Positions 1 to 64,000 of a DNA stretch of 64,000 nucleotides are shown here, piece after piece (within the stretch, counting starts at the first letter, position 1; the number at the start of each line of letters is the position of its first letter). This stretch comes from Thermococcus alcaliphilus (GTDB lineage: Archaea > Methanobacteriota_B > Thermococci > Thermococcales > Thermococcaceae), in NCBI RefSeq assembly GCF_024054535.1, contig NZ_JAMXLV010000020.1, positions 62,001 through 126,000 of the forward strand. Reading direction: 5' to 3'. A program made the position numbers and the translations under genes. The notes below the pieces were generated by a model that saw only the letters and a list, made by a program, of their open reading frames with translations, was not told where the DNA came from and searched no databases.

Positions 1-293
1 ACCAATAATTTGCATTCAAATTATTTAAAACTTGAGAATTATGTGTTAGTGAGGTGGTAGCCGAGCTATCGTGACTGGATGAGAGGAGGGATGAAAAGTC
101 CTTATTCTCCTGATTCTTATTCTGATTTCCCCAATGGCGGGGAATTAGTCAGTTGTGCTGTTTCTTCAGTTCGTAATTGCCAATAAGAAAACCTGTAGGT
201 ACTTCATAATCATCCTACCAATATGATTAGAATTAGGGATGCAACACAAAATCTTTAATAATCTTCTCTGGCTTATGAAAGCCGGGTGGAAAA
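1..293. other. Non-coding left edge, no gene recognised
   Basis: No reading frame with coding character is visible. The first 50 bases are AT-rich. From about 50 to 150 the sequence is more structured: TTCCCC (127-132) pairs with GGGGAA (139-144) across a six-base loop, and an AGGAG...CTCCT pairing lies around 88-115. The stretch ATGAGAGGAGGGATGAAA followed by CTGA resembles parts of a C/D-box sRNA, but the boxes are not correctly spaced. It may hold an unrecognised small RNA or the 3' flank of an off-window gene, plus the promoter of the gene at 294. Confidence 0.4.
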
Positions 294-1595
294 ATGATAG
301 ATGAGCTGATTAAAATCCTAAACCGCGAGAACGTCGAGTGGGAAGTTTACTGGGAGATTGGTAGGGGAAGTTCATTTAAAATTGAGAAGTGTGAGCTTGA
401 GAGAGCCCAAAGGAAATATCATTCCGGCATTGGCCTTAGGGTGGGATACAACGGAAAACAGGGCTTTTCTTATATTACCGGGCTAACCCACTCAAAAGAA
501 GACCTTGAAAAGTTTGTTAAAAAGACCATAAAACTTGCAAAGGTCGGAGAGGTAAAGTTTTACGGGTTCCCCGAAAAAAAGTCCATTAAAAAAGTTAGCG
601 GGATTTATGATAAGCGGATAGCGGAGCTGGAGTTTGAAGAAGCTTTGGAGCTAGGAAGGGAGATTTCTAAAAAAGAGAGCGAGCTGAGAGATAAATATGG
701 AAGAAGCTATACTTTTTCGGGGAGATTGGCCTTTGGTGTGGCAAAAGACGGCATAGCGAACTCAAACGGAATCGAGATGGAAGAAGAAGGCACAGCAATG
801 AGCTTTAGCGTTTACATCGTTAGAAAAGATGGAAAAGTTGGAACTGGGGATTACTACAAAGCCTCAAGAACTATGATGGACTTCGAAAGAGAGCTTGAGG
901 AAGGGCTAGAAAAGGCTATGCAGGAGGTTGAGCTAAGCTACAATGCAAAACCGCTGGAGTCTTTTGATGGAGGGCTCGTTCTAGAGCCGCACTCAGTTGC
1001 ATCAATCCTTGGACTGTTCATTTCAAACCTAAGGGGGGACAACGTATATCACAAAAGGAGCAGATTTAACAAACTGGGTGAAAGCGTTGCAAGTGAAGCG
1101 TTCACCCTCATTGATGATGCCACGCTGGAAGGCAAAATCGCGAGCTACTCTTTCGATGGCGAAGGAAATCCTTCTCAGAGAACTGTTCTGGTTGAAAGCG
1201 GTATTTTAAAGAACTTTATCTTGGATGAAACATATGCAAGGCTCCTTAAAATGGAGAGCACGGGAAATGCCGTGAGAGACTTTAGGACTCCTCCCCACAT
1301 AGGAACGAGCAACATAATCGTGGAGGGAGAAAAAGAGAACCTCGAGGATTTTGAAGGGGTTATAATAAAGAAAGTCTTTGGTGAGCACACTGCAAACCCA
1401 ATAAGCGGAGATTTTTCACTAACGGTTGAGCTTGGTTATGTTATCAAAAACGGTGAAGTCATTCCATTCAAGGACAACATGTTTGTGGGAAACGTTTTTG
1501 AGTTCGTAAAGTCTATAACAGCAGTAGGGAAGAAGAAAGAGGAACTTGGGGCTTTTATATCTCCCAGAGTGCTTGGTGTGGGAAGAATTGTCTGA
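294..1595 (+). CDS. TldE/PmbA-like metalloprotease-associated protein
   Basis: The 433-residue protein matches the TldD/PmbA family. It lacks the HExxxH zinc site that marks TldD, so it looks like the TldE/PmbA-type subunit. Supporting stretches are LVLEPHSVASILGLF near residue 230 and, near the C terminus, GEHTANPISGDFSLTVELGY followed by a VIKNGE motif. TldD and TldE form a heterodimer that cleaves unfolded peptides in bacteria; the archaeal role is inferred. ATG at 294 follows a GGGTGG Shine-Dalgarno. A TldD partner would be expected just left of the window, which cannot be seen here. Confidence 0.85.
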   Translation: MIDELIKILNRENVEWEVYWEIGRGSSFKIEKCELERAQRKYHSGIGLRVGYNGKQGFSYITGLTHSKEDLEKFVKKTIKLAKVGEVKFYGFPEKKSIKKVSGIYDKRIAELEFEEALELGREISKKESELRDKYGRSYTFSGRLAFGVAKDGIANSNGIEMEEEGTAMSFSVYIVRKDGKVGTGDYYKASRTMMDFERELEEGLEKAMQEVELSYNAKPLESFDGGLVLEPHSVASILGLFISNLRGDNVYHKRSRFNKLGESVASEAFTLIDDATLEGKIASYSFDGEGNPSQRTVLVESGILKNFILDETYARLLKMESTGNAVRDFRTPPHIGTSNIIVEGEKENLEDFEGVIIKKVFGEHTANPISGDFSLTVELGYVIKNGEVIPFKDNMFVGNVFEFVKSITAVGKKKEELGAFISPRVLGVGRIV

Positions 1596-1642
1596 AGAAA
1601 GGTTTAAGTTATTCAATTACATATTTTTTATTTGGTGATAGC

Positions 1643-2008
1643 ATGAGAGTTCTGGAAGAAAAGCCCGTGAAGATTAAAGTAGTTAGAACAAGAAGAGGAG
1701 CTCTCCTCCACATGATAGAAATCTCAAAGAACCATTTCTTCCTCGAACAGAACCCGCTTAAGGATTCAAAGTACGGTGTAGCTTATAGGAAAATAAAGAA
1801 CAAGTTCCCCGAATTTTATATGTTCTGGGAGATCAAGAACAACCGGTACACAGGAAGACTTTTGGTAGGTTCTTTCCTTGAAAAAGAAGAAATAGACGAA
1901 TTCATTACGCTGGTCGCTCAGACAGATGAGTTCAAGAAATTTGAGCACATACTTGAAGAAATCGAAGAGGAGGAAGAAGAGGAAAAGGAGGAAAAGACAA
2001 CTATTTAG
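1643..2008 (+). CDS. Conserved hypothetical protein, acidic C-terminal tail
   Basis: A 121-residue protein that I do not recognise. It has a basic N-terminal strand-rich region (KPVKIKVVRTRRGALLHM) and a central KFPEFYMFWEIKNNRYTG segment. It ends in a run of glutamates and lysines (EEIEEEEEEEKEEK), typical of disordered tails in hyperthermophile proteins. A TATA-like TATTTTTTAT and GGTGATAGC Shine-Dalgarno precede ATG 1643. Its 3' end overlaps the convergent methyltransferase gene by 8 bases. Confidence 0.75.
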   Translation: MRVLEEKPVKIKVVRTRRGALLHMIEISKNHFFLEQNPLKDSKYGVAYRKIKNKFPEFYMFWEIKNNRYTGRLLVGSFLEKEEIDEFITLVAQTDEFKKFEHILEEIEEEEEEEKEEKTTI

Positions 2009-2750
2009 CCGGCTTCCTTCCCACGACAATAACATAACCGGTATAAGGGCTTTCAAAAATCTTCATTGACTCCCAGGCATTTTTCAGACCCTTTAATCCT
2101 TCTTTTCTAAGTATCTTCAGGAATATTTTCACCTCTCTCCAGAAACCAATCTCTTTTCTCATTTCTTTCATCCACTCGGGAATTAGGTGGAATTTATCAA
2201 TCACGACAACATTTATGAGCCCAGCTTTCTCAAAAAGCCTTCTCCACCCGTCGGGAGTTTCCGGCTCTTCTCCCTCAATCTCCTTAAGTTTTAGCTTCAG
2301 TTTTTCAGGTACATTCCCTCTCCAAGCAACGTCGTGTATTCCCACACAGCCATTTGGCTTAACTACACGGACCATTTCCTTTAATGCAACCTCCTTGTTA
2401 AGGAGACAGAGCGTGCACTCTGAAATGACAACATCAAAAGTGTTATCTGGGAAGGGCAATTCGTGGGCATCTGCTAAGATGAAAGTAGTTCTACCTTCCA
2501 ATCCTCTCATTTTTGCTTTCTTCTTTGCTTTCTCTATCATTACATGAGAAACGTCAATTCCCACGACCTCACAACCAAAGGTTTCCGCTAAAAAGCATGC
2601 AGTTTCGCCAGTGCCGCATGCCACATCCAAAACTTTGGATTTTTCATTAATGCCGCAGAGTTCTGCTAACTCTCTTGTAATCTCCAATCCGCCGGGATGA
2701 AGGATTTCAATTCCCAAATCTTCTTCCTCTAAAATTTCTTCCAAGCTCAT
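2001..2750 (-). CDS. SAM-dependent class I methyltransferase
   Basis: The 249-residue protein carries the class I SAM-binding pattern: VLDVACGTGETACFLAE (motif I, near residue 40), VVGIDVS (motif II), ADAHELPFPDNTFDVVISEC (motifs III-IV) and MVRVVKPNGCVGIHD. This is the ubiE/COQ5-like or methyltransferase-11 type, usually acting on a small molecule; the substrate cannot be read from sequence. A TATA-like TATAAACTT at about 2778-2786 (minus strand) lies about 30 bp before ATG 2750, so the transcript is probably nearly leaderless. That promoter sits directly behind the 3' end of the C/D sRNA. Confidence 0.85.
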   Translation of the reverse strand: MSLEEILEEEDLGIEILHPGGLEITRELAELCGINEKSKVLDVACGTGETACFLAETFGCEVVGIDVSHVMIEKAKKKAKMRGLEGRTTFILADAHELPFPDNTFDVVISECTLCLLNKEVALKEMVRVVKPNGCVGIHDVAWRGNVPEKLKLKLKEIEGEEPETPDGWRRLFEKAGLINVVVIDKFHLIPEWMKEMRKEIGFWREVKIFLKILRKEGLKGLKNAWESMKIFESPYTGYVIVVGRKPAK

Positions 2751-2791
2751 AACTCATCGAAAAGGATAAGGCACAAAAGTTTATACGTTTA

Positions 2792-2850
2792 GCGGCTCAG
2801 GGGTTGACCATCATCACAGTTCAGATACCCTAGAGTTCTTCATCGCCTAC
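2792..2850 (-). ncRNA. C/D-box methylation guide sRNA
   Basis: Read on the minus strand, all four boxes are present in order: box C GCGATGA (2846-2840), a guide, D' CTGA (2824-2821), a 4-nt spacer, C' TGATGA (2816-2811), a 10-nt guide, and D CTGA (2800-2797). The 4-nt D'-C' spacer and guide lengths fit archaeal sRNAs bound by L7Ae, Nop5 and fibrillarin. A TATA box (TTTTTATA, about 2880-2873) lies about 25-30 bp upstream. The D guide would pair with GGGGTTGACCA-like RNA; the target was not identified. Confidence 0.75.
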
Positions 2851-2916
2851 TCTAAATCTAGAAGAGGCCTTATAAAAATTATTGGAGAAGCCGAGAAATT
2901 AAATAAAGAAGAAACA

Positions 2917-5213
<2,297 letters not shown>

Positions 5214-5386
5214 AATGAACACCTCCGTACATGAGTTCAGATTTGATCATCTACTTTTGTTCAAAACTTAAGGTATTTATAAAATTATTGTAAACCAAAG
5301 GTTGAGAAGCATACTAACAGGAGAAAGGCTAAGGGGATAAACACTCACAAAAAAGGCTAATAGAGATAGAAAGAAACAAAGACGGT

Positions 5387-6148
5387 TTATCTTTTTCTAG
5401 CAAAGGTAATATAGCCCGTATGGGCAAGCATGGTAGTTCTTGGTCTTATACATTCTTCCTTAACTTCCTGCTCCCTCACCAAACACTCAATTGTCTTCGG
5501 CTTCGTAAAGTGAGCTTTATGTTCTCTCAACTTCTTATACAGTCTGTCAACCTGATTTATACAGGGAGTGTACGCAACAAAAAATCCTCCCGGCTTTAGA
5601 GCTTTTATCGCATGTTCCACAACGTTCTCTGGCTGTGGAAGATCTAGGATGATATGGTCAACATTTTCCTCATCAATTCCATCATAGATGTTCTTTAGCT
5701 TTATCTCGACCCTATTCGCAAAACCTGCCCACTCTATATTCCTCCATGCAAGCTTTGCGAAATCTTCCCTCACTTCATAGCCAATTATCTTCCCCTGGGG
5801 GCCAATAATGTTGGCTAAAAAAAGCGTCAATGCCCCACTCCCAACCCCTGCTTCCACTATGACATCTCCAGGGGAGATTCCAGCAAATGCTACTATCTGG
5901 GCGGCATCTTTGGGATGAATTATCTGGGGACCTCTTTTCATCTTGTCGATGTAGTCTATTATTCTTGGCTTGAGAATCCTAAATTGATATCCCTTATGCG
6001 ATTCGACAAAAGTCCCAAACTCCCTCCCTAAAAGCTCGTTTAAATCTATTTTGCCTAGATCTGTATGAAATTCCCCCTCTTTTACCGTTATAAGATACCT
6101 CTTTCCCCTAGGATCAAGCAGCACAACTTTATCTCCCTGTTTTATCAT
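5387..6148 (-). CDS. trmI: tRNA (adenine-57/58-N1)-methyltransferase TrmI
   Basis: The 253-residue length equals that of the characterised Pyrococcus abyssi TrmI, which makes m1A at tRNA positions 57 and 58. An N-terminal beta domain is followed by a Rossmann methyltransferase domain with VIVEAGVGSGALTLFLA near residue 97 and LDLPQPENVVEHA near 169. Cysteines fall at 196 and 233, the positions that form the intersubunit disulfides in the P. abyssi tetramer. ATG 6148 follows GGTGGTT. The gene is 13 bases downstream of the DUF257 gene and probably co-transcribed with it. Confidence 0.92.
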   Translation of the reverse strand: MIKQGDKVVLLDPRGKRYLITVKEGEFHTDLGKIDLNELLGREFGTFVESHKGYQFRILKPRIIDYIDKMKRGPQIIHPKDAAQIVAFAGISPGDVIVEAGVGSGALTLFLANIIGPQGKIIGYEVREDFAKLAWRNIEWAGFANRVEIKLKNIYDGIDEENVDHIILDLPQPENVVEHAIKALKPGGFFVAYTPCINQVDRLYKKLREHKAHFTKPKTIECLVREQEVKEECIRPRTTMLAHTGYITFARKR

Positions 6149-6161
6149 TTTAACCACCAAA

Positions 6162-6779
6162 CTACTCCTCTATTTCAAGCTTGTAGAGAGTTCCCTCTTT
6201 TTGAATCTTTATTGATTTGCTTGCGAGCTCCCTTAAAACAGCAATTTGCTGCTTATCCAAGATATCGTTATTTACAAAATAAATAGAAGTCCAGTCTTCA
6301 AAGGGGAGCGTGCTTCTTGTAAACAAAATTGCTCTAAGTGCCTTATCTTTGCCAAAGTAGATATACTGAGATATACCAAGGGTTATTGAGTACTCAACTT
6401 TTGTTGAAGGAGAAAAAAGCTTCATCAGAGCATTGTAATAATTCCTCATAAACTCGGAGATCTCATATGTAACCGGCATCTCTTCAACTACAGAGGCATA
6501 GCTTGTTCTACCAGGGCCTATTCTTATTGCCCTTATCTTCTTTGTAGACTCCATTAACCCCTTATATTTTTCGGGAGAGCTTTTTCTTAGATAATCCCTA
6601 AACAGCAGATCACCCACACCAAAAAAGTCGTCTATTAAGATCTCACGATTGGAGAGTGAGGGTATAAGCTCTCCCCATATTAAGTTTTCAAGAGGGTACA
6701 GCGAAGGATATTCTATGAGAATGAAATCGCCAGGTGTAGCCTGTGTTTTTAAAAACTCAGTAAGTGAATTCACTTCCAT
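6162..6779 (-). CDS. DUF257 family protein
   Basis: A 205-residue soluble protein resembling the Thermococcales-restricted DUF257 family. It contains a P-loop-like layout without a P-loop: TPGDFILIEYPSLYPLENLIWGEL near the N terminus, then NREILIDDFFGVGDLLFRDYL, typical of degraded RecA/KaiC-like folds. It ends in a possible winged-helix segment (DKQQIAVLRELASKSIKI). The function is unknown. It is the first gene of a probable operon with trmI. It is divergent from srp19, separated by 55 bp that must contain both promoters. Confidence 0.75.
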   Translation of the reverse strand: MEVNSLTEFLKTQATPGDFILIEYPSLYPLENLIWGELIPSLSNREILIDDFFGVGDLLFRDYLRKSSPEKYKGLMESTKKIRAIRIGPGRTSYASVVEEMPVTYEISEFMRNYYNALMKLFSPSTKVEYSITLGISQYIYFGKDKALRAILFTRSTLPFEDWTSIYFVNNDILDKQQIAVLRELASKSIKIQKEGTLYKLEIEE

Positions 6780-6834
6780 GCTCTCACCAAAGAATTTTTA
6801 ATGCCAAAGCTTTTAAACTTTTTAGGTGTTCAAA

Positions 6835-7143
6835 ATGAGCAAGTTCGTAATATGGACAAACGAAATAGATTCTAGGATTCCAAGGAAGTACGGCAGAGAA
6901 GTTCCGAAAAACCTTGCAGTAGAAAAGCCAAACATAGATGAAATAATAGATGCGGCCAAAAGTCTGGGAATTACCGTTATTGAGATCAATAGAGAGGCTC
7001 TTAATCCAAAGCTCGCAGGACTAGACGATGAACTACGAGTTAAAGGAAGGATTATAGTAGAAAGCAAGCATGGAAAATCAAAAACTCTAAAGCTAATAGC
7101 CCAAAAGGTTAGAGAATTTAGGAAAGCACGTAGGAAAAAGTAA
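6835..7143 (+). CDS. srp19: Signal recognition particle protein SRP19
   Basis: The 102-residue basic protein reads as SRP19, the RNA-binding protein that joins helices 6 and 8 of 7S RNA so that SRP54 can bind. Characteristic stretches are FVIWTNEIDSRIPRKYGREVPKNLAVEKP at the N terminus and the lysine/arginine-rich C terminus KVREFRKARRKK. ATG 6835 follows AGGTG at 6824-6828; an in-frame GTG at 6826 is part of that Shine-Dalgarno. It ends 2 bases from the convergent Lrp-like gene. Confidence 0.93.
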   Translation: MSKFVIWTNEIDSRIPRKYGREVPKNLAVEKPNIDEIIDAAKSLGITVIEINREALNPKLAGLDDELRVKGRIIVESKHGKSKTLKLIAQKVREFRKARRKK

Positions 7144-7145
7144 CT

Positions 7146-7385
7146 TTACTCCTCTGTTTCTACAACTATTGCAGTTGTTGTGTCAATTACCCCGTCTATG
7201 TTGTGTATGTCGTGCAGGATTTTTCTTGTAAGCTCCCCTAAATCTGCAGCCTCAAGCTCAACTATTGCATCGTAGGGGCCGGTAACAGCATCGGCTTTCA
7301 AAACTCCTGGAATCGCTTTTATTTCTTCTATTACCTTCTCAACCTTCCCGATTTCAATTGTTAACAAAATGTATGCCCTAACCAT
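7146..7385 (-). CDS. Stand-alone Lrp/AsnC ligand-binding (RAM) domain protein
   Basis: The 79 residues form only the effector-binding alpha-beta sandwich of Lrp/AsnC regulators (AYILLTIEIGKVEKVIEEIKAIPGV...GPYDAIVELEAADLGELTRKIL). There is no helix-turn-helix. Single-domain proteins of this type in archaea oligomerise and may bind amino acids or modulate full-length Lrp proteins. It lies next to a peptide transporter operon, which makes an amino-acid-linked role plausible but unproven. Confidence 0.85.
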   Translation of the reverse strand: MVRAYILLTIEIGKVEKVIEEIKAIPGVLKADAVTGPYDAIVELEAADLGELTRKILHDIHNIDGVIDTTTAIVVETEE

Positions 7386-7568
7386 TTACATCACCAGATT
7401 TTGTTGTCAGTCTTTTTAGAGATGTTCTATAATTTAAGGTTTTCGCATTTATTTTCAGTATATCTGACAAAAATTATTTCGTTATTGGGTGCAAAAACAT
7501 TGCTCAATAGAAAGAAATAACCGGGTCATATTCTGTTATTTGTTGCACAACCAAGCTCTTAGGTGTAG

Positions 7569-7625
7569 AAAAATTTATTAAAGCCCTACGATGAAGTTAT
7601 TAATGCTCAATTCCGTGGAGGTGTG
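7569..7625 (+). promoter_or_regulatory. Promoter and Shine-Dalgarno of the peptide transporter operon
   Basis: AAATTTATTA at 7571-7580 is an archaeal TATA-like box about 55 bp before the dppA-like ATG, which leaves a 25-30 base leader. GGAGGTGT at 7617-7624 is a strong ribosome-binding site. Upstream, TGCAA/TTGCA words near 7490 and 7545 could mark a distant regulator site; this is weak. Confidence 0.55.
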
Positions 7626-7628
7626 TAA

Positions 7629-9746
7629 ATGAAGAAGCAGTTGGCAACACTGTTAGTGATAAGCGTTTTGGTTTTTGCAGTAGTTGCAAGTGGGTGTATT
7701 GGTGGTGGAGGAACAACAACCCAAACATCAAGCCCCACTCAAACAACACAAACTACAACCACAAGCTCCCCAACCCAAACAACCACTCAACCAACAGGGC
7801 CAACTTATGAAGTTATCGAAACTGACAAGAGTGTCATATTGGTTGGTCCTGAAGGCTCTCAAATGCCAGCTTCCTTGCCAAGTGGGAAGAAAATAATTAA
7901 AGTAACCTACGTCGTGGATGAAGCTAATACTCCATCCGTCAAGGAATTGATGGAGCAAGGTCAAGGATTTGGTGCTATTAACCCCGCGTTCTTTAGAAAT
8001 ACCACTGTTGATGCCCTCGTAATTGCTGCAAGAAGAGAGACTAACCCTGAAATAAGAACAGAACTCTTTAAGGCACTCTATATACTCGGTAACAGACTTG
8101 TGCCTGAGGTGATCCTTGGACAAAACAGACAACTACGTGTCTACTGGGAATGGGTCAAGGGAAGATACTATCACCCAACATTCCCAGAGAGATACGATCT
8201 CATTTGGGAAGATCCAAACGCCCCGAGTGTGCCCATTGGAATTGGTGACTACAAGAACGATGCTCAAACCTACGTTATAGGTACAATCGGATGGCCAGAG
8301 AGCTTTGACCCAGCATGGACATACGAGACCTTTGGATGGGAAATCTGGCACGAGATTGGTGACACCCTTGTCACATATTGGAAAGAAGAAACCGAAAAGG
8401 TAACACCAGATTTGGCCGTTGCATGGGCACACAACGAAGATGGTACCGAATGGTATTTTGTTATCAGAGGAGGAGTAAAAGCTTATGACCCATGGAACGA
8501 CAAAACATACCCAATTGATGCTACAGACGTTGCCTTTACATTCTGGCGTGTCCAAAGATTAGGGCACAGCGTTTCATGGATGGTCTCAAGCTTTATGGAC
8601 GTTAGCAAGTCACAAGCTCTAACTGAAAAAGAATTCGAAGATGTTATCAAGAGCAAGAAGCTTATTGCAGAATACAATGGAAAAACTGTGGAAGTTAAGT
8701 CTCTCCAAGACTTGCTAGACGCCTTTGGATACAGCGGAGAAACCGCCGGTGTCTTCAAGCTTGTTCTACCAGCACCATACGCAGCAGTTCTTGGTATATT
8801 GGCAGATCCATTCCTCTCAGTAGTTCCAATGGAGTACCTCCTTGGTGACAAGTATGAAGAGGCTCTAAAAGCCTCAAACAACGGAAAGAACCCCGACGCT
8901 TGGGAGCCATATGTACAAGAAGGTGAGCAAGACCCAACCCACCAGCTCATGCACAAGCAACCGGTTGGAACAGGTCCCTTCTATGTTAAGGAGTACAAAG
9001 AAAACGCCTACATCGTGCTTGAGCACAACCCATATTACTGGGACAAGAGCATAAAGCCCGGACACCAGAGGGTTATCTACGTCATAAACAATGATGCTGT
9101 TTCAAGAATCCAACTCTTCCAGACAGGAACAGTCGATACGGTTGCTACTCCACCAGAGAGAGTAAATGATGTCAAAGGCCTCGAATTCCAAGGATTCAAG
9201 TCAATTGTTCAAACTGACATTCTCCAACCAATTCTGACATTCATAGTCTTCAACACCCAGAAAGAGCCATTCAACAATCCAAAGGTCAGACAAGCTTTAG
9301 CCTACGCAATTCCATACGACCAGATAGCCCAAGTAGTTTACTCCGGACTGCTCGAGAGGAACTGGGGTCCAATTCCAAAACCATGGCCAGGATACACAGA
9401 GTATGGAATTATCAAGTACAACTACAATATAAACAAGGCACAACAACTCTTGCAAGAAGCTGGAATCAATCCAAGTGACTATAAGATTGAGCTTATCTAC
9501 AACGCTGGAAACAGCGCTCGTGAGAAGATCATGACACTATTGCAAAACATTTGGAGCCAGCTTGGATTCCAAGTTACGGTAGGAAGCTACGAGTGGCCAG
9601 TCTACTTGTCCAAGACATCGAAGGGAGACTACGATGTCTATGTGGTAGGATGGGTACCAGATTACCTAGACTCGGACAACTGGGTTGGACCATTCCTCTA
9701 CGGTGCTACAGAATTCAGCAAGATTGAAATTTCTGTTGAGTCTTGA
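7629..9746 (+). CDS. Peptide ABC transporter lipoprotein-type binding protein, apparently circularly permuted
   Basis: The 705-residue extracellular solute-binding protein (family 5) is the first gene of a five-gene Dpp/Opp-like operon. A signal peptide ends in VVASGC (Cys23, lipid-anchor site), followed by a Thr/Gln/Ser/Pro linker to about residue 57. The usual family 5 N-terminal lobe (IGTIGWPESFDPAWTYETF, then LVTYWKEETEKVTPDLAVAW) begins only near residue 217. The usual C-terminal helix and strands (VDALVIAARRETNPEIRTEL, then VYWEWVKGRYYHPTF) instead lie near residues 127-185. The chain stops just after GWVPDYLDSDNWVGPF, where normal members have about 100 more residues. Neighbouring permeases and ATPases are standard. 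Confidence 0.85.
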   Translation: MKKQLATLLVISVLVFAVVASGCIGGGGTTTQTSSPTQTTQTTTTSSPTQTTTQPTGPTYEVIETDKSVILVGPEGSQMPASLPSGKKIIKVTYVVDEANTPSVKELMEQGQGFGAINPAFFRNTTVDALVIAARRETNPEIRTELFKALYILGNRLVPEVILGQNRQLRVYWEWVKGRYYHPTFPERYDLIWEDPNAPSVPIGIGDYKNDAQTYVIGTIGWPESFDPAWTYETFGWEIWHEIGDTLVTYWKEETEKVTPDLAVAWAHNEDGTEWYFVIRGGVKAYDPWNDKTYPIDATDVAFTFWRVQRLGHSVSWMVSSFMDVSKSQALTEKEFEDVIKSKKLIAEYNGKTVEVKSLQDLLDAFGYSGETAGVFKLVLPAPYAAVLGILADPFLSVVPMEYLLGDKYEEALKASNNGKNPDAWEPYVQEGEQDPTHQLMHKQPVGTGPFYVKEYKENAYIVLEHNPYYWDKSIKPGHQRVIYVINNDAVSRIQLFQTGTVDTVATPPERVNDVKGLEFQGFKSIVQTDILQPILTFIVFNTQKEPFNNPKVRQALAYAIPYDQIAQVVYSGLLERNWGPIPKPWPGYTEYGIIKYNYNINKAQQLLQEAGINPSDYKIELIYNAGNSAREKIMTLLQNIWSQLGFQVTVGSYEWPVYLSKTSKGDYDVYVVGWVPDYLDSDNWVGPFLYGATEFSKIEISVES

Positions 9747-9805
9747 TGCCTTTTCTTTCTTTTTAAAATTCTTCCATAAAAAAGAGAACTAAAGGAGGGA
9801 GAAGA

Positions 9806-10807
9806 ATGGCTGAACTCAAAAAATTCCTAATAAGAAGGCTCCTAACATTCATCCCCACAATAATAGGAGTGACATTGATAGTCTTTCTGATAGCTTATGT
9901 TATTCCAGCCGACCCGGCTAAAGCTTGGGCTGGTGGAGAAAAAGCGTCTCCGGAAGCAGTTGAGAGAATAAAAGAAAGATATCACCTAAACGATCCGTGG
10001 TATGCCCAGTATATCTTCCTGGTAAAAGGGATTGCAACAAACACCCTTATAGACCCAAGAACCTCAAACCCCGTTTTGGATGATATTAGAGATAGATTTC
10101 CCGTCACTTTTCAACTGGCTATAATAGCGTTTGTATTCACACTCATCATTGGAATTCCTCTTGGGCTGATTTCCGCCCTAAAGAGGAATAGTATTGTGGA
10201 TACGATAGTTAGAATTTTTGCCTTAATTGGAGTTTCAACTCCAGTGTTCTGGCTAGGGTATCTTCTGATTTTCGTGTTCTTTGTGAAGTTTAGAATAACG
10301 AACTTGGCCGGAGTTCCTCCTACTCCCGCCACCCAAATAACTCATGTTCCGATAATAGACGCCCTTCTTACGGGGGATTTTACGTTATTTAAGCAACACC
10401 TAGCAAGGTTCTGGCTTCCCGGCTTTGTGCTTGGTTTTATGGGGACTGGAGTATTAGCAAGATTTGTTAGAAACTCCTTCCTTGAGGCCATCAGCGGAGA
10501 TTACATCGAATTTCTAAAAGCAAAAGGTGTTCCCAAGCTCAGGATTTACAGACATGCCCTCAAGAATGCTTTGGTACCAATAGTCACAGTATTAGGCCTT
10601 CAATTTGGAGGCCTCCTTGGTGGAACACCTATAACAGAGACGGTATTTGCACTCCCAGGAATGGGAAGTTATGCGATCCAGTCAATCCAGAATCTTGACT
10701 TCCCAGTTATAGTTGCAATAACGTTCATTTACGCCTTAATCTACGTTACTGCCAATCTAGTGGTCGATATTCTGTACGCAGTAATAGACCCAAGGGTTAG
10801 GTATTAG
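9806..10807 (+). CDS. dppB: Peptide ABC transporter permease, DppB type
   Basis: A 333-residue inner-membrane permease of the BPD_transp_1 family with six predicted membrane spans. It starts with the DppB hallmark FLIRRLLTFIPTIIGVTLIVF. The cytoplasmic EAA loop is ARFVRNSFLEAISGDYIEFLKAKGVPKLRIYRHALKNAL in substance, and the C terminus is YAVIDPRVRY, typical of DppB. ATG 9806 follows AAAGGAGG. It forms the channel with the DppC-type permease encoded 11 bases downstream. Confidence 0.92.
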   Translation: MAELKKFLIRRLLTFIPTIIGVTLIVFLIAYVIPADPAKAWAGGEKASPEAVERIKERYHLNDPWYAQYIFLVKGIATNTLIDPRTSNPVLDDIRDRFPVTFQLAIIAFVFTLIIGIPLGLISALKRNSIVDTIVRIFALIGVSTPVFWLGYLLIFVFFVKFRITNLAGVPPTPATQITHVPIIDALLTGDFTLFKQHLARFWLPGFVLGFMGTGVLARFVRNSFLEAISGDYIEFLKAKGVPKLRIYRHALKNALVPIVTVLGLQFGGLLGGTPITETVFALPGMGSYAIQSIQNLDFPVIVAITFIYALIYVTANLVVDILYAVIDPRVRY

Positions 10808-10818
10808 AGGTGAGAAAA

Positions 10819-11973
10819 ATGCAGGAAGAGTATAAAAAGAACATATTTGACAAAATCGCTGACAAGCTTGTCTATGGAATTGCATCATTTATAAGCATCT
10901 TTAAGAAAGACTGGAAAGTAAAGAATAAATCCAAAATGGAAGAATGGAGATTAATGCTTTATGCCCTCAACCGCTCTCCACCTGCTTTAATAGGCGTCTT
11001 CCTAGTTATAATTTTTATCTTGTTGGGAGTTTTCGGACCAAGGATGGCAACTTGGAGATACAATTTCTTCCCCTCACTTTATACAATGAATTTTACACAA
11101 GTAGTGCTTGCACCACCCGGAAGTAAGGCATACTTGGAGTTTGCAAATACAACAATAACCTACCCATTAGGAGCTGATCACTTCGGAAGAGACCTCCTAA
11201 GTTTGATCCTGAGCGGTGCGAGAACGTCTTTCGTAGTCTCCATAATAGTTATTTCTCTCGGAGTGCCTTTAGGCATAGTCCTAGGGCTGATAGCAGGCTA
11301 CAAAGGAGGTAAAGTTGATGAGCTCTTAATGCGTATAACTGACATGTTCCTAGCATTTCCAGCGTTAATACTAGCGATAGCACTATCAGCAGTACTTCCC
11401 GAAAGAATACAAGGGTTTATAGAAAGCCATGCACTTCTGCAGAAGTTCGTTCTCTGGATATTTGCCCTTGATACTAGGGAAGCTGGAAACTTGGGCAGAT
11501 TGCTTTCGGTGATACTTGCAATGATTATCGTATGGTGGCCAGTTTATGCAAGAATAACTAGAGGTTCGACTCTCACCGAAAAAGAGAAGCTATATATAGA
11601 AGCCGCCAGAGCTATTGGACTAAGCTCATGGACAATAATGTTCAAGCACATCTTGCCGAATATCATTGGGCCTATACTAGTATACATAACCCTTGATTTT
11701 GGTAGTGTGGTTTTAATGGAAGCAGGTCTGAGCTTTTTAGGGCTGGGTGCGACACCCCCAATTGCCGATTGGGGTAGAATAGTCTATGATGGAGCACAGT
11801 ACTTCCCAAAAGCCTGGTGGTTAGTATTCTATCCAGGTCTCATAGTCATGCTGGTTGCCCTGGGATGGAACCTCCTCGGAGACGGTCTCAGAGATGTCCT
11901 AGATCCAAAGACAAGAAGAAGCATAGAGTTCAAAGTTAAGAAGAGCAAGAAGGAGGGAGAGGAAAATGCCTGA
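10819..11973 (+). CDS. dppC: Peptide ABC transporter permease, DppC type
   Basis: This 384-residue permease pairs with DppB. Family marks are YPLGADHFGRDLLSLILSGA, ITDMFLAFPALILAIALSAV, the EAA loop EKEKLYIEAARAIGLSSWTI and the C-terminal GDGLRDVLDPKTRR. The N terminus is about 50 residues longer than in bacterial DppC, and a long loop between the first two spans faces outside. ATG 10819 is preceded by GAGGTG; a GTG at 10810 lies in the Shine-Dalgarno. Its last 8 bases overlap the next gene. Confidence 0.92.
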   Translation: MQEEYKKNIFDKIADKLVYGIASFISIFKKDWKVKNKSKMEEWRLMLYALNRSPPALIGVFLVIIFILLGVFGPRMATWRYNFFPSLYTMNFTQVVLAPPGSKAYLEFANTTITYPLGADHFGRDLLSLILSGARTSFVVSIIVISLGVPLGIVLGLIAGYKGGKVDELLMRITDMFLAFPALILAIALSAVLPERIQGFIESHALLQKFVLWIFALDTREAGNLGRLLSVILAMIIVWWPVYARITRGSTLTEKEKLYIEAARAIGLSSWTIMFKHILPNIIGPILVYITLDFGSVVLMEAGLSFLGLGATPPIADWGRIVYDGAQYFPKAWWLVFYPGLIVMLVALGWNLLGDGLRDVLDPKTRRSIEFKVKKSKKEGEENA

Positions 11974-12943
11974 ACCAATACTCCAAGTTAGAAATTTAAC
12001 CGTCCACTTTTACACCTACGCCGGAATTGTAAAGGCCATTGAAAACGTATCCTTTGATGTCTATAAGGGAGAGACTTTTGCACTCGTAGGGGAAACCGGA
12101 TGTGGGAAAAGCGTCACATCCAGAGCGTTAACCCAACTAATAGAAAGCCCTGGCAGAATAGTAAATGGAGAAGTTATTTATCACTCGGAAAAAGGACCTA
12201 TCGATCTGCTAAAGCTCAGTGAAGAAGAAATAAGGGAAATAAGAGGAAATGAAATAGCATACATCTTCCAAGACCCTCACGCTTCTCTTGACCCGCTATA
12301 CACCGTGGGCTACCAAATAGCAGAAGCTATGGAGGTTCATGGGAAAGTTAAAAACATAAAAGAGGGAATTAAAAAAGCCGTGGACATATTAAGAGCAGTT
12401 TTAATCCCGGATCCAGAAAAAAGAGTCCACAACTATCCTCACGAATTAAGTGGAGGAATGAAGCAGAGAGTCGTTATTGGAACCGGAATTGCAAACAATC
12501 CAAAGATCCTCATTGCAGATGAGCCTACAACAGCCTTAGACGTTACGGTTCAAGCCCAAATCCTAGATTTGATAAATAGTCTAAAAGAGAAGTACCACGC
12601 GACGGTTATACTAATTACTCACAACTTGGGTGTTGTTGCCGAAACTGCTGACAGAGTAGCAGTGATGTATGCAGGTAAAATAGTGGAGATAGGGAGCGTA
12701 GAGCAAATTTTCAAAAATCCTCTCCATCCCTACACCAAAGGGCTATTGAAAGCCGTTCCCAACCCAATGACAAAAATTGAACGCCTAGAAGCTATTCCCG
12801 GTACAGTGCCTAACTTGATAACTCCCCCAGGAGGCTGCAGATTCCATCCGAGATGCCCATACGCCATGGAAGTATGCAAACAGAAGGTTCCCGAGCTAGT
12901 TGAAATAGAAGATGGACACTTTGTTGCATGCCACCTTTACTGA
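11966..12943 (+). CDS. dppD: Peptide ABC transporter ATPase, DppD type
   Basis: A 325-residue ABC ATPase. Walker A is GETGCGKSVT, signature LSGGMKQRVVIG, Walker B ILIADEPTTALDV, and the switch histidine lies in LITHNLG. The C-terminal oligopeptide/dipeptide domain contains GCRFHPRCPYAMEVCKQKVP with four cysteines. In some DppD/OppD proteins this type of segment binds an Fe-S cluster. The GGAGGGAGAGG Shine-Dalgarno lies inside the end of dppC. Confidence 0.93.
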   Translation: MPEPILQVRNLTVHFYTYAGIVKAIENVSFDVYKGETFALVGETGCGKSVTSRALTQLIESPGRIVNGEVIYHSEKGPIDLLKLSEEEIREIRGNEIAYIFQDPHASLDPLYTVGYQIAEAMEVHGKVKNIKEGIKKAVDILRAVLIPDPEKRVHNYPHELSGGMKQRVVIGTGIANNPKILIADEPTTALDVTVQAQILDLINSLKEKYHATVILITHNLGVVAETADRVAVMYAGKIVEIGSVEQIFKNPLHPYTKGLLKAVPNPMTKIERLEAIPGTVPNLITPPGGCRFHPRCPYAMEVCKQKVPELVEIEDGHFVACHLY

Positions 12944-12952
12944 GGTGAGAAC

Positions 12953-13927
12953 ATGGAGAAAGTACTTGAGGTTAAACATCTGAAGAAATACTTCCCAGTT
13001 AAAGGGTTATTCTTCACCAAAGGGTACGTAAAAGCAGTTGATGACATAAGCTTTGAAATATATAAAGGAGAAACCTTTGGTTTGGTAGGAGAAAGCGGAT
13101 GTGGGAAAACAACCACCGGAAGAACAATCCTCCGCCTTATAGAACCAACGAGTGGTGAAATTATCTTCAAGGGGAAAAACGTAATGGAGCTCAAGGGAGA
13201 TGAACTCAAGCAATTCCGCAGAGAAGCCCAAATAATGTTTCAGGATCCCTATTCTTCCCTAAATCCGAGACAAACGGTATTCGAGATTATAATGGAACCC
13301 GTAAGATTTCACGGGATTCACGTAGATGACCCAGAAGACTTCGTAATAAAGTTGCTTGAAAGCGTAGGTCTTAACGAAATGCATCTCTATCGTTATCCTC
13401 ACGAGTTTAGCGGTGGGCAGAGACAGAGAATCGCATTAGCAAGGTTGCTGGCTCTAAGACCAGAATTCATCGTGTTGGATGAGCCCACTTCAGCACTTGA
13501 TGTATCAGTACAAGCAAATATCCTAAACACCTTAAAAGACCTTCAGCAGGAGTTCGGCTTTACGTATCTCTTCATCTCCCACGATCTTGGTGTAGTCAAG
13601 TATATGAGCCACAGAATGGGAGTGATGTACCTTGGAAAGCTCGTGGAAGTTGGTCCAGCAGAAAGAATATTTGAAAACCCATTACACCCATATACTCAGT
13701 TTTTACTCTCCGCAATCCCAGTTCCCGACCCTGAGCTTGCTAGGGAACTAAAAGCAAAGAGACAAAAGATTACTGGCGAGCCGCCAAGTCCAATAAACCC
13801 ACCCAGTGGATGTCGCTTCCACCCAAGATGCCCATATGCAAAGGAGATTTGTAAGAAGGAAGAACCCCCATTAGTGGAAGTGGAGCAAGATCACTACGTG
13901 GCTTGCTGGCTGTACTCCAAGGCATAG
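12953..13927 (+). CDS. dppF: Peptide ABC transporter ATPase, DppF type
   Basis: The second ATPase has 324 residues: Walker A GESGCGKTTTG, signature FSGGQRQRIALARLLA, Walker B FIVLDEPTSALDV, switch HDLG, and again a C-terminal cysteine segment GCRFHPRCPYAKEICKKEEP. It should pair with DppD below the DppBC channel. ATG 12953 follows GAGGTGAGAAC. Its 3' end overlaps the convergent gene by 34 bases, and this closes the transporter operon. Confidence 0.93.
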   Translation: MEKVLEVKHLKKYFPVKGLFFTKGYVKAVDDISFEIYKGETFGLVGESGCGKTTTGRTILRLIEPTSGEIIFKGKNVMELKGDELKQFRREAQIMFQDPYSSLNPRQTVFEIIMEPVRFHGIHVDDPEDFVIKLLESVGLNEMHLYRYPHEFSGGQRQRIALARLLALRPEFIVLDEPTSALDVSVQANILNTLKDLQQEFGFTYLFISHDLGVVKYMSHRMGVMYLGKLVEVGPAERIFENPLHPYTQFLLSAIPVPDPELARELKAKRQKITGEPPSPINPPSGCRFHPRCPYAKEICKKEEPPLVEVEQDHYVACWLYSKA

Positions 13928-14481
13928 AGTGCTTGCCTAAACCCGCTATCCCGCTTTAAAAGCTCTGTATAAATGGGGTCTTTTTCCCCTTTTTCGTTAT
14001 ATATTTCATCCCCCTTAAGCTCAATTGTATAGTATCTCCATTCTATTGGTCGTAATTCCACATCCGTAAGTTCAGCTGGACTTTTAACCCCCAAAACCTC
14101 TTGAAGAAGAGAGAGTGCCAATAATGCTTCTCGATTTTCTTTTGCAAGTGCTTCATCTTTTTCCTTATGTCTTCGAAATCCGCTAGGAATTCCAAGAATC
14201 CTGAGGACATTCCACTTCCGTATATGTCTGAGTCTCTCGTCAAGTCTTCTTCCTGAAAGTTCGTATATTCTCTCAAAGGTTGTCTTAAGGAATTCCTCAA
14301 TAGTTTCTTCATCAATCAGCTTTGGAAGCGGATTTTCTGCATCTCTCGGGAGGTTGCTGTCAAATTTTCTTATAAGGACACTAATGTGTTCTGCTTTCTC
14401 AACTTTTCTGGAAAAGTAGGCGTCTAGCATAAAGCGTCTTCCCTTTACCTCGAAAACGAGATATGGTACCTCAATCCTCAT
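13894..14481 (-). CDS. Conserved hypothetical protein
   Basis: A 195-residue soluble, charged protein that I do not recognise. It has a strand-rich N terminus (EVPYLVFEVKGRRFMLDAYFSRKVEKAEHISVLIRKF) and a helical middle (IDEETIEEFLKTTFERIYELSGRRLDERLRHIRKW). The end is WRYYTIELKGDEIYNEKGEKDPIY plus helix. It is divergent from hel308, with only about 60 bp between starts; a TATA-like TTTATATAG on the minus side is inside that gap. Confidence 0.7.
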   Translation of the reverse strand: MRIEVPYLVFEVKGRRFMLDAYFSRKVEKAEHISVLIRKFDSNLPRDAENPLPKLIDEETIEEFLKTTFERIYELSGRRLDERLRHIRKWNVLRILGIPSGFRRHKEKDEALAKENREALLALSLLQEVLGVKSPAELTDVELRPIEWRYYTIELKGDEIYNEKGEKDPIYTELLKRDSGFRQALYALEYSQQAT

Positions 14482-14539
14482 GAGGCTTAATATTTCAAAA
14501 AGCTATATAAACGCTTTTCTTTTATTTGGGCTGATGGGT

Positions 14540-16714
14540 ATGAAGGTAAAGGAACTTAAATCACTGGGAGTCGATGAGAGAGTCATAAGGCTGATACTCG
14601 AGAGAGGTATAGAAGAGCTGTATCCCCCTCAAGCAGAGGCATTAAAAACTAAGGTGCTTAGCGGAGGTAACTTGATTTTAGCCATCCCTACTGCCTCTGG
14701 AAAGACCCTTGTTGCGGAAATAGTGATGATAAACAAGATTCTCCGTGAGGGGGGAAAGGCAGTATATCTCGTCCCATTAAAGGCACTTGCCGAGGAAAAG
14801 TACAAGGAATTCAAGTTCTGGGAAAAGCTTGGAATTAGGATAGCAGTGACAACTGGGGATTACGACAGTGCAGAAGAGTGGCTTGGGAGATATGACATTA
14901 TAATAGCAACATCAGAAAAATTTGACTCTCTGCTTCGCCACAAGTCTCCATGGATAAACGATGTTAAGCTCATAGTTGCGGATGAAATTCATCTTCTCGG
15001 CTCATACGACAGAGGGGCTACCTTGGAGATGATTCTCGCTCACTTAAGGGATAAAGCCCAGATTTTAGGGCTGAGTGCAACAATTGGAAATGCCGAAGAG
15101 CTTGCGGAGTGGTTAAATGCTGAGCTAGTGGTGAGTGAATGGCGTCCCGTAAGCCTAAAAAGGGGTGTTTTTCACCATGGACAGCTTTTCTGGGAAGATG
15201 GGAGTATTGAAAAATTCCCAAGCCAGTGGGATTCTCTCGTTATTGACGCTTTAAAAAAAGACAAACAGGTGCTTGTCTTTGTCAATACCCGAAGAAGTGC
15301 CGAAAAAGAAGCCCTTCTATTAGGGGGGAAAGTCCAGAGATTTTTAAGCAAGCCCGAAGAGAGGAGACTGAGCCAAATAGCGGATGAACTTGAGAGCACT
15401 CCAACCAACGAGAAACTTAAAGAGGCTCTGAAGAAAGGAGTAGCCTTTCACCATGCAGGCTTGGGAAGAGAAGAGCGCTCCATTGTGGAAGAGGCCTTTA
15501 GAGAAGGGCTTATAAAGGTGATTACAGCTACCCCGACCTTGTCCGCTGGCGTAAATTTACCCGCGTACCGCGTCATAATTAGAGACACAAAGCGCTATTC
15601 TAACTTTGGATGGAGTGACATTCCCGTTTTAGAAATACAGCAGATGATGGGAAGGGCAGGAAGACCTAAATACGACAAAGAGGGGCAGGCAATAATAATT
15701 GCAAAGACTGAAAAGCCAGAAGACCTAATGAAGAGATACATCTTTGGCAAGCCAGAAAATCTCTTTTCAATGCTCTCAAATGAAGCCTCCTTTAGGAGCC
15801 AAATTCTTGCCCTAATAACAAACTTTGGAGTTAAGAACTTTAGAGGGCTAATAGAATTCTTGGAAAAGACCTTCTACTATCACCAGCGAAAGAACCTCGA
15901 AGCCCTTGAAGGAAAGGCCAAGGACATAGTCTACTTCCTACTTGAAAATGAGTTCATCGATATTGACCTAAACGACCAGTTCATGCCGCTCCCATTCGGA
16001 ATAAGAACTTCCCAGCTGTATCTTGATCCATTGACGGCTAAAAAGTTCAAAGATGCTTTTGAGAAGCTTGAGACGAATCCAAACCCGCTAGGAGTTTTTC
16101 ATCTTTTGGCTTCCACCCCGGATATGGCATCTTTAAGGATAAGACGCAAAGAACAGGAGGATATCCTTGACTATGCCTATGAGATGGAGAGCTACCTCTA
16201 CCAAAACATTCCCTATTGGGAAGACTACAAATTTGAGAAGTTCCTTGGAGAGGTAAAAACGGCAAAACTTCTCCTTGACTGGATTAACGAAGTTCCCGAG
16301 GCAAGAATCTTGGAAACTTACGACATAGACACAGGAGATCTCTACAGGATACTGGAATTGGCAGATTGGCTTATGTATTCCCTAATTGAATTATACAAGC
16401 TTTCCAGCCCCAAAAAAGAGATTTTAGAATTCTTAAAGCAGCTTCATTTAAGAGTGGAATATGGAGTAAGAGAAGAGCTTCTTGAGCTTACAAGCCTTCC
16501 AATGATAGGCAGAAAGAGAGCAAGAGCCCTATACAATGCAGGATTTAAGAGCATAGAAGACATCGTAAAAGCAAAGCCCAGTGAACTCCTAAAGGTGGAG
16601 GGAATTGGAGTCGGAATCTTGGAAAAGCTATACCAACACTTTGGAGTGGAACTTCCAAAAGTCAAAGCAAAGAAAAAAGCAAGAAAAGGAACTTTAGATG
16701 AGTTTTTCAAATGA
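14540..16714 (+). CDS. hel308: Hel308/Hjm superfamily 2 DNA helicase
   Basis: The 724-residue length agrees with Pyrococcus Hjm (720). It unwinds forked DNA 3'-5' at stalled forks and Holliday junctions. Visible motifs are Q motif LYPPQAEAL, Walker A IPTASGKT, DEIH box VADEIHLLG, motif III LSATIGN, motif VI QQMMGRAGRPKY, then winged helix, ratchet and a C-terminal helix-hairpin-helix (MIGRKRARALYNAGFKSIEDI). The last residues GTLDEFFK resemble a PCNA-interacting peptide. The homologue alignment and a GGGCTGATGGGT Shine-Dalgarno favour ATG 14540 over an ATG 20 codons upstream. Confidence 0.93.
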   Translation: MKVKELKSLGVDERVIRLILERGIEELYPPQAEALKTKVLSGGNLILAIPTASGKTLVAEIVMINKILREGGKAVYLVPLKALAEEKYKEFKFWEKLGIRIAVTTGDYDSAEEWLGRYDIIIATSEKFDSLLRHKSPWINDVKLIVADEIHLLGSYDRGATLEMILAHLRDKAQILGLSATIGNAEELAEWLNAELVVSEWRPVSLKRGVFHHGQLFWEDGSIEKFPSQWDSLVIDALKKDKQVLVFVNTRRSAEKEALLLGGKVQRFLSKPEERRLSQIADELESTPTNEKLKEALKKGVAFHHAGLGREERSIVEEAFREGLIKVITATPTLSAGVNLPAYRVIIRDTKRYSNFGWSDIPVLEIQQMMGRAGRPKYDKEGQAIIIAKTEKPEDLMKRYIFGKPENLFSMLSNEASFRSQILALITNFGVKNFRGLIEFLEKTFYYHQRKNLEALEGKAKDIVYFLLENEFIDIDLNDQFMPLPFGIRTSQLYLDPLTAKKFKDAFEKLETNPNPLGVFHLLASTPDMASLRIRRKEQEDILDYAYEMESYLYQNIPYWEDYKFEKFLGEVKTAKLLLDWINEVPEARILETYDIDTGDLYRILELADWLMYSLIELYKLSSPKKEILEFLKQLHLRVEYGVREELLELTSLPMIGRKRARALYNAGFKSIEDIVKAKPSELLKVEGIGVGILEKLYQHFGVELPKVKAKKKARKGTLDEFFK

Positions 16715-16755
16715 GCAACCTTTTTAAATCAATTAGCTTTAGGTGGGTGTGGGCA

Positions 16756-17328
16756 ATGATAATCTGTATAGTAGGAATGCCTGGTTCTGGGAAAGGTCAG
16801 ATAGTGAAAATTTTTGGAAAGTACGGAGTGCCTCACGTTTCTATGGGGGACATTGTAAGGGAAGAAGCTGATAAGAGGGGGATCCCAAGAACTCCCGAAG
16901 GAATGAACAGTGTGAGCATTCAGCTTAGGCAGGAGCTTGGGGACAATGCCGTGGCAAAATTAACTATCCCAAAGGTAAAAGAACTACTAAAGAAGCACAA
17001 AGCAGTTATAATCGACGGAGTGAGGTCTCTAGAGGAAATTCAGACGTTTAAAGATGCGTTTCCAGATGAAAAGATAATCATAATAGCCGTGCACTCTTCG
17101 CCAAGAAAAAGATTTGAGAGGCTCAGCAGAAGAGGGAGGAGTGACGACCCAAAAACATGGAGTGAGTTTGAGGCTAGAGACTGGAAAGAGCTCAAGTTTG
17201 GAATTGGAAATGTCATAGCTTTAGCGGACTACTTAATAGTGAATGAAAACCACATAGCAGAGTACAAAAAAGAGATAGAGAGACTCGCGGAGAAACTTGG
17301 ACTAAAAAGCAGCAGAGCTACCTCTTGA
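16756..17328 (+). CDS. UPF0200 nucleotide kinase-like P-loop protein
   Basis: The 190-residue protein begins [19 protein letters not shown], a P-loop of the adenylate/dephospho-CoA kinase group. It continues with [14 protein letters not shown] (substrate loop), [12 protein letters not shown] (Walker B region) and [11 protein letters not shown] (lid arginines). This is UPF0200; the substrate is not established from sequence. ATG 16756 follows GGTGGGTGTGGG; the in-frame extension overlapping hel308 lacks a Shine-Dalgarno. A TATA-like CTTTTTAAAT at about 16720 suggests its own promoter. It overlaps the convergent polymerase gene by 11 bases. Confidence 0.85.
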
Positions 17329-19642
17329 GCCATGCATCTAAGCCAGTTTGTTTTGAGCTTTGATACCTTAAATCCTCTTTTCTGTATCCAAATGCTTCGA
17401 GTATCCTAAGTACTGCCGGCAAAACTTGGTTTTCTATGTAGTAGTCCGGATCGTACCTGTGTTTTCTAGGATCGTATTCTGTAAGTAAAATTACCCTATC
17501 GCTTATCTTTCCGCTTCCTTTGAGAACGATATAACTTATTATTGTGCCCGGTTTCACTTTTATCCCTCTTGCGGCGAGCCTTTTTGCTATCGCTACATGA
17601 GGGCCAATGGCTTTGTAGTCCTTTAAATCCCTGGTAATCTGCTCATGGATAACAAGCTTTTCAAGTGGAACCCTGTATTTTGCTATTTTCTCTACAACAT
17701 CTCTGACAATTTCTACAGCTTTTTCAACACTTCCCTCTTTAAGTATAGCCTCTAAAACTTTTGCCTGAGTCTCCTTAGCTATCTCACTCCAATCTCTCCT
17801 TACTACTTCCAAGCCCCTTGTTGTTATTCTACCCTCTTCATCTATGACTGCATAGCGCTTTTTTGTAACAAAGAATCCTCTCAAGTAAAAGCCCTCATAC
17901 TCAAGCTCAAGCAGACCTGGAAGTTTAGAGTTTATGTAGTTTAGGAATTCCTTGGCTTTCTTTTTAATGATTTCAGGCTTTTCCCCGGGTATTGTGGCAT
18001 AAAACCCGTCTGTATCAGCATAAAGAACCTTAAAACCGAATTTTTCCTCTATTTCTCTTATCGTCATCTCTATGTAGTGTCTTCCCCATGCGGTAACACT
18101 TTCGGCACATTCCTTCGAGTACCATCTTGCCTTAGGATACCCCATATAGCCGTAGTAACTGTTTGCAAGCAATTTAACGGCCCTTTGCCTATAATCAAGC
18201 ATTTTCTTTTCGATTGGGTCAATTGTAGCTTTCATTTTCTTCTTTATATCTTGCCTCATTGCAATTAAGTCCCCGAGTATGGAGGGAATAAAACCCGGAA
18301 AGTCCTTGCAGAACCTATATCCTACTATCGGAGCAACATCGTAATTCTTACAGCCCTCTTTTTCAAGGGTATCTGGGGATACGTTGTGAGTAACTATTAT
18401 TGAAGGGTACAGACTGCGGAAATCCAAATAAATGATATTTTCCCACAAACCCTTTTCTGGCTCTTTTACATATCCTCCCAGGTAAGTTGTTCTTAAGCGC
18501 CGTTTATACTCTTCCTCATCAGGTTTGTTCGGTGCAAGTTCATTCCTCGCGTATGCCACCCTTAAAAGATACCACTCCACGAGGTTGCCGGTGCTTGATC
18601 TCGAGACGTCCCATACACTTTGACCTATCAGCTTTGCCAGCTCAGCTTCCATAGGGAAGAATTCCTTTCCGAGCTCATAAGTTGCCCTAGCATCTTCCAT
18701 TGAGTACTGAGCTAGTTTTTTCATGCTTTCTTCTGTTTCCCAGATAGCGGCAATTTCCTCTGCTCCTAATTTACTTTTGGTTTTTCCTAAAACTGCTTCA
18801 TAAACCGCCTCAAGCGTATACGTTGGGAGGTTTATCGTCCTTCGCACAACTGGGAAAAGATCAAAGTGTATTCTACCCTTGATTTCTACAGCGAAGCTAT
18901 CTCCCATCCTTTGGATCTTGGGTTCGGGATGTTCTTTGTCTCTTCCCAAGACAAGCCGAACTCCCAGCTTTTCTGCCCGTTTTATGAGATACGGCAAATC
19001 AAAATTGTCCCCATTGTAAGTTATTATCACATCGGGGTCTTTTTCTTTAACAACTTGAACAAAACGCTTTATCATTTCTCTTTCATTGGATACAACATCA
19101 ACATACGGCAAATCGATATTTTTCCATGTGATTACTCTGGCTTCTTCTTCATCGGCATAACTGATCATTATTATCTCGCCCTTTCCAAATTCATCTCCCT
19201 CATGATAAAACGTTTCAATATCAAAGGCAAAAAGCTTAAGCTCCTCGTCTCCCTCCATGGGAATCAAGCCCTTGTCTATGAGATAACGCTTGGCAAAGGG
19301 TATGTCATATTCGTAAATGTCAACCACAGCTGGATGTTCCCTTATTTTGCCCCTCATGGCTGGAACGTCTTGGGGATGCTCGAAAATGAGCTTCCAGACT
19401 TCAAATTCCCTTCCCAAAAATTTTTTCCTGACTTTCACTGCATCGAGCACTCTCACAGTTTTTCCATGTCTCTCGCCCTTTATTGCCTTTATCTCCTCAA
19501 TAGCGGAGTCATCTTTGAGAAGAGCATATATATAGGGCTGAAAATGAGGGTCAAGTTCTATTTTAAACTCCCCGTTCTCTTTCTTAAAAATTCGGATTAT
19601 AGGCTTGCCATCTTTTGTTATGTAATCAGTGTCCAGTATCAT
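17318..19642 (-). CDS. polB: Family B replicative/repair DNA polymerase, intein-free
   Basis: The 774-residue polymerase starts [20 protein letters not shown] and is nearly identical, by recall, to mature Vent polymerase of T. litoralis. Exonuclease motifs are [10 protein letters not shown] (Exo I), [12 protein letters not shown] (Exo II) and [13 protein letters not shown] (Exo III). Polymerase motifs are [14 protein letters not shown] (A), [13 protein letters not shown] (B) and YADTDGFY (C). All three usual archaeal intein insertion points (in motifs A, B and C) are uninterrupted, unlike T. litoralis, which carries two inteins. The start is ATG 19642; 37 codons upstream are open but belong to the leader. 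Confidence 0.97.
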
Positions 19643-19723
19643 AAATACCACCAGATATAAACTGGAATTCAAATTAAATAAAAGTTCCGCCAAATTTTTA
19701 AACCCCCATCCAAATCGAAAATC

Positions 19724-21076
19724 ATGGAGTTGTTCTACAGAATAACCCTTCACGAACTCATTGCAGATATACTGACCCTCATAGAGGAGCGTGAGCTTTC
19801 ATCAAAAAATGCTTTGGAGAGAGTTTTCAAGAGGGTTAGTGGAAAGGACAGAGAAAGGGCGAGAGGTTTGGCTCATGCTTACGTCTTTGAAATTGAAAAA
19901 TGGAGGAAAAAAATAGATTTTATTGCGAATTCTCTCCTCAAAGGAACCAGAATCGAGGATCTCGACCTTTACCTTGCGAACCTTCTTAGGATTGGTATAT
20001 TTGAAATGAAGTTTAAGGGTGTTAATCCAGCAATAGCCACAGATTCGGTAGTTAGAGTTGTAAAGGAAAAATACGACTTAAACAGAGCAAAATTTGTAAA
20101 TGCTGTTCTTAGAGAGACAGAAAAATTCGATCTGGAAAAAGCTCTAAAAAAGCTTAAAGAAAAGGATAGGATAGAATATCTAAGCGTAAAATTTTCCCAT
20201 CCACGCTGGTATGTTGAATACGTAATTGACCTTCTCGGCTATGAAAATGCTATAAGACTCTTGCTGAGCAATAACAGACCTCAAAGATACTACGTTAGAG
20301 TCAATCCATTAAAAACTAACATAGACAAGCTTGCGGAATATTTGGAAGAACATGGCGTTAGAACGGCAAGAACCCCAGTTGATGACGTTCTAAAGATTTT
20401 GGAATACGAAACACCTATAACCCGCTTGGATTGGTATAAAGAGGGCTATTTTGTTATTCAAGACCTTGCGAGCGCATACGTAGCCCACGTCCTTGCCCCA
20501 GAAAAAGGTGAGAGGGTTTTAGATCTTGCCGCTGCCCCGGGAAGCAAAACCTTCCACGTGGCCCATTTAATGGAAAATACTGGGGAGATAGTTGCCGTTG
20601 ATTATTCCGTCGAAAGGCTCCAAAAAATGAAGGCAAAAATGAAAGTTCTTGGCGTCAAAAACGTCAAACTTGTGCACGCAGATGGAATGAAATTTAAAGA
20701 TAAAGAGCCATTTGACAAGATAATTCTCGATGCTCCCTGCTCTTCTTCCGGAACATACAGGCAATTCCCGGAGGTTAAATGGCGCTTTGATGAGAAAAAG
20801 ATAAAGAAGGTTATTCAGGTTCAAAAAGCTATGATAAGAAACGCTTACAAAAATCTAAGAGAAGGCGGGGAAATGACGTATTCCACGTGCTCAATAAGAG
20901 TCGATGAAAATGAGGAGAACATAAAGTACGCCATAAATAAGGTAGGTTTTGAACTCCTCGATTATCCGTTCACCTGGGGAGAGAAGGGGTTCACTGAGAT
21001 CGGAGATAAAGTTTTTAGGAGTTTCACCCATTTACACGACTGTAACAGCTTTTTCATTGCAAAATTGAAAAAATAA
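19724..21076 (+). CDS. NOL1/NOP2/Sun-family RNA m5C methyltransferase with NusB-like domain
   Basis: The 450-residue protein has an N-terminal NusB-like RNA-binding domain (about residues 1-140) and a Rossmann methyltransferase domain. SAM motif: [19 protein letters not shown]. The two Sun-family cysteines are present in [17 protein letters not shown] and [17 protein letters not shown]; the first releases RNA and the second forms the covalent adduct. It resembles RsmB and Pyrococcus Fmu-type enzymes; tRNA or rRNA as substrate cannot be separated here. A TATA box TTTTTAAAC at about 19695 lies about 28 bp before ATG, indicating a leaderless transcript. Confidence 0.9.
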
Positions 21077-21080
21077 AAAA

Positions 21081-22142
21081 TTAAGACTCTATTTCTTGGA
21101 TGGCACTTTCTAATAGGCTTATCGCATCTCTCTCATAAAGATACGCTCTTCTTACTGCATAAACTCTGGGTAAAGGCACATACTGTTTCCAAATCTTTAC
21201 CCTTATGCTCTCAAGATCATCAGTGTGCCAAGCATAGAGCATTTGCTCGGTCGCATTAAGGTGGAGTTCCAATGCCTTTTTTAAAGTTTCATTACTGACC
21301 CCAACTTCTTCGGAGCTTGCATATAGCGCTGCAAACTGATCGTATTTGTTAAAAAAGTACTTGCTCCAGATCTGGATCATCATTATGTAGCTTCTTCTAT
21401 CTGCCTTTCCTTTACCCCCAATGAATTTCAAGTCATCAATGAATGCGAAAGTGTCTACTGCACTATCATATTCGTCAGCTATTTGAAATACCAGAGTTAT
21501 TACTTTTCCTCTATACCTACTTACATCTAGACTCGCTGTGTAGATTGATGTGACTTCATTAATATTTACGGTTGGGTCTGCTGGAGGAGCTGTATAGTTT
21601 TGAATTCCATCTCCCACATAGGGTATATTGCCATTAGGCAAAAGAGCCATATCTTTAGTAGAACCATCGGGTAATATAACATATGCCCTAAAGAAATCCC
21701 TATACTCATCTACATAACTTGGAATCTCGTTTGAACCAAAGAGCCACTTGAAAGACAAGGTTTCGGCATTAGCAGGAACTTTTAGCTTAATGGTTAAAGT
21801 TGCGACGTCATTTATTTCGGTTCCAAATACTGGGTGTCCATTCGGTATTGAGATTCCTCCTTCTGATCCAATGTCCCCATTTACTGCACTGCTTGCGATT
21901 CCAGAACTTAAAATTACGTATGAATCTCCCTCTATTGGGAATCCCAGCTTGTCAATATTGGATATAAAAATCTGACCATCCCCTCCTTCAAAAGTAGCAC
22001 TTACGAGAGTATTCCTAGAATCCTTACTTAGAATGGCAAGAGCTTCTTGTTTTGCATCTCTAGGAGCAGGCAAACTAACTGCAAAACTTCCTAAACTAGC
22101 CAGGAACAAAAACAGAATTCCTAGGGTTATCAACTTTTTCAA
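21081..22142 (-). CDS. Secreted choice-of-anchor L domain-like protein
   Basis: The 353-residue exported protein has a signal peptide KKLITLGILFLFLASLGSFAVSLPA. A beta-rich domain follows, with VLSSGIASSAVNG, WLFGSNEIPSYVDEYRDFFRAYVILPDG and YRGKVITLVFQIADEYDSAVDTFAFIDDL, closely matching the bacterial choice-of-anchor L pattern. A helical C-terminal domain of about 100 residues follows, without an anchor motif, so it is probably released or cell-wall associated. TTG 22142 fits the GGTGTG Shine-Dalgarno better than the GTG inside it. The promoter carries an operator-like repeat. Confidence 0.75.
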   Translation of the reverse strand: MKKLITLGILFLFLASLGSFAVSLPAPRDAKQEALAILSKDSRNTLVSATFEGGDGQIFISNIDKLGFPIEGDSYVILSSGIASSAVNGDIGSEGGISIPNGHPVFGTEINDVATLTIKLKVPANAETLSFKWLFGSNEIPSYVDEYRDFFRAYVILPDGSTKDMALLPNGNIPYVGDGIQNYTAPPADPTVNINEVTSIYTASLDVSRYRGKVITLVFQIADEYDSAVDTFAFIDDLKFIGGKGKADRRSYIMMIQIWSKYFFNKYDQFAALYASSEEVGVSNETLKKALELHLNATEQMLYAWHTDDLESIRVKIWKQYVPLPRVYAVRRAYLYERDAISLLESAIQEIES

Positions 22143-22195
22143 TTCACACACCTTCCATGCTTCTTCAATCTAATTTTAGAAACTGAAAGTATTTA

Positions 22196-22221
22196 GGTAA
22201 TTGGTCATTACCCTTTTTAAA
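22196..22221 (-). promoter_or_regulatory. Promoter with operator-like inverted repeat
   Basis: On the minus strand a TATA box TTTAAAAAG (22221-22213) is followed at once by GGTAAT-N5-ATTACC, a perfect 6-bp inverted repeat (22212-22196). This would cover the region between TATA and the transcription start of the secreted protein gene. That is where archaeal repressors commonly bind. It could also be a chance hairpin. Confidence 0.45.
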
Positions 22222-22265
22222 TTCAACAAAAATCTCCAAAAGAGGATATAATAAAACAAACAATG

Positions 22266-22883
22266 CTATGGAAGTGGCTTTCTCTTCACAGGCCCCTTAG
22301 GATACTCCTCCTCAAAAATCTCCGCTGTAAAACGGTAAACTTCCGTATCTTCATCTAGCCAGCAATCCGGTGGAAGACCTGCTTTCCAGCATGTTTCACT
22401 CAAGAATTCCTCTTCATCCCATCCCCATTCAATAGGAACTTGAGGAAGCAAAAGCCCGCTGTAAATCCCCTTTTTAATGATAAGTCCATCCCTTCCAACC
22501 TTTATCTTTTTAGGTCTTTCATGAGGAGGCCCCTCTACAGGCTCTGGAGGAGTTAGAACACTGACTTCTATCGTTAGATTATCAAGTTCGTCAAGTGTTA
22601 CGGGAGGAAATCGCGGATCATCAACGGCTGCATAAATAGCAGCTTTTATAGTGGCTCTGACTAGAGGATATATTGGATATGGAAAACCTATGCACCCACG
22701 TAATGCCTGCGTAGGGGGAACACCTACCCTATTGAGAGTTACAAAAACCCCCATTTTTTCCCAGAGCTCGGGAGGAGTGTCTTTAGGAGGTTCTATTTCC
22801 TTACCGGACTTCAGGTACTCCTCTATGGCTTTTCTGGCAAGCTTCACTAGAAGTTCTCCCCACTCATCTTTTATCTTATACAT
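22266..22883 (-). CDS. AMMECR1 domain protein
   Basis: The 205-residue protein matches the AMMECR1/TIGR00296 family, whose archaeal member PH0010 has a known structure. The near-invariant LRGCIGFPYP appears as ALRGCIGFPYPIYPLVRATIKAAIYAA. It is followed by DDPRFPPVTLDELDNLTIEVSVLTPPEP and GLLLPQVPIEWGWDEEEFLSETCWKAGLPPDCW. The family is universal, its biochemical role is unknown, and it is often near a MEMO1-like gene, which is not seen here. Confidence 0.92.
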   Translation of the reverse strand: MYKIKDEWGELLVKLARKAIEEYLKSGKEIEPPKDTPPELWEKMGVFVTLNRVGVPPTQALRGCIGFPYPIYPLVRATIKAAIYAAVDDPRFPPVTLDELDNLTIEVSVLTPPEPVEGPPHERPKKIKVGRDGLIIKKGIYSGLLLPQVPIEWGWDEEEFLSETCWKAGLPPDCWLDEDTEVYRFTAEIFEEEYPKGPVKRKPLP

Positions 22884-22979
22884 CTATCTCACCAACACTC
22901 TTTTGTTCGTTGGACAAAATAAGGCTTTCCACCGTTAAGCTTAAAAAATCGTCGATTCTAATTTAGCCAGGTGTCGAAA

Positions 22980-23291
22980 GTGGGGGTAATTATTGAATTT
23001 GTCATTGTTCCGTTGGGAGAACTAAGCTTAAGCAAATATATCGCTCATGTAGTAAAGCTTTTAGAGGAGAAGGGGGTAAAATATCAATTGACTCCTATGG
23101 GCACAATCATTGAAGTCCCAACTCTCAGAGAGGGCCTAAAGATAGTTGAAGAGGCTCATGAGGCGATGTTTGTACTAGGTGCAAAGAGAGTTTCAACAAC
23201 GATAAGAATTGATGACAGAAGGGACAAGGATAGAAAAATGGAGGATAAGGTAAAATCAGTTTTTGAGAAAGTCCGGGGGGATAAAGATTAA
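22980..23291 (+). CDS. MTH1187 family thiamine-binding-like protein
   Basis: A protein of about 103 residues with the MTH1187/YkoF-like ferredoxin-type fold: [39 protein letters not shown] and [26 protein letters not shown]. Members are tetrameric and some bind thiamine or its precursor. CCAGGTG precedes GTG 22980 by about 7 bases; GTG 22971 lies in that Shine-Dalgarno. The gene overlaps the DUF373 gene by 29 bases and is the first of a three-gene overlapping operon. Confidence 0.88.
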
Positions 23292-24426
23292 AGTATTGGT
23301 GCTTGCCATCGATAGAGATGATGATTTTGGAAAAAAAGCTGGGGTTAGGGGACCTGTTATTGGAAGGGATGCATGCATAGATGCCGCTCTGAAACTTAGC
23401 CTTGCCGACCCTGAAGACAGCGATGCCAACGTTTTATATGCTGCAGTAAAGCTCTACGACGAGCTTAAAGAAAGGGGAGAATTTGAAGGGGTTGAAGTAG
23501 CACTCATTACAGGGCATCCAGATGTAGGTGTTAAGAGCGATCTGGAACTACAAAAACAGTTAGAAGAGGTTCTTAAGCGTTTTCCCGCTGATGGAGTTAT
23601 ACCAGTGACAGATGGAGCAGAAGATGAGCAAATATTCCCCATAATAACTTCAAGAATTCCTATCATAAGCACTCGCAGGGTTGTAGTAAAACAAAGCGAA
23701 AGCATTGAGACAACGTATTACATTCTGTATCGCTATCTAAAAGAAATCTTAAGTGATCCTGAAGCAGCAAAAATCTTCTTTGGGCTCCCTGGAATGATAT
23801 TACTCATTTATGGCGTTGCCCGGTTGCTTTCTATAAAATATCAACAGAGTGTTGCAATAATTTCCTCAACCGTTACCGGGTTAATACTCTTTCTCATAGG
23901 AGGATACTTCTTCGCAAAGGCTTTCCGAATAAGGGAAGTTTTAGGGCACTTCCTAACCAAGGGATTTATACAGTTTGTTTCTGCTGTTGCAGCAATATTC
24001 GTTCTCTTCGCTGGAGCAGTGAACGCTTATCTTAACTTAGAAAGCATTGCACTCCAATTAACCGGGAGGTATCCTGGGACGGAGCTCTTAGGAGTAGTTA
24101 TTTTTCTAAATGCCATAAACACCCCATTTATCGTTGCACTGGGCGTTTTAATGATAGGCAAGATCGTTCATTCTTACCTGAGAAAGGATTACCATATATG
24201 GTATTACATAAGCGGCATTTTGCTGTTGCCGGCATTGTGGATAACAATTGATGTTACTACACTCTATGCCCTCTCAATAGTATCCTTCTATTCCATCGAA
24301 TTCCTGAAGAAAGGGCTCATAGCAATTGCCGATATAGCCCTTGCAACCCTTGTTGGAATGTATCTAAGGGATAAAGTAAGAGGATGGGAGAAAGTTGAAA
24401 CTGAAAGAAGCACTCCGGGAGTATGA
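23263..24426 (+). CDS. DUF373 family membrane protein
   Basis: The 387-residue protein has a cytoplasmic N-terminal Rossmann-like domain, [45 protein letters not shown], typical of archaeal DUF373. About seven hydrophobic spans follow from residue 170 onward ([33 protein letters not shown]-like and others). The most upstream start is TTG 23263; the true start may be several codons later, close to KIKVLV. The function is unknown. The genes on both sides overlap it, so the three proteins are probably made together. Confidence 0.8.
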
Positions 24427-25459
24427 AAAAATAAAAGAAGATGTCAAAAAACAAAGACAAAAAATAGCGGAAAAATACACAAAGACCTCTAAGGAGATTG
24501 TCTCAAAAATTCTCAAAAATCTAGAGAAACTTGAGCAGAAAGAGTTGCCCAAAAAGATTGACCCCCAATTAGCAAGAATTGTAGAGGTTGAGAAGGAGAG
24601 ATACATAACTGCGCTTCGAAATATGGTGAAAAAGATAGAAAACATTGAAGATGTCAAAAAGATACTGCCAGAAATCTCCAAGTTTCATGTTGCCCATGGG
24701 CGTCATTTACTCCTGATCTTTGAGAAGGAAGTGTATGAAATAAACGCCCTTTTAAAGTCCCTATCTAAGGAGTATTCCACATACCTTGAAGAGATAAATA
24801 AAGTTGGTATTGAAAACGTGAAGGCTAAAGAGCTACTAAAAGAATTGGAAGATCTTAAAAGCCATATAAAAGATGAGGAACGTTCAAAAGAAAATCTCAT
24901 GACGCAGTTAAAAAGGCTTCAGGAACAGATTGAGGAGCTCGAAAATAAGCCAGAGTTTAAAGCCCTTAAAGAATCAGAAGAAAAGCTCAAAAGAGAAATA
25001 TCGCAAAAGGAAATAAAGATCCGTTCTAAGGTTTCCAAGCTTCAAAAACCAATAAAAAGAATGAGAATGCCAGATGCGACTGCGAGAGAATTTTTAGAGA
25101 ACTCTGCCTATGCCATTCATCATCCAGAAGAGTTTCTGAAGCTGCTCGATAAAATTAAAGACAATCTTGACAAAAAGTATAGGAAAACTGCAGAATGGGC
25201 TAAGACAAATTTGGTAAAGGAGTCTCAAGAACTGGCTGTGATGAAAGAAAGATTAACAAAAATCGAAGAGAAACTCTCAACTTTCATAGGTGAAGAAGAA
25301 GCCAAAAAACGGGAAATTGAGGAGCTAAAGAAAAAAATCCAAGAAAAGGAAGAAAAAATAAGATCGTTCAAGAAGCAGATACATGAGCTAGAGGAAGAGC
25401 TTAGAAAAAGCATTTCAAAACTTGAACGCATCTTGGGAGAAAAAATCGAGAGGAGTTAA
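24395..25459 (+). CDS. Long coiled-coil protein
   Basis: The 354-residue protein is almost entirely helical. Heptad-rich stretches occur at residues 1-60, 130-220 and 270-354 (for example KKREIEELKKKIQEKEEKIRSFKKQIHELEEELR). A shorter ordered stretch, MRMPDATAREFLENSAYAIHHPEEFLKLLDKIKDN, lies near residue 225. TTG 24395 starts inside the DUF373 gene with a 32-base overlap. The operon link to a DUF373 membrane protein suggests a membrane-associated scaffold, which is inference only. Confidence 0.75.
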   Translation: MKLKEALREYEKIKEDVKKQRQKIAEKYTKTSKEIVSKILKNLEKLEQKELPKKIDPQLARIVEVEKERYITALRNMVKKIENIEDVKKILPEISKFHVAHGRHLLLIFEKEVYEINALLKSLSKEYSTYLEEINKVGIENVKAKELLKELEDLKSHIKDEERSKENLMTQLKRLQEQIEELENKPEFKALKESEEKLKREISQKEIKIRSKVSKLQKPIKRMRMPDATAREFLENSAYAIHHPEEFLKLLDKIKDNLDKKYRKTAEWAKTNLVKESQELAVMKERLTKIEEKLSTFIGEEEAKKREIEELKKKIQEKEEKIRSFKKQIHELEEELRKSISKLERILGEKIERS

Positions 25460-25501
25460 AGTTTTTATATTTTTAGGATTACCTAATTCTGGGTGGTGAA
25501 A

Positions 25502-26347
25502 ATGATAAAGATTGACAGGCTGAGATTCGGAACAGCCGGAATACCTCTTTCAACACCAAAGCCCTCAACGATCTCTGGCATAGAACAGGTTAGAAAGCTT
25601 GGCTTAGATGCAATGGAGCTTGAGTTTGTGAGGGGAGTTAATATAAAACCCGAAATGGCCAAAAAAATAAAATATGTTGCACAAAAGAACGATGTTCTTC
25701 TCACGGCACATGCGCCTTATTACATAAACCTAAACGCAACAGAGAAAGCGAAAGTGGAAGCAAGCAAAAGGAGGATAATCCAGAGTGCCGAGCGTTTGCA
25801 CGAGGCTGGAGGCTGGAGCGTAGTGTTTCACGCAGGCTACTATTTAAAACAAGACCCTTCAAAGGTCTATGAGAAAATTAAGAATGAAATAAAGGACATT
25901 GTGAAAGTCCTGCAGGACAAAGGAATAGACGTGTGGATAAGGCCAGAGCTGACTGGAAAGCCAACCCAGTTTGGAAACCTTAAGGAGCTAATAAAGCTAA
26001 GCCAAGATGTTGAACAAGTTTTACCGGCTATAGATTTCGCCCACTGTCATGCTAGAAACAAAGGAAAGTACAACAGTGCTGAAGAGTGGAGGGAGATGCT
26101 GTCACTCATCGAGAAGGAACTTGGAAGAGAGGCTTTAGATAACATGCATATCCACATAAGCGGAATAAACTACTCCGAAAAGGGCGAAAAGAATCATCTG
26201 AATCTGCAAGAAAGTGACATGAAGTGGGAGGATTTGCTAAGGGTTTTGAAAGAGTTCAGGGTTAAAGGAGTCGTTATAAGCGAGAGCCCCAACATAGAGG
26301 GCGATGCTCTGTTAATGAAGAAAAAATATGAGGAAATCAGAGTTTAG
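25502..26347 (+). CDS. nfo: Endonuclease IV-like AP endonuclease
   Basis: The 281-residue TIM barrel of the xylose-isomerase-like/endonuclease IV type cuts DNA at abasic sites. Metal ligands typical of the family are visible: LTAHAPYYINL (His), VVFHAGYY (His), IRPELTG (Glu), AIDFAHCHAR (Asp, His), NMHIHISGI (His) and VISESPN (Glu). ATG 25502 follows GGTGGTG; a TATA box TTTTTATATTTT lies at about 25461-25472. The end overlaps the convergent aminotransferase-like gene by 11 bases. Confidence 0.92.
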   Translation: MIKIDRLRFGTAGIPLSTPKPSTISGIEQVRKLGLDAMELEFVRGVNIKPEMAKKIKYVAQKNDVLLTAHAPYYINLNATEKAKVEASKRRIIQSAERLHEAGGWSVVFHAGYYLKQDPSKVYEKIKNEIKDIVKVLQDKGIDVWIRPELTGKPTQFGNLKELIKLSQDVEQVLPAIDFAHCHARNKGKYNSAEEWREMLSLIEKELGREALDNMHIHISGINYSEKGEKNHLNLQESDMKWEDLLRVLKEFRVKGVVISESPNIEGDALLMKKKYEEIRV

Positions 26348-27533
26348 AAAGATAATCCACGAGGAAATTCAAAAATATCTCAACATCCTCCATTTCGTTG
26401 TACAAGTGAGGAGAAACCCGTATACCGTAATGACCCAACGCTCCCCTGTGACTGACCTTTATCTCTTCAGCGATCATCTGTTGGTAAATTTCTTCTTCTT
26501 TCTCATAGCTCAAGCCTGTTTTTATTGTAACTATTGCCGAGTTTTCCCAGTTTTCGTTACCAATAACCTCTAACCCCAAGCTCAGAGCTTCATCTCTAAT
26601 CTTTCCTGCGAGCTTGGTGTTGTGCTTCTCAATTTTCTCTATGTTTAGAGCGTTTATCAACTCAAGGGCTCCCCAGAGAGCTGTTGCCATAAGGTAAGGC
26701 GGGCCACCACCAAAGTCAAGCTTTCTCGCATCGTTTTTAAGCTCGAATTCTCCCCAAGGATTCTTTTCAGGCATTCCCCACCACGATGACCACTCTCCCA
26801 TAGGAGGCTTCATATTCAACAGTCCGGGCAGTGGCGAGGCTTCTTCGATAAGCTCATTGGAGATATACATAATCCCTGAACCAATAGAGGGGTTAAGTAA
26901 CCACTTCTCACCCCCAGCAGCAAAGGCATCAACTCCTTCTCTTTCTGGATATAATACCAAACCACCAGCATGCTGAACAGCATCCGCTATGAGCCATGCC
27001 CCATGCTCGTGGGCAATTTTGGATATTTCCTTTAGGTTCATCCTTTGGCCCGAGATCCACTGGACACTGCTCCCGATTACTGCAAAGGTGTTATCATCTA
27101 CAGCTTTCTCAGCATCTTCAATGAAGTACCAGCCACCTCTGTTTTTGACGATCCTGAGCTCCAGACGGTGCTTTTTTGCATAGCTTTTAAGAAGACAGGC
27201 GAGTGAGGGAAACTCTATATCAAAGGAAACAATATTCATACCCTTTCTCGGCTCCAGCGATGAGAGTAATCTTTTCAGCCCCTCTGTTGTCTGGATTGTT
27301 AGGGTTAGATTCTCTTTGCTGGTATGAAAAAGCTTTGCTCCCTCTTCGAGGACTTTTTCCATGATTTCTCTGTCTAAAAAGTCCACTGAGTCAGCTCCTT
27401 CCTTGAAATCTGCCAGATAAGACGAAAAATCCATAATTCTTTTGAGAGCAGTTAAAGGCAAAAATCCAGCACTTGCCGTGTTCAAATAAGCTTTAAAATT
27501 CTTTAATCCGGGAAAAAGATGTTTAATGCTCAT
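26337..27533 (-). CDS. Class V aminotransferase / cysteine desulfurase-like PLP enzyme
   Basis: The 398-residue fold-type I PLP enzyme resembles SufS, isopenicillin epimerase or selenocysteine lyase. Visible features are AYLNTASAGFLPL at the N terminus, WISGQRMNLKEISKIAHEHGAWLIADAVQHAGG (PLP aspartate) and AFAAGGEKWLLNPSIGSGIMYI (PLP lysine). The usual catalytic cysteine loop of SufS is not obvious, so a desulfurase role is uncertain. A GGTGGAAGC Shine-Dalgarno precedes ATG 27533, 9 bases after the upstream peptidase gene. Confidence 0.85.
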   Translation of the reverse strand: MSIKHLFPGLKNFKAYLNTASAGFLPLTALKRIMDFSSYLADFKEGADSVDFLDREIMEKVLEEGAKLFHTSKENLTLTIQTTEGLKRLLSSLEPRKGMNIVSFDIEFPSLACLLKSYAKKHRLELRIVKNRGGWYFIEDAEKAVDDNTFAVIGSSVQWISGQRMNLKEISKIAHEHGAWLIADAVQHAGGLVLYPEREGVDAFAAGGEKWLLNPSIGSGIMYISNELIEEASPLPGLLNMKPPMGEWSSWWGMPEKNPWGEFELKNDARKLDFGGGPPYLMATALWGALELINALNIEKIEKHNTKLAGKIRDEALSLGLEVIGNENWENSAIVTIKTGLSYEKEEEIYQQMIAEEIKVSHRGALGHYGIRVSPHLYNEMEDVEIFLNFLVDYLSKL

Positions 27534-27542
27534 GCTTCCACC

Positions 27543-28631
27543 TCAGCTTTTTTCTAACCTTCCATACTTTTCCATTATTTTTATGAGCTCTTCTTTGGGA
27601 AGAGCGTAGCGGATGTGATTGTCTCTTCCGCTCATGGTCTTTGCATGGAGAAGGGAGTTAATTATCGCCTCCTCAACAGCCTCAGCTGTAGCTTTAAAGA
27701 GGGGTGACAGGATGCTATCAGGGAGTGCTTTTATGCTTAGCGGATCGTTTTGGTAGTGTTTTACTCTCTGAGCAGTCGAAAAGGCAAAAACTATATCTCC
27801 GCTTCCATTATATGCATAACCCCCGGTTCTTGCTAACCCTACGGTTCCCCTCTTAGCGACCCTGTACAGCTGTCTTGAAGTAAGAGGAGAATCTGTTGCA
27901 ACAATCATTATTATGCTTCCCTTTCCTTCTCCCCCTTTTCCAGGCCAGTTCTTCAGCTCCAGCCCTACGGGAACTCCAGCTATCGTTAAATCCTCCCTTT
28001 TACCAAAATTGCTCAAAACCAAAGCTCCAACGGTGTACTTTCTGCCCTCAATATGCACAACCCTAGAAGAAGAGCCAATACCTCCCTTAAACTCGAAGGC
28101 ACTCATCCCAGTTCCAGCGCCAACGGCACCTTCTTCAAAGTCTTCTTTTGCATTTTCAATTGCTTCAAATATGTGCTCTCTTTTGACGTGCTTACCTCTG
28201 ATGTCATTTAGGTAGGAGTCGTTGCATTCCATGACCACTGGATTAACTGAACCTGTACTCACTCCTATGTCCTCATTTTGCTCAAGCATGTAATCTATAA
28301 GGGCATCAGCAACAGTGCCGATGCTTAGAGTGTTGGTTAGTATTATCGGCGTCTCAAGGGTTCCCAGTTCTTGCACTTGAGCTAAGCCAACTGGTTTGGC
28401 GTAACCGTTCATAACGAAAGCACTTGCCAGAAGCTTTTCCTTATAGATGTTTCCATTATGAGGGATTATCGCTGTCACTCCCGTTCTTACAGGACCTTTA
28501 CCTGGGATAAGTTTTCCTTCGCCTCGGATTAGCGTGACGTGACCAACTTTGACGCCTTTAACATCGCTCATTGAGTTTTTCTTTCCATGTTCAAAAACTC
28601 CAATCTTGATGCCAAGTTCAGGGGCTTTCAT
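27543..28631 (-). CDS. S58/DmpA family aminopeptidase
   Basis: The 362-residue protein of the P1/DmpA (S58) family self-cleaves to an active N-terminal nucleophile hydrolase. Family marks are MSDVKGVKVGHVTLIRGEGK, PVRTGVTAIIPHNGN, GAGTGMSAFEFKGGIGSSSR (cleavage and nucleophile region) and GDIVFAFSTA. It probably releases N-terminal amino acids from peptides, in line with the peptidolytic lifestyle. ATG 28631 follows GGTGGTTT. An open extension of 52 codons upstream overlaps the divergent gene and is not used. It is operonic with the downstream PLP enzyme. Confidence 0.9.
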   Translation of the reverse strand: MKAPELGIKIGVFEHGKKNSMSDVKGVKVGHVTLIRGEGKLIPGKGPVRTGVTAIIPHNGNIYKEKLLASAFVMNGYAKPVGLAQVQELGTLETPIILTNTLSIGTVADALIDYMLEQNEDIGVSTGSVNPVVMECNDSYLNDIRGKHVKREHIFEAIENAKEDFEEGAVGAGTGMSAFEFKGGIGSSSRVVHIEGRKYTVGALVLSNFGKREDLTIAGVPVGLELKNWPGKGGEGKGSIIMIVATDSPLTSRQLYRVAKRGTVGLARTGGYAYNGSGDIVFAFSTAQRVKHYQNDPLSIKALPDSILSPLFKATAEAVEEAIINSLLHAKTMSGRDNHIRYALPKEELIKIMEKYGRLEKS

Positions 28632-28719
28632 ACAAACCACCAATAAGAATACGCCCGAAAAATAAAAGCTCTTCCGCAATGGATAAATACTCCAACACCA
28701 AGTTTCTTCGGTGACTAAA

Positions 28720-29250
28720 ATGGTTGACTGGAAAGAGAAACTCGGCTTGGTACACATATACACAGGAAACGGAAAAGGAAAAACCACAGCTGCCTTGGGC
28801 TTAGCATTAAGAATGCTTGGAAACGGAGGAAAAGTGATTATGATACAGTTTTTGAAATCAGCTAATGTCTATGGCGAACAGAGAAAAGCCAAAGAATGCG
28901 GGGTTGTTGTTGAATCCTATGGTTTACCAAAGTTCGTTCACGGAAAACCTGAGCCAGAAGAGATTGAAGCTGCAAAAAAAGCATTAGAAAGAGCTAAGGA
29001 AGTTGTTAAAAGTGGCAAATGGGATCTCGTAATTCTAGACGAAATATGCGTAGCTTTGGGATTTGAGATGATAAAAATCGAAGAGGTTAAAGAGCTCATA
29101 AAAGAAAAAGCTCCAAATACTGAACTTGTTCTAACAGGCAGATATTGTCCGGAAGAGCTTTATGAATTAGCAGACTATGTAACGGAAATGAGGGAAATAA
29201 AACATCCCTATACCAAGGGAGTAGTTGCCAGAAAGGGTGTAGAGTACTAA
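28720..29250 (+). CDS. Corrinoid adenosyltransferase, CobA/BtuR type
   Basis: The 176-residue ATP:cob(I)alamin adenosyltransferase is of the CobO/CobA/BtuR kind, adding the upper adenosyl ligand to corrinoids. The modified P-loop YTGNGKGKTTAALGLALRMLG is diagnostic, with VIMIQFLKS, WDLVILDEICVAL (Walker B) and LVLTGRYCPEELYELADYVTEM. ATG 28720 follows CGGTGA; GTG 28711 is within that Shine-Dalgarno. A TATA box GGATAAATACTC lies at 28681-28692. Confidence 0.93.
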   Translation: MVDWKEKLGLVHIYTGNGKGKTTAALGLALRMLGNGGKVIMIQFLKSANVYGEQRKAKECGVVVESYGLPKFVHGKPEPEEIEAAKKALERAKEVVKSGKWDLVILDEICVALGFEMIKIEEVKELIKEKAPNTELVLTGRYCPEELYELADYVTEMREIKHPYTKGVVARKGVEY

Positions 29251-29339
29251 AAGAACCGAAAAGGTTTTAATAACCAATGTGCAATATATGGTGGGAAAAT
29301 TTTAGTTACGAATTCTTACTTAAATTGGAGGTGATGGAA

Positions 29340-29594
29340 ATGAGCGAGGAAAGGATCCAACAGATTATCCAAGTTCTGAAAGAGCAGGTTGTTCAAGATA
29401 CAATCGTCCCAAGAAATATTAGGAGGGCTGCTGAACAAGCCATTGAAGCCCTAATGGATACCAGCAAAGATCCAACTGTGAGAGCCGCGGATGCTATCGC
29501 TATTCTTGAGGAGATTAGCGAGGATCCAAACATGCCAATGCACACGAGAACTATAATCTGGGAAGTATTGGGCGCTTTGGAGCAGATTAAATGA
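29340..29594 (+). CDS. UPF0147 family protein
   Basis: The 84-residue all-helical protein matches UPF0147, a small family common in archaea: PRNIRRAAEQAIEALMDTSKDPTVRAADAIAILEEISEDPNMPMHTRTIIWEVLGALE. Its function is unknown. GGAGGTG (29327-29333) is spaced best for ATG 29340; ATG 29334 is two codons earlier. It overlaps the convergent aldolase gene by 8 bases. Confidence 0.9.
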   Translation: MSEERIQQIIQVLKEQVVQDTIVPRNIRRAAEQAIEALMDTSKDPTVRAADAIAILEEISEDPNMPMHTRTIIWEVLGALEQIK

Positions 29595-30159
29595 TTTGCT
29601 TGCCTTTTTCTTTTAGATACCATAGCTTTGCACTTTCTTCTACCAATTCCGCTTTGTAATAAGCTTCCCTTAAGCTTTTTCCGACGGTTACTATTCCATG
29701 ATTCTGTAAAATAACTGCATCATGATATTCTAGATACTTTGCAGTCTCTTTAGCCAATTCCCAGCTCCCAGCTGGTTTGAACTCAGCTATGGGAATCTTT
29801 TTTAGATATATCTCAGCCTCGGGTGTTATTATGGGGAGTTCTTCACTAAGCAACGTAGATGCAACTATCGAATAAGGGGGATGGAGATGAACTATAGCTC
29901 TTATATCCCCTCTCCGCTTGTAGCTTTCAACATGAAGCTTCCATTCTGAAGAAGGCCTTACTAAGCTTAGAACGTTCCCATCAAGGTCAATTACGGATAT
30001 TTGCTCTTGCGTAAGTTCATCCATAACAGACCCAGTTGCCTTTATGAAAACTTTTCCGTTAAAAAGAACACTTAAATTGCCTCCAAATGCTGCGGTTAGC
30101 CCTCTTTCGTGAGCTAGTCTAGAGTACCTAACAAGCATCTCCTTAACAATTCTACTCAT
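29587..30159 (-). CDS. Class II aldolase / fuculose-phosphate aldolase-like
   Basis: The 190-residue class II aldolase/adducin domain protein has zinc-binding histidines in AIVHLHPPYSIVAS and ILQNHGIVTVGKSLREAY and a conserved AAFGGNLSV loop. Sugar-phosphate cleavage or methylthioribulose-phosphate dehydration are both known in the family; L-fuculose-1-phosphate-type aldolase is the common label. ATG 30159 overlaps the stop of the upstream zinc-ribbon gene by 4 bases, so the two are translationally coupled. Confidence 0.88.
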   Translation of the reverse strand: MSRIVKEMLVRYSRLAHERGLTAAFGGNLSVLFNGKVFIKATGSVMDELTQEQISVIDLDGNVLSLVRPSSEWKLHVESYKRRGDIRAIVHLHPPYSIVASTLLSEELPIITPEAEIYLKKIPIAEFKPAGSWELAKETAKYLEYHDAVILQNHGIVTVGKSLREAYYKAELVEESAKLWYLKEKGKQII

Positions 30160-30737
30160 TTTTTCACCACCTTTACTCCAAAGCCACAAGAGTTGCAGTA
30201 AGCAATATCTTTCTGCCAGACGAGCTCATCAGCCCCACATACAGGGCACACTTCAAGTTTACCGCTTTCTTTCCATGCCTCATAGGTTTTCTCACTTATT
30301 ACAAGAAGGATATCCCCATCTTTTTCAAAATATCCCAAAACAGGAGTGCTTTTTAGTTCAAAGGTCTCTGCGTCTATTATAACAGGCTCTAAGCCAATGT
30401 TTCCTTCAAATTCGAGCTCATTAGCTGGTATTATATCAACTATATAGGCATTGAGTGTTTTGTCGTAATACACCATGAGTTGCAGGGCATCGCTTAGATC
30501 TCCGGAGGAAGAGAATATATCCACAGTTATATACTTTGCAGATGGGATCAAAAGGGCGAGAACATACTTAGAACGGAATAGGGCAAGCCCTTTTCCCAAA
30601 CACACCTCTTCGAGACCAAGAGAGACTAATATTTTTCGAAGACTCTCTCCATCCGGGATTTCCTTTTCTTGTAATATCTGATCCTTAATTTTTTCCGCAA
30701 GGGGCATCGCAAGCATTATTGGTTCGTAGATTATCAT
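30156..30737 (-). CDS. Conserved hypothetical protein with C-terminal zinc ribbon
   Basis: The 193-residue protein is not recognised beyond its C-terminal zinc ribbon, CPVCGADELVWQKDIAYCNSCG, with two CxxC pairs. The N-terminal part mixes helices and strands: KIKDQILQEKEIPDGESLRKILVSLGLEEVCLGKGLALFRSKYVLALLIPS. It ends in a basic VKVVKK. ATG 30737 follows GGTGAT. It is operonic with the downstream aldolase, which could point to sugar metabolism, but this is weak. Confidence 0.75.
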   Translation of the reverse strand: MIIYEPIMLAMPLAEKIKDQILQEKEIPDGESLRKILVSLGLEEVCLGKGLALFRSKYVLALLIPSAKYITVDIFSSSGDLSDALQLMVYYDKTLNAYIVDIIPANELEFEGNIGLEPVIIDAETFELKSTPVLGYFEKDGDILLVISEKTYEAWKESGKLEVCPVCGADELVWQKDIAYCNSCGFGVKVVKK

Positions 30738-30796
30738 TGCTATCACCATAGAAGAGTGGTAGTCTTGGCTTTTAGATTTTGTTGTTACAAGAGATT

Positions 30797-30884
30797 TGGT
30801 GCGGGGGCGGGGATTTGAACCCCGGAACCCCTACGGGAGTGGATCTTGAGTCCACCGCCTTTGACCAGGCTCGGCAACCCCCGC
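30797..30884 (-). tRNA. tRNA-Leu (CAA)
   Basis: Read on the minus strand, a GCGGGGG acceptor starts at 30884, the D-arm contains AGCCTGGTCAAAGGCG, the anticodon loop is CTCAAGA (anticodon CAA), and there is a long class II variable arm. The T-loop is GGTTCAAATCC. The 3' CCA is encoded at 30799-30797. A TATA-like TTTTTAAAACC lies about 40 bp upstream at 30920-30930. Confidence 0.96.
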
Positions 30885-30978
30885 GCGTGGGGCTTCATTT
30901 CTCTATACACCAATTCGGTTTTAAAAACCTTGTGGTCCCAAATCTTGATTATAGGCCTGCCTCACTTGATATATCACA

Positions 30979-31020
30979 AGAGTTATAAGTTATAACTTAC
31001 AAGTGATAAGTTATAAGTTC
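30979..31020. repeat. AT-rich direct and inverted repeat between tRNA-Leu and rpiA
   Basis: GTTATAAGTT occurs at 30982-30991 and again at 31010-31019. The first copy overlaps the palindrome TAAGTTATAACTTA. ACTTAT/ATAAGT words fill the interval. It lies downstream of rpiA (minus strand) and upstream of the tRNA gene. It could act as a terminator-like or protein-binding element; no larger mobile element is attached. Confidence 0.6.
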
Positions 31021-31034
31021 AGAACAAAAAAGCA

Positions 31035-31718
31035 TCATCTCTCCATTTTCTTAACGCCATCCTTCGTACCAACAAGAACGATATCCGCGATATCTGCAAA
31101 GATGCCGTTTTCGACAACTCCAGGAATGTTGTTCAGCTCGATCTCCATGTCGAGTGGGTCTTCGATTTTTTCAAATTTTGCATCAAGGATAAAGTTCCCG
31201 TTGTCAGTTATTACGGGCCCGTCTTTTTTAACACCCATCCTAAGCTCAGCCGTTGCATTGAAGACTTCGAGTTCCTCCTTAATAGCTCTCCATGCTACAG
31301 GGATAACTTCTATGGGGACTGGCATTTTCTGGCCGAGATATTCTACAAGCTTGCTCTCATCAACGAGCACTATAAACGTTCCAGCCCTATACTCGATGAT
31401 TTTTTCCATCGTTAATGCCGCACCCCTTCCTTTGATGAGATTAAGGTGAGGGTCGACTTCATCCGCACCATCTATAGCTAAATCAATGGCATCAACTTCA
31501 TCAAGGCTCACAACGGGAACTCCACTCTCAAGAGCCAAAAGGCGTGATTGATGTGAGGTAGGGATGCCATAAACATCTTCAAGTTCCCCAGTCATGAGCT
31601 TTTTTCCAAGCATTTGAATAAAGTAAGCCGTTGTAGAACCTGTACCTAACCCGATTATCATATCATCGTCAATGTATTTTAGGGCTTCCTTAGCGACCAT
31701 TCTTTTCATTTCTTCCAT
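31035..31718 (-). CDS. rpiA: Ribose-5-phosphate isomerase A
   Basis: The 227-residue protein is RpiA, interconverting ribulose-5-phosphate and ribose-5-phosphate. Active-site signatures are GLGTGSTTAYFIQ, GIPTSHQSRLLA, AIDGADEVDPHLNLIKGRGAALTMEKI and VDESKLVEYLG. It resembles the structurally known Pyrococcus RpiA. In Thermococcales, pentoses come from the reversed ribulose-monophosphate pathway, so this step feeds nucleotide synthesis. Confidence 0.96.
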   Translation of the reverse strand: MEEMKRMVAKEALKYIDDDMIIGLGTGSTTAYFIQMLGKKLMTGELEDVYGIPTSHQSRLLALESGVPVVSLDEVDAIDLAIDGADEVDPHLNLIKGRGAALTMEKIIEYRAGTFIVLVDESKLVEYLGQKMPVPIEVIPVAWRAIKEELEVFNATAELRMGVKKDGPVITDNGNFILDAKFEKIEDPLDMEIELNNIPGVVENGIFADIADIVLVGTKDGVKKMER

Positions 31719-31721
31719 CCT

Positions 31722-32045
31722 TCATCCCTTCGTTATATTGTATAGGAGGGATTGGTTTGAGTAAAATTTCGGTTCAGGCTGCAGGATGAGGTTATAGCTA
31801 AAGATCGTGAAGTACAGCCAGAACAAGAAGAATCCCCAGAAGCCTTTCTTAAGCAGAACTCTCTCGTCTTTCAACTCATCTGGAAGATCCTTAACGAGAG
31901 CGATGACTATCTTTGGTGAGAGCAGATAAATTAACAAACCTGCGATGTAACCCATTTGAGCTTGAGTTGACAGGATTCCACTCACTATCCCTGCTATTGT
32001 TCCGATTGCGTAAAATATGAGCGACATCTTGTTTTCAGCATTCAC
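31722..32045 (-). CDS. Small membrane protein
   Basis: The 107-residue protein has three hydrophobic spans: about 8-30 (IFYAIGTIAGIVSGILSTQ), 32-50 (GYIAGLLIYLLSPKIVIAL) and 68-88 (GFWGFFLFWLYFTIFSYNLIL). A charged loop DLPDELKDERVLLKKGF lies between the last two. The layout resembles EMC6-like/DUF5379 archaeal proteins, but I cannot confirm that. It is 3 bases upstream of rpiA and probably co-transcribed. Confidence 0.7.
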   Translation of the reverse strand: MNAENKMSLIFYAIGTIAGIVSGILSTQAQMGYIAGLLIYLLSPKIVIALVKDLPDELKDERVLLKKGFWGFFLFWLYFTIFSYNLILQPEPKFYSNQSLLYNITKG

Positions 32046-32094
32046 CCTCTATCACCTAAAACTTAGTTTAAGGATTCATTTAAAATACTTTCCA

Positions 32095-33426
32095 TTACTC
32101 CTCAAAGTTCTCTAGCAGTCGCTCCCCTTTTTCAGTGAGCTTATAGTAAACCCTTCTTCCCCTCTTGTACGCCTCTTCTATCAAACCAAGGGCTTCGAGT
32201 TCTTTTATGTGCTGATAAACTGCTTGATACTTCATTGGCTTTTCGAGGTTCTCCCAGATTTCATAACCATACATGGGCTTCTCTCTTAGGAGCTTTAGAA
32301 TTTCCAGCTTTGTCCCGCCAATTGAAAAACGCTCCCTCTCTTCTACATAGTAGCTTTTTAATCCCGAGCCCGTAACTATCAAAGCCACTTTGTCTCCTTT
32401 TTCAAAATACCCGCTTTCGTGGAGCTTTACTAGAGCCGGAATAACAACGGCTGAAGAATACTCAGCAAAAACGCCCTCTTTGGCAAGAGCCCTCTCTCCA
32501 AAATCAAGCTCATCTTCACTTACAACCACGGCTGTTCCATTGCTTTCTTTAACAGCTTTTATTGCAAGTTCCTTGTTTATTGGGTCTTTGACGTATAATC
32601 CAAGGGCTTTGGTAAACTCCCTTCTACTTTCTTTTCCCAATATCTCTGCCGCTATTGGAGAGCAGTTTTCAGTTTGCACTGCAATTAGTTTGGGGAGCTC
32701 TTCAATAGCCCCAATTTCTAAAAGCTCCCTAAAGCCCTTGTAGATGCTGTAGATGTTGCTTCCACTTCCCGTTGGCACAATTACATGGGTTGGGTTTATT
32801 TCTTCCCATAGCTCAAACGCGAGGGTTTTCTGTCCTTCAAGCCCGATTATATTGTTTTCAGGAGTTATGTCATAGAGACCATTTAACCGGGAGAGTTCTC
32901 TAGCATATTCTATACACTCATCCACGCTGTCTCCATAGCGAATTATCTTAGCACCAAAAGCTATCATCTGAATGAGCTTTCCCTTGTCAACTTTTTTGGG
33001 AACAACAACAAAGGCCTCTTTATTGGCTCTAGCGGCGTAAGCTGCTAGGGAAGCTGCTGCGTTGCCATCGCTGGCAACTATGAATCCATTGCCGGCATAT
33101 GGCAAGCCATATGAAACCCCTACCGTAGCAAGCCTATCCCTAAATGAGCCCGTTGGATTCCTCGTCTCGTCTTTAATAAAAACGTCTACTCCGAGCTCTT
33201 CGCTGAGTTTTGCTCTAACTAAAGGTGTCCCACCTTCTTTTAGGGAAATTATCTTGGTTACATTGGGAAGTAACTCTTTGTACCTCCATACCCCTTTCTC
33301 TCTGTTTTTCCATCTTTTGACATCTACTTTAGAATAATCATATGACACCTCAAGGAAAGCCCCACATGAACATCTTGGGGGTATTATCTGCTTATACTCT
33401 CTTCCACATTTGGGACACTTTATCAT
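32095..33426 (-). CDS. Threonine synthase-like PLP-fold protein fused to a winged helix, PLP lysine replaced
   Basis: The protein has about 443 residues. An N-terminal zinc ribbon (CPKCGREYKQIIPPRCSCGAFLEV) and a threonine-synthase fold are followed by a C-terminal PadR/ArsR-like winged helix (TKLEILKLLREKPMYGYEIW through LEALGLIEEAYKRGRRVYYKL). The PLP-lysine motif, normally NPTGSFKDR, reads NPTGSFRDR here. The DNA codon is AGG, so Schiff-base formation is not expected at that site. The rest of the fold is kept (SDGNAAASLAAYAARA, VPTGSGSNIYSI). It could be a ligand-sensing regulator rather than an enzyme. The start among GTG/ATG/ATG at 33432-33426 is uncertain. Confidence 0.85.
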   Translation of the reverse strand: MIKCPKCGREYKQIIPPRCSCGAFLEVSYDYSKVDVKRWKNREKGVWRYKELLPNVTKIISLKEGGTPLVRAKLSEELGVDVFIKDETRNPTGSFRDRLATVGVSYGLPYAGNGFIVASDGNAAASLAAYAARANKEAFVVVPKKVDKGKLIQMIAFGAKIIRYGDSVDECIEYARELSRLNGLYDITPENNIIGLEGQKTLAFELWEEINPTHVIVPTGSGSNIYSIYKGFRELLEIGAIEELPKLIAVQTENCSPIAAEILGKESRREFTKALGLYVKDPINKELAIKAVKESNGTAVVVSEDELDFGERALAKEGVFAEYSSAVVIPALVKLHESGYFEKGDKVALIVTGSGLKSYYVEERERFSIGGTKLEILKLLREKPMYGYEIWENLEKPMKYQAVYQHIKELEALGLIEEAYKRGRRVYYKLTEKGERLLENFEE

Positions 33427-33450
33427 CATCACCCACCAAAAAATTAAAAA

Positions 33451-35397
33451 TCACTTGAGCCTGATGGCGTCAAGGTTATTCGGGGCTCTTGTAGAAAGAC
33501 CAAACTTCTTGTGGATGCTTGAAGCCAAGTCAAGGCACTTTTGAGGTTCTCCGTGAACTGTTATTACCCTTTCTGGCCTTGGCTTTACCCTCGCCACATA
33601 GCTCATTAACTCCCTTCTATCGGCGTGACCTGAAAATCCATCTATCATGTGGATTTCCATGTTTACTTGAATAACTTCCGTCTTTCCACCTTCACCGACT
33701 GTTGGTATTTCCCTCAAGCCTCTTTGAACCTGTCTTCCCAAAGTCCCTTCTGCCTGGTAGCTTACGAATATTAGGGAGTTCCTAGGATCGGGGGCAAGAT
33801 GCTTAAAGTACTCCACGCTAGGTCCACCAACCAACATACCAGAGGAAGCTATGATTATTGCTGGTTCTTCACTCTCTATTATGTCCTTCCTTTCGTTTGC
33901 ATTTGCGACCGGTTTGAATATCTCGTTTAAGAACGGATTATAGCCTTCGTGGAATATCTGATTTCTGAGGTTCTTGCTTAAATATTCGGGATATGCCGTA
34001 TGGATTGCCGTCGCCTCCCATATCATGCCATCCAAATATATTGGAACGTCCAAGCCCCCTACCCTCGCATAATCTTCAAGGGCTATCATTATCTCTTGAG
34101 CCCTTCCAACGGCCATTGCAGGGATGAGGACCTTTCCTTTGCGCTTGATCGTCTGAAGAATAACCTCTATAAGCCGTTTTTCAGCCTCTTCTCTCGGCAT
34201 CTGGTAATCTCTGCTTCCTCCATAAGTTGATTCCATTATTAGAGTCTCAAGTCTTGGGAACTTTGCATTTGCTGGCTCAAAGAGCCTTGTCGGAATGAAC
34301 TTAAAGTCTCCAGTGACAGCTATGTTGTGGAGACCGTTTCCAACGTGAAGGTGAACTATTGAAGAGCCCAGAATGTGACCCGCATTGTGCAGGGTAAGTC
34401 TCAAATCTGGCGAGATGTCTCTAACTTCTCCATAATCAAGGGTTATTGTGTGCTTAACGACCTCTTTTATGTCTCTCATTCTGTAAAGCGGATCAATACC
34501 GTTGCTCTGCTGTATTTCAATGAAGTCCTTTTGAAGAAGAACCATTAAATCTCTCGTAGGCGGAGTTGCATAAATGGGGCCATCAAATAGGTTGTACCTG
34601 AAGAGGTAAGGCAACAAACCAGAGTGGTCAAGGTGTGCGTGGGTAATTATTATCGCATCCAAAAGTCCTTCTTTAAGAACGTAAGTAAATTCTGGAGCAT
34701 CAAAGTGCGGGAATCCCTTCTTGGGGTCATTCAACGCCGCAACGTTAACACCAAAGTCAACCAGCACAAAACTCTCATTTGTTTGGAGCAAGAGGGCACT
34801 TCTTCCAACTTCTCTGAATCCTCCAAGCCCCGTTATCCTTATCCAGTCACTCTTAAGTTCCGGCTTCCTATAGATGTTTCTCCCAACCTGTCTCAGGAAT
34901 TTTCTCCTATCTTTACTCTCAGACTGCAAAATCCCCCTAATAGAGTATATGGTCTGGGATTGCAAAGGCGGTGTTCTAACGACTTTTGGCGCCCAGTAAA
35001 CTTTTTGGGTTATCTCCCTAAGTGTCTCTCCATTCTTTCCAATTACAAGTCCAGGCTTTTTAGCTTCAATTATTACCTCACCAACAGAAGGATCGAAACT
35101 TATATTCGTTATTTCCGCTTCTGGCGGAACTATCTGCTTAATTAACTCCTCAGCCTTTTCAGGGGGAAGAAGAACATCTGGATCCGGCCTCACACTAATT
35201 CTCTTCTTGAGAACCTTTGCAAGGTTTTTTATAAGATCTCCATCCTGCATTACAACTTCAGGGTTTTTCACGTAAATAACCAGCTCCGGTCCCTCAAATT
35301 CAACTTCAGTTATCTTGGCTTCCTTAGGCACCATTTGGTTAATAATCTCTCTAATTTCCTTTAGAACTTCATCAACGTTTGTTTCTCTTTTTATCAC
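33451..35397 (-). CDS. fttA: aCPSF1/FttA transcription-termination ribonuclease
   Basis: The 648-residue archaeal CPSF73 homologue cuts nascent RNA and drives factor-dependent termination. Two KH-type domains fill the first about 140 residues (KPGLVIGKNGETLREI is the GxxG loop). The metallo-beta-lactamase core follows with IITHAHLDHSGLLPYLF, NAGHILGSSIVHL and VTGDFK. The beta-CASP part ends in GFSGHADRREL and VITVHGEP. GTG 35397 follows GGGGTGATT. It begins 17 bases after the proteasome beta gene, implying co-transcription. Confidence 0.95.
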   Translation of the reverse strand: MIKRETNVDEVLKEIREIINQMVPKEAKITEVEFEGPELVIYVKNPEVVMQDGDLIKNLAKVLKKRISVRPDPDVLLPPEKAEELIKQIVPPEAEITNISFDPSVGEVIIEAKKPGLVIGKNGETLREITQKVYWAPKVVRTPPLQSQTIYSIRGILQSESKDRRKFLRQVGRNIYRKPELKSDWIRITGLGGFREVGRSALLLQTNESFVLVDFGVNVAALNDPKKGFPHFDAPEFTYVLKEGLLDAIIITHAHLDHSGLLPYLFRYNLFDGPIYATPPTRDLMVLLQKDFIEIQQSNGIDPLYRMRDIKEVVKHTITLDYGEVRDISPDLRLTLHNAGHILGSSIVHLHVGNGLHNIAVTGDFKFIPTRLFEPANAKFPRLETLIMESTYGGSRDYQMPREEAEKRLIEVILQTIKRKGKVLIPAMAVGRAQEIMIALEDYARVGGLDVPIYLDGMIWEATAIHTAYPEYLSKNLRNQIFHEGYNPFLNEIFKPVANANERKDIIESEEPAIIIASSGMLVGGPSVEYFKHLAPDPRNSLIFVSYQAEGTLGRQVQRGLREIPTVGEGGKTEVIQVNMEIHMIDGFSGHADRRELMSYVARVKPRPERVITVHGEPQKCLDLASSIHKKFGLSTRAPNNLDAIRLK

Positions 35398-35414
35398 ACC
35401 AATCACCCCTAGAA

Positions 35415-36029
35415 TCAAAGCTTCTTAATGATCTTCTCGACTTCTTCTTTAGAAAGCTCGCTATAGCCCTCTTTTGTAATAACAACAACCATTATACCAT
35501 CTCCAGTAAAGACATCCCTTTTTATTGCGGTATTTATAGCCTTTATGGCCAATTTAACGCCTTTTTTAACAGTCATTTTTTCATCGTATTCGTTATCCAA
35601 AACAGAGTAAGCAAACTCCATACCAGAACCTGCAGAAACATATTTATCTTCAGTAATTCCTCCAGCCATATCAATTGAATAAAGACCTGGCTTCTCATCG
35701 TAACCTCCTACTAAAAACCAGCCAAAATAGGGGAAGTACCTTCTTCCACTTAAGATGTTAGAAGTCAGCGTTGCCAATGCCTTTGTGCTCATCTCCCTGC
35801 CAACTCTCGCTCTGTAAAGCTTTGCTTCTGCCCTCAAAAGCCTTACAAGGCTCAGTATGTCTCCTACACTTCCAGCTCCTGCTAGTGCCAGATGGTCGTC
35901 TATTTGGAATATCTTGCTAACTCCTTTGGATAAGACCATGTTGCCCAGTGAAGCCCTCATGTCCGCAGCTAATACTACCCCATCCTTACAAACAATGCCT
36001 ACTGTTGTTGTCCCTTTAATTTTGTCCAA
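35415..36029 (-). CDS. psmB: Proteasome beta subunit
   Basis: The 204-residue precursor [29 protein letters not shown] is cleaved before the first threonine of TTTVGI, which becomes the catalytic nucleophile; the lysine in the ADMRAS region motif of some family members is Met-Arg here. The end [29 protein letters not shown] is typical. TTG 36029 lies 6 bases after GGGGTG; another TTG two codons earlier and upstream ATGs lack a proper Shine-Dalgarno. TATA CTTTAAATACT lies at about 36116-36106. Confidence 0.94.
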
Positions 36030-36224
36030 AGCCAACACCCCTTTAGGATATTCGTTTTGCCTGAGAATAGAAACAAATGTTACAATGGGGGTTTGACTGA
36101 GGGAGTATTTAAAGTTTTCGCAAAGCAATATGAGTTGCTCCCTTTCAGATGGGCAGCTAAAAGAAAAAGGTTTTTATTCCATGAATTGTTTTACAATAGT
36201 GTAACCCTTAGGAGGTATGATAAA

Positions 36225-36956
36225 ATGGGTGTCGAAAAAGTTCCTAAATACGACATGCCAGTAAAGAAAGTCGAATATGTTTTTATTGAGCTGGAGAAGA
36301 TGAAACCTCACGAGCAGCTCGTCCAAAAAGAGCTTGAGGCATTTATTGAAAGCGTAACAGGCTCCGGTATTTTCTGGAAGCCAATGCTTTTGGCAAAAGT
36401 TCCCGGGGAAGATATGTACCTCATCGTTGATGGTCACCACAGATGGGCGGGCTTAGAGAAACTCGGAGCAAAGAGGGCTCCTTCTGTAATTCTCGACTAT
36501 TTCAGTGATGATGTTAAAGTATACACCTGGTATCCGGCGTTTAAAGGAGACCTCAACAAGGTTCTGGAAAGATTAAAAGCAGAAGGCCTGGAAATAATTG
36601 AGGACGAAGAGGCTGAAGAAAAGGCAGAAAAGGGAGAAATAGCTTTTGCCCTTGTTGGCAAAGAGAAGAGCTTTGCCATTCCAGGAGCACTCGATGAACA
36701 GAAGAAGGTCAGCAAAGTGCTTGATGAAATGAGTGTTGAGGGAGAGATAGAGCTTATTTACTATGGTCTCAAAGAAGATGCTAGAGAAGATATGGACAAG
36801 GGCGAAATTGACTATGTCTTCATCAGAAAGGCCCCAAGCAAAGAGGAGGTCATGGAACTCGTAAAGAGAGGGGAAGTATATTCTCCAAAGACAACCAGAC
36901 ACGTTCTGCCATTTATCCCGGATAAAATTGACGTAAAGCTTGAGGATCTCTTCTGA
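36225..36956 (+). CDS. serK: ADP-dependent free serine kinase SerK (ParB/Srx fold)
   Basis: The 243-residue ParB-like protein is very close to T. kodakarensis SerK, which phosphorylates free serine with ADP to give O-phosphoserine for cysteine synthesis. Key stretches are KMKPHEQLVQKELEAFIESV, LIVDGHHRWAGLEKLGAKRAP and the C-terminal YSPKTTRHVLPFIPDKID. ATG 36225 follows GGAGGT (36211-36216); TATA GTTTTTATTCC at about 36170 agrees, and longer open frames upstream are not used. Confidence 0.95.
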   Translation: MGVEKVPKYDMPVKKVEYVFIELEKMKPHEQLVQKELEAFIESVTGSGIFWKPMLLAKVPGEDMYLIVDGHHRWAGLEKLGAKRAPSVILDYFSDDVKVYTWYPAFKGDLNKVLERLKAEGLEIIEDEEAEEKAEKGEIAFALVGKEKSFAIPGALDEQKKVSKVLDEMSVEGEIELIYYGLKEDAREDMDKGEIDYVFIRKAPSKEEVMELVKRGEVYSPKTTRHVLPFIPDKIDVKLEDLF

Positions 36957-37043
36957 TGTTCTTCCCTTTTCTTTCTCGTCTTACTAGGACTTTAAGCAAC
37001 GCTTATATACATCCATGCATAGTTGTAAAAGGGTGCATCTGTC

Positions 37044-38171
37044 TTGAAAGTCAAGCCGTTTCTTGTTGAAAGATTTATGGGGGAATATGAACACCAAGTA
37101 GAGGTAAACATTGCAGAAACGTGTGTGCAGCCCTTCACTCTAAGAGAATTTCTAGAATTTGTAGGTGAACCAGATTTTCTCGAAAAGATCAAAGATTTGA
37201 AACTAACTTATGGATACGTTGAGGGACTTCCGGAGCTAAAAGAGGGCTTAAGCAGGTTTTATCAAAACATAAAACCCGAGAACATCTTTATAACACACGG
37301 CGCAATAGATGCAAACTTTCAGGTTTTTTACAGCCTCGTTGAGCCCGGAGATATGGTTATCTCTATATTCCCTACCTATCAGCAACTTTATGGTGTGCCA
37401 GAATCATTTGGGGCTAAGGTGAAGTTTTGGCATCTCTACGAAGAGAAAAACTGGATGCCCGATCTTGACGAGCTAAACGAACTGGTAGACAAAAATACAA
37501 AGCTCATAGTGATAAACAGCCCCAACAATCCAACCGGAGCCCTCTTGGACGAGAAAATGCTGAAAGGAATTGCCGAGATAGCCGAAGATGCAGGGGCTTA
37601 CGTTCTAAATGATGAATCCTACAGGGGGCTTTACATTGATCCAAAAGATCAGGTACCGTCGATAGTGGATATCTCCGATAGGGCAATAGCAACGAGCTCT
37701 TTCTCAAAGCCTCTATCTCTAACGGGTCTACGCCTTGGATGGATAGCCACATCCAGTGAAGAGGTTGCTAAGGAATTAACCCTTCATCGGGATTATACCA
37801 CGATAAGCATTAGCATTCTCATAGAAAAATTAGCCGCCCTTGCAGTCAAAAATTCGGAAAAAATATACAACCGCAACCTAAAGATACTTCGCACGAACTT
37901 TAAGCTCTTGGAGGAATGGATAAAAGAAGAGCCCCTGATAGAGTGGGTTCCTCCCAAAGCTGGCACCGTTGCCTTTTTGAGATACAACCTTGAGATTCCA
38001 TCGGAAGAACTTGCCATAAGGCTCATAAAAGAAAAGAGTACGTTCCTTGTGCCCGGATCGTGCTTTGGAATAGAGAAGCACCTCAGAATTGGTTACGGGA
38101 ACCCAACGAAGGTTATGATAGAAGGGCTTAAACGCTTTAAAGAGTTCCTAAGGGCTTTGGAGGCAAGTTAA
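37044..38171 (+). CDS. Class I/II PLP aminotransferase
   Basis: The 375-residue fold-type I aminotransferase has NIFITHGAIDANFQVFYSLVEPGD, LIVINSPNNPTGALLD (PLP contacts), AYVLNDESYRG and SSFSKPLSLTGLRLGW (PLP lysine). The substrate is unknown. TTG 37044 is the only good upstream start. A TATA box CTTATATACATC (about 36995) lies 40-50 bp upstream. Threonine dehydratase starts one base after its stop, so the pair likely shares a pathway in branched or beta-hydroxy amino acid breakdown. Confidence 0.85.
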   Translation: MKVKPFLVERFMGEYEHQVEVNIAETCVQPFTLREFLEFVGEPDFLEKIKDLKLTYGYVEGLPELKEGLSRFYQNIKPENIFITHGAIDANFQVFYSLVEPGDMVISIFPTYQQLYGVPESFGAKVKFWHLYEEKNWMPDLDELNELVDKNTKLIVINSPNNPTGALLDEKMLKGIAEIAEDAGAYVLNDESYRGLYIDPKDQVPSIVDISDRAIATSSFSKPLSLTGLRLGWIATSSEEVAKELTLHRDYTTISISILIEKLAALAVKNSEKIYNRNLKILRTNFKLLEEWIKEEPLIEWVPPKAGTVAFLRYNLEIPSEELAIRLIKEKSTFLVPGSCFGIEKHLRIGYGNPTKVMIEGLKRFKEFLRALEAS

Positions 38172-38172
38172 A

Positions 38173-39132
38173 GTGATTGATATACTCAAGGAAGTTTTAG
38201 AAGCAGAGAAGAGGATTAGAGAGCACATAAGAGAGACTCCCTTGGAATATTCCCCATTTTTAAGCAAGAAAGAAGACACAAACGTTTATTTGAAGCTTGA
38301 GAATTTTCAAGTAACGGGGTCGTTTAAAATACGAGGTGTTCTTAACAAATTGCTCTCACTGAGCGAAGAAGAGAAAAGAAAAGGACTTGTTACAGCATCT
38401 AGCGGAAACCATGGAGTTGCGTTTGCCTATGCTACCAGCTTCTTAGGTCTTAGAGGAATTGTTTTTCTTCCAGAAAACGCATCCCCTGCAAAAGTTCAAG
38501 ATATAGGGCAATATGGTGTGGAAATTAGGTTTTATGGAAATGATGTTGTCAAAACAGAGGAATTCGCTAGAAAGTTTGCCGAGAAAAATGGGATGATCTA
38601 TGTACCTCCCTACAACGACCCAAAAATCATAGGTGGTCAAGGCACTATAGCCCTTGAACTAGAAAGACAGCTTGAAAACATTGACGTTGTTTTAGCCCCT
38701 GTTGGCGGAGGAGGCCTTATTTCCGGTATTGCCGGATATCTAAAGGAAAAAACCAAAAACATAGAAGTAATAGGAGTTCAACCAGAGAATTCTGCCGTTA
38801 TGTATCATTCAATAGAAAAGGGAAAAATCGTTGAAATGGAGTCAAAGCCTACGTTGGCAGACGGCACGGCTGGAGGAGTCGAGAAAGACTCCATAACATT
38901 TGAACTCTGCAGGAGATACGTGGACGATTTCATTCTGGTGAATGAAAATAAGATAGCAAAGGCGATTGTTTTAATGCTGGAGAGGCACCACATGCTAATT
39001 GAAGGAGCAGCGGCACTTCCAGTTGCAGCCTATCTAAAAGAGTTAGAGCGTTTTAGAGGCAGAAATATCGTTTTGGTTATCAGTGGGTGCAGAATAAGTT
39101 TGGACACCCTTAGAAAAGTCTTGGGATGTTGA
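38173..39132 (+). CDS. Threonine/serine dehydratase-like PLP enzyme
   Basis: The 319-residue fold-type II PLP enzyme is of the threonine ammonia-lyase/serine racemase group. The PLP lysine is present in NFQVTGSFKIRGVLNKL; SSGNHGVAFAYA holds the substrate loop and VGGGGLISGIAGYL the phosphate-binding glycines. There is no C-terminal ACT domain, so it is the short catabolic form. GTG 38173 follows GGAGG about 10 bases upstream within the preceding gene. Expected product is 2-oxobutyrate or pyruvate plus ammonia. Confidence 0.87.
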   Translation: MIDILKEVLEAEKRIREHIRETPLEYSPFLSKKEDTNVYLKLENFQVTGSFKIRGVLNKLLSLSEEEKRKGLVTASSGNHGVAFAYATSFLGLRGIVFLPENASPAKVQDIGQYGVEIRFYGNDVVKTEEFARKFAEKNGMIYVPPYNDPKIIGGQGTIALELERQLENIDVVLAPVGGGGLISGIAGYLKEKTKNIEVIGVQPENSAVMYHSIEKGKIVEMESKPTLADGTAGGVEKDSITFELCRRYVDDFILVNENKIAKAIVLMLERHHMLIEGAAALPVAAYLKELERFRGRNIVLVISGCRISLDTLRKVLGC

Positions 39133-39186
39133 TAGGACAATGCCCTTTCCAAAACTTTTTATCCATCACGCCTTATATTCTTTCAA

Positions 39187-39242
39187 TCGATGATGAAGGA
39201 TCAACCGACTGAAAGATGAGGAAGTCTAGCCTATCTGAGATG
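39187..39242 (+). ncRNA. C/D-box guide sRNA, D' guide complementary to 16S rRNA 5' end
   Basis: Boxes are in order: C (A)TGATGA 39190-39196, a 12-nt guide, D' CTGA 39209-39212, C' AGATGA 39214-39219, a 15-nt guide, D CTGA 39235-39238. The D' guide AGGATCAACCG is complementary to CGGTTGATCCT, part of the conserved first 20 bases of archaeal 16S rRNA. By the box-plus-five rule it would direct 2'-O-methylation at the first U of that sequence. A TATA-like CTTTTTATCC lies about 30 bp upstream. It ends 16 bases before the HAD gene. Confidence 0.82.
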
Positions 39243-39258
39243 CATCCGGGGGATAAGG

Positions 39259-39924
39259 ATGTTGAAGGCATTGATATTTGACGTTGATGAAACGCTTGTT
39301 TATTATGAACACTACAACGATAGGGAATGGTTTGAAAAATGGGGGAAGAGGGAGATAGAAAAACTTGGGATAAGCGTTGACTACGAAACGTACAAAAAAA
39401 TGGTTAAAGGAGAACTCCCAAGGAGCTGGGTCGAAAAGCTTGGAGTTGATCATGTGGAATTCTGGAAAGCCATAGACAGGGCAAAACTCGACTACAGAAA
39501 ATGGGCCGCAGAAAGGGGATTAATAAAAGCCTTTCCCGATGTGGATGATTTGGAGAATTTCAAGCAAATAGGCCTAAAGATGGCGGCTGTTAGCAATGCT
39601 TCCCAAGATTGCACGGAATTCGTGCTGGAGCTTTATGACTTGAAGAAATATTTTGATGTCATTCTTGGAAAGGACTACAGATATTTGGATGGTGCTAAGC
39701 CGAATCCGTATCTAATCAAAAAAGCCCTCGATGCCCTCAGAGTTCTTCCAAGTGAAGCTTTGGTTGTGGGAGACTCTGCATCGGATATCTTAGCAGCCCA
39801 TGGTGCTGGTGTTAAAGCTGTTCAAGTGATGAGGTTCGGGAAAATAGAGGGGGCAGACTATTACGTGAAAGATTTGAACGAACTTGTACAATTAGTGAGG
39901 TCATTAATGGATAAGGATTTATAA
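39259..39924 (+). CDS. HAD superfamily hydrolase
   Basis: The 221-residue HAD phosphatase has motif I LIFDVDETLVYYEH (DxDET), motif II AAVSNAS, the motif III lysine in GAKPNPYLIKKALDAL and motif IV VVGDSASDILAAHGAG. An alpha-helical cap (type C1) lies between residues 20 and 90. Substrate unknown; a small phosphoester such as phosphoglycolate is typical. ATG 39259 has only a weak GGGGGATAAGG Shine-Dalgarno. Confidence 0.87.
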   Translation: MLKALIFDVDETLVYYEHYNDREWFEKWGKREIEKLGISVDYETYKKMVKGELPRSWVEKLGVDHVEFWKAIDRAKLDYRKWAAERGLIKAFPDVDDLENFKQIGLKMAAVSNASQDCTEFVLELYDLKKYFDVILGKDYRYLDGAKPNPYLIKKALDALRVLPSEALVVGDSASDILAAHGAGVKAVQVMRFGKIEGADYYVKDLNELVQLVRSLMDKDL

Positions 39925-39945
39925 AGGAACGACCTAATTTATAAT

Positions 39946-40163
39946 GCCCCTGCGCGAGGACCCACCTAATTAATGAAGGTGGGGGCGATGCGGGGGCAAC
40001 AGCTCGGCCATAGCGAGGTCCCCACGGGAGAGCATTCCGCGTCACGGAGCCCCATGACCGTGGGTAACCCTGGCCGAGTACACTCTTCTGGCCCGCCTGG
40101 GTTAAGCCGCTTGAGATTGCCCTATGGCTTCAATGAGAGCGGTCGTTACGGGCGGGCCACATT
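39946..40163 (+). ncRNA. H/ACA guide RNA with three pseudouridylation hairpins
   Basis: Three stem-loop units each end in an ACA trinucleotide just after a strong lower stem. Unit 1: GCCCCTGC/GCGGGGGC, then ACA 39999-40001. Unit 2: CTCGGCCA/TGGCCGAG, then ACA 40080-40082. Unit 3: GGCCCGCC/GGGCGGGCC, then ACA 40159-40161. Each has an internal bulge (pocket) and an upper stem; unit 2 shows a GAGA/ATGA kink-turn-like pair. TATA TTTATAAA (39918-39925) lies 25 bp upstream. The GC content is far above neighbouring DNA, as expected for a hyperthermophile RNA gene. The RNA would act with Cbf5, Nop10, Gar1 and L7Ae. Confidence 0.88.
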
Positions 40164-40166
40164 TTC

Positions 40167-41222
40167 TTAGAAAATTTCTAATGGTTTGGATATGGAGATT
40201 AGCTCCTCTACAGCTAGTGCTAGCTCTTCCGGGGTTTTAGGATAATATGTACCGATTTCATAGTTTCTTTTAAGACTAGTGATAAGTAAATTTGCGGAGG
40301 ACTCTATACTCGGCCCTTGATAATTTGCGGTAATCTTGGAATGCAAATTTTGATAATATCGGCACTCAACATCGAGGGGAGTAGTTTTTGATATTCTCTT
40401 TATAACATCCCTGTTCTTTTGGGTGTTCCTAACAACAAGAGTTATTTTAGACAAATCTTCATTGATACTGCCTATAAGCATTATTAACTTCTCAACAGTG
40501 CCGTTTATCCATGGAGAGACTATTACCGGTTCCTCAGCATCATAAAGGACATCAGCTATTCCAGCATAAATTGTGTAATCACCAGGCATTGTTCGAATTA
40601 TATCAGAAGACTCAACACGATCTCTAATTACTTCCTTTCCATCTTTTGTCAGTTTTACTTCATTACCTTTCTTGTCTATTAACCCTAAGTCTAAGGAAAG
40701 GGGTATGAAAAGAGAACTTACAACAAATTTATTATAAGGTTTTGCAATGTTCCCCCTCTTAAGAACTCCCAACTGATGAAGTATCGATGTCCAGTGTTTC
40801 ATTTCTCCTCCTAGTTCAGAAGATATAACTCGCATACCTACTGAGCCTTTGTAATCAATGTATTTTAGAAAAACTATCAGAGGGTACCATTTTTTGAAAA
40901 TCAATCTTAAAATATTCTCTCGATTGCCCTTTAGTTTATCCAACAAATTCTGACCATACGAGCTTAGTTTATATCTGCTTCCAGAACTTTTGACCAAAAT
41001 CCCCAGATGCCATAATAGTCTAGCGAAGTAATAACCTTCCCTTCCGGTCTTAGCAAATGGATGTTGGCTGTTTTTCTTTAAAAAAGAGTCCATTTCATTA
41101 GTGCTCAAAACCTTCTTTGAGTCAATGAAACTAAGAAGTTTCAAAAAGGTGTCTACATCGAACCATGCAATTCCATAGCTGGAAAAATAAACTTTAGCGG
41201 CATAATAAAGTCTACTTATCAT
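40167..41222 (-). CDS. Winged-helix protein with PLD-like C-terminal domain
   Basis: A 351-residue protein. The N-terminal about 220 residues look like tandem winged helices (SSELGGEMKHWTSILHQLGVLKRG, KKGNEVKLTKDGKEVIRDRVE). The C-terminal part resembles a single phospholipase D/nuclease domain: EEPVIVSPWINGTVEKLIMLI, KITLVVRNTQ, YQNLHSKITANY and SSANLLITSLKRNYEIGTYY. The HxK pair is kept; the usual aspartate is not in place. It is AT-rich and sits alone between an H/ACA RNA gene and tRNA genes, a common insertion place. A nuclease or defence role is inference. Confidence 0.7.
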   Translation of the reverse strand: MISRLYYAAKVYFSSYGIAWFDVDTFLKLLSFIDSKKVLSTNEMDSFLKKNSQHPFAKTGREGYYFARLLWHLGILVKSSGSRYKLSSYGQNLLDKLKGNRENILRLIFKKWYPLIVFLKYIDYKGSVGMRVISSELGGEMKHWTSILHQLGVLKRGNIAKPYNKFVVSSLFIPLSLDLGLIDKKGNEVKLTKDGKEVIRDRVESSDIIRTMPGDYTIYAGIADVLYDAEEPVIVSPWINGTVEKLIMLIGSINEDLSKITLVVRNTQKNRDVIKRISKTTPLDVECRYYQNLHSKITANYQGPSIESSANLLITSLKRNYEIGTYYPKTPEELALAVEELISISKPLEIF

Positions 41223-41273
41223 AAGGCATCATCAGAAAATTAGGAACTTTTCACAAAAATTCTTTTCGGTGAT

Positions 41274-41351
41274 TGGTGGGCCCGCGGGGATTCGAACCCC
41301 GGACCTCCACCTTGTCAGGGTGGCGTCATAACCAGTCTAGACCACGGGCCC
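41274..41351 (-). tRNA. tRNA-Val (GAC)
   Basis: On the minus strand the acceptor GGGCCCG starts at 41351. The anticodon stem-loop is CCACC-CTGACAA-GGTGG, giving anticodon GAC. The T-arm is CGGGGTTCGAATCCCCG and the 3' CCA is encoded at 41276-41274. It lies 13 bases downstream of tRNA-Ala and is probably co-transcribed with it. Confidence 0.96.
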
Positions 41352-41364
41352 GCCCTAAAAGTTA

Positions 41365-41442
<78 letters not shown>

Positions 41443-41542
41443 ACTTCTTCAAGCCAGATACGTATCCTAGAAATGAGTTTAAAAACTTTACGCTAAAGCA
41501 ACTTTTTAAAGAAAACATAATAACAATAAGTGAGGTGATTCT

Positions 41543-42073
41543 ATGTGGCATCTTTTGTACCCAATGAGAACTTTTTTGATAGTTTCAGGGCAGGAGAATG
41601 AACTAAACGTGATGGCGGCTGACTGGTTAACGTATCTCTCCACAAAGCCGCCGATTATCGGAGTATCTATCCACCCAGCCCGTTATACTCATGGCTTAAT
41701 AAAGAAGTACAAAGAGTTTGTGATCAGCGTTCCCACGATAAACATGCTCAGAGATGTTTTGATCGCCGGAAGGAAAAGCGGTCCAGAAAAGCTCAAGAAA
41801 ATGAATATAACCTTTATTCCGTCAAAGAAAGTAAAAACGCCAAGCATAAAAGAAGCTGCCGCAAACATTGAATGTAAGGTTATAGAAGAAAAGTCCTACG
41901 GCAACTATACTTTCTTTGCCGCGGAGATAGTTAACTTTGTCCAAAACGAAGAGGCTTTCAAAAACAACCAGCCGGACGTAAAATTCGGCTTTATGGCGCA
42001 TTTAGCCCCCGGAACGAACAAGTTCGTGGTGTTTGATGACAAAATATATGAAATCCCAACCAGAGAGCTTTAA
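41543..42073 (+). CDS. Flavin reductase-like FMN-binding split-barrel protein
   Basis: The 176-residue protein has the flavin-reductase-like (DIM6/NTAB) fold: ENELNVMAADWLTYLSTKPPIIGVSIHPARYTHGLIKKYKEFVISVP, with NMLRDVLIAGRKSG following. Members bind FMN and use NAD(P)H or act as flavin-storage or electron-transfer proteins. GAGGTGATT gives a standard Shine-Dalgarno to ATG 41543. It is single-gene and convergent with the ligase gene. Confidence 0.87.
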   Translation: MWHLLYPMRTFLIVSGQENELNVMAADWLTYLSTKPPIIGVSIHPARYTHGLIKKYKEFVISVPTINMLRDVLIAGRKSGPEKLKKMNITFIPSKKVKTPSIKEAAANIECKVIEEKSYGNYTFFAAEIVNFVQNEEAFKNNQPDVKFGFMAHLAPGTNKFVVFDDKIYEIPTREL

Positions 42074-42098
42074 TTGATTTAAAAAAGTGAAAGGGCGA

Positions 42099-43781
42099 TC
42101 ACTTGCCCCCCTTCATTCTCTCCTGCAATTGATAGAGCTCAGCTATCCTCTGTACGGTATCCGCATCTTCCGGTCCCTTATCCTCTCTTAGCGCAACGTA
42201 TCTCGGGAACCTCAGTGCAAAGCCGCTCTCGTACTTGGGGCTCTTCTGAATTTCCTGATAAGTTACCTCGATCACGATCTTAGGCTCTATTTCAACGAAC
42301 TTGCCGTGTTCTCTTTTTATCAAGGGCTTAAGCATCTTTGTGAACTCTACTAGGTCTTCATCAGTAAATCCGCTCCCGACTTTACCAACAGGAACGAAGT
42401 CTCCCTTTACAGGATCATATGCACCTAAAAGGAACGAGCTCAAGACTCCACTTCTCCTCCCTTCGCCCCATTCCGCGCCTATAATAACTAAATCGAGATT
42501 CTCCATTGTTGGCTTAATCTTCAGCCACTTCTTTCCTCTGTTACCGGGTTCGTAAACTGAGTCGAGCCTTTTTGCCATTAGTCCTTCATGACCTAGGTCA
42601 AGGGCTCTGTGATAGAACTCCTCAGCCTCTTCTGGATTCTTTGTTATCAAATTCTCAGCGATTTTTATCCATTCGTTTGTGGTCACAATGCCCTCAAGGG
42701 TTTTCCTCCTCTCTATGAACTGAACGTCTATCATGCTTTTGCCATCAACGTAGAGAACATCAAAAAGGTTGAGCTCGAGGGGTATTTTTTCAATCATCTC
42801 ATCTATGTTGTACTTCCTTCTAAATCTCCTCAGCACGTACTGGAACGGTCTCGGTCTTCCTTCCTCTCCAACAGCAACAAGTTCGCCCTCTACGATAACT
42901 TTCTCTGGCTTTAGAGACTCTTTAATCCTCTCAACGACCTCTGGGATTGATCTCGTAACGTTTTCAAGACGCCTTGAATAAACGATAACCTTCTCTCCGT
43001 CTTTGTGAACCTGAACCCTCGCACCGTCATATTTAATCTCAAACTCTGCCTCTCCACCCATTTCCATTAGAGCCTCTCTAACGTTGGCTGCCATCTGGGC
43101 GAGCATCGGCTTAATTGGTTTCCCTACTTGGATTTTTACTTTCGAAAGCCCCTCGTCTCCCTCAAGCTTTGCTACTTTAGCCACAAATCCGAAGTCGCTC
43201 GTAAGCATGTAAGCCCTCTCAACAAGCTCAACCTTTACCCTAAACGCCTCTGCTATTGCATCCCTCAGTAGCCCCTCCGCAACTCCCGTCCTCATAGTCC
43301 CAAGTATCGTCCTTGCCAAATACTTCCCTTCCTCTGGAGAAGCATCCATGAAGAGATTGGCGAGGTATTTCAGCTTTCTATCTTGACTTCCTTCGCCAGT
43401 GGTTTCGGCAACTTTAACTAAAGTGTTATAGACCCTTTTTATTGTAAGCGGCTGGGAGAAAAAGCTTTTTTGCTTCCTCCTTTGAAGAGCGAGTGCAACA
43501 CTCTCTCCCAAATCTCCAGTATCTTTTACGGAGTTTTCTATTTCCTCGCTGTTTATTCCAGTAGCCATAGAAACGGCTCTTATCAATAACTTCTCACCTA
43601 CGCCAAGCTCTCTCTCGTCCCAATCTGGAAAGACCTTTCCAAGGATTAAATAGGGAACAATTTCCAACAGCTCTGGGTCTTCAACTTTCTTTAAAAAGTC
43701 CGCCACAAATTTTGTCTTAAGGGTCTTTAGGGTTGTTTTTTCAAGTCTTTTATACAGTTCAGCAAGCTCTTTGTATAGCAT
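42099..43781 (-). CDS. lig: ATP-dependent DNA ligase
   Basis: The 560-residue archaeal replicative ligase has an N-terminal DNA-binding domain, then the nucleotidyltransferase motif [16 protein letters not shown] (adenylated lysine), motif [15 protein letters not shown], motif [13 protein letters not shown] and motif V KKWLKIKP, and a C-terminal OB fold. A QxxLxxFF-like QKSFFSQPL near residue 100 may be the PCNA-binding site, as described for the P. furiosus ligase. ATG 43781 follows GGTGGTGTTG and matches family starts; ten upstream codons are non-coding. Confidence 0.96.
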
Positions 43782-43823
43782 CAACACCACCATACTGAAG
43801 TATCGCATCAAAGGATAAAAAGA

Positions 43824-44054
43824 TTAGTCTCTCTGCATTGGTCTGAACCTCAGGAATTCAAAAAATATCGTTGCCACAAAGCCACCAGCAAATATAAGTG
43901 GGAGAGGGTATCCGCTTTTTTCAAAAGCAAATAAGAATGCAAACCCTCCAGCAAACCCGGATGCAAGGAGACCAATTTCTCGCTGGTTGCTTTTGTTCAA
44001 GTATATTGCTAAAAGAAGGGAGAGGATTGAAAGGGTAAGATACAACGGGTTCAT
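43824..44054 (-). CDS. Small membrane protein
   Basis: The 76-residue protein has three short hydrophobic segments: YLTLSILSLLLAIYL, GLLASGFAGGFAFLFAF and PLPLIFAGGFVATIFFEFL. Its ATG (44054) overlaps the stop of the pantoate kinase gene (ATGA), so it is translationally coupled to it. Function unknown. Confidence 0.75.
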   Translation of the reverse strand: MNPLYLTLSILSLLLAIYLNKSNQREIGLLASGFAGGFAFLFAFEKSGYPLPLIFAGGFVATIFFEFLRFRPMQRD

Positions 44055-44965
44055 CTCCCATCCCCCACCCATCTTTCAACACCAGGCCTTTGGGTGTAAA
44101 CCTCACATATGTGGTACTCGTCTATGGAAAGATCGTTTAAGAGGGATTTCACATTCTCTACCTCATTTTCCTTCAAAAGAGCAAATAAGCTCTTTCCAAG
44201 CATGATCATTGATGATGGCAGATGAAGAACCTTATCAATTTCCTTAGCAATTTCCAAGAGCTCACCGGAGAGCAGACCCGTACGCTCAGCAAATCCTCTA
44301 GCCTCTTTCATCAAAACATCAACCTTAGGATTTGAGAGAAGTGCGTTAAGAGCTTTCTCTCCCTCTTTCTCAATTAGTCTAATAACGTCGCTGTCAAGCA
44401 CCTCTCTTGTGGATAGCCTTCCCATCGGCACTGCCAGAACCTTGTATCCTTCGAAAAAGATGTTATCTACTATTCCAATCCCTGGTGCACCGGGTTTTAT
44501 CCTAATTTCTATCCCTCCATGAATTTGGGCTATAACATCCCCTAACCCGCCTTTGTGAATGACCTCATACTTGTGGGCTATTTGAGCGGCTTGGAGAAAA
44601 GTTTTCTCTTTAAAGGCAAAAGCCAAAGAAAGAGCACTCCCTAGAGCCCCACCAGCACTGTTTCCAAAACCATGACCATTTGGAAAGTCAAAATACTGCC
44701 AGATTTCAACCTCTCCGATAAAATTCTCCGGAACAATTTCATTAGCGACGGAGTAGCTGATAATGGCATTTTCTTTTTTAACGGGTTCTCCATTAAAAGC
44801 AATGTGTATATGCTTCTCTAAGCCTTCTTCCAAGCTTACAAAGACGTTGGTTCCTTTGCTTAAATTTATGCCGGCTCCAAGTGAACCGGCTAAAAGAGGT
44901 TCTTCATTGAATTTGGGAACAAAAAAAGCTGTAATGTGTGCAGGAACGAAAGCCCTTATTAGCAT
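44051..44965 (-). CDS. Pantoate kinase (GHMP family)
   Basis: The 304-residue GHMP kinase matches archaeal pantoate kinase, which with phosphopantothenate synthetase replaces the bacterial PanC/CoaA route to coenzyme A. The GHMP glycine-rich motif is NGHGFGNSAGGALGSALSLA, with AFVPAHITAFFVP at the N terminus and KPGAPGIGIVDNIFF near the middle. The pantoate-specific assignment is by resemblance to T. kodakarensis PoK. The phosphopantothenate synthetase gene is not in the window. Confidence 0.88.
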   Translation of the reverse strand: MLIRAFVPAHITAFFVPKFNEEPLLAGSLGAGINLSKGTNVFVSLEEGLEKHIHIAFNGEPVKKENAIISYSVANEIVPENFIGEVEIWQYFDFPNGHGFGNSAGGALGSALSLAFAFKEKTFLQAAQIAHKYEVIHKGGLGDVIAQIHGGIEIRIKPGAPGIGIVDNIFFEGYKVLAVPMGRLSTREVLDSDVIRLIEKEGEKALNALLSNPKVDVLMKEARGFAERTGLLSGELLEIAKEIDKVLHLPSSMIMLGKSLFALLKENEVENVKSLLNDLSIDEYHICEVYTQRPGVERWVGDGR

Positions 44966-45109
44966 TTTCTCACCCCTCTGAACACTTATACATCATGCTT
45001 TTAAATGTGAGCCTAAGTCTAAACTGTTAAGGCAAGTGCTGGAATATAATGCCAGAAACCTTTTTTAGATTTTAGGACAAAAAAATTTGAGTAAAATTTG
45101 GTGGTACCA

Positions 45110-45901
45110 ATGGACAGATTGTTCGATCGCATAATTGTTAGACCACCTGAAAAAAGCTATGTGAATTGTGTTTCAACAAACCCCGAGCATGAAACCATTG
45201 ATGTCCGCTTAGCTAAAAAGCAACACAGAGAATATGTTAAAATCCTGAAGGAGTATGGAATAGACGTCATTGAGCTTGAACCTCTTGAAAGCCACCCAGA
45301 CAGCGTTTTCGTTCAAGATACGGCAGTTGTAGGAGTTAAGTCAAATGTTGCAGTTATCAGCAGGTTTGGGGAGCCAAGCAGAAGAGGGGAAGAAGAGGGC
45401 ATTAAAGAAGTTCTGGAAAAGGAAGGATTCGAAATAAAGGCTATCAAAGCTCCAGGAACCTTAGAGGGAGGAGACGTTTTAGTAACGGATCACAATATTG
45501 TGTTTATCGGACTTTCTCAAAGAACCAACGAAGAGGGGATAAGCCAATTTGCTCGATATTTCCCCCATGTAAAAGTTGTTGCTATTCCAATTACAAAAAT
45601 ATTCCATCTTCTCTCAGGAGTAAGTTATTTAAGAGATAAAACAGTTGCAATATCCCCTCAGGTTGTCGATGTGGATTATTTCAGAGGATTTAAACTTATC
45701 ACGATACCAGAAGACGAGCTATACGCAAACAATATGCTGTATCTCGGCGACAAAAATGTTCTAATACCCGCGGGATATCCAAAAACTAAAGAAAAATTGA
45801 GAAAAGCAGGGTTTAAACCTGTTGAGGTGGATGTTTCCGAGTTTTGGAAAGGAGATGGAGGTGTCACCTGCCTTAGTTCCCCATTTTATACAGTTTTATA
45901 A
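45110..45901 (+). CDS. Dimethylargininase / arginine deiminase-like amidinohydrolase
   Basis: The 263-residue pentein-fold enzyme is of the DDAH type. Catalytic elements are visible: SHPDSVFVQDTAVVG (substrate acid), GTLEGGDVLVTD, FHLLSGVSYL (catalytic His) and GGVTCLSSPF (nucleophile Cys). It could hydrolyse dimethylarginine or a related guanidine to citrulline or ornithine; substrate unproven. ATG 45110 follows GGTGGT. It stands alone, facing the antiporter gene. Confidence 0.85.
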   Translation: MDRLFDRIIVRPPEKSYVNCVSTNPEHETIDVRLAKKQHREYVKILKEYGIDVIELEPLESHPDSVFVQDTAVVGVKSNVAVISRFGEPSRRGEEEGIKEVLEKEGFEIKAIKAPGTLEGGDVLVTDHNIVFIGLSQRTNEEGISQFARYFPHVKVVAIPITKIFHLLSGVSYLRDKTVAISPQVVDVDYFRGFKLITIPEDELYANNMLYLGDKNVLIPAGYPKTKEKLRKAGFKPVEVDVSEFWKGDGGVTCLSSPFYTVL

Positions 45902-45973
45902 CAGCTGATCTCACATTGAAACAGAGTTTTCAAAGAAAAAAGTTCAATTGAAGAAGAAAAAAGATAAAAGAGT

Positions 45974-47575
45974 TCACTCTTCAACAACGTATATTGGCAC
46001 TTTTCCGTGCGGAATGCCGTATTTCTTGCCGTACCATTCGCTGAGGACGTACCATGCAGCTACTAAGAGAACTATTCCTATTGGAAGCAAAATTGGCCAG
46101 CTGTGGATTCCTATAGCAAAGAGGAGGTAAAGTATTATTCCACTTCCTGCAGCGGTTACTGCATATGGAATTTGAGTATTAACGTGGTCTATGTGGTCAC
46201 TTCCAGAGAACATTGAACTCATGATTGTTGTATCGCTTATTGGTGAACAGTGGTCACCGAAAATACCGCCTGCAAAGACGGCACCTATTGATGCATACAA
46301 CACTGGGCCGATTTGCCCACCTGTAATTTGGTATGCCAAGGGAATTGCAATTGGCATTAAAATACCGAATGTTCCCCATGAAGTTCCCGTTGTAAATGAT
46401 ATGAACATTGCAACCAAGAACACTATAAGCGGAACTATACCCGCTGGGATGTTTGCGCTGGTGGCCAAGTTTACTACATAGTCTGCCGTTCCAACAGCGC
46501 TTGTGGCGCTCTTGATACTCCACGCAAGGACTAAAATTGCAGTAGCCATCATCATTTGTTTCATACCTTGTACAATTGCCGTCTCAGCCTCTTCAACTGT
46601 CATTTGCTTCCTTCCAAGTACTAATACTAGTCCAACAAGCACCATGCTGAATGATCCCCATAGAAGTGCAGTTGCAGCATCAGAATTTGAGAGTACTCCC
46701 ATTAAGCCCTCTTCTGCATATGTGGCACCTCCACCACCAGTGTACCACATTCCATAGAGTGTTACAAAGACAAGGCTGAAGATGGGTAAGATAAAGTTCC
46801 AGACGTCCCCTCCTTCTTTGGGTGCTCCCAAGTCTACTTCGGTTGTCATCAATGGCTTTGCCCCATCACGGAGGACTTTACCTGTTGTTCTAGCCCTATA
46901 CTCGGCATGAAGCATTGGGCCATAGTGCCTGTGAGTATAAGCGACAATAAGCACCAAGAGTATCGCAAGTATTGAGTAGAACCTGTAGGGAACGCTAGAA
47001 AGCCACGCTGCGTATGAACCGAGAGTAATTCCAAGGCTATCAAAGGACTCACCAATAAGCCCTATCTCGTAACCAATCCATGTAGAGACCAATGCCAATC
47101 CCGCTACAGGAGCTGCAGTAGAGTCATCGATGTAGGCAAGCATTTCTCTTGAAACTCTTGCTCTATCTGTTATTGGTCTCATTGTGTTACCAACAATGAT
47201 TGTGTTGGTATAGTCATCAAAGAACACAAGAACACCAAGGAGCCATCCAAGTACTGAAGCTGCTCTGCTGCTGTTCACTCTCTTTGTCAAAGCTCTTGCG
47301 ATTGCATGAGCGCCTCCTGATTTGTAAATCAATCCAACACCAGCACCGATCAGAAAATCAAAAACCAATATCGTTGCGTTCCAGCTGTCTGTCACATTCT
47401 CAATAACCCACTGCCAAGTTGTTATAGTACCCGTTACTGGATTCCATCCGGAGGCCATAACTCCGCCAACCCAAACACCAGCAAATAAAGCGAACAACAC
47501 TCTTTTGGACCATATAGCCAATATAATAGCTACCAGCGGTGGTAGCAGAGACAGCACTCCAAAGTCCGACACCAT
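45974..47575 (-). CDS. NhaC-family sodium/proton antiporter-like transporter
   Basis: The 533-residue polytopic membrane protein has about 11-12 spans. NhaC-type marks are LFALFAGVWVGGVMASGWNP, LLGVLVFFDDYTNTIIVGNTMRPITDRARVSREMLAYIDDSTAAPVAGLALVSTWIG, FTTGTSWGTFGILMPIAIPL and GGIFGDHCSPISDTTIMSS. Substrate may be Na+/H+ or an amine/amino acid, since NhaC homologues vary. ATG 47575 follows GGAGGTG. Confidence 0.88.
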   Translation of the reverse strand: MVSDFGVLSLLPPLVAIILAIWSKRVLFALFAGVWVGGVMASGWNPVTGTITTWQWVIENVTDSWNATILVFDFLIGAGVGLIYKSGGAHAIARALTKRVNSSRAASVLGWLLGVLVFFDDYTNTIIVGNTMRPITDRARVSREMLAYIDDSTAAPVAGLALVSTWIGYEIGLIGESFDSLGITLGSYAAWLSSVPYRFYSILAILLVLIVAYTHRHYGPMLHAEYRARTTGKVLRDGAKPLMTTEVDLGAPKEGGDVWNFILPIFSLVFVTLYGMWYTGGGGATYAEEGLMGVLSNSDAATALLWGSFSMVLVGLVLVLGRKQMTVEEAETAIVQGMKQMMMATAILVLAWSIKSATSAVGTADYVVNLATSANIPAGIVPLIVFLVAMFISFTTGTSWGTFGILMPIAIPLAYQITGGQIGPVLYASIGAVFAGGIFGDHCSPISDTTIMSSMFSGSDHIDHVNTQIPYAVTAAGSGIILYLLFAIGIHSWPILLPIGIVLLVAAWYVLSEWYGKKYGIPHGKVPIYVVEE

Positions 47576-47899
47576 TTAACACCTCCATACACATTTTTCG
47601 TGAGCTCAAATTTTTCGAACTCTTTATAAGTTTTTCGCAAATATTGTTGTCTCTGTGGTAATTTCCGAATTTTTTTGTATATTTGCCGCGATTTACTGAA
47701 ATAAATTCGGGGTAAAATGTTGCAGGTTTTTGTTCCTCATTGCATGCCAACGGTACATTGTGTTTAACATTATACAATACTGCTCTCTTACCATAAAAAC
47801 GTTTTCCTAACGTTTTTTGACGCTTTTTGAAAATCCTCACGAAGGTTATTAGATTAAAGAGAGCAATAGCAAAAAAGAATTCGAAGTGAAATTACAAAG
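47576..47899. promoter_or_regulatory. 324-bp gap with the antiporter promoter
   Basis: A minus-strand TATA box CTTATAAAGAG at about 47627-47617 lies 40-50 bp before the antiporter ATG. Repeats of TTTTTCG (CATTTTTCGTGAGC, AATTTTTCGAACT, GTTTTTCGCAAA) occur three times between 47595 and 47640, around the TATA box, and may be factor-binding words. The rest is AT-rich without coding character; the longer open frame crossing it is not convincing. Confidence 0.5.
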
Positions 47900-48487
47900 T
47901 TAAGATAAGCTCTCCAATGTTTCTTTCAGCTTTTTAAAGTCTTTTTCAAGTTCTTCTCTAAGCTGGGGTTTATAAAGAGCCACCGCTGGATGGTACATTG
48001 GCATAATGACAATCTTCCCAAAAAGGGTTCTAGCTTCAAGTACTTTTCCATGCATTTTACTTATGGGCTCGGGCTCAAAGCCAAATTTCTTAAGAATGTA
48101 AGCCATTGAATGTCTTCCCAGGGGAACTATGACTTTCGGCCGGATTATGTCTATTTGCTTGTCCAAATATGGAGAACAAGCCTTGATTTCCTCTTCCGTT
48201 GGATCTCTATTATTGGGAGGTCGGCACTTTACAACGTTAGTAATATACACCTCCTCCCGCCTAAGCCCAATACTTTCTAAAAGCTCATCAAGCACTTTCC
48301 CGGCTCTTCCAACAAAAGGCAAGCCCTTTTGATCTTCCCAGTAACCCGGGGCTTCTCCAACAAACATTATTTTAGCATCATAACTTCCCGAGCCGGGGAC
48401 TGCGTTTGTCCTTAATTCTCCCAATGGACACTTTTTACAAGCTTTTATCTTTTCTTCAAGCTTTTTCATAGCTTCATTTTTTCCCAT
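47900..48487 (-). CDS. udg: Family 4 uracil-DNA glycosylase
   Basis: The 195-residue [4Fe-4S] uracil-DNA glycosylase removes uracil from DNA. Cluster cysteines: KACKKCPLG and VVKCRPPNNRDPTEEEIKAC. Catalytic motif A: VGEAPGYWEDQKGLPFVGRAGKVLDELL; motif B: MYHPAVALYKP. ATG 48487 starts inside the upstream helical-protein gene (14-base overlap); a GTG three codons earlier is less well placed. Uracil repair matters because family B polymerases of this group stall at template uracil. Confidence 0.94.
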   Translation of the reverse strand: MGKNEAMKKLEEKIKACKKCPLGELRTNAVPGSGSYDAKIMFVGEAPGYWEDQKGLPFVGRAGKVLDELLESIGLRREEVYITNVVKCRPPNNRDPTEEEIKACSPYLDKQIDIIRPKVIVPLGRHSMAYILKKFGFEPEPISKMHGKVLEARTLFGKIVIMPMYHPAVALYKPQLREELEKDFKKLKETLESLS

Positions 48488-48842
48488 GCCTAACACCCAG
48501 CCTTTCTTGAGAGAGATAAGCTGTCAAAAGTTCTTTCCATGCCGTGTAGTATCCCTTCTCATAATCATCCCTAAATTCATGCTGGAGTATGCTCTCAAAA
48601 TGTTCAAGGAGTTTTTGAGCTTTTTCATTGTCCGGATTTCTTACAAGCTGGACTATCAGGGAATCAGTATCATTGTCCTTTAACGCAGATAAAAAGCCAT
48701 TTATAGCCTTGCTGTATCCCCTACCCCACTCGTCATCTCCCACTATCTTCTCAAGTTTGTCCAGATGAGCTTTCGCCTTGGTGTAGTCCCCCCTCATCAG
48801 TGCTCTGAGGAACATTTCCATTCTCATCTCCCGTGCTGGCAT
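48474..48842 (-). CDS. Conserved hypothetical helical protein coupled to UDG
   Basis: The 122-residue protein is all-helical with TPR-like spacing: MFLRALMRGDYTKAKAHLDKLEKIVGDDEWGRGYSKAINGFLSALKDND, then LLEHFESILQHEFRDDYEKGYYTAWKELLTAYL. I do not recognise the family beyond Thermococcales. ATG 48842 follows GGTGGTG. Overlap with the UDG start suggests translational coupling and a possible link to uracil repair, which is inference. Confidence 0.75.
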   Translation of the reverse strand: MPAREMRMEMFLRALMRGDYTKAKAHLDKLEKIVGDDEWGRGYSKAINGFLSALKDNDTDSLIVQLVRNPDNEKAQKLLEHFESILQHEFRDDYEKGYYTAWKELLTAYLSQERLGVRHGKK

Positions 48843-48909
48843 TTTTCACCACCATCTTATTTGGGAGTCTTGGTGTTTTTAACCCTTTTCAAGGGATCGC
48901 ACATGTGAG

Positions 48910-48929
48910 GGAATATCTATAAATATTCC
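48910..48929. promoter_or_regulatory. Palindrome around a TATA-like core
   Basis: GGAATAT (48910-48916) and ATATTCC (48923-48929) form a perfect 7-bp inverted repeat around CTATAA. A TATA-like core sits in the centre, usable in either direction. It lies about 70 bp before the helical-protein/UDG operon on the minus strand and about 130 bp before tes. It could be a repressor site or a bidirectional promoter. Confidence 0.4.
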
Positions 48930-48996
48930 GCAGTAGGGATTATACTACAGGACTTTTGGTACACCTATGAAAGTAAATCTTCATATTTACGCAAAA

Positions 48997-49006
48997 GTTT
49001 TTATAC
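48997..49006 (+). promoter_or_regulatory. TATA box of the tes operon
   Basis: GTTTTTATAC lies 36-45 bp upstream of ATG 49042 of the tetraether synthase gene, with AGAGGTGAT as Shine-Dalgarno between. Transcription would start near 49025-49030, excluding the longer upstream open frame. Confidence 0.6.
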
Positions 49007-49041
49007 TCCATACTTGTAAAAAAATTGTAGAGGTGATTAGA

Positions 49042-50793
49042 ATGGAAGAGATAACAGAGGGAGTACCTAGTGGGGAGAGAGAATTTGGTGAGCTTACTAA
49101 AAGGGTTCGCGATCTCATCGAATACCCCGAAATAAGTGAGGAGGAATTTCACGAGCTCCTTACAAAAGCCAGCAGAGGTTACGGTGGACCTCTCCCCCAT
49201 AGAACATGGTCCCTCTGCCCCGAGACTAGAAAAGTTGTCCCTGCTGTGGTTTGGGAAAAGGATGGAAAAGTATGGATAACGAAAAAATGCCCAGAGGGCA
49301 TGATAACTGATGTTTATTATGAAGACGCCGAGATGTATAAGCGTTTTGAGGAGTGGAGGTATGATTTTAAGATAAAGAGCTACAACGTTGAGAACACCGG
49401 TGTAAACTGTCCCTTTGATTGTGGTCTCTGTCCAAGGCACCGCTCCCACACCAGCTTGCTCAACATAGTTTTGACAAATAGATGTAATTTGAGCTGCTGG
49501 TATTGTTTCTTCTACGCCAAGGAGGGCCAGCCAATCTATGAGCCCACTCTCGAGCAGATACGCATGATGCTCCGCAACGCAAAGAAAGAGCAACCCATTG
49601 GAGCTAATGCCGTCCAGTTCACTGGAGGGGAGCCAACACTGAGGGATGACCTCATAGAGATCATAAAGATTGCAAAGGAAGAAGGGTACGACCACGTTCA
49701 GCTTAATACTGATGGAATAAAGCTTGCCTTTGATCCTGAGCTTGTAAAGAAGATTAGGGAAGCAGGCGTCAATACCCTATACCTAAGCTACGATGGAATG
49801 ACTCCAAAAACAAATTGGAAGAACCACTGGGAGATTCCGTTGATCTTCGAAAACGTGAGAAAAGCTGGCGGACCTGGAATCGTTCTCGTGCCCACAACCA
49901 TAAGAAACGTAAACGACCACGAGCTTGGGGCTATAATTAACTTCGGCCTCAACCACCTCGACATAGTTAGAGGAGTCAACTTCCAACCGATTTCCCTTGT
50001 GGGAAGAGTTCCAAAGAAAGAAAGACAGCGCTTCAGGATTACCATTCCTGGGGCAATAAAGAGAATAGAGGAACAGACAAACGGTGCCATAGCAAAGGAG
50101 GACTGGTACCCAATACCAATTGCCGGGCATATTGCAAGGTTTTTTGAAGCATTTGCCGGTAGAAAATACTATATGACATCCCACTTTGGCTGTGGAGCTG
50201 CAACATATGTCTTCCTCGATGAGGACAGAGTGATCCCGATTTCGAGATTCCTCGACGTTGAGGGATTCGTGGAGTTCCTTGAGAGCAAGGCTGAGGAGAT
50301 TGAAAAATGGAAAACTCTAGGAAAGCTTCAGAAGCTCAAGCTTGGGGCGGAGATATTCCTCAAGTTCAAGAGCTTCTATGACGAAAAATACGCTCCAAAA
50401 AGCTTTGACGTGTTAAAGATCATGAGAGAAGCGTTCACTCATGGAACTTACGAGGCACTTGGTCAGTTCCACTACAAGACGCTCTTCCTCGGAATGATGC
50501 ACTTCATGGACGAGTACAACTACGATGTTGAAAGAGTGGAGCGCTGTGTAATTCACTATGCAATGCCCGACGGAAGAATTGTGCCCTTCTGTACCTTTAA
50601 CGTAATACCAGAGCTCTACAGGGACAAAGTTCAAGCCCAATTCAGCTACACTTGGGAAGAATGGAAAGCCCTCCATCCAGACTGGGAGTATCAGAAGGAC
50701 AAATACGTGAGAACCAAGGAGTTCATTGAAAAAATGAAGGAGAGTGAGCTCTATAGAAAGACCTACGTCGACATAAAGAACTACTTCGGGTGA
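49042..50793 (+). CDS. tes: Tetraether lipid synthase (radical SAM)
   Basis: The 583-residue radical SAM protein matches the Tes family (Methanocaldococcus MJ0619 and Methanosarcina homologues), which joins phytanyl chains of archaeol lipids to make GDGT tetraethers and macrocyclic archaeol. An N-terminal domain with SLCPETRKVVPAVVWEKDGK and further cysteines (NCPFDCGLCPRH) probably binds an auxiliary cluster. The radical SAM motif is TNRCNLSCWYC. Further metal ligands may lie in FGCGAATYVF and RIVPFCTFNVIPELY. ATG 49042 is set by Shine-Dalgarno and TATA position. Confidence 0.92.
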   Translation: MEEITEGVPSGEREFGELTKRVRDLIEYPEISEEEFHELLTKASRGYGGPLPHRTWSLCPETRKVVPAVVWEKDGKVWITKKCPEGMITDVYYEDAEMYKRFEEWRYDFKIKSYNVENTGVNCPFDCGLCPRHRSHTSLLNIVLTNRCNLSCWYCFFYAKEGQPIYEPTLEQIRMMLRNAKKEQPIGANAVQFTGGEPTLRDDLIEIIKIAKEEGYDHVQLNTDGIKLAFDPELVKKIREAGVNTLYLSYDGMTPKTNWKNHWEIPLIFENVRKAGGPGIVLVPTTIRNVNDHELGAIINFGLNHLDIVRGVNFQPISLVGRVPKKERQRFRITIPGAIKRIEEQTNGAIAKEDWYPIPIAGHIARFFEAFAGRKYYMTSHFGCGAATYVFLDEDRVIPISRFLDVEGFVEFLESKAEEIEKWKTLGKLQKLKLGAEIFLKFKSFYDEKYAPKSFDVLKIMREAFTHGTYEALGQFHYKTLFLGMMHFMDEYNYDVERVERCVIHYAMPDGRIVPFCTFNVIPELYRDKVQAQFSYTWEEWKALHPDWEYQKDKYVRTKEFIEKMKESELYRKTYVDIKNYFG

Positions 50794-50798
50794 TGGGG

Positions 50799-51071
50799 AT
50801 GATAAGGGTAGATCTTAAATTCGGCAAAATAACCCCAGACGAAGCCAGAGAGATGCAGTACAAACTCTCACTAGATCTAGCGGTCTACAGAGTCTTTATC
50901 AATGGATATTCCAAGAACGGGTATGTGATATTTGACGAAACAAAGCTTCCAAAAGAAAAGCTTTTGGAGATGCTCAAGCCATTTGAACCGGAAGTCATCA
51001 GCGAAAAGGAGCTAACCCCACAAGAGCTCATCGAAAGCAGTTTGAGCTGGAAGAATACAATTGCTGTGTGA
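50799..51071 (+). CDS. Small DUF3213-like protein coupled to tes
   Basis: The 90-residue alpha-beta protein RVDLKFGKITPDEAREMQYKLSLDLAVYRVFINGYSKNGYVIFDETKLPKEKLLEMLKPFEPEVI reads like a ferredoxin-like/ACT-type fold. It resembles the Thermococcales family DUF3213; that label is from memory. ATG 50799 begins 5 bases after the tes stop, with GGTGATGGGG formed by the tes end. Tight coupling suggests a partner or modulator of the synthase. Confidence 0.75.
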   Translation: MIRVDLKFGKITPDEAREMQYKLSLDLAVYRVFINGYSKNGYVIFDETKLPKEKLLEMLKPFEPEVISEKELTPQELIESSLSWKNTIAV

Positions 51072-51099
51072 TTTCCCTACTCTAAAAATTTTAAAAAGA

Positions 51100-52581
51100 C
51101 TAGAGGAGCTTTATTTTTATTTTTCCTGCAACATCTGGTTCTTCCAGTTTAAACGAGACTATACCGCTAAATGAGGACAGATCAATAATGTTCCTACCGC
51201 TTTTTATTCCAATAAACTCTTCATAAGCCCTCTCGGGTGGGAGGGAAAGGTCGTACTCGTATATCGTTAGCCTGTTATCCTTGCTTGAGGTTATTATTAG
51301 CTCGGCCTCTTCATATCCGTCGAGAGGTATTCCTCCAAAGGCTTTTGCTCCAAAGAGCTCACCTACTTTTGCCAGAGTGGCAGTGTTGAGGGAGATACTA
51401 AGAGCTGGGGGCTTTCTATGGATTACATCTTCATCAAGAACAACAATATCTTTATTACCGGTATCAAACGGCGTAGCCTCTAAGGCTCCCGTATTGGGGG
51501 TGGTGTTTGTCCCTAAGAGTATTTTTCCAAAGGCTTTCTCTATGCTGGTTATCCTTGCACCAAAAACGCCCACCACCTTAACCATTGGAGGGGCTACATA
51601 AAGGAGCAAAGAGGGAGCATTTATGGTGTTTGTAAATTTTGCCATAACCCTACTCTCTTCATCCATTGGTCTGTAGATCGCATCATGATGGGCATTGTAA
51701 GCTATCAGTATCCCTCCTCCTATTGGGAGAGCGTTTGTTCTCATGGGGGCATAGAAGCTTGGAAAGTCCAGCAACCTAAAGAATGTCATCTCCTCACCGT
51801 TAAGGGGATTGCCCACAAACATTCCTCCCCTCACAAAGGCAAAAACCCTGTTGTATGCGCTCTCCATATCACCCAGAACTGGCCTCACGGGAGGATTTCC
51901 GTCTACAGAACTCACAGCTACTGGAAAAGCTTCCCATTTTCTTGTAATTAGATCAAATGCATGCAGCTCTCTCACTCCCCAATCAAAGTTCTTTCCAACT
52001 CCGAAGAAGACGGTGTCATGTACAAGAGTCCCCTTAAGACTTGGATTTTCATTGAGAAGCTCTGCCTCCCCTGTTTTCCGGTCAAGTTCGTATATGCCAA
52101 GGTGTGCATGCCCATCTTCCCTTGCTATAAGGAGCTTGTCCTCATAGGGGTCGTAGATTATATCGCTCACTTCTCCCGCCCAATCTGTTTTGTGGTGGAT
52201 AGAGTCTTTCCACAGAAGCCTTACTTCGTCGTTTTCTGTATCGTATTCGTGAACGTGAGAGTATTTGTTGACAAAACTTATTGTGGATTTCTCGTTCTTT
52301 CCTTCATAGACTGCCGGGGCATGAACCCAGCCCCCAAAGTAAATAAACTCATCAACAGTCTCAACCGCATTGTAGGTGTCTCCTCCCGAAGTTGGTCCTT
52401 CACCAACGAGGTCAAACTCGTATACCTTCTTTGAGTCTTCCCGTATAAAATGCGCCTGAGCCTCAAATGCCACCGTGAAGTACAAAACGCCGTTGTGATA
52501 CCTCAAACCAAATATTCCACCACTTCCCCATTCGGGACCATAACGAGGGGGAAACCTGTTTAGATGTTTTAGGATTCTCAC
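51100..52581 (-). CDS. DUF2139 beta-propeller-like protein
   Basis: The 493-residue protein resembles archaeal DUF2139. Regular beta-strand repeats suggest a propeller: FGLRYHNGVLYFTVAFEAQAHF, VDEFIYFGGWVHAPAVY, VSDIIYDPYEDKLLIAREDGHAHLGIYELDRKTG. There is no signal peptide. Function unknown. GTG 52581 lies 5 bases after GGTGAT; ATG 52593 overlaps that site. It is divergent from ppcA with about 145 bp between the start codons for both promoters. Confidence 0.8.
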   Translation of the reverse strand: MRILKHLNRFPPRYGPEWGSGGIFGLRYHNGVLYFTVAFEAQAHFIREDSKKVYEFDLVGEGPTSGGDTYNAVETVDEFIYFGGWVHAPAVYEGKNEKSTISFVNKYSHVHEYDTENDEVRLLWKDSIHHKTDWAGEVSDIIYDPYEDKLLIAREDGHAHLGIYELDRKTGEAELLNENPSLKGTLVHDTVFFGVGKNFDWGVRELHAFDLITRKWEAFPVAVSSVDGNPPVRPVLGDMESAYNRVFAFVRGGMFVGNPLNGEEMTFFRLLDFPSFYAPMRTNALPIGGGILIAYNAHHDAIYRPMDEESRVMAKFTNTINAPSLLLYVAPPMVKVVGVFGARITSIEKAFGKILLGTNTTPNTGALEATPFDTGNKDIVVLDEDVIHRKPPALSISLNTATLAKVGELFGAKAFGGIPLDGYEEAELIITSSKDNRLTIYEYDLSLPPERAYEEFIGIKSGRNIIDLSSFSGIVSFKLEEPDVAGKIKIKLL

Positions 52582-52726
52582 GAATATCACCATTAAAAGT
52601 TGTATCTCTAAGATTTAAAACATTGTGCAACTCAAGAGAACCCCATCTACCATCTTTTGCCATTTTTTCAAAAAATTTGTCAAAAAACTTAAATTTTGTG
52701 CATTTTTCATGGAAATGGTGAGCAAA

Positions 52727-54157
52727 ATGATACCAAGAACTATGAGTACTCAGCATCCCGACAATGTATTTATACCTTTTTTTGCTCATGACGCTGCCCT
52801 TGGGGGAGAGGATGAAGTGGTTGAAGCGTTCTATGCTTTCAGCGTTCTTGGAGTAGACGAGCAGATGTGGGATTTCGAAGGAAAGGAGGTTGACGAATTC
52901 GTTGTAAAGAAATTACTGGAAAAATATGGAAGCTTTTTCAGAAAAAGAAAGCTTGGCAAGGACTTTAGGATTACGCCCCGTGTGCCAAATCCAAGTGTGG
53001 AGAAAGCAGAGGCAAAGCTTTTGCTTGAAACGCTTGAAAGTATTCCCAGATCCGCCGACTATGCAAAGTTATTTTACGGAGAGGAAATCGCTCCAATTTT
53101 TGAAGTTATATTACCCATGACAACTTCTTCTGAAGAAATCGAAAGGGTGTACGAGCTTTACAGAAGGTATATCATAGGAAAGCAGTACAAAAGGGTGTAC
53201 GACGTTAAAATCTACGAGTGGATTGGAGAATTTTATCCAGAAGAGATAAACATCATCCCCTTATTCGAGACAAAAGAGGCTATTCTGAACTCCCACGAAA
53301 TCCTGGAGGAATATCTAACCGGAAAAAACTTTGAGTACCAGAGGGTATTTTTGGCCAGAAGCGACCCTGCAATGAACTATGGTCTCATAAGTGCGGTAAT
53401 GTATGACAAATATGCTTTATTCAAACTCCAAGAACTTGAAGAAGAACTAAGCATCCCCATATATCCAATAATCGGTGTCGGTGGAGTCCCTTTTAGGGGA
53501 CATTTCACACCCAAGAATGTTGATGCAGCAATGGAAGAATATCCCAGCGCCCAGACCTTTACTGTCCAAAGCTCATTTAAATATGATAATGAGCCTAAAG
53601 AAGTTATCAAAGCTATTGAAAAGGTAAACAATACAAAAAGAAAAGAAACGCCAGCAATTGATGAGAAGATATTTGAGATACTCGACAAATATGAAGAAGA
53701 ATACACCAAGGAACTTAAGATTCTCGCCCCCTATATACGAGAGGTTGCAAAGGCCGTTCCCTCAAGAAGGAAAAGGAAGCTTCACATAGGGCTCTTTGGG
53801 TATTCAAGAGAGGTCAACGGAGAAGCCCTTCCGAGGGCTATAAAGTTCACGGCGTCTCTGTACTCTCTCGGAATACCTCCAGAAATCCTAGGGTTAAGAG
53901 CACTAAGTGAAAAAGAGCTGGAGACAATAAGTGAACACTACAGGGGGCTTTATAATGATATATCTTTTGCGTTAAGGTTTTTTAATCCAAAAGCGGCTTC
54001 CCATTTCAAATTTTTGGAGGATATAGCTAAAATGCAAAAAGAAATGGGCATAGAAAAGGATGAAAGGCATCTAAGCATGACCACTCAGATACTGAATGGA
54101 AAAATTGAAGAGAGCCTTGTGGTAGAAGCGGCTGGTATCAGAGGATTTCTTGGGTAA
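52727..54157 (+). CDS. ppcA: Archaeal-type phosphoenolpyruvate carboxylase
   Basis: The 476-residue enzyme is the short archaeal PEP carboxylase (bacterial forms are about 900), making oxaloacetate from PEP and bicarbonate. Typical start: IPRTMSTQHPDNVFIPFF. Active-site stretches: VFLARSDPAMNYGLISAV, IIGVGGVPFRGHFTP, FTVQSSFKYD and the C-terminal AAGIRGFLG. ATG 52727 follows GGTGAG; earlier in-frame ATGs lie in AT-rich leader. The TATA region is around 52610-52680. Confidence 0.95.
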   Translation: MIPRTMSTQHPDNVFIPFFAHDAALGGEDEVVEAFYAFSVLGVDEQMWDFEGKEVDEFVVKKLLEKYGSFFRKRKLGKDFRITPRVPNPSVEKAEAKLLLETLESIPRSADYAKLFYGEEIAPIFEVILPMTTSSEEIERVYELYRRYIIGKQYKRVYDVKIYEWIGEFYPEEINIIPLFETKEAILNSHEILEEYLTGKNFEYQRVFLARSDPAMNYGLISAVMYDKYALFKLQELEEELSIPIYPIIGVGGVPFRGHFTPKNVDAAMEEYPSAQTFTVQSSFKYDNEPKEVIKAIEKVNNTKRKETPAIDEKIFEILDKYEEEYTKELKILAPYIREVAKAVPSRRKRKLHIGLFGYSREVNGEALPRAIKFTASLYSLGIPPEILGLRALSEKELETISEHYRGLYNDISFALRFFNPKAASHFKFLEDIAKMQKEMGIEKDERHLSMTTQILNGKIEESLVVEAAGIRGFLG

Positions 54158-54284
54158 GCAGTGCGATTTCTCTTCATTCTTTATGTTTTTGCACGGAGTG
54201 TTCTAGTAAGTTCTGAGAAAAATTTAAATACCTTTAGTTACTTAAATATACATCGAGAGCAAAAGGAAGGAGGGGGTGAGGGAC

Positions 54285-54746
54285 ATGGCGAACATGATAA
54301 TCCCCTTCCCACAGCTGGAGAAGATTCTTGAGAAGACATGTGAGCTTGCACTCACAAAGCCAAGAGCGGAGGAAATGATGGACATAGTGGAGAAGAAGCT
54401 TGCTGACCTCTTTGAGGTTGCCTATGAGAACGCAATAGCAGAGGGGAGTGACACAATAAAGCTCAGGCACCTGCCACTTACAAAGGGCTTCAAGAACTCA
54501 ATGAACCTTTTCAGAGTCATAATCAGGGATGAGAAGGTTGAGATCGAGCCTATAAGAAAGTTCGTACTTGCAAGCATACCTGCCGAAATGCCCCTAGAAG
54601 AGGAGTTAGTCGATGAACTCCCTATAATTACTGGAACGCTCTTCGTCCTCATAGGGAGGGTTATCAAAGCTCTCCACCCGGAGATAAGGAACGTCTACCC
54701 TGAACACATCGAGGAAGCCAAGAGAGTGTTGGATTATACTTTGTAA
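54285..54746 (+). CDS. DUF1931 double-histone-fold protein
   Basis: The 153-residue protein matches DUF1931, a family whose Aquifex member was found to contain a pair of histone folds in one chain. First fold: [60 protein letters not shown]. Second: [51 protein letters not shown]. It is acidic compared with DNA-packing histones, so DNA binding is uncertain. ATG 54285 follows GGAGGGGG. TATA AATTTAAATACC lies at about 54222. Confidence 0.87.
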
Positions 54747-54938
54747 GGATGTTTCATTATACTCTGAATTACTTGACTCCTTTTGATTCTCCAATTTTAA
54801 GGTTTCTTAAATCTGAGCGTATAACTGGAAGAATATCCATAATAACACGAAAAACAGAAATTTTCCGCTTGAACAGCGTTGAAAAACACCAAAACTGATT
54901 TAACTAACAAAAGTGATATTTCTATTTGGGATTTCACA

Positions 54939-56486
54939 ATGAAGGTAACCATCTATGATGGTATGAGCACTATCGGTGGTTCGAAAATACACATTCAGGA
55001 AAACGAAAATGGCATCTTTCTGGACTTTGGAATGAACTTTGCAAAGTACGCTCAGTATTATGAGGAATTCATAAGTGAGAGAACTGCAAGAGGAATTTAC
55101 GATCTGTGGAGGCTCAATCTGATACCAAGGCTAAATATTTATAGGAGGGATTTGATTCCCTCAGATATTGCAGATGAAGTTGCCAAACATCCCAAAATCC
55201 CCGTAAACGCTGTCCTAATCAGCCACGCCCACCTTGATCACGTTGGAAACATTGCACTGCTTGATGAGAGTGTTCCAATCGTCGGCTCTCCAATGACCAT
55301 GATAATCCTCAAGGCGCTCAGAGATACCTCAAGGGGAAACCACCTAGGAATGGAGCTTCCTTACTACACACCCAGAAATCCAAGTAATGCAAACCCTTGC
55401 ATTCTCGAAGCAAATAGCAAATATTATGTGAGTAGGGATATAATTCTCACAAATGAAATTCCCGAAAAGGGCTTAAGCTTCTTGAGCTGGCTTGCAAATG
55501 TTGAACTAGCCAAGAAGAAGGGAAAAACAAAATCAATCCGGCCTGGAAAAGTTCACCACCTAGAGGAAGGGGAACTAGGCTTTGAAGTTCGTGCTTATTC
55601 GGTGGATCACTCCATTTATGGCGCCGCAGCATACATTGTTGAAGGCAACACGACACTCGCCTACACTGGCGACTTCAGACTTCACGGTAAGAACGGAGAA
55701 GAAAGCAGAAAGTTCGTGAAAGCCGCAAAGAGTGCGAGCGTTCTAATCACTGAAGGCACGCGAGCAGGAAGAGGGCATGATGAAAATGTTTCAGAAAAGG
55801 AAGTCTACGAGAATGCCAAAGCCATTGTGGAAGAGGCAAAAGGACTTGTAGTGGCAGACTTTTCGGCGAGGAACTTCGAGAGGCTTGAGAGCTTCAAGAA
55901 GATTGCCAAGGAGACGGGGCGGGAACTTGTCGTCACGACAAAGGACGCATACTTCCTCCATGCCATTGGGCTTGTGGATGGAGAACACCATCTTTCCGGG
56001 CTGAAAGTGTACATGAACTCGAAGGCAAAGCCAGAGAAGTGGGAGGAGTGGGTCTTTCTAACTTATCCGGAGATTGGAATAACTCCTGAGGAGATCAGCA
56101 GGAATGAGGAGAACTACATTCTATGCTTCTCCTTCTACGACATGCCTCACCTCCTCGATGTAATGCCTGATGGAGGAGTTTACATTTACTCCTCCAGCGA
56201 GGCCTTTACGGAAGAGCAGACTTTCAGCTTCCTCCGCCTGTGGAACTGGTTGCAATATTTTGGCTTCGAAGTTCGCGGCTTCAGTGTTGACTCCGAAGGA
56301 AGGCCGATATTTGAGAAGGGTCTCCACGCCTCAGGACATATCTCAAAGGAGGAGCTGGAGAAGGTAATTGACGAGATTGACCCGGACTACATTATCCCAG
56401 TCCATACAGAAAGTCCTGAGTGGTTCAAGCACAAGTGGGGTAAGAAAGCCGTTCTTTTAGGGGACGGGGAAAGTTGGGAGGTTTGA
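54939..56486 (+). CDS. Beta-CASP metallo-hydrolase, RNase J-like
   Basis: The 515-residue metallo-beta-lactamase protein has ILVSHAHLDH-type metal motif (LISHAHLDHVGNIAL), SVDHSIYGAAAYIVEG, YTGDFRLHGKNGE, the beta-CASP motif GLHASGHISKEEL and IIPVHTESP. It is longer than archaeal RNase J (about 450) because of an insertion at residues 40-75 and 150-190. Such proteins are RNA or DNA nucleases. It is first of a three-gene operon with an AIG2-like and an ADP-ribosylglycohydrolase gene. ATG 54939 has a weak Shine-Dalgarno. Confidence 0.85.
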   Translation: MKVTIYDGMSTIGGSKIHIQENENGIFLDFGMNFAKYAQYYEEFISERTARGIYDLWRLNLIPRLNIYRRDLIPSDIADEVAKHPKIPVNAVLISHAHLDHVGNIALLDESVPIVGSPMTMIILKALRDTSRGNHLGMELPYYTPRNPSNANPCILEANSKYYVSRDIILTNEIPEKGLSFLSWLANVELAKKKGKTKSIRPGKVHHLEEGELGFEVRAYSVDHSIYGAAAYIVEGNTTLAYTGDFRLHGKNGEESRKFVKAAKSASVLITEGTRAGRGHDENVSEKEVYENAKAIVEEAKGLVVADFSARNFERLESFKKIAKETGRELVVTTKDAYFLHAIGLVDGEHHLSGLKVYMNSKAKPEKWEEWVFLTYPEIGITPEEISRNEENYILCFSFYDMPHLLDVMPDGGVYIYSSSEAFTEEQTFSFLRLWNWLQYFGFEVRGFSVDSEGRPIFEKGLHASGHISKEELEKVIDEIDPDYIIPVHTESPEWFKHKWGKKAVLLGDGESWEV

Positions 56487-56507
56487 GGAATATCGGGGGC
56501 CCAGTCA

Positions 56508-56849
56508 ATGAGAATAGCAGTTTACGGCACTTTGAGGAGGGGCAAACCACTTCATTGGTACTTAGAAGGTGCCCGCTTCCTTGGCGAGGACTGGATTACA
56601 GGGTACGAGCTCTACTTTGATGCCCTCCTCTACGCCGTCAGAGGTAGTGGAAAGCTGAAAGTTGAGGTGTATGAGGTAACCGATGAGATATTTGAAGGCA
56701 TTAACCGCATGGAGACGAACGCTGGCTACAGACCAATTGAGGTCAGCACAAAGTTCGGCAGAGCTTTTCTCTGGGAGTGGCCGCATGGACCACGCGGAGA
56801 AAAAGTTGAAAGTGGGGATTTTGATGATGTTGATCTGGAAGGGTGGTGA
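56508..56849 (+). CDS. AIG2/GGCT-like gamma-glutamylcyclotransferase family protein
   Basis: The 113-residue protein carries the cyclotransferase signature VYGTLRRGKPLHWYLEGARFLGE and the likely catalytic glutamate in INRMETNAGYRP. The fold is shared by gamma-glutamylamine cyclotransferase and by proteins of unknown substrate. Glutathione is not a Thermococcales thiol, so another gamma-glutamyl or acyl-amine substrate is likely. It sits between the beta-CASP protein and the ADP-ribosylglycohydrolase, 21 and 2 bases from its neighbours. Confidence 0.87.
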   Translation: MRIAVYGTLRRGKPLHWYLEGARFLGEDWITGYELYFDALLYAVRGSGKLKVEVYEVTDEIFEGINRMETNAGYRPIEVSTKFGRAFLWEWPHGPRGEKVESGDFDDVDLEGW

Positions 56850-56851
56850 AA

Positions 56852-57799
56852 GTGCTCCGCTCGAAGCTTGAGGGTGGACTCTGGGGAGTCCTCGTTGGGG
56901 ATGCTTTCGGCTTAACCTTCCAGTTTACCAGCAGGCTTGCCATGGAGCTGAATTATCCCAAACCCAAAGAAATCCCAATGCTAGATGGTCTTTGGAGCGA
57001 TGACTCTTCCTTAACTCTTGCAACTGCCCGTGCACTAACAAAGGGATACAATATTGAAAGGATCGCGGAGAACTTCCTCCGCTGGTATTACGACGGCGAA
57101 TTCACGCCAAGGGGTTATGCATTTGACCAGGGAAAGACAACTTCGAAAGCAATAGAACGCATTGCCAGTGGTGTCCCTCCTTTAAAGGCTGGCGGCAGAA
57201 GTGAGTGGGACAATGGCAACGGCTCACTGATGAGGATCCTGCCAGCGGCATACTATGCATACTTCAAGCTTGACTCGCTGGAGGAACGGCTGAAGATTAT
57301 CCACGAGGTCTCAATGATTACCCACGCTCACCCTCGCTCGCTTATCGGGTGTGGAATTTATTCCTTAATCGTGTGGAACATTCTCGATGGAATGGATAAG
57401 TTCAAAGCGTATCGTGAGGCGATAGCAACTGCGAAGGAAGCATACTCTGCCAATCCCTTTGCCAAAGAGCTCGTCCACTATGAGAGGGTTCTAAACGGGA
57501 ACATCCATCTGGAAAACAGAGGGAAGATTAGGGGTAGCGGTTATGTTGTTCACACGCTTGAAGCAAGCCTCTGGGCTTTTCTGGGGGACGAGAACTTTGA
57601 GGACGCAATAAAAGAGGTAGTTTCTCTAGGTGAAGACGCTGACACAACTGGAGCAGTCACCTGTGGTCTGGCCGGTACTTATTATGGTTTAGACTCAATC
57701 CCAAGAGAGTGGCTTGAGAGAATAGAGGCAAGGGAATACGCCAAAGAAATAATCAACGCATTTATTGACAGTCTCTTTGATCAGCAAAATGATTGCTGA
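56852..57799 (+). CDS. ADP-ribosylglycohydrolase (DraG/ARH) family protein
   Basis: The 315-residue all-helical DraG-type protein has paired metal sites: WSDDSSLTLATARAL near the N terminus and LGEDADTTGAVTCGLAGTYYG near the C terminus. GGRSEWDNGNGSLMRILPAAYY and THAHPRSLIGCGIYS are also typical. It should remove ADP-ribose from a protein, nucleic acid or small molecule; no transferase is visible nearby. GTG 56852 follows GGTGGTG formed at the end of the upstream gene. Confidence 0.9.
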   Translation: MLRSKLEGGLWGVLVGDAFGLTFQFTSRLAMELNYPKPKEIPMLDGLWSDDSSLTLATARALTKGYNIERIAENFLRWYYDGEFTPRGYAFDQGKTTSKAIERIASGVPPLKAGGRSEWDNGNGSLMRILPAAYYAYFKLDSLEERLKIIHEVSMITHAHPRSLIGCGIYSLIVWNILDGMDKFKAYREAIATAKEAYSANPFAKELVHYERVLNGNIHLENRGKIRGSGYVVHTLEASLWAFLGDENFEDAIKEVVSLGEDADTTGAVTCGLAGTYYGLDSIPREWLERIEAREYAKEIINAFIDSLFDQQNDC

Positions 57800-57930
57800 A
57801 TTGTCTTATCTAGAGTTTGGATTTTTTATTTTTCTCATTTGAGGAGATAGTATATTCGTTTTTTATTCTATAAACTCTTGATAATCTTCTACCACATCAA
57901 GATTTCGATAAACAAATACTGAGCTTGACT

Positions 57931-58188
57931 CTATTTATCACAATTCTTCATAATACACCTTGCTAATTTGAGCAGAGTATCAAATAATCCAGACAGTAAT
58001 AGTATATAGCCTATTGAAAATGTTAGCACAAACAGAAAACCCAGTCCTAGCTCCCAGTTACTAATAAGATAACCTATTAATGCTAGCAATAGTGTCATTT
58101 TCAATATCCTGAGCACTAACTTCCACTTTTTAATGATAAAAATAACGAAAATTACCAATATTAAAAGCAATAAAATGTCTTTCAGCAC
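57931..58188 (-). CDS. Small membrane protein
   Basis: The 85-residue protein is mostly hydrophobic. Segments LLLLILVIFVIFII, LLLALIGYLISNW and LGFLFVLTFSIGYILLLSGL indicate three spans, followed by a short basic-cysteine tail (LARCIMKNCDK). It is AT-rich. It is the last member of the minus-strand group, separated by about 55 bp from the DUF6884-like gene. Membrane toxin-like or anchor roles are possible but unsupported. Confidence 0.6.
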   Translation of the reverse strand: MLKDILLLLILVIFVIFIIKKWKLVLRILKMTLLLALIGYLISNWELGLGFLFVLTFSIGYILLLSGLFDTLLKLARCIMKNCDK

Positions 58189-58242
58189 TGAAAATCACTC
58201 CTACAGGCCTATAATCCCTTTTATCTCAGACATGCTTGTTGC

Positions 58243-58704
58243 TCAGATCTTTCCTTTGTGTTCAAAGAGCGAATTAAGCTTTTTGAGCATTTTCCCAATG
58301 GGTAGACCCGCAAGGGGGCACTCAACTTTGTCTTCTCCAAAGACTTCTTTTACCCAGTTGCAATAGCAAGTGCTTCCCAAGACTACTACCTTGTCGTAAT
58401 TTATCAGTGGGACTCCATTTAGGTATTTTGTTCTGGCCTGTTCTTTAAGTTCAGATACCGTAATTAGGGGATTTTTGCTACAAACAGCGTTGTAGTTTTT
58501 GATCTTCTCATATGGAAGCAAAAAGCCATATTTAGCGGAGAGAATAACATAACTATCCGGATAGAACTTCTCGCAGTATTCAATTGTCTTTTTTGATAAA
58601 GGCCCTACATATGCTTTTCTGGCTTCCACATACTCTGGAGCATTGGGGTTTACATCCCAAATTTTCCTTGCACCACATGTTGCAACATATAAATACCTAA
58701 CCAC
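58243..58704 (-). CDS. DUF6884-like (YaaA/TGT-related fold) protein
   Basis: The 153-residue protein shows VATCGARKIWDVNPNA at the N terminus, ARKAYVGPLSKKTIEYCEKFYPDSYVILSAKYGFLLPYEKIKNYN, and the C-terminal CPLAGLPIGKMLKKL. These match the DUF6884 pattern, a fold related to YaaA and to a domain of archaeosine tRNA-guanine transglycosylases. It suggests nucleic-acid base chemistry. GTG 58704 follows GGAGGTG placed in the end of the upstream gene, one base after its stop. Four or more cysteines could bind metal. Confidence 0.78.
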   Translation of the reverse strand: MVRYLYVATCGARKIWDVNPNAPEYVEARKAYVGPLSKKTIEYCEKFYPDSYVILSAKYGFLLPYEKIKNYNAVCSKNPLITVSELKEQARTKYLNGVPLINYDKVVVLGSTCYCNWVKEVFGEDKVECPLAGLPIGKMLKKLNSLFEHKGKI

Positions 58705-58705
58705 A

Positions 58706-59551
58706 TCAAACACCTCCTCTATTCACAATCTCCTCAAGGAGTTCAGCCAGATATCCAAATATTTCCTCAGCCTTTTCAGGATCTACTCCGTATGCATCTA
58801 AGAGGCCTTCTATGTAAAACGAGGCTTTTTCGCGTGCTGAATCTTCAGGTTCGCCACTGTTTACAAGCTCTAGGTATTTAAGAAATCCCTTTCCCAACAC
58901 GCTTAAGACTTGTTCAATAATTTCTGCATCAATAGTAGACCTTTTTGTAACCTTCCACGAAAGAACGTCTCTCACTGATATTTCATCTTGGGCAACTTTC
59001 CATAACAGTGCATCTGTGAAATCAAAACGTGGAATATAATTGCCGATTTTTTTCTCAATTTCTTCCTTTAGTCTTAAGAAATCCAACACTATTCGCTCGT
59101 GAACTTTAATAAGGGCATCTAGAGTCTCTGGAGTCAACCGAACCACATGGTCCAAGTTGTTAATTTTGTATCCGAGTTTTTTAGCCCCGATTACAAACTT
59201 CCTATTGTACACTGGATATTTGTCGGGATTTAGGGAGAACAGTATCTCTGAGACGGCTCCTGACCCAAAGCCAGGTATTTTTATTCCAAGCCTCTCTGAA
59301 AGTGGCTTTTCTTCATCAAGAAGCAGTTTAAACGACTCTGCCAGTTCCTCCAAGCTCATGTACTTTAGCACTCTCTCATTTGCATACCACTCAAGATCCT
59401 TGTATGTAAAGCGAAGAGCCCATATTTCTCCGATAATCTCAATAAGAGCCTCCCGTCTGGGTTGCTTGATAAATGACTGAATACTGTTGATGATTTTCTC
59501 CCTGTGAAGTCTTCTTTCTTCCCAGAATTCTCTGTTGAACAGTACTTCCAT
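58706..59551 (-). CDS. Helix-hairpin-helix-like helical protein of unknown function
   Basis: The 281-residue helical protein is not assigned. The stretch IKIPGFGSGAVSEILFSLNP followed by DKYPVYNRKFV resembles the helix-hairpin-helix element of base-excision glycosylases and of N-terminal domains in restriction proteins, where G-G hairpins precede a YP-x-N/D-R motif. It lacks an obvious catalytic Lys-Asp pair. ATG 59551 follows GGGAGGGGGG. It is first gene of the minus operon, with promoter TATA GTTTAAATAA at 59602-59593. Confidence 0.7.
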   Translation of the reverse strand: MEVLFNREFWEERRLHREKIINSIQSFIKQPRREALIEIIGEIWALRFTYKDLEWYANERVLKYMSLEELAESFKLLLDEEKPLSERLGIKIPGFGSGAVSEILFSLNPDKYPVYNRKFVIGAKKLGYKINNLDHVVRLTPETLDALIKVHERIVLDFLRLKEEIEKKIGNYIPRFDFTDALLWKVAQDEISVRDVLSWKVTKRSTIDAEIIEQVLSVLGKGFLKYLELVNSGEPEDSAREKASFYIEGLLDAYGVDPEKAEEIFGYLAELLEEIVNRGGV

Positions 59552-59592
59552 TACCCCCCCTCCCAGCATTCTAGCATTGAGTAACCCTTCTG

Positions 59593-59663
59593 TTTATTTA
59601 AACTTTTCTAGTTACAAAGTTCATTGAGTTTATATTCAACTCAATAATAGAAACATTTAAATA
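59593..59663. promoter_or_regulatory. Divergent promoters flanking an 8-bp palindromic operator
   Basis: Minus-strand TATA GTTTAAATAA (59602-59593) and plus-strand TATA ATTTAAATA (59655-59663) lie back to back. Between them ATTGAGTT (59623-59630) and AACTCAAT (59638-59645) form a perfect 8-bp inverted repeat with a 7-base spacer. Its position immediately upstream of both core promoters suits a regulator that controls both operons together, as activator or repressor. Confidence 0.6.
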
Positions 59664-59702
59664 CTCAGAGACCAATACAGTATTAAGGGGGAGGTATGTC
59701 CT

Positions 59703-60515
59703 ATGAAGGATGAACGCTGGTATAAAGTTGTAGAGGAAGTTAGCCGAATATTCTCCGAAATACCCATGGACATCTGGGACAGAATTGTTAAAGAAGAACC
59801 AGAAACCAAGCTCGGAGATCAGCTAGAGCGCTATGGATTTGGAAAGTTTGCAACATTCATGGTTGTGGCAGGACTCAACGACTATCAGCTAAAAGGGCCG
59901 GCTGAGAAAGTATATTGGCCGAAGTTGCACGAGATACTTCGGAAAAATCCGGTTCCAGATACTCCAAAGGAACTTTATGGGATACTGCTCCCATTCTATG
60001 AATTGGAGCGCCTGAAAACTGCAAAAGTGAGGAGATTAGAAAAATTCCTTCATAGTGATCTAGCTACTGAACTCTGGAATTCAACTCCTCAGGAAGTAGC
60101 TCGGAAGTTTCATCAGATCTGGATCCAACTTTCAAAGATTATGGGGCAGAGAAAAGATGCCAAAACAATAGTGTTTGCAATGAAAACCTTGGGAATAGCG
60201 TTGATCCTTGCAGGAGAGTATGGATTTGACTTTAGTGGAATTCCTATCCCTGTGGATATAAGAGTGAGGAGAATAACCTCTAAATTGCTAGGGGAGCAGC
60301 TAGATGATGACTCAATTAGGAAATTTTGGAACAGTGTCCTCAAAAAGATAAGGGAGCTAAATGTACCAATTACAATGATTCATCTTGATAGCTTGGTGTG
60401 GCAGATCGGCAATATGGACTCCTGTAAAGACATCAAGGCATATTTCGAGAAGTTTGGTATCCTTAATATAGGAGACGAGCTCTGCAAAATAATAGAGAAC
60501 CAGCGAACTACTTGA
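59703..60515 (+). CDS. AGOG-like DNA glycosylase/lyase, divergent
   Basis: The 270-residue protein aligns by eye with archaeal AGOG 8-oxoguanine glycosylases: LNDYQLKGPAEKVYWPKLHEIL, KTAKVRRLEKFL, KTIVFAMKTLGIALILAGEYGFD, IPIPVDIRVRRITSKLLG and MIHLDSLVWQIG. The likely catalytic lysine (about K154) and aspartate (about D185) are kept at the family spacing. It has extra residues at both ends compared with about 240-residue AGOG. It may repair 8-oxoguanine or recognise another modified base. ATG 59703 follows GGGGGAGGT. Confidence 0.82.
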   Translation: MKDERWYKVVEEVSRIFSEIPMDIWDRIVKEEPETKLGDQLERYGFGKFATFMVVAGLNDYQLKGPAEKVYWPKLHEILRKNPVPDTPKELYGILLPFYELERLKTAKVRRLEKFLHSDLATELWNSTPQEVARKFHQIWIQLSKIMGQRKDAKTIVFAMKTLGIALILAGEYGFDFSGIPIPVDIRVRRITSKLLGEQLDDDSIRKFWNSVLKKIRELNVPITMIHLDSLVWQIGNMDSCKDIKAYFEKFGILNIGDELCKIIENQRTT

Positions 60516-60614
60516 AAATGCATTTTCCTCATTAAATTTTTATTCTGAGGTTGTGCTCTTTGAATCTCTGTTTAAAAATCAGGGGTGGAAGTGTTTTATC
60601 TCGGAGGTCTTAAT

Positions 60615-62129
60615 ATGGAAAGTCCGCTATTGGGTCTTTATAAAGAGAGAAAGGATGTTATCGAATCCCTTCTTAAAAGACTCAGAGACTCTGAAATGTG
60701 CGAGGACTGGGGAAACTTTGCTTCCGTAAGAAGAAGACCAATGCTCGCTACGGTCATCCATTACCTCCAGAACTATGCAGGGTATTCGGAGGGAGTATCG
60801 TTAGAGGAGTTAAAGGCATTTCTTTACTGCATGTTTCTCGCGGGAAGCCACGGAGATTTAGACATTATTAAGTCAATGACTTGGTGTCCCATTGAACAGA
60901 CACTTGAGGAAAGTATTGGTGTCGAAAAAACCGCTGACGGAAGATACGTTGCAAAATCACTGGGGAGGGATAGGAAACCAACGTACTGGAACACGCTGGA
61001 ACCGCTCTGCAGGGTTGCGGAAAGAATATGCAAAGATATTCTCAATCCGCCTAATGAGTGGGTAAGGGAACTACTCTCGCTTTCCCCGGAATTCCTTGCA
61101 AGAAGCCGGGACATGGAGGAATACTTGAGGGAACTCAAATTTGAGATCCACTTCCAAAGGGAACAACGTAGAAAGGAACAACGATTCAGGGAGATTACAA
61201 AGCTCGTGAGGCCTGAAGGCATAACAGTTCAGGAATTCTTGGAGAAAGGATTCTCGGAGAGTGACTTAGCTGATCTCAAGAAAGCCTATGAAGAAGCTTG
61301 GCAAAGAGAGAAGCTCCTCTATGCGGACGGATACATAAAGTTGCTCACTAGCATTGCCGAGTATTATGGGGAAAAGCAAGGAAGTGAGAGTGAAGACGAG
61401 CTCACGAGGCTTCTATATGAAGTCTTTGGAGAAGTGGATAGAGACAGCGAACTAGTTGCAGAACATTACATTAAAGCAGCGGACGTTGCTACATCGGTCA
61501 GCCTGATTTACTTCCCACAGCAGAACTCTCCGGAGGAGGCAGAGAGATACCTCAAGCTGGCTTTAGAGCTCGAGGAGAAAGCCATGGAGCTTGGGGTCGT
61601 TCCGGAGTATCACTCAATAACGCTAAACAACTTAGGAACTCATTATTATGAAACCAATCGTCCTGAAGAAGCTCTGTCAGTACTTAAGAAAGCACTGGAG
61701 TACGCAAAGACGCCCGAAGAGAAGGGTCTTGTCCTGCACAACTTGGCCTTAATTTACGCAGATTTGGGAATGAAGAAGGAGGCAGTTAGTTGTATGGTGA
61801 AGTCACTCTGTATTCACTACTCGACACAGCATGAGTTGGGAAACGCTTCACTTTATGACGATGCTATCAGTAGAATAATCGACATGACGGGCGATTCTCA
61901 TACTGATATTTACGCTCTCAAGGTAGCCCTTGACCTGATCGGAGGAAATTTAAGCTTAGAAGAAGCCAGAGACATACTTGAACAGATTAACAGAGAAGAA
62001 TGGCCATTAGCTGATGCTTTGTTCTCGATGCTAAGTGGAGAAGAATACCAGACTCCAACTGAGGCACAAGAATGTGAGAAGCTCCTGCAGGATGTTGCAG
62101 AAAGACTCAAAAGGAGTGAATATGATTAA
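60615..62129 (+). CDS. TPR-containing protein of unknown function
   Basis: The 504-residue protein has at least two TPR units near residues 340-405 (HSITLNNLGTHYYETNRPEEALSVLKKALEYA and KGLVLHNLALIYADLGMKKEAVSCM). The N-terminal half is helical with a conserved-looking MLATVIHYLQNYAGYSEGVSLEELKAFLYCMFLAGSHGD. No enzyme motif is seen. ATG 60615 follows GGAGGTC. It lies 99 bp after the AGOG-like gene; TATA GTTTAAAAATC at about 60570 may give it an additional promoter. Confidence 0.75.
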   Translation: MESPLLGLYKERKDVIESLLKRLRDSEMCEDWGNFASVRRRPMLATVIHYLQNYAGYSEGVSLEELKAFLYCMFLAGSHGDLDIIKSMTWCPIEQTLEESIGVEKTADGRYVAKSLGRDRKPTYWNTLEPLCRVAERICKDILNPPNEWVRELLSLSPEFLARSRDMEEYLRELKFEIHFQREQRRKEQRFREITKLVRPEGITVQEFLEKGFSESDLADLKKAYEEAWQREKLLYADGYIKLLTSIAEYYGEKQGSESEDELTRLLYEVFGEVDRDSELVAEHYIKAADVATSVSLIYFPQQNSPEEAERYLKLALELEEKAMELGVVPEYHSITLNNLGTHYYETNRPEEALSVLKKALEYAKTPEEKGLVLHNLALIYADLGMKKEAVSCMVKSLCIHYSTQHELGNASLYDDAISRIIDMTGDSHTDIYALKVALDLIGGNLSLEEARDILEQINREEWPLADALFSMLSGEEYQTPTEAQECEKLLQDVAERLKRSEYD

Positions 62130-62144
62130 CCTGGGGTGGTGAAG

Positions 62145-62651
62145 TTGGGCGCTACAGCTTTCATTCTCGTGGGGAACCGGCCATACCTTACACCAGGTCT
62201 GCCTAACCCGGGTTACCTTCTAGTTCTTTACGAGAACAACATGCCGGCCTGGGAGTTGATTCCGCTCTACCCATATCTTGAGAAGAACCTGGGAAAAAGA
62301 TCAGTAATCTGGATTCCCTCCATTGAAAATATGCTTGAAGATGCTCTCCTGATGGTAGGGATTTACGTTACCAAAGATCCCGAGCTCATAAAGATGGCGG
62401 AGAAGGTCTTTGGACGTAATTTCAAAGCGGAGAGAATAGAAATTGGAGGAAACCCGGAAGTTGAAAAGCTGAGGGAAATAGCCCGCAGAAACCTTCAGAG
62501 GTATGATATCGGTCTTTTGATAATCCCTCTCAAGGATAGCACAATAATTAGACAGCTCGACTACCTGAAGCGTTATGGGCGCCTTTGGTATTCTATCCAC
62601 ATTAGAAATGAGAAGCTTTCAAGTCCGCTGGAGGACTGGAGCGAAGACTAA
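62145..62651 (+). CDS. Conserved hypothetical protein, end of AGOG-like operon
   Basis: The 168-residue alpha-beta protein is not recognised: TAFILVGNRPYLTPGLPNPGYLLVLYENNMPAWELIP, IPSIENMLEDALLMVGIYVTKDPELIKMAEKVFG and YDIGLLIIPLKDSTIIRQLDYLKRYGRLWYSI. TTG 62145 is spaced correctly after GGGGTGGTG; GTG 62136/62139 lie inside that Shine-Dalgarno. It starts 15 bases after the TPR gene stop, so the two are co-transcribed. Confidence 0.72.
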   Translation: MGATAFILVGNRPYLTPGLPNPGYLLVLYENNMPAWELIPLYPYLEKNLGKRSVIWIPSIENMLEDALLMVGIYVTKDPELIKMAEKVFGRNFKAERIEIGGNPEVEKLREIARRNLQRYDIGLLIIPLKDSTIIRQLDYLKRYGRLWYSIHIRNEKLSSPLEDWSED

Positions 62652-62748
62652 ACTGGAATAAATTCATGTAACAAAAGAATCTCGGACGTGGATTTGTGGA
62701 AAACTTAATAGCAGTCCAGTAAAAAGACTAAACAAAAAAGGAAAGAAA

Positions 62749-64000
62749 TCACTTCAACCACTTCTCCATCCATCCAACGATAAGCTCAAGTCTCTTAACC
62801 CTATGCTTGGGCTTTCCTTTTCTTGAGAGGTCGTGGTTCTCGCCGGGGAAGAGGGCGAGCTCAACGGTTTTGCCAAGATACTTAAGGGCGGTAAAGAACT
62901 GCAGAGCCTCTGGAAGCCAGCAACGGTAGTCTTCCATTGAGTGTATTATCAAGAGAGGAGTCTCGACGTTTGGTGCGTACTTCAGCGGGCTCTTCTCCCA
63001 GTAACCCTCTGTGTTGCTCCAGGGATCACCCCCTATCTGATCCGGAGCGAAGTAATAGCCTATGTCCGTTGTTCCGAAAAAGCTTGTCCAGTTTGAGATT
63101 GACCTTTGGGTTACAGCGGCTTTAAAGCGGTTGGTGTGCCCCACAATCCAGTTCGTCATGAAGCCGCCGTAGGAGCCGCCGGTTACTCCTATCCTCTCCG
63201 AGTCTATGAAGTCGAACCTTCTCAAAGCCTCGTCCACGACCTCCATTATGTCCTGATAGTCCCTCTCGCCGTAGTGCTCCCTTATGTCAGCAAAATCCTC
63301 TCCATAACCGTCGCTTCCCCTTGGATTGGAGAATATTACAACGAAGCCTTTAGCGGTTAAAACGTGGAACTCGTGCATGAAGGAGTAGCCGTAGGCCGTC
63401 TTCGGCCCGCCGTGGATTTCAAGAACTGCCGGATACTTTTTGCCTTCTTCAAAGTCCACGGGCTTCATTATCCACGCATCTATCTCAACGCCGTCGCTCG
63501 CTTTGACTTTGAAGTGCTCCGGCTTTGAGAGCTTGTACTCCCTTATCCATGCGTTAAAGTCGGTGACTTTCCTCTCCTTTCCCTCTCTGAGAATGTAAAG
63601 CTCTGTTGGAGTTGTTGCATCCTGAGCAATGAAGGCTATATACTCCCCGATGCCGAAGGTCTCAACACTTCTATCTCCGCCGATTACACGCTCTATCTCT
63701 CCATCGAGGTTGACACGGAAGAGGTTTGCCCTTGGGCCGTCTGTGGCTATGTAGTAAACCCAGCCGTCCTTATAAACAAGCGGGTTCCGAGAGGGGCCTC
63801 TTACATCGCAGTTGAGAGAGTTGTAAGCCGAGCGGTCAAGCTTTGCCGTGAGCTTTTTGATTTCCTTCGTCTCAGGATTGAAGTGATAGATGTGAGTGTT
63901 CGTTGGAATGCCTCTCTCAAGAGTGTTCATTCTAAGTATAACCGTGCCGTCTTCAAGAGGAACTAAATCGCCAATGCGCCACTTTGAATCGGTCAGCTTT
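62749..64000 (-). CDS. S9 family acylaminoacyl/prolyl oligopeptidase, partial at window edge
   Basis: The frame stays open to the right edge, so the N terminus (part of the beta-propeller) is missing; 417 residues are visible. The catalytic alpha/beta-hydrolase domain holds the serine in GVTGGSYGGFMTNWIVGHT, the aspartate in HSMEDYRCWLPEALQFF and the histidine in LFPGENHDLSRKGKPKHR. FSNPRGSDGYGEDF is a typical S9C stretch. It would release N-acylated or free N-terminal residues from peptides. Its base composition looks more GC-rich than the AT-rich cluster to its left. Confidence 0.93.
   Translation of the reverse strand, partial: KLTDSKWRIGDLVPLEDGTVILRMNTLERGIPTNTHIYHFNPETKEIKKLTAKLDRSAYNSLNCDVRGPSRNPLVYKDGWVYYIATDGPRANLFRVNLDGEIERVIGGDRSVETFGIGEYIAFIAQDATTPTELYILREGKERKVTDFNAWIREYKLSKPEHFKVKASDGVEIDAWIMKPVDFEEGKKYPAVLEIHGGPKTAYGYSFMHEFHVLTAKGFVVIFSNPRGSDGYGEDFADIREHYGERDYQDIMEVVDEALRRFDFIDSERIGVTGGSYGGFMTNWIVGHTNRFKAAVTQRSISNWTSFFGTTDIGYYFAPDQIGGDPWSNTEGYWEKSPLKYAPNVETPLLIIHSMEDYRCWLPEALQFFTALKYLGKTVELALFPGENHDLSRKGKPKHRVKRLELIVGWMEKWLK

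Follow-up and report, generated by a model that had tools for sequence, protein, structure and literature searches.

The window, a 64,000-nucleotide stretch of the Thermococcus alcaliphilus contig NZ_JAMXLV010000020.1, carries a dppA-like gene (positions 7629..9746, + strand) whose 705-aa product belongs to solute-binding protein (SBP) family 5 but does not follow the order of parts of that family. A first-pass annotation of the letters had proposed that the C-terminal piece of the protein has moved to its front. We asked what this protein is and how its order of parts arose. The best explanation, which we hold with high confidence, is that a Dpp-type peptide importer uses this protein as its solute-binding protein, and that it is a natural circular permutant of SBP family 5 in which the cut point and the membrane anchor have been moved repeatedly.

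A binding protein with rotated parts

The ATG start of the gene is preceded by a ggaggtg-like ribosome site. The genes for two permeases, dppB (9806..10807, +) and dppC (10810..11973, +), and for two ATPases, dppD (11966..12943, +) and dppF (12953..13927, +), follow directly downstream and are conserved as neighbours. The product begins with a signal peptide (7629..7697, +), recognised in the sequence by the lipobox ASGC at residues 20-23, with Cys23 as the lipid anchor, followed by a linker rich in Gly, Thr, Ser and Pro (residues 24-59; 7698..7805, +). This lipobox is common to the Thermococcaceae orthologues of both layouts described below.

Behind the linker we distinguish four parts. An extra piece whose place in the family is between B and C (residues 60-116; 7806..7976, +) is followed by segment C, the family C-terminus now at the front (residues 117-212; 7977..8264, +), by segment A, the N-terminal part of the family (residues 213-475; 8265..9053, +), and by segment B, the family middle and lobe II core, which is now the C-terminus (residues 476-705; 9054..9743, +). 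The order behind the N-terminal lipid anchor is thus C-A-B. Segment C ends in a conserved junction of about 20 residues (DPNAPSVPIGIGDYKND, residues 195-211), which now fuses the former C-terminus to the former N-terminus.

Membership of the family is clear from the sequence (Pfam SBP_bac_5, PF00496, 241.5 bits against a cut-off of 32.4), yet the order of parts differs from the A-B-C of the family and the match covers residues 257-693 only. The NCBIfam DppA equivalog NF043070 scores 121.5 bits, below its cut-off of 1005, and in a scan of the protein against NCBIfam no model reached its own cut-off. The N-terminal family segment, which had been placed from about residue 217, is present and starts at about residue 213. 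The chain had been said to end right after GWVPDYLDSDNW (residues 674-685); in fact it runs 20 residues further. Because the orthologues stop at the same place, this is a natural chain end and not a frameshift.

The front piece is the displaced family C-terminus

Segment searches and profiles give evidence for the displacement. With segment C of L036, a C-A-B relative that is 39% identical overall to the window protein, phmmer finds the C-termini of canonical archaeal paralogues of 519-540 aa (E 4e-7 to 5e-4). Likewise, an HMM of segment C built from permuted proteins only matches the C-termini of canonical proteins, in most at E 3e-10 to 1e-8 and always after B. These profiles show a circular permutation relative to the canonical paralogues, and the order of segments was assigned by HMM and phmmer at all loci. 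The C-terminus-like stretch that had been noticed at residues 127-185 is therefore real, and extends over about 117-212.

A permutation-aware alignment had been suggested in the first-pass annotation. The profiles reveal the homology of C, but the rotated window protein, run by phmmer against PDB chains, gives matches no longer than those of the unrotated one. We attribute this to a single sequence being too far from bacterial C-termini, hence the use of profiles.

Could residues 60-212 instead be an unrelated extra domain, with the C lobe missing? Residues 60-116 are absent from the short canonical members, and phmmer of the single window protein against the PDB finds segment C at 1.1 bits, which is noise. 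Nonetheless, this reading is extremely improbable as a whole, and for residues 117-212 it is refuted both by the C profile, with its matches down to E 3e-10, and by orthologues at the same locus in which C directly follows B in the ordinary, canonical order. One correction concerns the first part: residues of about 60-116 (VIETDKSVILVGPEG...SGKKIIKVTYVVDE...GFGA) are an extra piece, which sits between B and C in the orthologues of order B-C-A and at whose start the C-A-B proteins are cut. AlphaFold2 predicts beta strands in this piece at 61-64, 68-74 and 88-96, with a local pLDDT of about 78-87.

Two rotations of one protein at one locus

We surveyed 94 Thermococcaceae genomes in all six frames and found the gene in 64. 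It is an intact C-A-B gene in 56 of these and an intact B-C-A gene in 3, and it is broken or cut by contig ends in the remaining 5. The survey of orthologues that had been suggested thus finds the order of the window protein in 56 of the 59 intact Thermococcaceae copies and another order in three. All three B-C-A genomes belong to one genus, which we take to be Palaeococcus and of which they are the only members surveyed; one of them is a complete single chromosome. Their proteins have the same lipobox and linker, followed by the equivalent of residues 476-704 and then by that of residues 60-475, with 79-83% identity to the window protein. Both termini of the B-C-A orthologues, in Palaeococcus as in Thermoproteota, correspond to a loop at residues 472-480 (9042..9068, +). 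For the relatives L021-L023 and L034, residues 1-47, 60-475 and 476-705 of the window protein are all matched at about 80%, in rotated order.

The Palaeococcus gene and the window gene lie in the same 11-gene block, which includes ferredoxin-NADP reductase, m1A58 methyltransferase, SRP19, dppABCDF and hel308. One protein thus occurs at a single locus in two rotations. Such same-locus orthologues, with B and C in ordinary order, are the strongest proof that the front piece is a displaced C-terminal piece. The early reading of the sequence caught half of the story: it overlooked the repeated changes of layout among relatives.

An artefact of assembly or annotation, that is, a rearranged or broken gene, is practically out of the question. 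Some copies are indeed broken (in genomes G012, G064 and G077), but 56 intact C-A-B copies from independent genomes refute this explanation, and the B-C-A form is intact in three genomes including the complete chromosome. The broken copies (G012:C1:841293, G064:C1:884863 and G077:C1:410991) contain stops or a change of frame and may reflect recent loss or sequencing errors. Genome G026 has two C-A-B copies, C1:1818140 and C1:1860542-1357, the second of which spans the origin of the record.

Layouts across archaea

The same rotations are found outside Thermococcaceae. Among 398 genomes of the phylum Thermoproteota, 39 have a match, with 21 B-C-A proteins, 10 C-A-B proteins with the Thermococcales cut and 7 C-A-B proteins whose cut lies about 25 residues further on, behind ...WLVIVGEARG. 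In the class of genome G118 (81 genomes), 8 have C-A-B and 8 have B-C-A, and genome G153 carries both. Neither B-C-A nor C-A-B is confined to one clade. A fourth layout is cut at residue 522/523 (9192..9197, +) and is represented by L035, from a short Guaymas MAG contig. The MAG of L035 is labelled Thermoplasmata, and its dppA, on a contig of 4.9 kb (QMTU01000079.1), is Thermococcales-like (64-70%), which would fit misbinning of the contig or gene transfer. There are thus at least four distinct cut points: a pair close to the extra piece of lobe II, another in the lobe I loop between A and B, and one near the hinge at 522/523.

The termini of the B-C-A proteins are nearly identical between Palaeococcus and Thermoproteota (..NPYYWN..LW..YG[FY]KP* and ..HK.V[IL]Y.I.N). 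The fused C-A junction, with its DPNAP-like motif, is common to the layouts. This suggests a single closure of the ring, after which only the position of the opening changed.

How often the layout changed

Circular permutations in nature are usually old and happened once. For the trees, all sequences were rotated into A-B-C before inference. The permuted proteins group together, separate from the canonical proteins, and within this group the layouts are interleaved, so that 5-6 layout changes are needed. A single clade is rejected by the AU test both for B-C-A (p = 1.6e-7 and 1.4e-4 in two tests) and for C-A-B with the Thermococcales cut (p = 1.7e-44). A tree with the main Thermococcaceae C-A-B proteins together and Palaeococcus outside is not rejected (p = 0.063). 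Given this alternative and the long branches in part of the tree, the exact number and direction of the changes are unsure.

With relatives cut elsewhere, one of them at the same locus, the protein appears to have been re-cut and re-tethered several times within an otherwise unchanged importer. We consider it probable that these proteins form a natural series of repeated permutations in place, with at least four cut points and at least five interchanges among archaea, once between orthologues of about 80% identity at one syntenic locus, the tether being moved each time while DppBCDF stayed.

It is also possible, though we find it distinctly less convincing, that each layout arose once, long ago, and was scattered by gene transfer, by loss of ancient paralogues and by gene conversion between layouts. 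The identical B-C-A cut in Palaeococcus and Thermoproteota would be expected under such a history, as would the presence of both layouts in G153. The unbroken B-C junction of Palaeococcus also looks old, being closer to the junction of Thermoproteota B-C-A proteins than a re-made joint would be. Against a single origin of each layout, the body segments of the Palaeococcus B-C-A proteins are nearest to Thermococcus C-A-B in most windows, the Palaeococcus gene occupies the Thermococcaceae locus, and the AU tests reject the single clades; even this history would call for at least four different cut points. Within the series of repeated permutations, we favour B-C-A as the older layout among Thermococcaceae, Palaeococcus included, from which C-A-B would have been derived on more than one occasion.

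Each new layout would have arisen when the gene was duplicated in tandem and in frame, one copy then losing its front and the other its back. The module of signal, anchor and linker would be retained at the 5′ end each time, and the net effect would be a membrane tether that hops around a ring-closed fold. No tandem-duplication intermediate was seen among the relatives examined. In the copies checked among L001-L151 the anchor is N-terminal whatever the rotation. Thermococcales copies have the lipobox Cys; most of the Thermoproteota copies checked begin with a hydrophobic helix, which is often accompanied by a T/P-rich linker.

Fold, tether and ligand

We take lobe I of DppA to comprise residues 1-260 and 479-507, and lobe II residues 261-478. 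In alignments to 1dpp, the C-A-B cut falls after about DppA residue 420 and segment C matches about 441-504, while the B-C-A cut falls near 206-208 and that of L035 near 253-254. On these alignments and lobe limits, the tether is predicted to leave from lobe II in the window protein, from lobe I in the B-C-A and canonical proteins, and from near the hinge in L035. The suggestion that the anchor has moved to the other lobe is thereby supported, since C-A-B proteins are cut within the stretch that aligns with lobe II.

AlphaFold2 models of the window protein (pLDDT 47.5 with 5 sequences; pLDDT 57.2 and pTM 0.38 with 8) are too low in confidence to judge topology. With the better model, Foldseek finds SBP5 proteins by local similarity, with DppA at E 9e-14 but a TM of 0.2. 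Segment C is modelled, at low confidence, as two helices and then strands (125-136, 140-157, 161-163 and 179-181), as expected there. With model confidence so low, it is from the sequence that we infer that the two-lobed fold is kept after permutation. The protein would close on a peptide and hand it to DppBC, powered by DppDF. Because dppBCDF remain beside dppA in every layout, the effect of the permutation on docking to DppBC seems small or tolerated.

The dipeptide ends are presumably held in DppA by Asp408 and Arg355. Both residues are mutated in 8z1z, according to the title of that structure. Asp678 of the window protein (9660..9662, +) aligns with Asp408 (Asp436 with the signal peptide) and is invariant in five C-A-B proteins; Asn625 stands at the position of Arg355, so the ligand may be something other than a plain dipeptide. 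In P. pacificus, PAP_00150-00170 is annotated as a dipeptide/oligopeptide transporter, and this peptide importer is reported to be down-regulated with sulfur (PMC6981617), so the operon is transcribed. By position and gene number, we take it to be the orthologous dppABCDF operon.

Accordingly, the window protein is likely to bind peptides, and may differ from a strict dipeptide binder. A more radical change of ligand, in which the protein binds a sugar or metal complex, is no peptide carrier for DppBCDF, and was permuted along with the change, seems unlikely to us. Nickel and sugar binders do exist within SBP family 5, and the loss of the Arg355 equivalent is compatible with such a change; the invariant Asp678, the position of the gene in a dppABCDF operon and the annotation in P. 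pacificus speak for a peptide.

Relation to known binding proteins

The closest precedent is TpMglB-2 (Tp0684) of Treponema pallidum, a crystallised, naturally permuted "Type Ic / Cluster Bc" glucose-binding protein (PMC4990184). It is likewise a membrane-tethered binding protein of an ABC importer that is permuted in nature with ligand binding kept, and its authors also propose a link to anchoring. In contrast, TpMglB-2 is a Type I, cluster B sugar binder whose N-terminal strands went to the C-terminus, in one permuted topology (PMC4990184). The best relatives of the window protein are peptide/nickel SBPs of family 5 and not proteins of the cluster B sugar fold. Permuted binding proteins as such are thus already known; what is unusual here is that the permutation appears to be repeated and in place.

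Compared with E. coli DppA and OppA (SBP_bac_5, SBP cluster C; 1dpp, 8z1y), segments A and B match at E of about 1e-33, the Asp aligned with Asp408 is shared and, as for DppA, the operon contains dppBCDF. The window protein differs in being C-A-B instead of A-B-C, in its extra piece of about 57 residues, in being an archaeal lipoprotein tethered by lobe II, and in the Arg355 position. Canonical SBP5 paralogues of the same genomes (for example G000:C18, 527 aa, L095) belong to the same family and have C at their C-terminus, but are A-B-C proteins in a separate clade of the tree. We found no solved structure of a close relative in the PDB, and no report of a permuted SBP5 or archaeal DppA in the full-text literature searched, a body of text that leaves most subscription journals outside.

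As close orthologues in one operon differ in cut point, a single hyperthermophile family offers natural permutants in which to compare folding, thermal stability, ligand binding and tether position. It thereby becomes testable whether it matters to the importer which lobe of its binding protein is tied to the membrane. The locus also shows that annotation and structure comparison which depend on order miss the displaced lobe, as the partial Pfam match illustrates.

Further relatives

No relatives of the window protein were found in a scan of viral contigs. In bacterial plasmid records, the matches listed were A-B only, none covering 80% of the query, and none had a permuted form. Five large archaeal SBP5-like proteins (759-895 aa; L112 at G016:C1:1844682, L118, L119, L120 and L113), several with a C-terminal transmembrane anchor, seem to be B-C-A: residues 48-386 match the B+C profile (98.9% probability), and A-like motifs, each weak, occur near the C-terminus only. 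A 616-aa SBP5 protein (L110, G118:C13:9783-11348), with B at 68-276, A at 397-568 and a terminal transmembrane helix, appears to represent another B-C-A family, one anchored at the C-terminus. Finally, a 1297-aa frame (L074 / L141, G149:C11) joins a glycoside-hydrolase-like stretch to a B-C-A protein across a run of N, and is thus a scaffold gap and not a fusion.
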